Shown: positions 1 through 33,931 of the stretch, piece by piece
How the letters are laid out: every line of letters starts with the position of its first letter
Position numbering within the stretch: position 1 is the first letter of the stretch
Position numbers and translations under genes: made by a program
Notes under the pieces: generated by a model
What the model was told of the DNA's origin: nothing
Databases searched by the model: none
The model's input: only the letters and a program-made list of their open reading frames with translations
Source of the DNA: a virus
Virus record (IMG/VR): IMGVR_UViG_3300032046_000119
Coordinates: 1 to 33,931 of that record
DNA length: 33,931 nucleotides
Strand: one strand, 5' to 3'

Positions 1-30
1 TTGTAGATTAAAAAAAAAATAGTACATTTG
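1..30 (+). promoter_or_regulatory. Bacteroidota-type promoter, leaderless start
   Basis: TTG at 1-3 and TACATTTG at 23-30 are 19 nt apart, matching the Bacteroidota primary sigma consensus TTTG-N19-TAnnTTTG. Only four bases (TGGT) separate the box from the ATG at 35, so the predicted transcription start falls on or next to the start codon. Confidence 0.7.
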
Positions 31-34
31 TGGT

Positions 35-742
35 ATGAAATATTCAGCACTTAAAGACATCGTTTATATTGGTTTGATGGTTTTTGTTATCGGAGGAACC
101 AATGAGTATTTGGAAAAATACGACTATAGTTATGACAAAGTAATGGGTTCTTTGGAGTCTGAGGCAAAAAGACTTGACAAAGTTTACGGTTATGACAAGA
201 ACTATTCAAAAGAAGAAGAGGTTAAAATTACTGATTCAGAACAACCATCTTCAACTGAAGTTAGTTCTGACCGAGTAATTAACATCCACGGTTTTGGTAA
301 ATATACTCAAAGTGACCTTTATACAATCAAAGAAGGCGTTGAAAACTTCTACGGTATCCGTTGTGTCATCTCTGAAAGTGTTGAGTCAGATGATTTTTAC
401 TATGACAATAACACTAACGTATTATTAGCGTACAAAGTATTAACATTATCTGTTGGTAAATCAAATATGAATATGTATGTTACTGACGAACCATTATGTA
501 ATGAAAATTCTAATGATTTGATTAGTGGACACGCAAGAATTAATTGTGACGGTTCTGTTATCAGTACTAAAGAAATGAGAAACAACAATCACTATAATAA
601 TACTAGTTTAGTTCATACTGCGGTACACGAATTAGGACATAACTTTGGGTTATCTCACTGTAATAACCAATCTTGTATCATGAAATCTCACGGTTTAGAC
701 ACTAAAGAGTTCTGTAATGAGTGTAAATTAAAAATTAATTAG
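35..742 (+). CDS. Archaemetzincin-like zinc metalloprotease, membrane-anchored
   Basis: A 235-residue predicted zinc peptidase. Near the C-terminus it has HELGHNFGLSH (three zinc-binding His at about 198, 202 and 208; catalytic Glu199), followed by C-x4-C-x-M and then C-x2-C. This is the archaemetzincin signature, in which the Cys residues bind a second structural zinc; the gap from the Met to the last CxxC is 10 residues, shorter than the usual 17. Residues 9-21 are hydrophobic (IVYIGLMVFVIGG) and could be a signal anchor or uncleaved signal peptide, so the protease domain may face the periplasm. The region between is acidic and of no recognised family. The start is fixed by a TACATTTG promoter four bases upstream. 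A role in host takeover or lysis is not shown; archaemetzincins are rare in phages. Confidence 0.8.
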   Translation: MKYSALKDIVYIGLMVFVIGGTNEYLEKYDYSYDKVMGSLESEAKRLDKVYGYDKNYSKEEEVKITDSEQPSSTEVSSDRVINIHGFGKYTQSDLYTIKEGVENFYGIRCVISESVESDDFYYDNNTNVLLAYKVLTLSVGKSNMNMYVTDEPLCNENSNDLISGHARINCDGSVISTKEMRNNNHYNNTSLVHTAVHELGHNFGLSHCNNQSCIMKSHGLDTKEFCNECKLKIN

Positions 743-767
743 TGATAATTTTTTTACATCAATAAAC

Positions 768-797
768 AAAAAAAGGGGGATAATTCCCCCTTTTTTC
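768..797. terminator. Bidirectional intrinsic terminator
   Basis: A-tract plus GGGGGA, loop of about four bases, TCCCCC and a T-tract. The A/T flanks make it work in both directions, serving the metalloprotease gene on + and the holin-like gene on minus, which converge here. Confidence 0.85.
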
Positions 798-817
798 TTT
801 GATTTGGTATTTATCAA

Positions 818-982
818 CTATTTCTTTTTAGAAATAATTGACCACACACCACCTACAAGTGTAACCGTTGCTCCGATAAGTTCTTGTACTGATGAATCAG
901 TTGCAAGACCTTTCATAATCAGGATACCACCTACAAAAGTAAGTGCGTGTCTAACGATACCTTGGATTTGTTCTTTAGTCAT
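818..982 (-). CDS. Small two-helix membrane protein, putative holin (copy 1)
   Basis: A 54-residue protein starting MTKEQIQGIVRHALTF. It has two hydrophobic stretches (about 10-25 and 35-50) joined by a short polar loop, and a Lys-rich C-terminus (SKKK). This shape resembles small phage holins of the Pam3-gp28-like type, which open the inner membrane for lysis; that family name is recalled and was not searched. It is a clear paralogue of the gene at 6674-6847 on the other strand: both share the pattern KEQ-x2-GIVRH-x-(I/L)TF-(V/I)GGIL-(I/V)MKG and WSI-(I/V). A TATTTAT motif lies upstream on the minus strand (1015-1021), consistent with late expression. The plus-strand frame over the same bases is its antisense shadow. 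Confidence 0.7.
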   Translation of the reverse strand: MTKEQIQGIVRHALTFVGGILIMKGLATDSSVQELIGATVTLVGGVWSIISKKK

Positions 983-1014
983 TTTTAATGTTGATTAAAG
1001 GTTTATGCCAGACT

Positions 1015-1021
1015 ATAAATA
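1015..1021 (-). promoter_or_regulatory. Candidate late promoter motif TATTTAT
   Basis: TATTTAT on the minus strand, about 32 nt upstream of the holin-like start at 982. Same motif as before most structural genes of the window. Confidence 0.45.
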
Positions 1022-1039
1022 TCAAAAAAATAGTAAAAC

Positions 1040-1078
1040 AGTCTTTTGGTCTAATGGTAGGACACATGGTTTTGGGTT
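1040..1078 (+). pseudogene. 5' half of a tRNA (Gln-like remnant)
   Basis: The sequence has a normal D-arm (GTCT-AATGGTA-GGAC at 1049-1063) followed by a piece that would place TTG at the anticodon. The anticodon stem does not close, and no T-arm (GGTTC..CC) or 3' acceptor strand follows. It looks like a decayed or truncated tRNA gene at the edge of the tRNA region. Confidence 0.35.
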
Positions 1079-1149
1079 AAAAGATAAAAATTTTAATTTA
1101 TTAGTTTAATATTTTTTGCAAAAGTAGACTCCGATTACAAAATTTTTTG

Positions 1150-1157
1150 TATCTTTA
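1150..1157 (+). promoter_or_regulatory. TATCTTTA -7 box, leaderless start
   Basis: TATCTTTA ends four bases (CAAT) before the ATG at 1162, the same spacing as at the starts at 35, 2246, 3750 and 7568. No convincing -33 box is visible. Confidence 0.55.
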
Positions 1158-1161
1158 CAAT

Positions 1162-1656
1162 ATGAAAGACTCACTACCATATTGTAATACAGAAAAAGCG
1201 ATTAAAGGTTATGAAGAATCCCAAATTGCGAAAAATGAAAAAAATGATTGTGTTGTAAGAGCATTCGCATCTTGTTTTGATGTGTCTTACAATTATGCTC
1301 ACGGATACGTTAGAGATAACTTTGGTCGTAATAACCGTCAAGGAACTTATGGTACTGTAAATAAAATGACCAAACTTGCGGAGAATAGAACTCAAATAAA
1401 TTACAAAAAAGTTAAATGTGTTGGTAAATTAAACAATTACAATAGACGCACATTAGAATATACCGTTAACGTAAAGGGTGAAAAGGTTAACCGTAAAATG
1501 ACTGTTGGTACTTTTACAAAACAAAACCCTGTTGGGACATTTTTTATGTTAGTTAGTCGTCACGCTTTCACAATTAAAGATGGTGTTGTGATTGGTAACT
1601 ATGAAGATTCAACCAAGAAAAAACGTATATTGTTTTATGCGTTTGAAGTTAAATAA
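1162..1656 (+). CDS. Putative papain-like cysteine peptidase
   Basis: A 164-residue protein; the start at 1162 is chosen because a TATCTTTA box ends four bases before it, although an in-frame TTG lies 15 bases earlier. It contains NDCVVRAFASCF near residue 30, which has the Cys-at-helix-start look of papain-fold peptidases (Gln/Asn, then Cys followed by a helix), and near residue 140 SRHAFTIKDGVVIGNYEDS, which fits the His followed by an Asn/Asp of the catalytic triad. The order Cys-His-Asn/Asp and the size match small phage and Bacteroidota cysteine peptidases or transglutaminase-like enzymes. Substrate is unknown. The protein is basic. Alternative: a catalytically dead papain-fold protein; this cannot be settled from sequence alone. 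Confidence 0.5.
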   Translation: MKDSLPYCNTEKAIKGYEESQIAKNEKNDCVVRAFASCFDVSYNYAHGYVRDNFGRNNRQGTYGTVNKMTKLAENRTQINYKKVKCVGKLNNYNRRTLEYTVNVKGEKVNRKMTVGTFTKQNPVGTFFMLVSRHAFTIKDGVVIGNYEDSTKKKRILFYAFEVK

Positions 1657-1665
1657 TAAAAACAC

Positions 1666-1695
1666 TTGTTAATTAAAAAAAACTACATATATTTG
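1666..1695 (+). promoter_or_regulatory. Bacteroidota-type promoter
   Basis: TTG at 1666-1668, 19 nt, then TATATTTG at 1688-1695. It would start a short transcript at about 1700 that covers the mini-ORF at 1740 and ends at the terminator near 1887-1915. Confidence 0.6.
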
Positions 1696-1739
1696 TAAAA
1701 GAATTAAATTTTTAGAAACAACGATATATTTATAACAAA

Positions 1740-1850
1740 ATGAAAACAACTAATAGACATATGAACATTTGTAACCCGAGCATTCAGTGGTCGTTTAACG
1801 TGTATCGTACGCTTAAGTCGCATATTAGGGCATTTTCGTTTATGAGTTGA
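1740..1850 (+). CDS. Mini-ORF, 36 residues, unknown
   Basis: A short frame starting MKTTNRHMNICNPS, preceded by TATTTAT at 1727-1733 (six bases before the ATG) and by a TATATTTG promoter at 1688-1695. It is followed by its own terminator. The base composition of its middle is more GC-rich than its surroundings (GTAACCCGAGCATTCAG...). It may be a small basic peptide or, instead, the transcript may be a short noncoding RNA; the signals flanking it favour a real transcription unit. No family is recognised. Confidence 0.4.
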   Translation: MKTTNRHMNICNPSIQWSFNVYRTLKSHIRAFSFMS

Positions 1851-1885
1851 TAAAGATTAACTTAAATATATAAAAGAAATATAAG

Positions 1886-1916
1886 ACCCTAACTCAAAAC
1901 AGTTAGGGTTTTTTTA
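1886..1916 (+). terminator. Intrinsic terminator
   Basis: ACCCTAACT, eight-base loop, AGTTAGGGT (nine base pairs), followed by a run of T. It closes the short 1700-1916 unit just before the tRNA region. Confidence 0.85.
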
Positions 1917-1937
1917 TACCCACCATTCACCCAATAC

Positions 1938-2010
1938 GCTTCAGTAGCTCAGTTGGTAGAGCACCAGATTCCAAATCTGGGTGTCGGAGGTTCGAGACCT
2001 TCCTGGAGTG
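1938..2010 (+). tRNA. tRNA-Trp (CCA)
   Basis: Full cloverleaf: acceptor GCTTCAG/CTGGAGT, D-arm GCTC-AGTTGGTA-GAGC, anticodon arm CCAGA-TTCCAAA-TCTGG giving CCA, T-arm GGAGG-TTCGAGA-CCTTC. The 3' CCA is not fully encoded. Confidence 0.93.
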
Positions 2011-2025
2011 CAAACAATTAAAAAT

Positions 2026-2096
2026 GGTCCTGTGTCCGAGTGGTTAGGAGGCGGTCTGCAAAACCGTTTACGTTGGTTCAAATCCAATCGGGACCT
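2026..2096 (+). tRNA. tRNA-Cys (GCA)
   Basis: Acceptor GGTCCTG/CGGGACC; anticodon arm GCGGT-CTGCAAA-ACCGT gives GCA. T-arm TTGG-TTCAAAT-CCAA. Discriminator T, as usual for tRNA-Cys. CCA not encoded. Confidence 0.92.
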
Positions 2097-2105
2097 CAAT
2101 AAAAC

Positions 2106-2179
2106 GCCTCTATGTCGGAATTGGTATACGAGTCATTCTTAGAAAATGAATTTTACAGGTTCGAGTCCTGTTGGAGGTA
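2106..2179 (+). tRNA. tRNA-Leu (TAG), short variable loop
   Basis: Acceptor GCCTCTA/TGGAGGT; anticodon arm TCATT-CTTAGAA-AATGA gives TAG (Leu, CUA codons). T-arm ACAGG-TTCGAGT-CCTGT. The D-arm (TCGGAATTGGTATACGA) is Leu-like, but the variable region is only about five bases, whereas bacterial tRNA-Leu normally has a long variable arm. The tRNA may be a reduced phage form. Confidence 0.85.
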
Positions 2180-2209
2180 CAAAAAAAATAAAAAATATTT
2201 TACAAATTG

Positions 2210-2241
2210 TTTGGCAAATCAAAAGTGATTACATATCTTTG
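2210..2241 (+). promoter_or_regulatory. Bacteroidota-type promoter, leaderless start
   Basis: TTTG at 2210-2213, 20 nt, TATCTTTG at 2234-2241, then TGAT and the ATG at 2246. Very good match to both boxes. Confidence 0.75.
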
Positions 2242-2245
2242 TGAT

Positions 2246-2446
2246 ATGGAAATAACAATTAACATACCTGATGGTGTTCTTAATAGAATGAAAGAACTCA
2301 AAATTACAGACAAAAATATTCAAAAAGAAGTTCTAATTGATTTTATAAAAGATTCTTTGGATACAGATTACTTAAACGGTATGTCCAATAAATTCAGAAA
2401 ATGGACATTAAATAAAGAAAATATTAAAGTTTATTTGGCAGATTGA
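2246..2446 (+). CDS. Small protein, 66 residues, unknown
   Basis: Start is set by the TATCTTTG promoter that ends four bases before the ATG; an in-frame upstream start lies before the promoter and is unlikely. The protein begins with a beta-strand-like MEITINIPDGVLNRM followed by a Lys-rich helical region, ending in NIKVYLAD. This outline recalls small DNA-binding or antitoxin-like proteins, but no family signature is visible and no partner toxin is adjacent. It lies between tRNA genes, and its 3' end contains the -33 box of the next promoter. Confidence 0.6.
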   Translation: MEITINIPDGVLNRMKELKITDKNIQKEVLIDFIKDSLDTDYLNGMSNKFRKWTLNKENIKVYLAD

Positions 2447-2465
2447 AATAAAATTCATAGATTTG
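2434..2465 (+). promoter_or_regulatory. Bacteroidota-type promoter for tRNA/ncRNA operon
   Basis: TTTG at 2434-2437 (inside the end of the preceding gene), 20 nt, TAGATTTG at 2458-2465. Transcription would begin near 2470 and run through the structured leader and the following tRNAs. Confidence 0.65.
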
Positions 2466-2469
2466 TAAG

Positions 2470-2640
2470 AGAAACAACGGGGTAGGAAGTAAGAGGTTGG
2501 TGTCCTACTCCCGTGAAGAAAGAAGAAGTTCATTGAAATTAAAATATTGTGGTGGTAAGAAACGGGAAACTCGTAAAGTGCATTAACCTGTTGACATAAG
2601 ATGGTGAAACGAGAGTGTGTGTCAGCTACTTAACTACAAA
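2470..2640 (+). ncRNA. Structured noncoding leader of the tRNA operon
   Basis: About 170 nt without a plausible gene, directly after a good promoter. It begins with a strong hairpin, CGGGGTAGGA paired to TCCTACTCCCG around a purine-rich loop (about 2478-2512), followed by GTGGTGGTAAGAAACGGGAAACTCG and other paired segments. No class is recognised. It could be a processed tRNA-operon leader or an independent small RNA. Confidence 0.5.
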
Positions 2641-2645
2641 TAAAT

Positions 2646-2719
2646 GGTGACTATAGCTCAGTTGGTAGAGCAAAGGTTTGTGGTACCTTGTGCCATGGGT
2701 TCAATTCCCATTAGTTACC
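2646..2719 (+). tRNA. tRNA-His (GTG)
   Basis: Anticodon arm AAGGT-TTGTGGT-ACCTT gives GTG. Acceptor GTGACTA/TAGTTAC. An extra G at 2646 faces C73 at 2719, the G-1:C73 identity pair of tRNA-His. T-arm ATGGG-TTCAATT-CCCAT. Confidence 0.93.
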
Positions 2720-2731
2720 CAAAAAAAATAT

Positions 2732-2805
2732 AGTTAATTAGCTCAGTTGGTTAGAGCAATTCCCTGATACGGAATAGGTCATTGGTTCGAGTCCAATATT
2801 AACTA
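2732..2805 (+). tRNA. tRNA-Ile (GAT)
   Basis: Acceptor AGTTAAT/ATTAACT; D-arm GCTC-AGTTGGTTA-GAGC; anticodon arm ATTCC-CTGATAC-GGAAT gives GAT; T-arm ATTGG-TTCGAGT-CCAAT; discriminator A. Confidence 0.93.
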
Positions 2806-2810
2806 CATAT

Positions 2811-2883
2811 CGCGGGATGTGGAAATTGGTCATCCGCTCGGTCTCATAAGCCGAGATTACAGGTTCGAGCCCTGTTCCCGCAA
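2811..2883 (+). tRNA. Initiator-type tRNA-fMet (CAT)
   Basis: Anticodon loop CTCATAA gives CAT. The acceptor is CGCGGGA/TCCCGCA: bases 2-7 pair, but C1 faces A72, the mismatch that marks bacterial initiator tRNA and allows formylation. The D-stem has purine 11:pyrimidine 24 (G:C), another initiator trait. The anticodon stem has two of the three initiator G:C pairs (29:41 and 30:40) and a U31:G39 wobble instead of the third. The 5' and 3' ends closely resemble E. coli tRNA-fMet. It sits among ordinary tRNAs in the same operon; a second CAT tRNA at 4313-4386 has a normal acceptor stem and is the elongator type. Confidence 0.88.
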
Positions 2884-2891
2884 CAACAAAA

Positions 2892-2950
2892 GGGTAGAAT
2901 ATTCGTAAGGGCCTTTCCTGAAAGATGGCTAGCTAGGCCCGTGTCTACCC
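2892..2950 (+). ncRNA. Structured RNA element between tRNAs, unknown
   Basis: Fifty-nine nt closed by a perfect seven-base-pair stem GGGTAGA/TCTACCC, with a second six-base-pair stem GGGCCT/AGGCCC inside. Its ends look like a tRNA acceptor stem, but there is no T-loop (TTCRA) or D-arm. It lies exactly between tRNA-fMet and tRNA-Glu. Confidence 0.5.
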
Positions 2951-2958
2951 TGATTTTT

Positions 2959-3030
2959 GGTCCCATCGACTATCGGTTAGGTCGTCAGGTTTTCATCCTG
3001 GAAAGTCGGGTTCGATTCCCGGTGGGACTA
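2959..3030 (+). tRNA. tRNA-Glu (TTC)
   Basis: Acceptor GGTCCCA/TGGGACT; anticodon arm TCAGG-TTTTCAT-CCTGG gives TTC; T-arm TCGGG-TTCGATT-CCCGG; discriminator A. Confidence 0.9.
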
Positions 3031-3032
3031 CG

Positions 3033-3122
3033 ACACATAAACTTCGGTACCCATACCGCTGACGGTGGGCTAAGTAAGATACAAATTTCGTACCGCGGGA
3101 AGTAGAATGCCGAAGAGTGTGT
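3033..3122 (+). ncRNA. Structured RNA element between tRNAs, unknown
   Basis: About 90 nt closed by ACACA/TGTGT and CTTCGG/CCGAAG, with an inner hairpin CCCA..CCG-CTGA-CGG-TGGG (3050-3069). There is no tRNA T-loop. Unknown class, in the same operon as the flanking tRNAs. Confidence 0.5.
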
Positions 3123-3126
3123 TAAT

Positions 3127-3280
3127 AGTCAGGTGGTGGAATGATAGACACATAGTGACACGCACGGCAACCTTGAATAAGTGCACTTTGAAAAGGCAAT
3201 GCGAATGATGAAGAACACTACCTCACTGTGCGTAGGTAAAATTCAAAGTGTTCATGCAGGTTAGAATCCTGTCCTGACTA
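3127..3280 (+). tRNA. tRNA-like gene with ~80-nt insertion, anticodon uncertain
   Basis: The two ends are tRNA: acceptor AGTCAGG (3127-3133) with CCTGACT (3273-3279), D-arm like GTGGAATGATAGACAC, and T-arm GCAGG-TTAGAAT-CCTGT (3256-3272). The total length is 154 nt, about twice normal. Between D-arm and T-arm there is a structured insert; CACTTTGAA (3184-3192) and TTCAAAGTG (3242-3250) form a nine-base-pair stem. If GCACT/AGTGT is the anticodon stem the loop would be TTGAA.., anticodon GAA (Phe), interrupted by roughly 50 nt, with about 30 further extra nt before it. The insert is far too short for a group I intron. It may be an interrupted tRNA or a tRNA-like regulatory RNA. Confidence 0.5.
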
Positions 3281-3286
3281 CTATAT

Positions 3287-3350
3287 CTAACCAAGATTTA
3301 CTACGATACGGGCTCATACCTGTTGGTTAGGGGTGACGATCAGGAAAGAC
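3287..3350 (+). ncRNA. Structured RNA element before tRNA-Asp, unknown
   Basis: CTAACCAA (3287-3294) pairs with TTGGTTAG (3323-3330) around CGGG-CTCATA-CCTG (3309-3322), an arm that resembles a CAT anticodon arm. A second hairpin, ATCAG-GAAAGA-CTGAT, follows. There is no T-arm. It may be a degenerate tRNA or a processing element. Confidence 0.4.
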
Positions 3351-3359
3351 TGATAACTT

Positions 3360-3432
3360 GGTCCCGTGGTTGAATGGTTACAATTCCACCCTGTCACGGT
3401 GCGAGATACGGGTTCGAATCCCGTCGGGACCG
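3360..3432 (+). tRNA. tRNA-Asp (GTC)
   Basis: Acceptor GGTCCCG/CGGGACC; anticodon loop CTGTCAC gives GTC; T-arm ACGGG-TTCGAAT-CCCGT; discriminator G, as usual for Asp. Confidence 0.9.
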
Positions 3433-3456
3433 CAAAACATTTTAAAAAAATATATT

Positions 3457-3726
3457 ATGAAAAAATTTGAAGATTTAGAGTTTGAAAAAATTGAAGATGC
3501 ACCTTTCCAAATTGGTGTGAAGTGTCGAATGATGTTTGAAAATGGATACGGTGTATCTGTTGTTTCTCATACACATTCATATGGTGGTAAAGATGGTTTG
3601 TTTGAAATTGCCGTTTTAGGTAAAGACGGTGACATAACCTACGATACGCCTGTAACAAATGATGTGATTGGATATTTAAATCCAGAAGAAGTTACAGAAA
3701 TTATGGATCAAGTGCAGTCTTTATAA
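3457..3726 (+). CDS. Conserved phage-type protein, 89 residues, unknown
   Basis: The start at 3457 (MKKFEDLEFEKIED) is chosen because the longer open frame runs back into the tRNA-Asp gene. Acidic protein with a run typical of a small beta-rich fold: NGYGVSVVSHTHSYGGKDGLFEIAVLG, then DGDITYDTPVTNDVIGYL and a short C-terminal helix. Similar sequences are familiar as hypothetical proteins of large phages; no function is known to me. It may be co-transcribed with the tRNAs upstream, since no promoter box lies in the short gap. Confidence 0.7.
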   Translation: MKKFEDLEFEKIEDAPFQIGVKCRMMFENGYGVSVVSHTHSYGGKDGLFEIAVLGKDGDITYDTPVTNDVIGYLNPEEVTEIMDQVQSL

Positions 3727-3737
3727 AAAAAATTGTT

Positions 3738-3745
3738 TATATTTG
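3738..3745 (+). promoter_or_regulatory. TATATTTG -7 box, leaderless start
   Basis: TATATTTG followed by TACT and the ATG at 3750; same four-base spacing as the other early genes. Confidence 0.65.
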
Positions 3746-3749
3746 TACT

Positions 3750-4028
3750 ATGACTGACGAACAACGAAAAGCTTTAGATAACATTATGGATTGGTTTGAC
3801 TTTGAAAGGGTTCACAAAACCATGAGATCCTTACGATGGGAGTGGTTGGGTACTGTAGAGGGAATACCTTGTTTAGGTGAGATTAAAGAAAGGGCAAGAG
3901 GGTTATTAACCGACTCCATTCAACGAGAAACAAGTGTCGGATCTGGAGGTTTTCAAGTAACCTACATTCCAGTAGAAGGATTTTTAAAACTTGAATTTGT
4001 AGTGTCCGAATGGGACTCTTTAATGTAA
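3750..4028 (+). CDS. Conserved phage-type protein, 92 residues, unknown
   Basis: Starts MTDEQRKALDNIMDWFDFERVHKTM, an amphipathic helix, and continues with RWEWLGTVEGIPCLGEIKERARGLL and a beta-rich C-terminal half (GSGGFQVTYIP..LKLEFVVSEW). This two-part layout is seen in small uncharacterised phage proteins; no catalytic motif is evident. A TATATTTG box ends four bases before the start codon, so it is probably an early gene made from a leaderless message. Confidence 0.7.
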   Translation: MTDEQRKALDNIMDWFDFERVHKTMRSLRWEWLGTVEGIPCLGEIKERARGLLTDSIQRETSVGSGGFQVTYIPVEGFLKLEFVVSEWDSLM

Positions 4029-4073
4029 AAATGTATAATTGTTTAATTGTTTCACTAATAAAAAAAAAGAAAA

Positions 4074-4304
4074 ATGAGTAAAGGACAAACTAAGGGGCGT
4101 TACATTTGTAAAATAGGTTTTTACGATATCTACGCAAAAGACACAATGAAAAAAAGTACGGAAAGAGGTGGTAAACTAAAAGTTTCCGCAACTGATTATC
4201 AAATCTATCATTCAAAAAATTTGAAGGAGAAAGGTTTTAAAACCAAAGATCTTGCGGTTGCTAAGGCAACTGAGATGATGAATAAACACATGGTTAAATC
4301 CTAA
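4074..4304 (+). CDS. Small basic protein, 76 residues, unknown
   Basis: Starts MSKGQTKGRYICKIG; Lys-rich, with a likely beta-strand start and a C-terminal helix (DLAVAKATEMMNKHM). No family recognised. It lies 45 bases after the previous stop and just before tRNA-Met; no promoter box of either class is obvious, so it is probably read from 3738. The upstream A-rich stretch (AAAAAAAAGAAAA) is the kind of leader that Bacteroidota use in place of a Shine-Dalgarno. Confidence 0.65.
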   Translation: MSKGQTKGRYICKIGFYDIYAKDTMKKSTERGGKLKVSATDYQIYHSKNLKEKGFKTKDLAVAKATEMMNKHMVKS

Positions 4305-4312
4305 ACTAATCG

Positions 4313-4386
4313 GGTCTTTTAACTCAGTTGGTTAGAGTGCGACACTCATAATGTTGAAGTCTCTGGTTCAAGACCATAATGGACTA
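4313..4386 (+). tRNA. tRNA-Met, elongator type (CAT)
   Basis: Acceptor GGTCTTT/ATGGACT with one internal mismatch; D-arm ACTC-AGTTGGTTA-GAGT; anticodon arm CGACA-CTCATAA-TGTTG gives CAT; T-arm TCTGG-TTCAAGA-CCATA with one mismatch. Base pair 1:72 is G:T, not the initiator C:A mismatch. A lysidine-modified Ile tRNA (AUA codons) cannot be excluded. Confidence 0.8.
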
Positions 4387-4401
4387 CTAATTTAAAAAAA
4401 T

Positions 4402-4620
4402 ATGTTTAAAATAAAAAACCTTTTAGTCACTTTAGTGGCATCTATAATTGTCATGTTTGGATGTATCCTTATGTGGTTTTTCATCTCTCACGAAACATCG
4501 GTAGTTTCAATTCTTTATGGTACAATTGCTATATTTTTACTTTTTGGAGCCATAGAATTTTGGGAGAAAAAACTTAAAGAATGGTTTAAAATAGAAGACC
4601 GCAAAAAAAATATTAATTAA
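4402..4620 (+). CDS. Small two-helix membrane protein
   Basis: A 72-residue protein with two predicted membrane helices: about 6-28 (NLLVTLVASIIVMFGCILMWFF) and 36-52 (SILYGTIAIFLLFGAIEF), followed by a basic cytoplasmic tail (EKKLKEWFKIEDRKKN). No family recognised. It could be a holin, an exclusion factor or another inner-membrane effector. A terminator follows. Confidence 0.65.
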   Translation: MFKIKNLLVTLVASIIVMFGCILMWFFISHETSVVSILYGTIAIFLLFGAIEFWEKKLKEWFKIEDRKKNIN

Positions 4621-4640
4621 ACCTCTTGGTTTGAAAAAAA

Positions 4641-4676
4641 GGTGGGTGTTATTACTAATTGGTACTCACCTTTTTT
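4641..4676 (+). terminator. Intrinsic terminator
   Basis: GGTGGGT and ACTCACC pair imperfectly across an A/T-rich loop and are followed by TTTTTT. It ends the small membrane-protein transcript. Confidence 0.7.
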
Positions 4677-4708
4677 ATTTTTATTTCGTTTATATATAAA
4701 AATTATTT

Positions 4709-4798
4709 ATGAATATTCCTGTTATAGTCGCTGTTGCAATTCCTGTTTTTATAGTGCTTTATGTTATCTATTCTTTTCTAACATATAAAAACAAATAA
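4709..4798 (+). CDS. Single-helix membrane mini-protein, 29 residues
   Basis: Reads MNIPVIVAVAIPVFIVLYVI followed by YSFLTYKNK: an almost fully hydrophobic helix with a short basic end. Size and shape fit small phage membrane peptides (spanin-like, holin-like or regulatory). It is placed between a terminator and the promoter of the next gene. No homology can be claimed at this length. Confidence 0.45.
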   Translation: MNIPVIVAVAIPVFIVLYVIYSFLTYKNK

Positions 4799-4824
4799 TT
4801 TACAACCATTTCTTTTATTATATC

Positions 4825-4831
4825 TATTTAT
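4825..4831 (+). promoter_or_regulatory. Candidate late promoter motif TATTTAT
   Basis: TATTTAT 13 bases upstream of the ATG at 4845, in a gap of about 45 bases. Confidence 0.5.
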
Positions 4832-4844
4832 ATATTAAAACAGT

Positions 4845-6353
4845 ATGGGTTGTTGTAATCGTAAACTTGTTATTACCGAACAAGAAAAGTTGGAAATAAT
4901 GTCTATGTATGGTATTCTTCTTGAGGGAGAACTTCCAGGCGGTGGATATGAAATAGATTTCTCAAATACTTTTAAATCAGGTTATCATAGCGCTAAATAT
5001 ATTAACAAGACACTTCTCTTAGAAGAATTAACAGCGGCAAAAACTTGGTTGTCAAGTCAACTAAAAGGTGACAAAGGTAAACTTGTGTTTGTTAAAATAT
5101 TAGCAAGTGAGTCAAGGGTACCAAACGCGGATGCTGAAAATGGAGGCGTGGTTTTAGCTGAATACGAATTATCAAATAAGAGAGCCGTGGCCGTTAACAA
5201 TTTTTTAAGTGGTATTTTTGATGGTTGGATTAAAGAAGGTTTAATTGGTGGAAAACCAATATTTGCTTTTCCTGAACCAACAATAGGTGGTCCTAATTGG
5301 TGTCCTTCATATACTAAAGATGAAACTTGTGTTGAAAAAACTGATAAAAACACTGATTCTAAATTTACTGAACACCAATATGTTAGAGTACAATTTTTAA
5401 TTGATACACCAGGAATGTCGGAAAAATGTGTTGATGGTTTATCAATTACGGTAAGTTATAATAAGGATAAGAATCCTTCATTCCCATGTAGAGGAAATCA
5501 CCAATGTGATGAAGCAGACTTTACTGTGGTATTAAACAAAGTTCCAATTGGTTCTGTTAGTTTAAATAACGCTAAAGATGGTGGTAGTAGAACTGGAACT
5601 GTTACCGTAAATCCGCAACAAGCAAAAAAAATTGCAGCAACAAACGCCAAAAAAGTTGAGGTTTATTTGCAGTGTAAATACGCAGCATGTCACTCTGCAA
5701 CACCTGAAATTTCTATCTCCAAAAACAAATTTATTTTACCTGGTTTCCCAAGATGCGTACCATCTATCTCAGAAAGAGATGATTTTACAATGAAACATAT
5801 TTTAACTTTAGATATATGTGGAAATGTTACTCAACAAAATAACAATCAAAAAGCAATTTTACCTGACGAACAATTTATTAAAAAACCAACAGATCTAAAA
5901 GAGGGTTATTTGTATTATAATGAGGACACAAAACAATTTGAATTTAGTGAATCTATTTTACCCCGTTATGATTCTGATGAATCAGATCTTGAGTCACCAA
6001 TTTTCACAATGAGGTGGCAACTATATGGAAGTGGTGATGATCAGGCTAGTTCCGCCAAAATATATCAACAAGGTTGTAGTTCTTCTGACAAAGCAAACTA
6101 CGGTAACTACTGTATTTGGTCTGGACCTAAATTTGTTTATAAGACGGTTAATAGATCTATTTACCCACCTTATAATAATCTAATAAAAGTTGAAAAATGG
6201 AATTTTGGTGCAAATACTGGAGAAGTTATAAGTTTATTTGGCCAAATGCGTGAGTTCGGGCCTGATGGAACGGCTTACAGGAGTAGTGGCCCAGGAAACA
6301 GTTCAAAAAGCTACGATGCCGCAGGTAATAAAATTGAAGATCCAGATTCTTAA
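4845..6353 (+). CDS. Probable virion protein with OmpA-like domain
   Basis: A 502-residue protein. The N-terminus (CNRKLVITEQEKLEIMSMYG, ending in LLEGE) is a charged amphipathic helix that recurs in other proteins of the window and could be a cleavable capsid-targeting peptide. Residues about 55-140 resemble an OmpA-C-like domain, with KLVFVKILASESR as the central strand and LSNKRAVAV (109-117) matching the LSxxRAxxV helix; such domains bind peptidoglycan or mediate cell-wall contact. The rest is rich in Cys, Asn and Thr, with beta-rich segments, and contains no enzyme motif. A TATTTAT motif 13 bases upstream suggests late expression. Tail-associated or capsid-internal roles are both possible; the OmpA assignment is from motif only. 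Confidence 0.6.
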   Translation: MGCCNRKLVITEQEKLEIMSMYGILLEGELPGGGYEIDFSNTFKSGYHSAKYINKTLLLEELTAAKTWLSSQLKGDKGKLVFVKILASESRVPNADAENGGVVLAEYELSNKRAVAVNNFLSGIFDGWIKEGLIGGKPIFAFPEPTIGGPNWCPSYTKDETCVEKTDKNTDSKFTEHQYVRVQFLIDTPGMSEKCVDGLSITVSYNKDKNPSFPCRGNHQCDEADFTVVLNKVPIGSVSLNNAKDGGSRTGTVTVNPQQAKKIAATNAKKVEVYLQCKYAACHSATPEISISKNKFILPGFPRCVPSISERDDFTMKHILTLDICGNVTQQNNNQKAILPDEQFIKKPTDLKEGYLYYNEDTKQFEFSESILPRYDSDESDLESPIFTMRWQLYGSGDDQASSAKIYQQGCSSSDKANYGNYCIWSGPKFVYKTVNRSIYPPYNNLIKVEKWNFGANTGEVISLFGQMREFGPDGTAYRSSGPGNSSKSYDAAGNKIEDPDS

Positions 6354-6356
6354 ATA

Positions 6357-6566
6357 TTAATTATGAGTAGTATCCGTAGTAATCATTAGGACAGATTCTT
6401 GATCTTCCTTAGATAATTTTCTAAATTCTCGTCTAATTACTTTTTTTGCAATACGGTCAGATTTTCTTTTTGTGATGAAAGTACCGTCATTTAATTCATA
6501 CATTTCAACATTTTTACAAGAAAATAAAATTGTCGATAACAATACAATAGAAAGGAATTTTTTCAT
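6357..6566 (-). CDS. Small lipoprotein
   Basis: Sixty-nine residues with a classic lipoprotein signal: MKKFLSIVLLSTILFSC, with lipobox LFSC and Cys17 as the lipidated residue. The mature part is short, charged and helical (RKSDRIAKKVIRREFRKLSKEDQES), without a known domain. Phage lipoproteins of this size often act at the cell surface or periplasm, for example in blocking superinfection; that is a possibility, not a demonstrated role. It has its own early-type promoter (TATATTTG at 6589-6596 with TTTG 20 bases further upstream) and converges with the preceding gene with a three-base gap. Confidence 0.7.
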   Translation of the reverse strand: MKKFLSIVLLSTILFSCKNVEMYELNDGTFITKRKSDRIAKKVIRREFRKLSKEDQESVLMITTDTTHN

Positions 6567-6588
6567 TTTTATGGTCTTTATATTTCTA

Positions 6589-6620
6589 CAAATATAGTAA
6601 AATTATAGACACAAACCAAA
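6589..6620 (-). promoter_or_regulatory. Bacteroidota-type promoter (minus strand)
   Basis: On the minus strand, TTTG (6617-6620), 20 nt, TATATTTG (6589-6596). It gives a leader of about 18 nt before the lipoprotein ATG at 6566. Confidence 0.7.
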
Positions 6621-6631
6621 TGTTACCGACA

Positions 6632-6646
6632 TATTTATATATTTAT
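6632..6646 (+). promoter_or_regulatory. Two candidate late promoter motifs TATTTAT
   Basis: TATTTAT at 6632-6638 and again at 6640-6646, upstream of the holin-like ATG at 6674. It stands back-to-back with the lipoprotein's early promoter. Confidence 0.5.
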
Positions 6647-6673
6647 TATAAAATAAACATTAAATATTTTATT

Positions 6674-6847
6674 ATGAAATTAACAAAAGAACAATTATTG
6701 GGTATCGTTAGACATACGATTACATTTATTGGTGGTATTCTTGTCATGAAAGGAATCGTTGAAGAGTCAATGGTACAAGAAATCTTAGGTGGTGTTACCA
6801 CTTTGGCAGGTGCCATTTGGTCAATTGTTGTTAAAAACAAAAATTAA
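6674..6847 (+). CDS. Small two-helix membrane protein, putative holin (copy 2)
   Basis: Fifty-seven residues beginning MKLTKEQLLGIVRHTITF; the start is placed at the ATG that aligns with the paralogue at 818-982 rather than at an upstream in-frame ATG. Two hydrophobic segments (about 10-27 and 35-52) and a Lys/Asn-rich C-terminus (VVKNKN) fit a small holin. Identity with copy 1 is roughly half of all positions by eye. Two TATTTAT motifs upstream suggest late expression, as expected for a lysis gene, and the peptidoglycan hydrolase at 8057 follows three genes later. Holin activity is inferred from shape and context only. Confidence 0.7.
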   Translation: MKLTKEQLLGIVRHTITFIGGILVMKGIVEESMVQEILGGVTTLAGAIWSIVVKNKN

Positions 6848-6867
6848 CTTTTATTATTTTTAAAATT

Positions 6868-6895
6868 AAAACCCACCAAAAGTGGGTTTTTTTTA
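6868..6895 (+). terminator. Intrinsic terminator
   Basis: AAACCCAC, loop CAAAA, GTGGGTTT, then a T-run. Confidence 0.85.
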
Positions 6896-6905
6896 TTAAT
6901 CATTA

Positions 6906-6912
6906 TATTTAT
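6906..6912 (+). promoter_or_regulatory. Candidate late promoter motif TATTTAT
   Basis: TATTTAT ten bases before the ATG at 6923, right after a terminator. Confidence 0.5.
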
Positions 6913-6922
6913 CATTTAAGTT

Positions 6923-7531
6923 ATGGAAAATTATTTAGGTATTATTGTGGCGTTTATAACAGGTGTTATTGGACCAATATTAGTTGTTTATATTAAAAAC
7001 AAATTGAATAAAGTAGAAAAACCAGATATGGTTAGAGAAACTCTTAGAGTTAGTGAACTTGTTACCCATAAAATTGAAAGTATAAAAGAAGAATTTAAAC
7101 CTGATAGAGTTTGGATTACACAATTTCACAATGGTGGAAATTTTTACCCAACAGGAAAATCAATGGCAAAGTTCTCAATAATGTATGAAACGGTTTACCC
7201 TGGAGTACCATCGGTACAAAGTAATTTTCATAACATACCTGTTAATTTATTTTCAAAATCAATAAATGAATTGTTAAGTAATGATATAATTGAAATTTCA
7301 GATTATAAAGACGAAACTATTGCAACTTTTGGATTGAAGTATATTGCTGAAGATACAGGATGTAAATCAGGTTATTTATTTGCAATCAAAACAATTGATG
7401 ATAAGTTCATTGGAACTTTAGGACTTGATTACACAAAAAGAAAAACTAAACTTGATCAAGATTCAATAAAACATCTTCAGGTTTATGCCACCGCTCTTGG
7501 TGGAGTGTTAATGACACATTTAGAACAATAA
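6923..7531 (+). CDS. Membrane-anchored GAF-like domain protein
   Basis: A 202-residue protein. Residues 5-25 (LGIIVAFITGVIGPILVVYIK) form one membrane helix; a charged linker helix follows, then a soluble domain from about 55 with RVWITQFHNGGNFYPTGKSM and KFSIMYETVYPG, and near the C-terminus SGYLFAIKTIDDKFIGTLGLDY. The pattern hydrophobic strand-FHNGG-strand and the closing IGTLGLDY resemble GAF-like sensor domains. Similar TM-GAF proteins are found in large marine phages. Ligand and function unknown. The FHNGG..FYPTGKS stretch is the most distinctive piece and could be a ligand-binding loop. A TATTTAT motif precedes it. Confidence 0.55.
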   Translation: MENYLGIIVAFITGVIGPILVVYIKNKLNKVEKPDMVRETLRVSELVTHKIESIKEEFKPDRVWITQFHNGGNFYPTGKSMAKFSIMYETVYPGVPSVQSNFHNIPVNLFSKSINELLSNDIIEISDYKDETIATFGLKYIAEDTGCKSGYLFAIKTIDDKFIGTLGLDYTKRKTKLDQDSIKHLQVYATALGGVLMTHLEQ

Positions 7532-7532
7532 T

Positions 7533-7563
7533 TTTGTAAATACAATTAAAGTTCATATCTTTA
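7533..7563 (+). promoter_or_regulatory. Bacteroidota-type promoter, leaderless start
   Basis: TTTG at 7533-7536, exactly 19 nt, TATCTTTA at 7556-7563, then TGGT and the ATG at 7568. Confidence 0.72.
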
Positions 7564-7567
7564 TGGT

Positions 7568-8041
7568 ATGAATATTTTCTTTTTAGATTTTGATACCCAA
7601 AAATGCTCACAATACCACTGTGACAAACATGTTGTTAAAATGATCCTTGAGACCGCACAACTATTGTGTGGTGTTCATCATATGACCGAACAAGTAACCG
7701 ACCAAGTCCCATATAAATTATCTCACAAAAATCACCCATGTGCAATTTGGGCTCGTGAAACTTTATCTAACTATCTATACCTTTGTGATCTTGGTTTAGA
7801 ACTCTGTAAAGAATACACATATCGTTATGGTAAACGACACAAGTCTCAAGAAGTGATAGAATGGTGTGTTACAAATAAACCCAACATTTGTGACAAAGAA
7901 TTCACCACACCACCAAAGGCAATGCCTGACGAATATAAAGTGGATGATGTTATAGAATCTTATAGAAACTACTATATTGGAGCAAAAAAATATTTTGCAA
8001 AATGGAAAAATAGAGAAATACCCGAATGGTTTTTAATTTAA
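7568..8041 (+). CDS. Conserved phage protein, Cys/His-rich, function unknown
   Basis: A 157-residue protein. It starts MNIFFLDFDTQKCSQYHCDK and has HVVKMILETAQLLCG, then SHKNHPCAIWARETLSNY and CKEYTYRYGKRHKS, ending AMPDEYK and ESYRNYYIGAKKYFAKW..PEWF. This ordered set of motifs is characteristic of a widespread but uncharacterised phage family; the many conserved His, Cys, Arg and Trp suggest a nucleic-acid or nucleotide enzyme, but I cannot name a reaction. An early-type promoter with its box four bases before the ATG marks it as early and leaderless. Confidence 0.7.
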   Translation: MNIFFLDFDTQKCSQYHCDKHVVKMILETAQLLCGVHHMTEQVTDQVPYKLSHKNHPCAIWARETLSNYLYLCDLGLELCKEYTYRYGKRHKSQEVIEWCVTNKPNICDKEFTTPPKAMPDEYKVDDVIESYRNYYIGAKKYFAKWKNREIPEWFLI

Positions 8042-8045
8042 GTAG

Positions 8046-8052
8046 TATTTAT
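8046..8052 (+). promoter_or_regulatory. Candidate late promoter motif TATTTAT, leaderless spacing
   Basis: TATTTAT, four bases (TAGC), then the ATG at 8057. No Shine-Dalgarno can fit. Confidence 0.55.
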
Positions 8053-8056
8053 TAGC

Positions 8057-9409
8057 ATGAGCAATAATTTTCATAAAAATCACATAAAAGAAAATGATAT
8101 AATAAAAGAGATCATTTTAAAATATGGTGATATATTAAATAACAAAAATATCATTAATGAAGGACTTAGTTTAGTTAAACTTAACAGTACTAATTATTCA
8201 AATTTAAAATATGATAAGGATGGGACTCAAAACGATTCTGTAAATAAACCGTTATTAGATGATATAAACGCTGCCGCAAAATCTGTAGGTCTTGTTGCAA
8301 CAATAACCACCGCCAAAACAGGACATAGTAGATTAACAAAATCTAAAAATGTAAGTAGACATATGAACGGTACTGGTGTTGATGTCTCAATATTAGACGG
8401 TGTTGGTTCCGGAAAAGCCACTAACGCAACAAATGGGTTAGCAAAATTTAGAAATTTAGGGTTTAAATTAAAAGATGCTTTAGTGTCAATGGGATATACT
8501 TGGAATACCGAGAGGGGTAATGACAAGGCTGTTTTGTGGCATACAAACACTGGAGGGAATCACTACAACCATTTACACATTTCAAATAAAGCTGGATCAT
8601 CCTCATCACCACCAACTAAAGATGAAAAACCTAAAGATGAAAAACCTAAAGATGAAAAACCTGAAGATGTATCAACTAATGTTAACACAGAAGAAAAACC
8701 ATCAGAGGAATCCCAAATTGAAAAATTAGGTTTAGGCGCATTTGCCAAATTAGCAAGAATGATGAGGGGAGAGAAAGAAACAACAAGCGTTGGAAATATT
8801 TTAGATCCATTAGATAAAGAAGACGATAAAGAAGACGATAAAGAAGACGATAAAGAAGTTGATAAAAATTTGCCAAATGTTACCGTAGATTTAAAAGATT
8901 ATAAAATAACAGAACCATCAAGTGAAGACAAAGAATTCTACACCAAAGTTTTATCAAATATAGGGGCACCAATATCAAAAGAAAATTTATTATTTTTCTA
9001 TGCTTGGAGGCAAGCCGAAGGAGCTAAATCAACATACAATCCATTCAATACCACACAATCAAAAGAAGGGTCAACATTATGGAATTGTTTGAGTAAGAAA
9101 AACGATAAATGTGTTGGTGGGGTTAGAAATTATAAAACCAAACAAGATGGTATTGACGCAACTGTTAAAACAATGAAGAATGGAAATTATAAGTGTATTG
9201 TTGATGGTTTAAAAGGTAATAAAGGTGCGGTTAAAATTGCAGAATGTCCCGATTTGAAAAAATGGGGAACTGGGACAGGTGTTACTAGAGTACTTAAAAC
9301 AAAAAAAATCAATCCTCCCGCAATCTCTAAAACCGAAGTTAAGGCGGTTAAAGAATCATTTAATTACGAAACCGAAAGAATTTTAGATTTAATTAAAAAA
9401 GTTTTGTAG
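8057..9409 (+). CDS. Two-domain peptidoglycan hydrolase (M15-like peptidase plus lysozyme-like)
   Basis: A 450-residue protein. An N-terminal helical segment ends in NIINEGL (about 31-37). Residues about 60-178 resemble a zinc M15-type peptidase: SRHMNGTGVDVSI (His102, Asp109) and YNHLHIS (His172, His174) supply the ligands and catalytic region; the family cuts peptide bonds in peptidoglycan. Residues 180-290 are a flexible, charged linker with tandem KDEKP and DKED repeats. The C-terminal part (about 300-420) has FYAWRQAEGAKSTYNPFNTT, VRNYKTKQDGIDATVKTM and KWGTGTGV, the pattern of a lysozyme/transglycosylase-like domain found in phage tail and lysis proteins. It ends in an amphipathic helix (ERILDLIKKVL). 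TATTTAT four bases before the ATG suggests late, leaderless expression. It could be the endolysin or a virion-borne lysin; there is no signal peptide. Confidence 0.72.
   Translation: MSNNFHKNHIKENDIIKEIILKYGDILNNKNIINEGLSLVKLNSTNYSNLKYDKDGTQNDSVNKPLLDDINAAAKSVGLVATITTAKTGHSRLTKSKNVSRHMNGTGVDVSILDGVGSGKATNATNGLAKFRNLGFKLKDALVSMGYTWNTERGNDKAVLWHTNTGGNHYNHLHISNKAGSSSSPPTKDEKPKDEKPKDEKPEDVSTNVNTEEKPSEESQIEKLGLGAFAKLARMMRGEKETTSVGNILDPLDKEDDKEDDKEDDKEVDKNLPNVTVDLKDYKITEPSSEDKEFYTKVLSNIGAPISKENLLFFYAWRQAEGAKSTYNPFNTTQSKEGSTLWNCLSKKNDKCVGGVRNYKTKQDGIDATVKTMKNGNYKCIVDGLKGNKGAVKIAECPDLKKWGTGTGVTRVLKTKKINPPAISKTEVKAVKESFNYETERILDLIKKVL
8618..8662 (+). repeat. 15-bp tandem repeat (x3) in the hydrolase linker
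   Basis: AAAGATGAAAAACCT occurs three times in a row, with a degenerate fourth copy, encoding KDEKP repeats. Copy number is likely to vary by slippage. Confidence 0.9.
8813..8860 (+). repeat. 12-bp tandem repeat (x3-4) in the hydrolase linker
   Basis: GATAAAGAAGAC in three perfect copies plus one degenerate copy, encoding DKED repeats; second acidic-basic linker segment of the same protein. Confidence 0.9.
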
Positions 9410-9465
9410 ATTTGTTGACTCTACAATATATTTATGATATCATTTCTCTATAAAAACAAATTATT

Positions 9466-9612
9466 ATGAGTGAAGAATTAAAAGAAGTTGAGATGTTTGC
9501 GTATTTTGCAAATGGAAAAGAATTGTGGTCATCAAATATTGAATTTGCACAAATAAGAGCAAATCATTATGGCACTTACATAGTTTATGTTGAAAAAATT
9601 GTTGTAGAATAA
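9466..9612 (+). CDS. Small acidic protein, 48 residues, unknown
   Basis: Starts MSEELKEVEMFAYFANGKEL and ends YGTYIVYVEKIVVE. It has a plausible beta-helix-beta pattern, a TATTTAT motif at 9429-9435 about 30 bases upstream, and an A-rich leader (ATAAAAACAAATTATT). No family recognised. It sits between the hydrolase gene and the promoter of the large noncoding RNA. Coding is supported by codon composition similar to its neighbours and by the upstream signals, not by homology. Confidence 0.55.
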   Translation: MSEELKEVEMFAYFANGKELWSSNIEFAQIRANHYGTYIVYVEKIVVE

Positions 9613-9640
9613 AAAAAAATAAAAAAATATCACAAAGTAC

Positions 9641-9671
9641 TTGACAGATCAAAATAAATGTCATATCTTTG
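9641..9671 (+). promoter_or_regulatory. Strong Bacteroidota-type promoter for the large ncRNA
   Basis: TTGACA at 9641-9646, about 20 nt after the TTG element, TATCTTTG at 9664-9671. Both boxes are near-consensus. No gene starts after it, which points to an RNA product beginning at about 9676. Confidence 0.75.
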
Positions 9672-9675
9672 TGAA

Positions 9676-10570
9676 ACAAATCAGGAAAAGTCCTGAAAAG
9701 TTCTTTGAAAAATTAGATTATCCATTCAGGAGTAAGAAATGAAACTGATAAAGATATTGGGCCGTGTATAGTCCATAAAATAAACTACGAAAGTAGGATA
9801 AAGTGAACCCCCAAGTGTAACGGGTTTGCGTCTTAATAGTCTTCGGAATATTGAGGTCGAGTACACAGGCGAGATACCATAAAATCTTTAGTACCGAGGC
9901 CAACGGTGTAGGAAAAGTGATTTTATGACGAGGTGATGTGGGTCATCTTGTTGAGGAGGGAACTCTAATAGGAATAACTCGTAGGGATGATGCAAGAACC
10001 AATATTTCCAATATTGTTATTGCGGGTTCCAATATTAAAGGGTACTTAAAACCGAAAGGTATGACAACAAACAGGTGGTGCTGACATTGTCCTTGATAAA
10101 TCTCTACCAAGAGATTAATCTCGAAGTAATCTTAAAATATGGGAATGGGGACATTTCAAGGAGTAGTTGAGTATTTTGTTGTTCAAAAGATGACGAAGCC
10201 CGAGACGGACCACTACTTCTACAATCTACAACACAAAAACTTTACAGAAATTAAGTAAAACTAAGAACTATAAAGCAAAAGTGTTCGTCAGGTAATAGTG
10301 AAAGGTGACTACATAGTAATGAGCCGTTCATTGCACGAGAGGATCGCAAGTCTGATCGTATTCTTACCAAACACCTCTAGTCCCGCAAGGACCAACTGGG
10401 AAGGCATTCTCGGAGAGAGTCGAGTAATAAGAGAGTAACTGTTATCTTAAGAAGTGATTGGTCTAACCAATCGTCACTGAGAAATACCATTCAAAAGATG
10501 GTGGATACGAAGGGAAACAATAATCCTTCTAAAGTTTTCTCACTAAAAACTGTAATCTCAGGTTTTTTTT
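9676..10570 (+). ncRNA. Large structured noncoding RNA (GOLLD/ROOL-type candidate)
   Basis: About 890 nt with no credible reading frame on either strand, a strong promoter in front and a terminator at the end. It is more GC-balanced than the coding DNA and full of hairpins: CTAC-GAAA-GTAG (GNRA loop, 9785-9796); AATAgTC-TTCG-GAaTATT; ATAAAATC/GATTTTAT around a 35-nt inner domain; CAATATT-TCC-AATATTG nested in GAACC/GGTTC; TCTCT-ACCA-AGAGA; GTCC-CGCAA-GGAC; TTGGT-CTA-ACCAA continued by AGTGA/TCACT; ACCAT/ATGGT and GAAGG/CCTTC near the 3' end. Length, phage setting and closeness to tRNA and tmRNA genes match the giant phage RNAs GOLLD and ROOL, which form large multimeric particles; their role in phage is unknown. 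Assignment to either class is inference; a new class is equally possible. Confidence 0.75.
10544..10570 (+). terminator. Terminator of the large ncRNA
   Basis: AAAAACTG, six-base loop, CAGG and a run of eight T. A stronger terminator follows at 10594. Confidence 0.6.
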
Positions 10571-10593
10571 ATCAAAACATATGTAAGACATTT

Positions 10594-10617
10594 AGGGACA
10601 ATTAGTCCCTTTTTTTG
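10594..10617 (+). terminator. Second intrinsic terminator
   Basis: AGGGAC-AATTA-GTCCCT followed by seven T. It backs up the terminator 25 bases earlier. Confidence 0.85.
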
Positions 10618-10618
10618 T

Positions 10619-10657
10619 GCACTAAAATATAATATTCATACAACACTAAAATATAAT
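10619..10657 (+). repeat. Short direct repeat CACTAAAATATAAT (x2)
   Basis: Two copies of the 14-mer about 25 bases apart in the gap between the ncRNA terminators and the tmRNA terminator. Function unknown. Confidence 0.6.
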
Positions 10658-10667
10658 TTTAAAGCAT

Positions 10668-10690
10668 AAAAAAACCCCACCTGTGGAGAT
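10668..10690 (-). terminator. tmRNA terminator (minus strand)
   Basis: On the minus strand, CTCCA-CAGG-TGGGG followed by seven T, just after the 3' end of the tmRNA. Confidence 0.6.
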
Positions 10691-10703
10691 GGAGTTTAGT
10701 TTG

Positions 10704-11087
10704 TGGAGGCGGAGGGCCTCGAACCCTCGTCCAGTCTATCCTGTCAGATAAGAACTACATGTTTAGGTTGGTATTTTCTAATACCCCAAAATAGTTGATT
10801 TGTTCTTCACCATCGTAAATCAACAACCAATGGTTACCATTCGATTTAGGGTTCAATAGTAATCCACCACAACTACGACTTCTGTTGCTAGGTTATATGT
10901 CTGCCGACCCCCCGTTTCCGTATCTTATTAAGCTACAGTAACTTCAGAACCTCTTAGTAAACCAAGAGTTTCCATTTTGTTTAGCACATTGCCAGTTGTA
11001 TTCTTAAGTCAGTTCTTAAAGAGATTAACTCAGTCCCTACATGCCCTTATTCCTCAGCCAATACCTGTCAAATCCAAAAACGCCCCC
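10704..11087 (-). ncRNA. ssrA: tmRNA
   Basis: A one-piece transfer-messenger RNA of 384 nt. The 5' end GGGGGCG followed by TTTTTGGATTTGACAGG is the conserved tmRNA start; the 3' end has T-arm GAGGG-TTCGAGG-CCCTC and CGCCTCC, which pairs with the 5' end, then discriminator A. The inner tag frame ends in two TAA stops (10925-10930) and reads ...METLGLLRGSEVTVA, so the tag would end TVA rather than the usual ALAA. The exact resume codon cannot be fixed by eye. tmRNA with SmpB frees stalled ribosomes and tags the unfinished protein for proteolysis, usually by ClpXP/ClpAP. The plus-strand frame over it is a shadow. A TATCTTTG promoter lies upstream at 11119-11126. Confidence 0.92.
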
Positions 11088-11118
11088 ATATGTCAAATAA
11101 CTTGTAATATTATAAATA

Positions 11119-11126
11119 CAAAGATA
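11119..11126 (-). promoter_or_regulatory. tmRNA promoter -7 box (minus strand)
   Basis: TATCTTTG on the minus strand about 31 nt before the tmRNA 5' end; a TATTTATA motif (11111-11118) lies directly downstream of it, so both promoter classes may serve this gene. Confidence 0.55.
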
Positions 11127-11151
11127 ATACAAAGATTTATATTATTCAATA

Positions 11152-11158
11152 TATTTAT
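11152..11158 (+). promoter_or_regulatory. Candidate late promoter motif TATTTAT
   Basis: TATTTAT six bases before the ATG at 11165. The surrounding ATATATTTATAAATATAT is a near-palindrome. Confidence 0.5.
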
Positions 11159-11164
11159 AAATAT

Positions 11165-12310
11165 ATGAGAAAAAGACTTCTTATCGAAAATGATGTCTCA
11201 GAGTTAGATGACTTCCAAAAAATACTTCTTTTAAACAAAAGAAAGTTATCTTCTGACGAAGTTGAATTCAAAAGTGATAAATATGAAGACAAGATTGATA
11301 TTAATAGTGTTAGAGTACAACATGATGGTTTGTTATTTGACTTTGATGGTTTAGATCAATTTTTAAAATTTTTTTTTCCTGAAGTTTTTGAAGACGGGTC
11401 TGATGGTGAGTGGGATGCTCGAAACTATGATCAAATGTATCATGGTTCTTATGATTGGGAATATGAATGTTCTGATAGATCTACTAATGATTGGAGTGAA
11501 GGTTATGTTTTAGGTTACTTTTGTAATCAAGCTAGTTTAAAACTAAAAGAGTTGTTAAAAATAATTGCACCTTCTTTGGCGGATAGTATTTCAGAAGACG
11601 GTAGAAGAATTGACGATGAATCAGAAATAACAGATGTTTTAGATAAATTTTTTAGTAGTCTTGGTGATGAAGCTAATGATATAATATGTTCAGCAAAAGC
11701 AAATGCAACTGAAGAAGGTGCTAAACAAGCAATCTTAACTGCCTACTGTGAAACACTTTCTGAATTTGGTATTGAGAAGTGGGGTAAATGGTGTTTTGGT
11801 TTGTATTTTATAAGTTGGGGAAATTTGGTCCAACTTTATGTTGAAAATGGTGAATTTGACAAAAGGGCTATTGATGTGATACTTGAAAGTATAGATAAGA
11901 AATTTAGACACACTCTTCCAGATCCTTACGAGATGGAAGGTTATTTTATGGATAATGATATTTTTAACTCTGAATCTTGTCAAAAATTAGAAGATCTAAT
12001 TGATGTGTATATAGAAAAAGCTGAAGAAGACTTTAATCCTGACTATATAGTAGTAATGGAAAAACTTACTAAGTTAGGTCTTTTTTCTAATCGTGGTGTA
12101 GAAATACCAGGACAAAAAGGATTAAGAATTAAAGTTGAGAAAGTTGACACCAAAACTTTGGAAGTAAAATATATTGTCGGGTCAAATAGTTATTTTGGAG
12201 ATAGACAATACGGGTTATCTACTGTTGATTCAGTAATTGCAATGGCAACCCAACCAAGTTTATTCAACCCAGCTGACTTTAGAATACAACCTGGTCAATT
12301 AAGACGATAA
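11165..12310 (+). CDS. Acidic protein, 381 residues, unknown
   Basis: Starts MRKRLLIENDVSELDDFQKI, an N-terminal helix of the kind seen in several proteins of this window. The body is acidic and rich in aromatic residues (EWDARNYDQMYHGSYDWEYE, about 82-101) with a helical middle. The C-terminal part (about 310-381) contains LRIKVEKVDTKTLEVKYIVG, a beta-like segment. No enzyme motif or known domain is seen. TATTTAT six bases before the start indicates late expression, so a structural or internal head protein is plausible. Its last 16 bases overlap the M20 peptidase gene in convergent orientation. Confidence 0.65.
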   Translation: MRKRLLIENDVSELDDFQKILLLNKRKLSSDEVEFKSDKYEDKIDINSVRVQHDGLLFDFDGLDQFLKFFFPEVFEDGSDGEWDARNYDQMYHGSYDWEYECSDRSTNDWSEGYVLGYFCNQASLKLKELLKIIAPSLADSISEDGRRIDDESEITDVLDKFFSSLGDEANDIICSAKANATEEGAKQAILTAYCETLSEFGIEKWGKWCFGLYFISWGNLVQLYVENGEFDKRAIDVILESIDKKFRHTLPDPYEMEGYFMDNDIFNSESCQKLEDLIDVYIEKAEEDFNPDYIVVMEKLTKLGLFSNRGVEIPGQKGLRIKVEKVDTKTLEVKYIVGSNSYFGDRQYGLSTVDSVIAMATQPSLFNPADFRIQPGQLRR

Positions 12311-13320
12311 CGATCTTTTAATATCTCATATAGTCTATAGCCATCCTCATCATCGATGTAAAATTGATTTTCATCGTAAATATCTGTAATTATAAACCCA
12401 TTCTTTTCTTCAATAACATCAATAGATGATAATTGGTGTACATCATCATAAAATGGGCTTTCATCATCAAACAAAGTCGTTGTGGTAGTTATTGTTTCTG
12501 GTTCTGTTTTGAACTCATACTTTTTTAATCCCAAACTATCAACCATGTTTTTTCCTGCAACAATTGCTCTTTCAACATCATCAATACAAACAAACTCATT
12601 TGCTGTGTGCATATTATAATAACCACAAGACATGTTTATACAGGATAAATCTGATTTTTGTTTCATAATCATAATATCTGTGTATGGATGACTCTGAACC
12701 ATCATTTCATTTTTAAACCCTTTGGTAATTGATCTTAATGAAATATTAAAGAATTCACCATCTTTATCAAACAATACTGTTCCCATACAACTATATGAAA
12801 TTAAGTGGTCTCCTGGTGCATCGTATTGGGTACAATAACCAACATCGTTTAAAAACTCTGTATTAACCATTTTTGACCCATTACAACCTGTTTCTTCTGA
12901 CACAAAAAATGCAACCTTAACTTTATCTAATTGACGAAGTAATTCTAAACAAATATAAATACCGCATTTATCATCACCACCAATACCAGTTGGGTTTTTG
13001 TCTTTGTCGTACGCCTTTAAACATAATACTTGTTTATCACCAAATTCTTTTCCGAATGTGTAAGGACGAAGAAGATATTCTTCTTTAACTATGATTTCAT
13101 CAACAAGGTTATGAACCGTGTCGGTGTGTGATATAAACATTGGGTAATACTCACCCTCATCTAATGTTCCTTTTGTAACATAGATATTTTTATGGTCATC
13201 ACACACCACTTCAATTCCCTCCATTTGTGATAATTCGTCCATTAGGTATTTCACCATCTTATCTTCTTGATAAGTTTTGGATGGGACAGAAAGAAGTTCC
13301 TTAAATTTATTTAGATTCAT
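12295..13320 (-). CDS. M20-family zinc aminopeptidase/dipeptidase-like
   Basis: A 341-residue peptidase in the M20/M28 clan (PepT/carboxypeptidase G2-like). The zinc and catalytic positions are visible: SHTDTVH (His65, Asp67), GGDDKCG (bridging Asp116/117), SEETGCNGSK (catalytic Glu142, zinc Glu143), an Asp near 167 (YDAPGD), and HTANEFV (His238). Members remove residues from short peptides, using two zinc ions. The start at 13320 (MNLNKFKELL) is preferred to an in-frame TTG at 13338, because a minus-strand TATCTTTG box (13336-13343) overlaps that codon. Phages seldom carry such enzymes. It lies beside the ClpC-like gene, and could degrade peptides released by Clp proteolysis; this link is inference. 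Confidence 0.85.
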   Translation of the reverse strand: MNLNKFKELLSVPSKTYQEDKMVKYLMDELSQMEGIEVVCDDHKNIYVTKGTLDEGEYYPMFISHTDTVHNLVDEIIVKEEYLLRPYTFGKEFGDKQVLCLKAYDKDKNPTGIGGDDKCGIYICLELLRQLDKVKVAFFVSEETGCNGSKMVNTEFLNDVGYCTQYDAPGDHLISYSCMGTVLFDKDGEFFNISLRSITKGFKNEMMVQSHPYTDIMIMKQKSDLSCINMSCGYYNMHTANEFVCIDDVERAIVAGKNMVDSLGLKKYEFKTEPETITTTTTLFDDESPFYDDVHQLSSIDVIEEKNGFIITDIYDENQFYIDDEDGYRLYEILKDRYRLN

Positions 13321-13335
13321 TTCAAATTGTTTCCA

Positions 13336-13343
13336 CAAAGATA
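13336..13343 (-). promoter_or_regulatory. TATCTTTG -7 box (minus strand)
   Basis: TATCTTTG about 15 nt upstream of the peptidase ATG, in the gap after the ClpC-like gene, so the peptidase can be transcribed on its own. Confidence 0.55.
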
Positions 13344-13366
13344 GTTGAATAAATGTTAATAAAAAA

Positions 13367-15406
13367 TTATTCTTTCTTTTTTCTTGTTTTTTTGGCCTTT
13401 TCTTCTTTATTAGAAACTAAAACCTCATCATTTTCCACTTTTAAAACATAATCCTTATTCTCTTCAATCTCCATCATTAAAATCTTTTCAGAAATTAAAT
13501 CCTCAATTTTATCTTGAATAGCTCTTTTGATTGGACGAGCTCCAAATGTTTCATCAAACCCTACTTTAGATATATAATCCACAAGATCTTGTTCGTATGT
13601 AAAATTATATTTTTTCTCACTAACTCTTTTTAATAATTTGTCAATTTCAAGTTTTGTAATTTTGTCAATATGTATTTTTTCTAATGAGTTAAAAATAATA
13701 ACATCATCAATACGATTTAAAAATTCAGGAGCAAAAAACTTCTTTAATTCTTTTTTCAAAACCTCTTGTTTTTCTTCTTCCATAACAATCTCACTTTTGT
13801 TTGTTTTAAACCCAACTCCAGTTCCAAAATCTTGTAATCTTCTAACGCCAATATTAGAAGTCATAATGATTAAACAATTTTTAAAGTTGATTTTACGACC
13901 CAATGAATCTGTGATATGACCATCATCTAACAACTGAAGAAGTGTTGAAAAAATATCTTTGTGTGCTTTCTCAATCTCATCAAACAATACAACAGAGTAA
14001 GGTTTGTTTTTAACCTGTTCTGTTAGTTGTCCACCTTCATCGTGACCAACATATCCTGGAGGTGAACCAATCAAACGAGAAATAGTGTGTTTCTCTTGGT
14101 ATTCACTCATATCCACACGGATCATATTATCTTCACTACCAAATATCTCTTTTGCCAATTGTTTTGCCAAATATGTTTTACCAACACCAGTTGATCCCAA
14201 GAAAATAAATGAACCAATTGGTTTGTTTGGGTCTTTAATTCCCATTCTATTTCTGCGAATAGCCTTTGTGATTTTCAATACCGCTTCTTCTTGACCAATA
14301 ACTTTTGAACTTAAATTATTTGTAAGATTTATTAAACTATTTCTTTCATCAACATTAATGTTTGAAATTGGAATTTTAGTCATATTTGAAACCACTTCAT
14401 ATATTAATTCTTCTGGAATGGTTCGTTTACTACTCCTTAAATGTTCCTCAAACTTTTTCTTTTCATCATCAAGTTTAACCAAAATGTTTCTTTCGCGATC
14501 ACGAAGTTCCGCGGCTTGTTCGTAGTCTTGTCTTTTAATTACATCAAGTTTTTCTTGTTTAATTTTATTTGCCTCTTCTTTAAGATTCTCAATTTCTTGT
14601 GGTAGTTTTATGTCAATTTGCATTCTTGCCCCAACCTCATCTAAAATATCAAATGCTTTATCTGGAAATTCACGATCTGTAATATAACGATCCGCCAACT
14701 CAACAAATATCAATAATGTTTCATCGTCATAACTTACTTTATGGTGATCTTCATATTTTTCCTTACTTAATTTAAGAATTTCTAAAGTTTCCTCTTTTGT
14801 AGATGGGTCTACAATTACTTTTTGAAATCTTCTTTCTAATGCTCCGTCCTTCTCAAAGTTTGTCCTATATTCATCAAGAGTAGTCGCACCAATACATTGT
14901 ATCTCACCACGAGAAAGTGCCGGTTTAAATATATTTGAGGCATCTAATGAACCTGAACTATTACCGGCCCCAACTATTGTATGAATCTCATCAATAAATA
15001 AAATGATGTTGGGGGCATCCTGAAGTTCTTCAATAATTACTTTCATTCTTTCCTCAAACTGACCTCTGTATTTAGTTCCAGCAACTAACGAATTCATATC
15101 TAACGATACAATTCTCTTGTCCATTAAAGTTTTAGGACACTCACCGTTATGAATCATCATTGCAAGACCCTCAACGATTGCAGTCTTACCCGCGCCAGGT
15201 TCACCAATAATAATTGGGTTATTTTTCTTTCTTCTAGATAGAATTTGAGCAATTCTCAATATTTCTTTTTTTCTACCAATTACAGGGTCTAACTTACCCT
15301 CTTGAGCTAATTTGTTTAAATCCTTACTAAAATTATCTAACACAGGTGTACCTGTATCAGACTTTTTTTTTGATTTATCATTTCCTTCATCCATAAATTC
15401 TAACAT
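13367..15406 (-). CDS. clpC: ClpC-like AAA+ unfoldase without N-domain
   Basis: A 679-residue Hsp100 with two AAA+ modules. D1: Walker A GEPGAGKT (68-75), Walker B ILFIDE (135-140). A middle segment carries a UVR-like motif, QDYEQAAELRDRER (about 294-307), as in ClpC. D2: Walker A GSTGVGKT (405-412), Walker B VVLFDE (473-478). GVGFKT at about 531-536 contains the VGF tripeptide that docks ClpC/ClpA on ClpP. The repeat N-domain (about 140 residues) of cellular ClpC is missing: D1 begins after only about 40 residues. The protein would unfold substrates and could feed the host ClpP, but with other adaptor choice, since the N-domain binds adaptors. No ClpP gene is in the window. The C-terminus is basic (KAKKTRKKKE). 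It is divergent from dnaK. Confidence 0.93.
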   Translation of the reverse strand: MLEFMDEGNDKSKKKSDTGTPVLDNFSKDLNKLAQEGKLDPVIGRKKEILRIAQILSRRKKNNPIIIGEPGAGKTAIVEGLAMMIHNGECPKTLMDKRIVSLDMNSLVAGTKYRGQFEERMKVIIEELQDAPNIILFIDEIHTIVGAGNSSGSLDASNIFKPALSRGEIQCIGATTLDEYRTNFEKDGALERRFQKVIVDPSTKEETLEILKLSKEKYEDHHKVSYDDETLLIFVELADRYITDREFPDKAFDILDEVGARMQIDIKLPQEIENLKEEANKIKQEKLDVIKRQDYEQAAELRDRERNILVKLDDEKKKFEEHLRSSKRTIPEELIYEVVSNMTKIPISNINVDERNSLINLTNNLSSKVIGQEEAVLKITKAIRRNRMGIKDPNKPIGSFIFLGSTGVGKTYLAKQLAKEIFGSEDNMIRVDMSEYQEKHTISRLIGSPPGYVGHDEGGQLTEQVKNKPYSVVLFDEIEKAHKDIFSTLLQLLDDGHITDSLGRKINFKNCLIIMTSNIGVRRLQDFGTGVGFKTNKSEIVMEEEKQEVLKKELKKFFAPEFLNRIDDVIIFNSLEKIHIDKITKLEIDKLLKRVSEKKYNFTYEQDLVDYISKVGFDETFGARPIKRAIQDKIEDLISEKILMMEIEENKDYVLKVENDEVLVSNKEEKAKKTRKKKE

Positions 15407-15469
15407 ACTTATATTGTTTTACATTCAAAAACTAATAAATAAATTTACAAAAGTCCAATATTGTTATTT

Positions 15470-15497
15470 TGTCAGTATAAAAAAAAATATACTGACA
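15470..15497. promoter_or_regulatory. Perfect inverted repeat, operator candidate
   Basis: TGTCAGTATA (15470-15479), eight A, TATACTGACA (15488-15497): ten-base-pair perfect arms. It lies between the divergent clpC-like and dnaK genes and ends just before the dnaK -33 box. The layout is like the CIRCE heat-shock operator (nine-base arms, nine-base gap), but the sequence differs. Confidence 0.6.
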
Positions 15498-15499
15498 TA

Positions 15500-15530
15500 T
15501 TGACATGTTTTTTGAAATGGCATATATTTG
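15500..15530 (+). promoter_or_regulatory. dnaK promoter, Bacteroidota type
   Basis: TTGACA at 15500-15505 and TATATTTG at 15523-15530, 20 nt after the TTG. The leader to the ATG at 15578 is about 43 nt and A-rich, without a Shine-Dalgarno. Unlike the leaderless early genes, dnaK has a real leader. Confidence 0.75.
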
Positions 15531-15577
15531 GTATAAATGTGAAAAAAAATAAACATAAAAAATAAAATAATAAAAAA

Positions 15578-17437
15578 ATGGGAAAAATAATTGGAATTGA
15601 CTTGGGGACAACTAATTCGTGTGTTGCGGTAATGGAAGGAAAGGATCCTGTGGTTATTGCTAACAGTGAAGGAAAAAGAACCACGCCATCTATTGTAGGA
15701 TTTGTAAAAGACGGTGAAAGAAAAATTGGAGATCCGGCTAAAAGACAGGCAGTAACAAATCCTGATAAAACAATTTACTCAATTAAAAGATTTATGGGAA
15801 GTTCTTTTGATGATATTAAAAACGAAATCAGAAAAGTCCCTTATAAATTGGTTAAAGAAAATAACTCACCAAAAGTTCAAATTAATGATAGAACTTATTC
15901 GCCACAAGAAATCTCAGCTGCGATACTTCAAAAAATGAAACAGACTGCTGAAGATTATTTAGGGCAATCTGTAACTGAAGCTGTTATTACGGTTCCTGCT
16001 TATTTTAATGATGCCCAAAGACAGGCAACAAAAGAAGCTGGTGAAATCGCAGGTCTTACAGTAAAAAGAATTATAAACGAACCAACCGCAGCCGCTTTAG
16101 CGTACGGATTTGATAAAATGTCTAAAGATATGAAAATTGTGGTGTTTGACTGTGGTGGTGGAACTCATGATGTATCTGTATTGGAACTCGGCGATGGAGT
16201 ATTTGAAGTATTGTCAACTGACGGGGACACTCACTTAGGTGGGGACGACTTTGACCAAGTACTTATTGACTTTTTAGTTTCTGAATTTAAAAAAGAAAAT
16301 GGAATGGACATTTCAAAAGACCCAATGGCACTTCAAAGACTTCGTGAGTCCGCCGAAAAAGCAAAAATCGAATTATCTTCTTCACCACAAACTGAAATTA
16401 ATCTTCCTTATGTAACGGCAGATTCCACAGGTCCTAAACACTTGGTAATGACTATTACAAAATCTAAGTTTGATCAATTAACACAATCTTTAGTTAATAG
16501 AACAATCAAACCTTGTAAATCGGCTTTGGAGAATGCTAAGTTATCCCCATCTGATATTGATGAAATCATTTTGGTTGGTGGGTCTACTCGTATTCCTGCG
16601 ATTCAAGAAGCGGTTAAAAAGTTTTTTGGAAAAGAACCTTCAAAAGGAGTAAATCCTGATGAGGTAGTTGCTTTAGGGGCCGCAATTCAAGGTGGTGTAT
16701 TAGCGGGTGATGTTACAGATGTATTATTACTTGATGTGACTCCACTTTCGTTAGGTATTGAAACTATGGGGGGTGTGTTTACAAAATTAATTAATTCTAA
16801 CACAACGATACCAACTAAAAAATCTGAAATATTTTCTACGGCAGTAGATAATCAACCTATAGTTGAGATTCATGTCTTACAAGGAGAAAGAACAATGTCA
16901 AAAGATAATAGATCTATCGGCAGATTTAATTTAGATGGGATTCCACCGGCAAGACGAGGAACTCCACAAATTGAGGTAACTTTTGATATTGACGCGAATG
17001 GTATTATTAATGTTTCTGCGGTGGACAACGCAACAAATAAAGTACAATCTATTATAATTGAATCATCTTCAGGTTTATCTAAAGAAGAAGTTGAAAGAAT
17101 GAAACAAGAAGCGGAAATAAATGCCGATTCAGATAAAAAATTAAAAGAGGATATCGATACATTAAATTCAGCAGATTCTTTGATTTTCCAAGTTGGTAAA
17201 TCATTAGAGGATCTTGGGGATAAAATTAGTGAAGAAGAAAAATCTGAAATTAACTTAAAAGTTGATAAGTTAAGAGAAGCACATACTAAAAAAGAAATTT
17301 CTGAGGTTAAAACTTTGATGGAAGAAGTTAATAAAACATTCCAAGAAGTAAGTCAAAAGTTGTATGAACAAACAACACCAAACGACGAAATAACTGAAGA
17401 AGACTTCCAAAATGTTGAATTTGAGGAAGTAAAATAA
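15578..17437 (+). CDS. dnaK: DnaK (Hsp70) chaperone
   Basis: A full-length 619-residue Hsp70: ATPase domain with GIDLGTTNS (6-14) and the phosphate-2 motif DCGGGTHDV (191-199), linker [14 protein letters not shown], substrate-binding beta domain, helical lid and a C-terminus ending NVEFEEVK, close to the EEVD/EEVK ends of bacterial DnaK. Two residues in the phosphate-2 motif are unusual: Leu becomes Cys192 and Phe becomes His197. The helical lid is somewhat short compared with about 638 residues. DnaK folds proteins with DnaJ and GrpE; neither is in the window, so it would use host co-chaperones. It has its own promoter, an inverted repeat upstream and a terminator downstream. It is probably an acquired bacterial gene; Bacteroidota origin is likely but needs a tree. 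Confidence 0.97.
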
Positions 17438-17460
17438 TCTCTTAATATTAAAATAAATTA

Positions 17461-17488
17461 AATCCACCTTAGTGTGGATTTTTTTTTC
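17461..17488 (+). terminator. dnaK terminator
   Basis: AATCCAC-CTTAGT-GTGGATT followed by eight T. Confidence 0.88.
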
Positions 17489-17491
17489 ATA

Positions 17492-17498
17492 TATTTAT
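17492..17498 (+). promoter_or_regulatory. Candidate late promoter motif TATTTAT, leaderless spacing
   Basis: TATTTAT, AGCC, then the ATG at 17503; directly after the dnaK terminator. Confidence 0.55.
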
Positions 17499-17502
17499 AG
17501 CC

Positions 17503-17790
17503 ATGGAAGGATGGAAAAAATTTGCAGAGTCTTTAGATTTAACAAAAGAGTTAGAAAAAACTTATTTTAAAATTAGAGAAGTATTCCAAAGAGAAGGGTG
17601 GTCACAAAAGGATATTGAAAAACCACCGTATTACCCAGATGATTTAATGTTATTACACAGAAGAATTAAACCATTGATTCAAGAAATAGACCAAACAATC
17701 AGTGATTATGGTTTTAATGTTGACGGAACCGAAGTTCAGTATTATATTATGGATAAACTTCGTCATATAGATGACATAACCCCATTATAA
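17503..17790 (+). CDS. Small helical protein, 95 residues, unknown
   Basis: Starts MEGWKKFAESLDLTKELEKT; mostly helical and charged, with a PPYYPDDLMLLHRRIKPL stretch in the middle. No known domain. It is the first gene of a run leading to the terminase and capsid module and has a TATTTAT motif four bases before the ATG, so it is likely a late gene with a leaderless message. The next gene begins seven bases after its stop. Confidence 0.65.
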   Translation: MEGWKKFAESLDLTKELEKTYFKIREVFQREGWSQKDIEKPPYYPDDLMLLHRRIKPLIQEIDQTISDYGFNVDGTEVQYYIMDKLRHIDDITPL

Positions 17791-17797
17791 AAACCAA

Positions 17798-18040
17798 ATG
17801 GCAATAACAAGCGAAATAATTAACGGAACTACAATTTTAAATGAAGTAGAATCCTCAAATATTGTTAGAACACAATATGATACATTAACAAAAAAAATGA
17901 TTGCAGAGTTTAAAAACGGAGTGAGATATGAGTATAGTGATGTTCCACATCAAACCTACACTCAATTTAGAATGTCAGAATCTCAAGGAAACTTCTTTAA
18001 TAAAAGTATTTCTAAAACACACACATACAAGAAACTATAA
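17798..18040 (+). CDS. KTSC-domain protein
   Basis: Eighty residues matching the KTSC domain: SSNIVRTQYDTLTKKMIAEF, then NGVRYEYSDVPHQTY and SQGNFFNKSI. KTSC domains (about 60 residues, beta-rich) occur in many phages, sometimes fused to replication or tail proteins; the role is not known. The gene overlaps nothing but is only seven bases from the preceding gene and 19 bases before the next, so they are probably co-transcribed, although the next gene has its own TATTTAT. Confidence 0.8.
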   Translation: MAITSEIINGTTILNEVESSNIVRTQYDTLTKKMIAEFKNGVRYEYSDVPHQTYTQFRMSESQGNFFNKSISKTHTYKKL

Positions 18041-18048
18041 TCATAAAG

Positions 18049-18055
18049 TATTTAT
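18049..18055 (+). promoter_or_regulatory. Candidate late promoter motif TATTTAT, leaderless spacing
   Basis: TATTTAT, CATT, then the ATG at 18060. Confidence 0.55.
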
Positions 18056-18059
18056 CATT

Positions 18060-18797
18060 ATGAATACTTCAGAAATTATAAAAAGTTTTGAATCAAAAGA
18101 CGAACTAAACCCAAAAATTTGGGAAAAGGAAGGTAAATCGTATATGATGAAACCTGAAGTAAGAGAGAAACTTTTAGAAACCACAAATATTTTTATAGAT
18201 TTTTTAGGGGTTGATGTAATTGTAACGGATATAGTTATGATCGGTTCATTAGTCAATTACAACTGGTCAAAATTTTCAGACATAGATTTACATATAGTTG
18301 TAAATTACAACCAATTTCCAAACAACTCGCAAGAATTATATATTGAATTTTTTGATTTAAAAAAAATAATATTTAACGACAAACACGACATAAAACTATT
18401 TGGATACGATGTTGAATGTTTTGTTCAAAATGAGGCTGAAACACCATTTAGTAGTGGTGTGTATTCTGTTTTGTACGATATGTGGGTAAACGAACCAAAA
18501 AAACTTGATAAAAAAAATATTGATATAGAACTTCTCAAGGAAAAGGCAAATCAATGGATGAGAATTATTGATGGTGTTTTTGATAATATTGAAGATGAGG
18601 ATCCTGATGAAATTAAAAGTTTGGTTAAAAAATATAAGGAAAAACTTAAAAAATTTAGAAATTGTGGTCTTGAAAAGGGCGGTGAAATGTCTTTAGAAAA
18701 TTTAGTATTTAAACTTTTGAGAAGAAACGGATATGTTGAGAAATTATACGAGTTACCTACAGAAATTATTGATAAAAAATTATCAATGAACCAATAA
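18060..18797 (+). CDS. Nucleotidyltransferase-fold protein
   Basis: A 245-residue protein. The start at 18060 is chosen because TATTTAT ends four bases before it; a longer frame runs back into the KTSC gene. It has the polymerase-beta nucleotidyltransferase signature: IGSLVNYNW (61-69) followed by SDIDLHIVV (73-81), with GS and two metal-binding Asp residues (74 and 76). The middle holds a hydrophobic strand (KLFGYDVECFVQ) where the third Asp/Glu may lie, and the C-terminal part is helical and Lys-rich. Enzymes of this fold transfer nucleotides to RNA, proteins or small molecules; the acceptor here is unknown. Similar proteins occur in large T4-like phages. Confidence 0.78.
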   Translation: MNTSEIIKSFESKDELNPKIWEKEGKSYMMKPEVREKLLETTNIFIDFLGVDVIVTDIVMIGSLVNYNWSKFSDIDLHIVVNYNQFPNNSQELYIEFFDLKKIIFNDKHDIKLFGYDVECFVQNEAETPFSSGVYSVLYDMWVNEPKKLDKKNIDIELLKEKANQWMRIIDGVFDNIEDEDPDEIKSLVKKYKEKLKKFRNCGLEKGGEMSLENLVFKLLRRNGYVEKLYELPTEIIDKKLSMNQ

Positions 18798-18820
18798 ATA
18801 ACCACGATTTAGAATAATTA

Positions 18821-18839
18821 TATTTATCTGTATATTTAT
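18821..18839 (+). promoter_or_regulatory. Two candidate late promoter motifs TATTTAT
   Basis: TATTTAT at 18821-18827 and 18833-18839, 37-49 bases before the ATG at 18876; unlike others, this gene has a real leader. Confidence 0.5.
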
Positions 18840-18875
18840 TAAGAAAAAAATAATTCACATTAAATAAAAAAAGAC

Positions 18876-20297
18876 ATGGCAGGATTAAAACCTATCGGAA
18901 GTGAAAAACTTGAGGGAATGGATAAAATTAAACGAATAATGGAAATTGCTCGTTATAATGAAAATATTCCACAAACGGTAAACGAAACAAAATCTACAGA
19001 ATATAGTATAGAATTTGCAGACGGTAATACATACCGTATTGAAAAGGAAAGGCAAGGTTATATAATTAAAGTTGCAATCAATGAGTCAGACTCTGACTAT
19101 ATTAACCAAATGAAGTCAAGAAAATACTATTCTTCGTATTCACAAGCCTTAAGACGACTAAATTTAATGGCTAAAGAAATTAATGTACTTCATGAAAACG
19201 AAGAAGGTATCTCACTAATAGGTGAGCAAAAAAAAAAGTTCATACTAAAGACTAAGAAAAATAATGTTGCAGAACCTGCAACAGAAACTCTACCTCCAGC
19301 GCCTGATCCAATACCGGCTCCTGCGCCTGATCCAATACCGGCTCCATCGACTGATCCAATACCGGCTCCCGCACCTAATATGTTATCCCCTGAAGGAGGT
19401 ACTGAACCATCTGCAGATGATATGGGTACTGAACCACCTGTAGATGATATGGGTACTGAACCACCTGCAGATGATATGGGTATGCCAGAAGATGAGGTTG
19501 AAGACGAAACTGAGGTTGAAATTGAAAAAAAACCAAGAGAGAAAAAAGTATCGGATCTTAAAAGAATTCAAATTCTTGTTGGAAAATTAGCTCAAAAAAT
19601 TAGATCCTACGAAGAAGAAAAAGAATTAAGTGCTAAAGAAATAAAATATATTATTAATTCTATTTTATCTGCAATTGATGTTGAAGTTTTAGATGAAGAA
19701 GATATTGAACAAATTATTGATAAATTAGAAGGAACCGAAGATGATGAAGATGGGGAAGACGAGGAAGAAGATGTGACATTTGACGAAACGGAAGATGAAC
19801 AAGAAGTGTCTCCTGAACCACCTATTGAACCTGAAATGGCTGAAGGTTATGATAGTTTAAATGATGCTTTTGATGATTATTTTGGGGGGTCATTTGCCGC
19901 TCAAAGTTCTAAAGGATTAAGAAGTGAGATGGGTGAAGAGGAAGAATATTATAAAGAAAGAAGAAATAGACATTTTTATCCTGAAGTAGATAGTTTTGAA
20001 CATGGAACATTTTCAGAATCAAGCGTTGATAAAGTCCTTTCCAAATACTTTATTTTAAATGAAAACGAACAAAAAAACTATCAAGAAGAAAAAAATAAAA
20101 AAACAAATATTACACACAAAAATAGTAAACAAAATATAGTTAAACTTGCAGAATCTAAAGAACAATTAGAAACCGCACTTAACTATATTGATAAAAACCC
20201 AAGAGTAAGAATGGTAGGAATATCAAATAAGGGGAATTTAATTTTTAAAGAAGGTATTAATCAAGTTTCTATTACTAAATTAGGTAGAATTATATGA
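18876..20297 (+). CDS. Acidic low-complexity protein, probable head or internal protein
   Basis: A 473-residue protein. The N-terminal part (about 1-120) is a small folded region with a repeated YRIEKERQGYIIKVA type strand; then come Pro/Asp repeats of the PDPIPAPA type (about 141-165) and three GTEPPADDMG repeats, and an Asp/Glu-rich stretch (DEDGEDEEEDVTFDETEDE) in the middle. The C-terminal 60 residues form a basic small domain (NPRVRMVGISNKGNLIFKEG). The lay-out, immediately before the terminase group, suits an internal head or scaffold-associated protein. No homologue is named. The stop overlaps the next start by four bases (ATGA), implying translational coupling. Confidence 0.6.
   Translation: MAGLKPIGSEKLEGMDKIKRIMEIARYNENIPQTVNETKSTEYSIEFADGNTYRIEKERQGYIIKVAINESDSDYINQMKSRKYYSSYSQALRRLNLMAKEINVLHENEEGISLIGEQKKKFILKTKKNNVAEPATETLPPAPDPIPAPAPDPIPAPSTDPIPAPAPNMLSPEGGTEPSADDMGTEPPVDDMGTEPPADDMGMPEDEVEDETEVEIEKKPREKKVSDLKRIQILVGKLAQKIRSYEEEKELSAKEIKYIINSILSAIDVEVLDEEDIEQIIDKLEGTEDDEDGEDEEEDVTFDETEDEQEVSPEPPIEPEMAEGYDSLNDAFDDYFGGSFAAQSSKGLRSEMGEEEEYYKERRNRHFYPEVDSFEHGTFSESSVDKVLSKYFILNENEQKNYQEEKNKKTNITHKNSKQNIVKLAESKEQLETALNYIDKNPRVRMVGISNKGNLIFKEGINQVSITKLGRII
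19399..19482 (+). repeat. 27-bp tandem repeat (x3)
   Basis: GGTACTGAACCACCTG.AGATGATATG occurs three times with small changes, encoding GTEPPADDM in the acidic protein. The stretch just before it (about 19300-19370) has 24-bp repeats encoding PDPIPAPA. Confidence 0.85.
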
Positions 20298-20701
20298 ATC
20301 ATTTAATTTACATAAATGGTTTGGGCCCTAATTACAAAGGGGATAACATTTATGAATTTATTTTTTCTAACACTTTAGAGGTTTTTGGTGAAAATTGGGA
20401 ATCTAAACCAGCAAATGGTTACCCTTCTCCTCCTGACATAGAATACATTAAAAAAGTGGGAACATTGATTAATGAAAATATACAATTTGATTTGGTTCAA
20501 GAATCAGATGTTTTTTCAATTATAGACTCAATGGACACAGTAATTGCGTTAGGGTGGGAAAAAGAAAATGATGAAAAAGATTTTTCTTTAATTAAAAGAT
20601 TAGTTTTTAATTTTGGAGAATCCGAAGAAAGTGTTAAAAACAAACTATATGAAAGAGATATAGTATTAGAATTTGAAAAGGATGTTGTTTATGAAAAATA
20701 A
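20294..20701 (+). CDS. Protein of 135 residues, unknown
   Basis: Starts MNHLIYINGLGPNYKGDNIY; acidic, with strands and helices typical of a small soluble domain (VFSIIDSMDTVIALGWEKEN). The ATG overlaps the previous stop by four bases, and its own stop overlaps the next gene, so this is the middle gene of a translationally coupled set just before the terminase. No motif is recognised. Placement suggests a packaging or head-assembly accessory, but nothing in the protein proves this. Confidence 0.65.
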   Translation: MNHLIYINGLGPNYKGDNIYEFIFSNTLEVFGENWESKPANGYPSPPDIEYIKKVGTLINENIQFDLVQESDVFSIIDSMDTVIALGWEKENDEKDFSLIKRLVFNFGESEESVKNKLYERDIVLEFEKDVVYEK

Positions 20702-21515
20702 AAAAAATATTTTGTTTTTGGTTGAAAATGGTTTATCATCAAAAGTTATTGGTAAAATGACTGATAATCAAGTTAAAGTTTTGGTTGAGAAATTCAAAAA
20801 ATCTGAAGAAAAGGAAGCGTTCGAAAAAGTTACAATTCCATCGCAAACACAATTAAAAGGTAGTTTAGCTGATTTGGCACAAACAGGTGTTGATGTAAAA
20901 GATGGTAATGTAAAATATGATCAGGCAAGTGGAATGGTAACTGTAGTAACAAAAGAAGGTGAAGTTACTGAAGATGTTACTGTTGATAAAAATAATGCAA
21001 CTGCCGGTGAAATATCACAAGATCCACATCAAGTGCAAGCACCTGACGGAATGGATGATTTAGGTGATGCAACAATAGATAAAGAAGAAGATCTTGCAAC
21101 CGAAGGTGAGATAAATGAAAAATTTGATTCAAAAGCACAACAAGGTTTATTTTGGGCTCGTTGTAATAAATGTTCAGACAAAAAATGTAAATGGTGTAAA
21201 ATGGCTAAAGAATTCTCAGATTCAACATCTAAGAAAGATTACAAAAAAATGCCTGAAAAAATTCACCCTGAAAAAACCGTTAAGGACAAAAAAAAGAAAA
21301 CAAATGAAAATTTAGAAAAATTTTTAGAAAAAAAAATCTCAGAAATGGTAGACAATAATATTGACGCAAAAATGTCAAAAAAGGATCTAATTGGGGCAGT
21401 AAAAAAAAAGTCTAAATCTATGATTATTCGTAGACCAAAAAAAATGACAATGTTTTCAAAGGAAGCTCCTATGGAATTACCAATAGCAAAAATGTTTTCG
21501 ATAGGAAAAAAGTAG
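20691..21515 (+). CDS. Lys-rich protein with Cys4 cluster, unknown
   Basis: A 274-residue protein; the start at 20691 overlaps the previous gene by 11 bases. The N-terminus MKNKKNILFLVENGLSSKVI is a helix of the kind described in the finding on shared N-termini. The middle carries a CxxC-x4-CxxC cluster (CNKCSDKKCKWC, about 160-171), a likely zinc site, and the C-terminal half is very basic (KKKKTNENLEKFLEKK, then RRPKKMTMFSKEAP). The position just before the terminase gene recalls a small terminase subunit, but size and sequence do not clearly support this. It may be a DNA-binding head protein. A TATTTAT motif follows for the terminase gene. Confidence 0.6.
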   Translation: MKNKKNILFLVENGLSSKVIGKMTDNQVKVLVEKFKKSEEKEAFEKVTIPSQTQLKGSLADLAQTGVDVKDGNVKYDQASGMVTVVTKEGEVTEDVTVDKNNATAGEISQDPHQVQAPDGMDDLGDATIDKEEDLATEGEINEKFDSKAQQGLFWARCNKCSDKKCKWCKMAKEFSDSTSKKDYKKMPEKIHPEKTVKDKKKKTNENLEKFLEKKISEMVDNNIDAKMSKKDLIGAVKKKSKSMIIRRPKKMTMFSKEAPMELPIAKMFSIGKK

Positions 21516-21541
21516 TCTTTACAAGAAAAAACTTGAATTGA

Positions 21542-21548
21542 TATTTAT
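21542..21548 (+). promoter_or_regulatory. Candidate late promoter motif TATTTAT
   Basis: TATTTAT, five bases, then the ATG at 21554 of the terminase. Confidence 0.55.
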
Positions 21549-21553
21549 ATCAT

Positions 21554-23332
21554 ATGGGACTAACTAAAGAACAGGTAATGATTGAATATGTGAGATGTAT
21601 GCAGGACACCCCATACGCACTTCGTACATATCTACAAACTTACGACAATACAGTATCACAATATGTTCCATTGGAATTATTCCCGGATCAGGTTTCTTTA
21701 TTAAAAGACTATGAGGAATTTGAAGAGAACATTGCATTAAAATATCGTCAAGCGGGGGTATCAACAGTAACCGCGGCTTGGGTATCAAAAAGATTGGTAT
21801 TTGCCAAAAAAACACAACCTGAAAAAATTCTTATTATTGCAAACAAATTAGACACATCTATGGAGATGGCTAATAAGATTCGCGCGTTTGTTAGTCAATG
21901 GCCAACTTGGCTTGGTGTTGGATTTTCGGTGGATAAAAATTCACAAAGACACTACAAATTAACTAATGGGTCCGAAGTAAAGGCGGTTGCAACCTCAAAA
22001 GATGCACTTCGTGGATTTACACCAACTATTCTTGTTTTTGATGAGGCCGCGTTTATTGAGGCCGATAGTGACTTTTGGCCTGCTTGTATGGCATCCTTAT
22101 CCACAGGTGGTAAGGTAATTGTTGTTTCTACACCAAACGGATATGATCAAATTTATTATGAAATATATGATCAAGCATTAAAAGGGATGAATCAATTTAA
22201 AATTTCTGAGATGTATTGGTATAGAGATCCAAGATATTCAAAAGACCTTTATTTAGTCCCATCGGACGATATTGTTCATTATCTATTAAATAAAGATAAT
22301 TTTGACGAATCAAAAAATATTTCATTAGCACATACCGATCCTTACAAACGAGACTATGATGAAATGTCCCACTTTTTCAAACAAGGGTACAAACCATGTT
22401 CAAGTTGGTACGAAAAAATGGTTAAAAAACTCAAGTACGATAAAAGAAAAATTAACCAAGAGTTAAATTGTGAGTTTTTAGGGTCTGGAGATAATGTGTT
22501 TGATAATAAACAATTAGAAGAAATAAAAAATAATTCTTTACTTGATGCAACCACCAAACTTATGGGTAATTCCATTTGGCTTTGGAAAGAGCCTGTTGAA
22601 GGTCATAAATATATTATGGGTGTCGATGTGTCTAGAGGGGATAGTGAAGATTTTTCATCAATTCAGATTATTGATTTTGATGAAAGAGAACAAGTATTTG
22701 AATATGTTGGTAAGATTCCTCCCGATACTTTAGCTGAAGTTGCATATAAGTGGGGAATGATGTATAATGCGTTTGTTGTGGTCGATATCACAGGTGGTAT
22801 GGGAATTACAACTGTTAGGAAAATGCAAGAACTTGGTTATAAAAATCTTTATGTTGAAGGAATTGATCCGTTTAACATTTGGGCTAACAATAAAACATCA
22901 GTAGAAAAAATACCGGGGATTAACTTTAATAACAAAAGAGTTCAAATTATTGCGGCGTTTGAGGAATGGATTAGACATAAATTTAAAGTAAGAAGTGTTA
23001 GACTATATAACGAAATGAGTACATTCATTTACATGAATGGTAGGCCTGACCACCAAAAAGGGCACCATGATGACCTTATCATGGGCATATCCATGGCAAT
23101 TTATATTGCAGAATCATCATTCTCAAAGTTAGAAAAGGCAACAGAACAAGCAAAATCATTAATTAACTCTTGGGCGGTTGTGAATAATGAAGCTGTCGGT
23201 AGAGAAACTCATTTTGACCCAGTAATCCCAAATCAAAATGTTATGAATGAAAGATATGGATTAAATAATAATGGCGCATCAAAAGAAGACTATCAAAAAT
23301 ATGGTTGGTTATTTGGTGGTTTAATGAAATAA
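21554..23332 (+). CDS. terL: Large terminase (T4 gp17-like)
   Basis: A 592-residue packaging motor. The ATPase part has YRQAGVST (64-71) at the Walker A position and ILVFDEAAFI (Walker B, Asp163/Glu164), with coupling motif VVSTPNG. The nuclease part has GVDVSRGDSEDFSS, FVVVDITGGMG and GHHDDLIMG, the acidic residues that bind metal in the RNase H-like nuclease. Together they drive DNA into the prohead and cut it. The Walker A lacks the usual Lys (T4-type SRQxGKT becomes YRQAGVST); Arg65 may act instead, or the motif may be a family variant. A TATTTAT motif lies five bases before the ATG. A small subunit is not evident. Confidence 0.93.
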   Translation: MGLTKEQVMIEYVRCMQDTPYALRTYLQTYDNTVSQYVPLELFPDQVSLLKDYEEFEENIALKYRQAGVSTVTAAWVSKRLVFAKKTQPEKILIIANKLDTSMEMANKIRAFVSQWPTWLGVGFSVDKNSQRHYKLTNGSEVKAVATSKDALRGFTPTILVFDEAAFIEADSDFWPACMASLSTGGKVIVVSTPNGYDQIYYEIYDQALKGMNQFKISEMYWYRDPRYSKDLYLVPSDDIVHYLLNKDNFDESKNISLAHTDPYKRDYDEMSHFFKQGYKPCSSWYEKMVKKLKYDKRKINQELNCEFLGSGDNVFDNKQLEEIKNNSLLDATTKLMGNSIWLWKEPVEGHKYIMGVDVSRGDSEDFSSIQIIDFDEREQVFEYVGKIPPDTLAEVAYKWGMMYNAFVVVDITGGMGITTVRKMQELGYKNLYVEGIDPFNIWANNKTSVEKIPGINFNNKRVQIIAAFEEWIRHKFKVRSVRLYNEMSTFIYMNGRPDHQKGHHDDLIMGISMAIYIAESSFSKLEKATEQAKSLINSWAVVNNEAVGRETHFDPVIPNQNVMNERYGLNNNGASKEDYQKYGWLFGGLMK

Positions 23333-23336
23333 TAAA

Positions 23337-23519
23337 ATGGGACTTAATATTAGACCGGTATCTGCTAGAATATCAAATGGATCAAGGATGATTGTAAATG
23401 GTCAACCAACAACAGGCGTAAAAGTTTTTCCTGTGACCTTTTTAAAAAAAACCAATCCATATCAATTTAAATCTTCTGATTTTATAAATAAACCTGTAAG
23501 TGGTTCTACTGGGAACTAA
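23337..23519 (+). CDS. Small protein, 60 residues, unknown
   Basis: Starts MGLNIRPVSARISNGSRMIV four bases after the terminase stop and ends before the portal gene. Basic, no Cys, with NGQPTTGVKVFPVTFLKKTN probably forming short strands. It is in the place where T4 has tail genes (18 and 19), which are absent here. Function unknown; translation is likely coupled to the terminase. Confidence 0.65.
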   Translation: MGLNIRPVSARISNGSRMIVNGQPTTGVKVFPVTFLKKTNPYQFKSSDFINKPVSGSTGN

Positions 23520-23528
23520 CTATTGAAA

Positions 23529-23535
23529 TATTTAT
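23529..23535 (+). promoter_or_regulatory. Candidate late promoter motif TATTTAT
   Basis: TATTTAT 21 bases before the portal ATG at 23557. Confidence 0.5.
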
Positions 23536-23556
23536 ATCTATAGTTAAATTTTTAAT

Positions 23557-25377
23557 ATGGAAAATAATAATCAAAATCTAACGGTTTGGCAAAGGTTGGC
23601 AACAACTTTCGGTCCTAATTCTACATTAGGTCAAGGTCAACCTGATTATAAGTTAGATAAAAAAGAAATTTTAAAGACTCAAGATAAAGCTGAATATGAG
23701 AAAGCTAAATTGCAAAATCAGCAATCTCTCTATTTGAGCACTAATTGGGCAAAGGTTGAAAATAATTTATATACTCAGGCAATATATTACGAACCAACAA
23801 GATTGGCGGCATTTTATGACTATGAGTCTATGGAATACACACCCGAAATATCAACCGCTCTTGATATATATTCAGAAGAGTCAACCACACCGGATCAAAA
23901 CGGTTATGTTCTCCAAGTTTATTCAGAATCTAAAAGAATTAAAAGTATTTTAGTTGATTTATTTGTCAATACATTAGATATTAATACCAATTTACCAATG
24001 TGGATAAGAAACATGTGTAAGTATGGTGATAACTTTGTGTATTTAAAATTAGACCCAACAAAAGGAGTAACTGGTTGTTTACAGTTACCTAATATTGAGA
24101 TTGAAAGATTAGAAAGAGGTATAGATGCCAGAACTTATAGTGCAACAATAAATGTTAATAGAACAGCACTAAAATTTGCGTGGAAAACAAGAGATGCGGA
24201 ATTTAATACTTGGGAGGTTGCTCACTTTAGATTATTAGGTGATGATAGAAAACTTCCTTATGGAACATCGATGTTAGAAAAAGCTCGTCGTATTTGGAAA
24301 CAATTAGTTTTATCTGAAGACGCAATGTTGATCTATCGTACATCAAGAGCCCCTGAAAGAAGAGTATTTAAAGTTTTTGTTGGTAACATGGATGACAAAG
24401 ATGTTGAGCCGTATGTACAAAGAGTTGCAAACAAATTCAAAAGAGACCAAGTTGTTGATAAAAAAACAGGAAATGTTGATTTAAGATTTAACCAAATGGC
24501 GGTAGATCAAGATTACTTTATTCCTGTTAGAGACGCAACACAAGCCAACCCAATCGATACTTTACCAGGAGCTCAAAACTTATCTGAAATTGCCGATATT
24601 GAATACATTCAAAAGAAATTAGTAACGGCACTTCGTGTTCCTAAAGCATATTTAGGGTTTGAAGAAGTTGTTGGTGATGGTAAAAACTTATCATTACTTG
24701 ATATTCGTTTTGCAAGAACAATTAATAGAATTCAAAAATCTGCAATTGCGGAAATGAATAAAATAGCAATCATTCATTTATTCCTTATGGGGTTTGAGGA
24801 TGAATTATCAAATTTTACATTACAACTTACAAATCCGTCAAAACAAGCGGATTTATTAATGATTGATGTTTGGAAAGAAAAAGTTTTATTGTATAAAGAT
24901 ATGGTTGGGGAAGTAGCAAAATCAATACAACCTACATCAGCAACTTGGGCCAAAAAACATATTTTTGGTTTCTCAGATGATGAAATTAAAAATGAATTAT
25001 TACAAATAAGAATGGAAAGAGCGGTTTCAGCAGAACTTGATAATACCGCAACAATCATCACTAAAACTGGTATATTTGACACTGTGGATAAGTTATATAA
25101 AACAGTTACAGGAGGAACCGCACCTGCAGGAGCAATAGGCGGAGAAGGAGGGGCACCGCCACCACCAGAAGGAGGAGATTTTGGAGGAGCGCCACCACCG
25201 GGACCTGAAGCGGGAGCACCACCACCAATTCCTGAATCAGTAAGAAGAGAAAAAAATAAATTAATATTAGAGACCACAGGAGACGATTTTGATGAAGATG
25301 ATTTTTTAGATTTTCAAAAAATGAATGGTTCTTTAGGTTTAATTGAAAATGAACTTTCTAAACTTTTAAGTGACTAG
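23557..25377 (+). CDS. Portal protein (T4 gp20-like)
   Basis: A 606-residue portal. Recognisable stretches include YDYESMEYTPEISTALDIYS and EESTTP near residues 85-110, then GDNFVYLKLDP, LLGDDRKLPYGTSMLEKARR and RTSRAPERRVF, which are typical of T4-type portals, and LVTALRVPKAYLGFEE with FARTINRIQKSAI towards the C-terminus. Twelve copies form the ring at one head vertex through which DNA enters and the neck attaches. A Gly/Pro-rich tail (about 525-565: GAPPPPEGGDFGG and similar) is an unusual insertion, followed by an acidic end. A long antisense frame over this Gly/Pro part is a composition shadow. Confidence 0.92.
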   Translation: MENNNQNLTVWQRLATTFGPNSTLGQGQPDYKLDKKEILKTQDKAEYEKAKLQNQQSLYLSTNWAKVENNLYTQAIYYEPTRLAAFYDYESMEYTPEISTALDIYSEESTTPDQNGYVLQVYSESKRIKSILVDLFVNTLDINTNLPMWIRNMCKYGDNFVYLKLDPTKGVTGCLQLPNIEIERLERGIDARTYSATINVNRTALKFAWKTRDAEFNTWEVAHFRLLGDDRKLPYGTSMLEKARRIWKQLVLSEDAMLIYRTSRAPERRVFKVFVGNMDDKDVEPYVQRVANKFKRDQVVDKKTGNVDLRFNQMAVDQDYFIPVRDATQANPIDTLPGAQNLSEIADIEYIQKKLVTALRVPKAYLGFEEVVGDGKNLSLLDIRFARTINRIQKSAIAEMNKIAIIHLFLMGFEDELSNFTLQLTNPSKQADLLMIDVWKEKVLLYKDMVGEVAKSIQPTSATWAKKHIFGFSDDEIKNELLQIRMERAVSAELDNTATIITKTGIFDTVDKLYKTVTGGTAPAGAIGGEGGAPPPPEGGDFGGAPPPGPEAGAPPPIPESVRREKNKLILETTGDDFDEDDFLDFQKMNGSLGLIENELSKLLSD

Positions 25378-25384
25378 TATTTAT
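25378..25384 (+). promoter_or_regulatory. Candidate late promoter motif TATTTAT, leaderless spacing
   Basis: TATTTAT overlaps the end of the portal stop region; TGTC, then the ATG at 25389. Confidence 0.55.
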
Positions 25385-25388
25385 TGTC

Positions 25389-25847
25389 ATGAGTAAATTC
25401 AAAAATCTTACTGAAAAAAACATGAGGTTCCTTTTAAAAAGGATGAATAATAATATTGGAGATTATGGTCGACCAAGAGAATTAGTTTCGGGGGCTAATC
25501 AAAAAATAGTTAAAGACATTTTAGATGATATTGGAATGGTGGCCGAAACCAAAGATTTACAATTTATTTTTTCGTTATACCGAATGAATCCTAATTATGA
25601 AATTGAACCAATTAAAATTCCTGAATTACACACTTACGAAATTATTACAAAAAGATATGCAACAATTAGTATTAAAGAATTATGGAAAACAACGGTTGAG
25701 AATTACTTAGAAGATGAGAACGATGTTCAAGAGTTTATGGATTGGTTTGATAATCCAGATTGGTGGGAGGGTGAAATAATTGACAGAGATGAATATGATG
25801 AAGAAACAACTGACACCGATATTGATGAAATAAACAAAATAAGTTGA
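25389..25847 (+). CDS. Acidic protein, 152 residues, unknown
   Basis: Starts MSKFKNLTEKNMRFLLKRMN; a basic N-terminal helix, a middle with YRMNPNYEIEPIKIPELHTY, and an acidic C-terminus (DNPDWWEGEIIDRDEYDEE). No known domain. It lies between portal and core genes and has its own TATTTAT four bases before the ATG. A head-assembly accessory is plausible from context alone. Confidence 0.65.
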   Translation: MSKFKNLTEKNMRFLLKRMNNNIGDYGRPRELVSGANQKIVKDILDDIGMVAETKDLQFIFSLYRMNPNYEIEPIKIPELHTYEIITKRYATISIKELWKTTVENYLEDENDVQEFMDWFDNPDWWEGEIIDRDEYDEETTDTDIDEINKIS

Positions 25848-25854
25848 TATTTAT
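25848..25854 (+). promoter_or_regulatory. Candidate late promoter motif TATTTAT
   Basis: TATTTAT 15 bases before the ATG at 25870; the leader is A-rich. Confidence 0.5.
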
Positions 25855-25869
25855 AAGAAAATTAGAAAA

Positions 25870-26586
25870 ATGAAATTTGGAGAGTTAAAGTCAAAAATTG
25901 ATACTTATTTAGTTGAGTCATATAAGAAAAATAAACTTAAGGATAGTTTATTTGTTTTTGAGCAGTTGGTATTGAAAAATAAAAATATCTCAAAAATATT
26001 TTTTCTTTATGATGAGTTATCCGAAAACAAAGGATTAAACGAATCTGTTGCTAACGAGTTTATTTACGAATCTATAATTGCATATGAAAACCTTTATAAC
26101 AAAGTACAACCATCAAGTTTAAAAGAATTAAAATCTTGGATTGGTCATGTACAATGTAAAAACAAATATCAAGAAATAGACAATCTTTTTTCATCAAATA
26201 TTTTGACTTTAGAAAGTAAAATTAAAAGTAAAAAAGTTTTAATTGAAGGTTTGAAAAAACAAAAATTAGTTAAAAAAGAAACATTTAAAGTTCCTTTAAA
26301 TACTATGGTTAAAATTGCAAACAGAACTGTTGAAAATTTTATTGAGTCATTAACTGAAAGTGAAAAAAAGGAATTGAATTCCGTTTTAAACTCACCAAAA
26401 GAAAAAATCCAAGAAAATTACAATAAAGAAAAAGAGTTGGTGTTAGAAACACTTTCAGGAAAAAAAGAAAATGAGAATGACGGTGAAACAATCAAAACGA
26501 TTGATCAAGTTATTGAAAAAATACAAACAGAGTCTTTTTCAGAAATTAATTACCTCAAGTTAAAAAACTTGAGAAAGGGACTCTAA
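25870..26586 (+). CDS. Probable prohead core protein
   Basis: A 238-residue, strongly helical, Lys/Glu-rich protein beginning MKFGELKSKIDTYLVESYKK. Predicted coiled segments (KIKSKKVLIEGLKKQKLVKK; SEKKELNSVLNSPKEKIQEN) and the absence of Cys clusters or enzyme motifs fit the internal scaffold/core proteins of T4-like heads. The N-terminal VES..EN-type segments resemble short cleavage sites for the prohead protease. Identity with a named core protein (gp67/gp68/IP) cannot be shown from sequence. It lies between portal and protease, where T4 has its small core genes. Confidence 0.55.
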   Translation: MKFGELKSKIDTYLVESYKKNKLKDSLFVFEQLVLKNKNISKIFFLYDELSENKGLNESVANEFIYESIIAYENLYNKVQPSSLKELKSWIGHVQCKNKYQEIDNLFSSNILTLESKIKSKKVLIEGLKKQKLVKKETFKVPLNTMVKIANRTVENFIESLTESEKKELNSVLNSPKEKIQENYNKEKELVLETLSGKKENENDGETIKTIDQVIEKIQTESFSEINYLKLKNLRKGL

Positions 26587-26771
26587 TCCTTTTGAGATTT
26601 AATTCTCTGAATATAAACGGCCTTTTTATTTTCTTCTCTTTTAATTACAGATTTTTTTGTGAACTCTTTTCGATTAAAAAGAATTGCATTTTGTTTTGTT
26701 CTAATAAGTTTCCCTTTTAGCTCCTTGATGGCCTTTTCTATATTACCTTTTTTTACTTCTACTAATAGCAT
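26583..26771 (-). CDS. rpsU: Ribosomal protein bS21
   Basis: A 62-residue protein matching bS21: MLLVEVKKGNIEKAIKELKG, then KTKQNAILFNRKEFTKKSVI and KREENKKAVYIQRIKSQ. The order VEVK-G-IE-A-K.K, the R(K)..F.K.S..KREE..KA.Y.QR core and the size are those of the family. bS21 sits on the 30S platform near the 3' end of 16S rRNA and acts in initiation; in Flavobacteria it helps hide the anti-Shine-Dalgarno. The gene is alone on the minus strand within the head module, overlapping the core gene's stop by four bases. Its leader (after TATTTAT at 26791-26797) has no Shine-Dalgarno. Some large phages are known to encode bS21. Confidence 0.88.
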   Translation of the reverse strand: MLLVEVKKGNIEKAIKELKGKLIRTKQNAILFNRKEFTKKSVIKREENKKAVYIQRIKSQKD

Positions 26772-26790
26772 TATTTTTTGGGTTGTTGAT

Positions 26791-26797
26791 ATAAATA
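26791..26797 (-). promoter_or_regulatory. Candidate late promoter motif TATTTAT (minus strand)
   Basis: TATTTAT on the minus strand about 19 nt before the bS21 ATG (26771), in the divergent gap to the gene at 26852. Confidence 0.5.
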
Positions 26798-26851
26798 TAA
26801 TAATTCGTTACAATTATATAAAAATAAACAGTTCAGAGATGAAAAATTTTT

Positions 26852-27319
26852 ATGAAAAAAGGAAAAACGGTAAAATTGAACGGGTACAGATCGTTCAAAT
26901 CCCAATTTGGTACAATTGATGCCACAAATTTAAAATCAATATTTTTAAATATTCAAACTTGGGTAGAACCAAAAGAAGAGGTTGAAAATTGGAATAGAGT
27001 CATATTGAATATGACAAGAAATGTAAAACACTCAGTCTTAGAAAATATAAACAAACAAACTTTTGATACAAAGTTTATTGTTGACTTAGACTTAAGAACA
27101 AGTGGCATACAATTAAAAAAGAAATCTTTTATGAATTTAGAAATAAATTTATTTTTAATAGAACCATTAGATTTCAAATCCCCAAAATTAAAAAAACAAG
27201 TTAAGAATCTTATTAAGTCTGTGTATGGAGATGTTTTAAGTAAAAACAAATATTTTAAGTTTTACTTGACAAAAATTGGAAATCAAAAGCCTGTTAAAAA
27301 AGAAACGGAAACTATTTAG
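26852..27319 (+). CDS. Basic protein, 155 residues, unknown
   Basis: Starts MKKGKTVKLNGYRSFKSQFG; Lys-rich with strands such as FIVDLDLRTSGIQLKKKSFM and NLEINLFLIEPLDFK, and a helical, basic end. No recognised domain. It is divergent from bS21, with an A/T-rich intergenic region containing TATAAATAT. The start at 26852 is selected because a small upstream ATG lies in another frame. It lies right before the protease, where T4 has small core genes. Confidence 0.6.
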   Translation: MKKGKTVKLNGYRSFKSQFGTIDATNLKSIFLNIQTWVEPKEEVENWNRVILNMTRNVKHSVLENINKQTFDTKFIVDLDLRTSGIQLKKKSFMNLEINLFLIEPLDFKSPKLKKQVKNLIKSVYGDVLSKNKYFKFYLTKIGNQKPVKKETETI

Positions 27320-27326
27320 TATTTAT
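27320..27326 (+). promoter_or_regulatory. Candidate late promoter motif TATTTAT
   Basis: TATTTAT 15 bases before the protease ATG at 27342. Confidence 0.5.
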
Positions 27327-27341
27327 ATATAAAAATATTAG

Positions 27342-28070
27342 ATGGACGAACTAAAAATATTAGGACCAAGAGATTCTGGCCGTGGAATTCTTGTTGAGTA
27401 CGATGCAGGGTATATAGACCCAAATGAAAGAAGAAATTTATCTATGATTAGAGAAAATCGAGATATGTTGGACCATTCAAAACCATTTGAATTTTATGCT
27501 GTATTACAGAAATATAACACCCCTAACAGAAACGGAAGAATTTATCCTGAAAAGATTCTTAAAAGAGAATCCGAGAACTATAAAAAACTAATACAAAAAG
27601 GAACCGCCCTTTCTGAGTTAAACCACCCTGAATCATCTCTAATAGATTTAGATAGAGTATCTCACGCTATCACCGATATATGGTGGGAAGGACCTGTATT
27701 ATTAGGTAAATTAAAATTACTTACAAGTCCTGGTTTTCACGAAAGAGGTATTGTATCAACAAAAGGAGATTTGGCAGCAAACTATTTAAGACAAGGTGTG
27801 ACATTGGGTATATCTTCTCGTGGTGTTGGATCACTTAAAAAAGTTGGGGAACAAAACGAAGTACAAGATGATTTTGAATTAATTTGTTTTGACTTAGTAT
27901 CATCTCCGTCAACGCCAGGGGCTTATCTTTTTAAAGAACCAAACGAAAGATTGGGTTTTGAGGATAATCTTGATGAGGAGAAAAAAATGAATGCTGATAG
28001 ACATATTGGAGCAACTGGATCAAAATCGCTTGACTTAATGAATAGATTATCCGATTATTTAGATAAATAA
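27342..28070 (+). CDS. Prohead serine protease (T4 gp21-like)
   Basis: A 242-residue protease. Visible hallmarks: FYAVLQKYNTPNRNGRIYP, then SELNHPESSLIDLDRVSH with the catalytic His95, the nucleophile region TLGISSRGVGS (Ser158/159), and DFELICFDLVSSPSTPGAY. This order is the gp21/S78-type family; the enzyme sits inside the prohead, processes the scaffold, core and capsid proteins, and degrades itself. The C-terminal 30 residues are acidic and not conserved. It is followed at eight bases by a small gene, and then by the scaffold. Confidence 0.92.
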   Translation: MDELKILGPRDSGRGILVEYDAGYIDPNERRNLSMIRENRDMLDHSKPFEFYAVLQKYNTPNRNGRIYPEKILKRESENYKKLIQKGTALSELNHPESSLIDLDRVSHAITDIWWEGPVLLGKLKLLTSPGFHERGIVSTKGDLAANYLRQGVTLGISSRGVGSLKKVGEQNEVQDDFELICFDLVSSPSTPGAYLFKEPNERLGFEDNLDEEKKMNADRHIGATGSKSLDLMNRLSDYLDK

Positions 28071-28077
28071 AAAAATT

Positions 28078-28290
28078 ATGGAAGAAAAGTATTTTATCGC
28101 AAAAATCACAACTGACATGCCTGATGAGAATACAGGTAAAGTTAAAAAAATTAGAGAAGAAAAACTTGTAAAAGGTTATTCACCGACTGATGTAGAGGCA
28201 AAAGTCACAAAAGTTTATGAAAATTATTCTATGGATTGGAGGATCACTTCAATCGTCGAATCAAAAATTGATGAGGTTATAGAAAATTAA
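28078..28290 (+). CDS. DUF4494-like protein
   Basis: Seventy residues reading EEKYFIAKITTDMPDENTGK and KLVKGYSPTDVEAKVTKVY, with an ending SIVESKIDEVIEN. Strand, loop, strand and helix order and the 'sft-eAe' type segment fit the DUF4494 family, which is nearly restricted to Bacteroidota. This supports the host assignment. Function is unknown. It starts eight bases after the protease and ends before a terminator, so it is cotranscribed with the protease. Confidence 0.6.
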   Translation: MEEKYFIAKITTDMPDENTGKVKKIREEKLVKGYSPTDVEAKVTKVYENYSMDWRITSIVESKIDEVIEN

Positions 28291-28305
28291 AACTGAAAAA
28301 ATTAA

Positions 28306-28349
28306 ATAGAAAGGGAAGGGAACAAAAGTTCTTTTCCCTTTTTTTTTGT
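28306..28349 (+). terminator. Intrinsic terminator before the scaffold gene
   Basis: AAAGGGAA..AAC-AAAA-GTT..TTCCCTTT followed by T-run. Confidence 0.8.
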
Positions 28350-28389
28350 TTAAAAATGTCGCAATACGAATTTTTTTTAAAAAAGTGAA

Positions 28390-28396
28390 TATTTAT
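28390..28396 (+). promoter_or_regulatory. Candidate late promoter motif TATTTAT
   Basis: TATTTAT 19 bases before the scaffold ATG at 28416; since no other motif precedes the capsid gene, this promoter probably drives both. Confidence 0.55.
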
Positions 28397-28415
28397 TAGA
28401 AAACTAATTAAAAAA

Positions 28416-30167
28416 ATGAGTTATAACAAAAATGTAGTGGAAGACGCTCTTTTCCAAATCAAGAATTTGGAGGAGACACTTCAAGAGAACGCAAAAGGAA
28501 TACTTCAGTCAACGATGAGTGAAGAAATCAAACAATTGGTAAAAGAATCTCTTAGAGAACAAGATGAAGATGAGATTGAACCCTTAACACCAGACGCTGA
28601 AGAAACAGATATGGAAGACGACGAAATGGCAATGGACGACGACGACGAAATGGAAGATGATGAATTTGACATGGAAGACGACGAAATGGCTATGGATGAC
28701 GATGAAATGGATGACGAGGAAGATGAAATGGATGATGAAACCATTGACATGACAGACGCATCTGATTCTGAAGTTCTTAGAGTTTTTAAAGCAATGGGCG
28801 ACGAAGATGGAATTATCGTAAAAAAAGAAGGTGGAAACATTCACCTTACAGATGGCGAAGACGAGTACATGATACATTTAGGTGAATCTGAACTTGGTAT
28901 GGAAACAAATGACTCATCCTATGATGGATTATCGGAAGATGATGAATTGTATACTGGTCCATATTCCAATAAGGACATGGAAGGAGCTATCTATGAAATT
29001 GAAATGGATGATGAGGACGATGATTTCTCATTAGAAGACGATGATGATGATTTTTCAATAGAAGACGAAGATGAAATGGGATTTGAAACTCCTGTGAGAG
29101 ATGCGATCAGATCTCATAAAGGTAGATTTGAAACACCTATGAGAGATAGATTAAGATCTCGTATGGAAGATAACATGGGAGATGACATGGAAGATATATT
29201 CAGATCTCGTAGACAAAGAGACTATGAAGATGACATGGCAGAAGGTGTTGATCCTGAAATGGAAGAAATGTATGGCGGAAACAAACATGATTTTAAAAGA
29301 AGTAATGGTCATAAAATGGGTGATGTTGATGGACATTACAAAGACTATGAAATGGAAGAAATGCATGACGGAAACGAACATAACTATGAAATGGAAGAAG
29401 ACATGGAATCAGATTCAGTGGATTTAGACACAGTAATGGAAGCTATCAAAAAAACACTTAAAGCAAAAGGAGTCGGAATTGGTAAAGGACCTAAATTCGC
29501 ATACGACAAAAAACCTAATATGGGCGGCGGATTTGATCAAAAAAGAAAAGAAGCTTTCGGTAAAGGTACAAAAGCGATGGGAACAGGGAAAGCCAAGTTT
29601 GAATATAAAGAAGGTGAAAACATGGAAAAAGGATCTATGAAAAAAGTTGAGACCAAAGAAGCGTCAAGAACTTATGGTAATGGATCTAAAGATGGTAGTC
29701 GTGGCTTGAGAAAAGCGAGAACAAACAACAGAAATTTTGAATATAATCCATTCAAAATTTCCGAAAGTACAAACCAAGAAGTTCAATTGTTAAGAGAGAA
29801 AAATGAAGAATACAAAAAAGCTCTTGATATTTTTAGAATTAAATTGAATGAGGTTGCTGTTTTCAATTCAAATTTAGCTTACGCAACACGATTGTTCACC
29901 GAACACTCAACGACAAAACAAGAAAAAATAAATGTTCTTAGAAGATTTGATAATGTTGAATCTTTGAAAGAATCAAAAAGTCTGTACAGAGCTATAAAAT
30001 CTGAATTAAATTCAGGTGGTTCTTCATCAGAACAAAAAATAACCGAATCAATTGAAAGAACTGTTAATAGATCTGTTGAGTCAGGTTCAGCAGCTAATTT
30101 GATTGAATCAAAAACTTACGAAAATCCTCAATTCTTAAGAATGAAAGATTTAATGAGTAAATTATAA
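28416..30167 (+). CDS. Acidic prohead scaffold protein (T4 gp22-like)
   Basis: A 583-residue protein. The N-terminal helix (SYNKNVVEDALFQIKNLEE) is followed by a highly acidic region (MEDDEMAMDDDDEMEDDE and similar, about 60-115, and another at about 200-220), two similar ETPxRDxxRS segments (225-250), and a C-terminal coiled region (about 455-525: EVQLLREKNEEYKKALDIF; VAVFNSNLAYATRLFTEHS) that matches the conserved part of gp22-type scaffolds. It would form the prohead core around which the capsid assembles and then be cut up. The expanded acidic centre is longer than in T4 gp22 (269 residues). The position between protease and capsid supports the assignment. Confidence 0.82.
   Translation: MSYNKNVVEDALFQIKNLEETLQENAKGILQSTMSEEIKQLVKESLREQDEDEIEPLTPDAEETDMEDDEMAMDDDDEMEDDEFDMEDDEMAMDDDEMDDEEDEMDDETIDMTDASDSEVLRVFKAMGDEDGIIVKKEGGNIHLTDGEDEYMIHLGESELGMETNDSSYDGLSEDDELYTGPYSNKDMEGAIYEIEMDDEDDDFSLEDDDDDFSIEDEDEMGFETPVRDAIRSHKGRFETPMRDRLRSRMEDNMGDDMEDIFRSRRQRDYEDDMAEGVDPEMEEMYGGNKHDFKRSNGHKMGDVDGHYKDYEMEEMHDGNEHNYEMEEDMESDSVDLDTVMEAIKKTLKAKGVGIGKGPKFAYDKKPNMGGGFDQKRKEAFGKGTKAMGTGKAKFEYKEGENMEKGSMKKVETKEASRTYGNGSKDGSRGLRKARTNNRNFEYNPFKISESTNQEVQLLREKNEEYKKALDIFRIKLNEVAVFNSNLAYATRLFTEHSTTKQEKINVLRRFDNVESLKESKSLYRAIKSELNSGGSSSEQKITESIERTVNRSVESGSAANLIESKTYENPQFLRMKDLMSKL
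28611..28740 (+). repeat. Acidic in-frame repeats (GACGACGAAATGG)
   Basis: Short, imperfect GAxGACGAAATGG units encode the DDEM/EDDEMA repeats of the scaffold. Long antisense frames here are shadows of this repeat. Confidence 0.8.
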
Positions 30168-30203
30168 ATAAAAATAAACTAAAAAAAATAAAAAACCAAA
30201 AAA

Positions 30204-32120
30204 ATGGGAGCATTATTAGAATCAGGTCTTGTTGGTAATATTGGGTTAAAACACCTTAAAGTTATCAAAGAAGACACAATTAACAAATGGGACAAGTTAG
30301 GCTTCTTAGAAGGTCTAAAAGGTCACTTAAAAGAAAATGTGGCACAATTATATGAGAATCAAGCGTCACACCTTATAAACGAAGCAACTTCTGACGGATC
30401 TTCTAACGGAGCATTCGAAACTGTTGTCTTCCCTATCGTGAGAAGAGTATTCTCTAAATTGTTGGCTAACGACATCGTATCTGTACAAGCAATGAACTTA
30501 CCTATCGGTAAATTGTTCTTCTTTGTACCTCGTATTCAAGGATACCAAAACGCATCATCTTATGACGCTAATGGCTACCCTCAAACAGGAGTAGCAGATG
30601 CAGGTGGAGTACACCAAGCACCTTACGGAGCACCTAATGGGCCAACTGACACAAACGCTGGATACCCAGGAGGTACCGCACCTAACTATCCTTACAAAAA
30701 AGATCTTTACGATTTATTCTACGAAGGAAATGAGGCAGGTTTAGATCCTCCAGGATTGTTTGATTACTCTAAAGGTAAATGGACTGCAGTTACCGCTAAC
30801 ACAGCTGTACAAGTATGGGCTGGTAGTAGCTTAGTTGACGCACCTTTAACGGCGTACTCAGGAAACACAAGAAAAGTTGTTATGAAACTTTGTGGATTTA
30901 ACAACTCAGGAGCAGGAAAACTTATTGGACCAGACGGTAACGAAATGGATACTGAATCTTTCCTTTCTGACTTAAGAATCTACGGAACTTCAATTATTTC
31001 TGCGAATACAACACCATGTAATGTATTAACTGCAACTACAGGAGGTCTAACAGTTTTTGTTCCTTTATTATTTAGAGTTGTAACTCAAATATATGGTAAA
31101 GGTATCGTTGCTTACGGACAAAACACAAACACAGTATTTAACAACAATGGTACATACCCTAACGACCCAACTAACGGTGGTAACGGTGGTAACTATAACG
31201 ATATCTGTGATAATAACGGATGTATTTACTTAGAGGTAGATTTATCTTGTCCTGTATGTGCTGATTGTGATGCAACATCACTTGACGGATACACAGGTAC
31301 TACAATCTACTCAGGTACTTCTGGTACTTCATTCATCGCTTGGTATAGAAGATATGCTAACCTTGAGTTTGAAGATCAAATTGGTGAGGTTTCTTTTGAC
31401 CTTGAGTCAGTAACAGTTTCTGTTACAGAAAGAAAACTAAGAGCACAATGGTCTCCTGAATTAGCTCAAGATGTTGCGGCATTCCATAACATTGACGCTG
31501 AAGCTGAGTTAACTGCATTGTTATCTGAGCAAGTAGCAGCTGAGATCGATCGTGAGATCCTTCGTGACTTGAGAAAAGGAGCGGCTTGGCAATTACGATG
31601 GGATTACAACGGATGGAGAAGAATTTCTCAAACAACATCTTACACTCAGAAAGATTGGAACCAAACTTTGATTACAGCAATCAATCAATTGTCGGCACAA
31701 ATCCACAAGTCAACTCTTCGTGGTGGTGCTAACTGGATCGTTGTTTCATCTGAGGTTTCTGCAATCTTTGACGATTTAGAATACTTCCATGTATCTAACG
31801 CGGCTCCTGACCAAGATCAGTACAATATGGGTATTGAAAGAGTTGGTACATTATCAGGTAGATACCAAGTTTATCGTGATCCTTACTTCCCAGCAAACCA
31901 AGTTTTGATTGGACACAAAGGAACATCATTGTTAGACACAGGTTACATCTACGCACCGTATGTACCTCTACAATTAACACCTACAATGTACAATCCGTTC
32001 AACTTTACTCCGATCAAAGGAATAATGACGAGATACGCAAAAAAGATGGTAAATAACCGGTTTTACGGAAGAATTACTGTAGATGGTGTTAGAACATTCG
32101 ATTTAAGAGAATTGAGATAA
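30204..32120 (+). CDS. Major capsid protein (T4 gp23-like)
   Basis: A 638-residue capsid protein, longer than T4 gp23 (521). The N-terminal 60 residues are a helical propeptide; SHLINE/ATSDG (Glu60/Ala61) is a good prohead protease site, like LTE/AE in T4. After it come VRRVFSKLLANDIVSVQAMN and GKLFFFVPRIQG, the conserved start of the gp23 fold. A large insertion follows with PYGAPNGPTDTNAGYPGGTA and a Cys-rich loop (LSCPVCADCDAT, about 349-360). The C-terminal half has WYRRYANLEFEDQIGEVSFD and KLRAQWSPELAQDVAAFHNI, then LTALLSEQVAAEIDREIL, and WIVVSSEVSAIFDDL..FHVSN, all typical. Codon use is richer in GC-ended, optimal codons than its neighbours, as expected for a highly expressed gene. No Shine-Dalgarno. 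Confidence 0.95.
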   Translation: MGALLESGLVGNIGLKHLKVIKEDTINKWDKLGFLEGLKGHLKENVAQLYENQASHLINEATSDGSSNGAFETVVFPIVRRVFSKLLANDIVSVQAMNLPIGKLFFFVPRIQGYQNASSYDANGYPQTGVADAGGVHQAPYGAPNGPTDTNAGYPGGTAPNYPYKKDLYDLFYEGNEAGLDPPGLFDYSKGKWTAVTANTAVQVWAGSSLVDAPLTAYSGNTRKVVMKLCGFNNSGAGKLIGPDGNEMDTESFLSDLRIYGTSIISANTTPCNVLTATTGGLTVFVPLLFRVVTQIYGKGIVAYGQNTNTVFNNNGTYPNDPTNGGNGGNYNDICDNNGCIYLEVDLSCPVCADCDATSLDGYTGTTIYSGTSGTSFIAWYRRYANLEFEDQIGEVSFDLESVTVSVTERKLRAQWSPELAQDVAAFHNIDAEAELTALLSEQVAAEIDREILRDLRKGAAWQLRWDYNGWRRISQTTSYTQKDWNQTLITAINQLSAQIHKSTLRGGANWIVVSSEVSAIFDDLEYFHVSNAAPDQDQYNMGIERVGTLSGRYQVYRDPYFPANQVLIGHKGTSLLDTGYIYAPYVPLQLTPTMYNPFNFTPIKGIMTRYAKKMVNNRFYGRITVDGVRTFDLRELR

Positions 32121-32143
32121 TCAAAATCTTAAAGAATAACACT

Positions 32144-32172
32144 AAAAGGGACAATTTATTGTCCCTTTTTTT
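32144..32172 (+). terminator. Capsid gene terminator
   Basis: AAAAGGGACAA-TTTA-TTGTCCCTTTT with T-run. Confidence 0.88.
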
Positions 32173-32213
32173 ATGCCCCACATTAACTATATGTTTTTTG
32201 GTCAAATAGGTTA

Positions 32214-32220
32214 TATTTAT
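32214..32220 (+). promoter_or_regulatory. Candidate late promoter motif TATTTAT
   Basis: TATTTAT six bases before the ATG at 32227, directly after the capsid terminator. Confidence 0.5.
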
Positions 32221-32226
32221 ATGTAT

Positions 32227-32907
32227 ATGAAAAAAATAGAATTAACAGAGTCACAAATAAGTGAAATTATAAAATTATATACTGAAGATTTATTGGGTTC
32301 CCCCACTATTAGCGAAAAATTAAAAATACATAAAACAATTGTTTTAAATACATTAAGAAGTAATGGTATTATTCTTGGTTCATCAGGTAGAAGAAATATT
32401 GGTGGTAAAAAAATTTCTGATAAAAAATGGAGAGAAAAAAATAAAGAATCGGTAAAAGAATATGTTAAGAGTTGGTATGAACAAAACAAAGAACATCGTA
32501 AAGAATATCTTAAAGAATACCGTAAAAAAAATATAGATAACATTAGAAAAACCAAACGAGATTACGAAAGAAATCGTAAATCGAGAGACCCCCTCTATAA
32601 ACTAATCAGTAATTTCAGAACCGCAATATATCAGGTATTAAAAGAAAGTAATGTTGAAAAAAACAAACACTATTTTGATATCCTACAATACACACCTGAA
32701 CAACTAATATCACATTTAGAAAATAAATTTACAGATAAAATGTCTTGGGATAACTACGGTGATTGGCATGTGGACCATAAATTACCAATAACTCATTATA
32801 ATATTCAAGAAATGGGAGATAGTGAATTTATGAAATGTTGGTCATTAGATAATTTACAACCTATGTGGGGTGTTGATAATATTAAAAAATCAAATAAATT
32901 ATTTTAA
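32227..32907 (+). CDS. HNH homing endonuclease
   Basis: A 226-residue free-standing endonuclease. Start at 32227 (MKKIELTESQISEIIK): a TATTTAT motif ends six bases before, and upstream in-frame starts lie inside or before it. N-terminus: a helix-turn-helix-like segment (PTISEKLKIHKTIVLNTLRS) that may recognise DNA. Middle: basic, tandem Lys/Arg/Tyr-rich helices (KEYVKSWYEQNKEHRKEYLK), a nucleic-acid-binding stretch. C-terminus: HNH nuclease WDNYGDWHVDHKLPITHYN and NLQPMWGVDNIKKSNKL. Such genes insert next to conserved phage genes and move by cutting lacking alleles; here it follows the capsid gene. Three bases separate its stop from the T-rich end; its 3' end overlaps the next minus-strand gene by nine bases. 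Confidence 0.85.
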   Translation: MKKIELTESQISEIIKLYTEDLLGSPTISEKLKIHKTIVLNTLRSNGIILGSSGRRNIGGKKISDKKWREKNKESVKEYVKSWYEQNKEHRKEYLKEYRKKNIDNIRKTKRDYERNRKSRDPLYKLISNFRTAIYQVLKESNVEKNKHYFDILQYTPEQLISHLENKFTDKMSWDNYGDWHVDHKLPITHYNIQEMGDSEFMKCWSLDNLQPMWGVDNIKKSNKLF

Positions 32908-33114
32908 TAAAGTTCTAATTGCTTTAGAAATAACTTCAGTTTCACCAATACTATAACAACCTTTTTGATGAGCGGATTTAACTGACTCAATTAAATAAAA
33001 AAGTGAGTGATCATTATCCATCGTTGATAGTATTATTTCAAGGTGTTCTTCACTTAGTAGATCGATAGTCCCAAATAAATTACCATAGTTTGTATTTTCC
33101 TGTTCCATATTCAT
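32899..33114 (-). CDS. Small acidic protein, 71 residues, unknown
   Basis: Starts MNMEQENTNYGNLFGTIDLL at 33114; an upstream extension with ten residues is disfavoured because it would cover the promoter region. Helical, acidic, without known motifs (SEEHLEIILSTMDNDHSLFY). It is convergent with the HNH gene and overlaps its end by nine bases, and divergent from the gene at 33145. No clear TATTTAT or TAnnTTTG box is present on its strand. Confidence 0.55.
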   Translation of the reverse strand: MNMEQENTNYGNLFGTIDLLSEEHLEIILSTMDNDHSLFYLIESVKSAHQKGCYSIGETEVISKAIRTLLK

Positions 33115-33124
33115 AATAATAAGA

Positions 33125-33131
33125 TATTTAT
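33125..33131 (+). promoter_or_regulatory. Candidate late promoter motif TATTTAT
   Basis: TATTTAT 13 bases before the ATG at 33145. Confidence 0.5.
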
Positions 33132-33144
33132 AAAATATAATCAA

Positions 33145-33912
33145 ATGAAAAATTTAGATAGAATCATAAAAAATATAATTAGAGAAGCTACCGGAGACAG
33201 TAGTGGATCTAGAGGTACTTATATATTACCAATGCAACCAGGACTTAGACCATGGAGTGGAACTTCATTAGGTCCTTATACAAAATCTGTTTCTAAATAT
33301 GATAGCCCACTTTTGGCGTATGATAGTTATGATGGATCTATGGATGAAAGATTGGATCAGATAAAAAAAATAGAATCCACCGCAAAAAAAATTACAAATT
33401 ATATTAAAAAACATCCTTCATCAACATTTTCAGATGATGATGGTAATGTGGTTAATCCATTTATGTCTAAGGAAGGTTTGCCAAGTTTTAAAGAAAAAAT
33501 GGAACCATTCACAGAAAAGGTACCATTTAATGAATGGGTTGAGGTTTCAGATAATGGAATATTAAATGAGGATCTTGCCGTTTGGTTTGGTAAAAAGAAG
33601 AAACCTAAGGGGTCTTCTCAACCAAAAGGTCCTTGGGTTAACATTTGTAGTAAAGTTGACGGTAAACACCCTCCCTGTGGACGACAAGATACTTCTAAAG
33701 GTTCATATCCTAAATGTAGGGCGGCTGGAGTTGCTGGTAAAATGAGTGATTCACAAAAAAAATCTGCATGTCAACAAAAAAGAACCGCTGAGAAAAAAGA
33801 TACTCAAACAGGAAAAGGTCAAAAACCAATAATGACATCATATAAAACAAAAAAGGAATCCGTAGATTCCTTAGTTAATAATATTTTAATCGAAATTAGA
33901 AACTCGGTCTAA
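33145..33912 (+). CDS. Cys-rich C-terminal (DUF5872-like) protein
   Basis: A 255-residue protein. The N-terminus (MKNLDRIIKNIIREATGDSS) is a short amphipathic helix ending in IIREA, like a capsid-targeting peptide with a cleavage site after Glu. A Lys-rich hinge (GKKKKPKGSSQPKGPW) leads to a compact domain with WVNICSKVDGKHPPCGRQD and YPKCRAAGVAGKMS, then CQQKRTAEKK: the order Cys, Cys-Gly-Arg, Cys-Arg and Cys-Gln-Gln resembles DUF5872-type domains seen in large viruses and phages. These Cys may bind zinc or nucleic acid. The C-terminus is another helix (SVDSLVNNILIEIRNSV). TATTTAT at 13 bases upstream. Probably a virion or internal protein. Confidence 0.6.
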   Translation: MKNLDRIIKNIIREATGDSSGSRGTYILPMQPGLRPWSGTSLGPYTKSVSKYDSPLLAYDSYDGSMDERLDQIKKIESTAKKITNYIKKHPSSTFSDDDGNVVNPFMSKEGLPSFKEKMEPFTEKVPFNEWVEVSDNGILNEDLAVWFGKKKKPKGSSQPKGPWVNICSKVDGKHPPCGRQDTSKGSYPKCRAAGVAGKMSDSQKKSACQQKRTAEKKDTQTGKGQKPIMTSYKTKKESVDSLVNNILIEIRNSV

Positions 33913-33931
33913 GATATTGTGTAGAGAGTTA

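Follow-up and report, generated by a model that had tools for sequence, protein, structure and literature searches.

A GOLLD RNA with covarying putative cage contacts in a T4-like phage, probably of a Bacteroidota host

What is made from some 890 nt of phage DNA that hold no gene, and what might the product do during infection? The question is raised by positions 9676-10570 of the window, i.e. the whole stretch of 33,931 nt analysed here (IMG/VR record IMGVR_UViG_3300032046_000119), where an earlier note had proposed a giant structured RNA of the GOLLD/ROOL type or a novel class of the same kind. A scan with 4227 Rfam families gave a match to GOLLD (RF02032) at 10159-10564 on the plus strand with 332.2 bits (E 9.4e-95), and because this is more than twice the gathering cut-off of 150 bits and spans the full model (positions 1-416 of 416), the GOLLD half of the proposal is confirmed; the coordinates 9676-10570 proved correct to a few bases. 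We are highly confident that this RNA is GOLLD in identity and architecture, a judgement that excludes function. The class is already described and its structure solved, and the window copy is a well-formed member: it measures 889 nt from the inferred start to the model end (class members exceed 800 nt), and it is phage-encoded, the terminase, portal, head protease and major head protein of the window being T4-like.

By size, hairpin density and phage context on their own, the locus would also fit ROOL, which shares the size class and the phage home and likewise forms cages, or a giant-RNA class not yet described. However, among the GOLLD, ROOL, OLE, raiA and HEARO models that the note had suggested, GOLLD alone matched in the Rfam scan; the other four gave zero matches at Rfam thresholds in the window, and the only other long-RNA family found there was the tmRNA on the minus strand. 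ROOL and a novel class are thus already refuted, with a negligible probability left to them. That the stretch is instead a structured leader or cis-regulatory element of some gene downstream, or codes for a protein that escaped recognition, is suggested by its position and nothing more, and we consider it extremely improbable: terminators close the region, the next gene inward (the tmRNA) lies on the opposite strand, and no reading frame is kept. The stretch is indeed gene-free, as the note had it, in that the sole open reading frame of at least 60 aa fully inside it is one of 61 aa with a TTG start (9718-9903, minus strand), and no stop-free run exceeds 74 codons, where shuffled sequences average 80. 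A conserved frame among relatives, which would have spoken against a noncoding RNA, was looked for and none was found; most indels break the frame, and a coding region was ruled out on these grounds.

About 100 GOLLD relatives were gathered. With a DNA pattern built on the 3′ domain, 72 loci on viral contigs were retrieved, and with a second one, from the 5′ domain, 39 loci, mostly new, while five narrow or consensus-based patterns had zero matches in viral contigs. The 5′ region of the window (9670-10158) was matched by blastn in nearly all 3′-domain loci that were long enough. Contigs bearing relatives were up to 304 kb long, and the megaphages LR745206 (635 kb) and LR756502 (642 kb) carry GOLLD as well (RF02032 287 and 275 bits), with the same 5′-3′ domain order as the window and, in LR745206, a 5′ domain that blastn aligns to that of the window. 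Fourteen further loci across the diversity scored 270-335 bits with RF02032, all above the cut-off.

Covariation was assessed in 33 dereplicated sequences, i.e. the window and 32 relatives, and the elements of the RNA are as follows:

9676-10158, plus strand: GOLLD 5′ domain (putative cap domain of the cage), by blastn in relatives and covariation
9703-9707 with 10122-10126, plus strand: long-range helix that closes off the 5′ domain, with pairing in 98.8% of cells across the 33 sequences, mostly invariant
9785-9796, plus strand: GAAA tetraloop hairpin CTAC-GAAA-GTAG, with GAAA (9789-9792) in 32 of 33; candidate L11a
9878-9886 with 9919-9927, plus strand: nine-base-pair helix, seven of nine pairs with two-sided changes
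10159-10564, plus strand: GOLLD 3′ domain (RF02032 model 1-416), by Rfam and covariation
10204-10210 with 10283-10289, plus strand: pseudoknot helix crossing the first 3′-domain stem, 100% paired, four of seven pairs with two-sided changes
10221-10270, plus strand: variable A/T-rich linker joining the first 3′ stems to the core, 42-62 nt long and unconserved in the 33 sequences

In the 5′ domain, 104 consensus pairs are paired in 97.2% of cells and 71 of them show two-sided changes (shuffled mean 44.4, with 0 of 500 shuffles reaching 71); in the 3′ domain including pseudoknots, 99 pairs are paired in 98.5% of cells and 58 show two-sided changes (shuffled mean 34.5, 0 of 500 shuffles), the paired-cell values being biased in favour of the folds, which were derived from the same alignments. 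The two-sided counts and the agreement of the 3′ domain with the independent Rfam model support the fold beyond the paired-cell measure, and sliding the pair partners by 1-3 columns kills the signal. The hairpin-packed structure described in the note is thereby borne out, its call for covarying stems among phage homologues having been answered strongly in both domains, and its individual elements were recovered as well: the GNRA loop at 9785-9796, whose stem varies from CTAC/GTAG to CCAC/GTGG, a TTCG loop in a variable hairpin near 9840-9850, and the nine-base-pair long-range helix. Single-sequence folding energy was unexceptional (z -1.13) and, not being significant, was dropped as evidence. 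The 5′ domain has, close to its start (~9718-9745), a hypervariable block in which GOLLDs that are otherwise similar carry unrelated hairpins, as though cassettes had been swapped.

The solved GOLLD, env-38, is a homo-14-mer RNA cage by cryo-EM, in which L11a is a GAAA loop and the linker is a disordered loop in the interior (PMC12286853). The published contacts comprise B7 (L20 with J13/15 between chains), the self-kissing loops L21a (B8) and L21b (B9), and L27 with J24/26 (PMC12286853); a GC/CG dinucleotide switch in L21a was reported earlier. Published helix numbers were assigned here by position and sequence, and the correspondence is an inferred one:

G10275-C10347 and C10276-G10346, plus strand: kissing contact matching B7 (J13/15 with L20); 10276/10346 is C-G in 25 and G-C in 8 of 33 sequences, with zero exceptions
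10380-10392, plus strand: hairpin with palindromic loop matching L21a (B8); loop GC in 27, CG in 5 and other in 1 of 33
10399-10410, plus strand: hairpin matching L21b (B9); loop GC in 33 of 33
10504-10506 with 10555-10557, plus strand: tertiary helix matching L27-J24/26; 10506/10555 is U-A in 30 and A-U in 3 of 33

A covariation scan outside the nested fold picked C10276-G10346 and U10506-A10555. Since positions that make contacts between chains in the solved GOLLD covary here, many copies of the RNA would probably self-assemble, protein-free, into a closed RNA cage, in which the 5′ domain of the window would form the cap and whose stoichiometry may be other than 14. It has also to be considered that GOLLD functions as a single molecule or in small oligomers, e.g. 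by binding ribosomes directly, and that the cage is an in vitro state only; cages are known from in vitro work only, and a ribosome pull-down is cited in PMC12286853. But the covariation falls on loops whose pairing in the solved cage is exclusively between chains (the L21a dinucleotide and L20-J13/15), and we regard this alternative as unlikely. Compared with RF02032 and env-38 (PMC12286853), the window RNA is alike in its full 3′ domain, separate structured 5′ domain, length of ~890 nt, variable linker, GAAA loop in the 5′ domain, covarying L20-J13/15, GC/CG switch in L21a and phage encoding, whereas it differs in that the nearest tRNA is ~5 kb off, a convergent tmRNA lies 137 nt downstream, and the promoter is of Bacteroidota type. 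A useful addition is a large, alignable set of GOLLDs from Bacteroidota phages with both domains and with covariation support for the cage contacts; having a host-type promoter and defined ends too, it allows these contacts to be mutated pairwise.

The signals that bound the RNA are as follows:

9641-9671, plus strand: GOLLD promoter of Bacteroidota (sigma-ABfr) type, with TTG at 9641-9643, 20 nt and TATCTTTG at 9664-9671
10548-10570, plus strand: last GOLLD hairpin, in which 10548-10551 and 10561-10564 covary, then a T-run of eight (10563-10570)
10594-10617, plus strand: intrinsic terminator AGGGACAATTAGTCCCT with T-run, the hairpin at 10594-10610; close relatives have a similar hairpin and T-run after GOLLD

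A promoter is present where the note had placed it, at 9641-9671, but its reading as a near-consensus sigma-70 promoter did not hold, as such sites are no commoner than in shuffles (6 against 6.3 expected); it is better read as the Bacteroidota type, with the consensus TTTG/TANNTTTG (PMC6847099). The TAnnTTTG box and the TTG element align at the same position in the 33 dereplicated relatives, where the box count is not independent, the loci having been picked partly for TAnnTTTG at the right distance, and where TTG played no part in the choice. In the wider set, the box is present in almost every locus long enough to include it. The RNA would start near 9676, and it would end at the T-run (10570) or at the hairpin terminator (10594-10610), both terminators claimed by the note having been found. 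The promoter type, together with the top-ranked terminase matches, which are to Flavobacterium phages (25% identity), suggests that the T4-like phage probably infects Bacteroidota. A motif scan of genome contigs gave 7 matches, 0 of them with GOLLD by Rfam, and the host genome was not found in this way. From these sequence features we would picture a T4-like phage of a probable Bacteroidota host that transcribes its GOLLD gene from a host-type promoter into an RNA of ~890 nt ending at two stop signals, copies of which would assemble into the cage.

GOLLD genes are often near tRNA genes, and many relatives have a tRNA directly adjacent. The window itself holds nine tRNAs at 1938-4387 (ARAGORN), the nearest of which (4313-4387) lies 5.3 kb upstream of GOLLD. 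A tRNA with a CAU anticodon directly follows the GOLLD 3′ end in 8 of the 33 dereplicated loci and lies ~270-470 nt upstream of the -7 box in 4 of them; in the first set of loci, CAU was the anticodon of 14 of the 17 distinct tRNAs lying within 1.4 kb, the Fisher values being nominal only, as the loci are related. These tRNAs are taken as initiators because position 1 is unpaired in nearly all of them (ARAGORN cloverleafs), whereas it is paired in the elongator Met tRNAs that occur at other places in these loci. PMC12286853 notes env-38 as lying downstream of a Met-tRNA. The initiator as the one partner of GOLLD had to be weakened to "a tRNA fold", the second set containing array-embedded GOLLDs with other tRNAs. 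Whereas the window has no adjacent tRNA, LR745206 has tRNAs directly on both sides, an initiator that ends immediately ahead of the 5′ domain and, past the 3′ end, a Glu-like tRNA carrying a D-loop hairpin; Glu-like tRNAs follow the model end by ~9 nt in LR756502 and by ~13 nt in locus L090, and an initiator follows by ~18 nt in L055. Five array-type loci (L082, L084, L093, L095 and L114) have ordinary Gly or Leu tRNAs upstream. Immediately past the 3′ end of GOLLD they carry a 40-nt element (CGCAAG...AGAGGTTCGTTTCCTCTATTGCGAC), nearly identical among them, which resembles the acceptor stem and T arm of a tRNA whose D and anticodon arms are missing. Array-type relatives have no TAnnTTTG box and probably share the promoter of the array. 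tRNA-like genes with an extra D-loop hairpin flank GOLLD in LR745206 (locus L074, ~14260-14352, 15455-15549 and 15632-15721) and lie upstream of it in L035 and L064; in some of them the anticodon arm is tightly closed.

The new observation here is that a tRNA fold, be it initiator, Glu-like or an acceptor/T-arm remnant, lies ~10-25 nt past the GOLLD 3′ end in several relatives. An acceptor stem with T arm suffices for RNase P, and we accordingly propose, at about even chances, that RNase P cuts the GOLLD 3′ end where a tRNA fold lies within ~10-25 nt; RNase P would then make the 3′ end in those lineages and the terminator in the window. The competing explanation, that the fold is an accident of tRNA arrays without a role in making GOLLD, has a substantial probability, somewhat below even. 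It is favoured by the five array-type relatives with their ordinary Gly or Leu neighbours upstream and by the window clade, which has no adjacent tRNA, and it is opposed by the short 3′ spacing, which occurs in distinct lineages and with differing tRNA folds down to the acceptor/T-arm remnant. In the GOLLD tree, the 3′ tRNA arrangement is found in separate branches and is absent from the window clade. Returning to cleavage by RNase P, it is tempting to speculate, although we judge it rather improbable, that ancestral GOLLD was a two-part unit of cage RNA and 3′ tRNA fold, from which RNase P makes the cage monomer, that the fold, through its identity, couples the cage to the initiation of translation or to the handling of tRNAs in infection, and that the window clade swapped the tRNA for a terminator. 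The recurring fold is in any case a concrete and cheap lead on how GOLLD is produced and coupled.

As to function, the retention of GOLLD genes beside tRNA genes, together with the ribosome binding reported from the pull-down cited in PMC12286853, hints at a cage that would house translation components, e.g. ribosomes or tRNAs, or serve as their scaffold in infection, a role that we put forward as doubtful. A tRNA-linked role would not be universal, since the window copy has no adjacent tRNA. One GOLLD prophage RNA is reported to be dispensable for phage production (PMC7567579), and expression rising at lysis is among the features given for the class.

The tmRNA that the note had placed beside the giant RNA is real and lies outside GOLLD:

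10701-11087, minus strand: tmRNA gene, convergent neighbour of GOLLD (RF00023, 101.6 bits), with predicted tag GNVLNKMETLGLLRGSEVTVA

It was missed by ARAGORN at this position and begins 137 nt past the GOLLD 3′ end. This spacing and the convergent order, kept in many relatives, could suggest that GOLLD transcription regulates the tmRNA through antisense readthrough or interference, yet the distance between the two varies from ~0.1 to 6 kb, terminators stand between them, and array-type and megaphage loci show zero tmRNA nearby, which leaves such regulation very improbable. The predicted tag is unusually long (21 aa) and unlike the usual ...ALAA tags; dozens of relatives retain its frame and the pattern GNV.NK...GL.R....V.VA. 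Close to the tmRNA, the window encodes a ClpB/ClpC-like double-AAA+ unfoldase (13367-15406, minus strand) and a full DnaK (Hsp70; 15578-17437, plus strand), possibly forming a protein-quality module of the phage. An M42/M20-type aminopeptidase-like gene (12295-13338, minus strand) adjoins the unfoldase, and a small zinc-metallopeptidase-like protein with a Peptidase_M10/M54 match is encoded at 35-742 on the plus strand.
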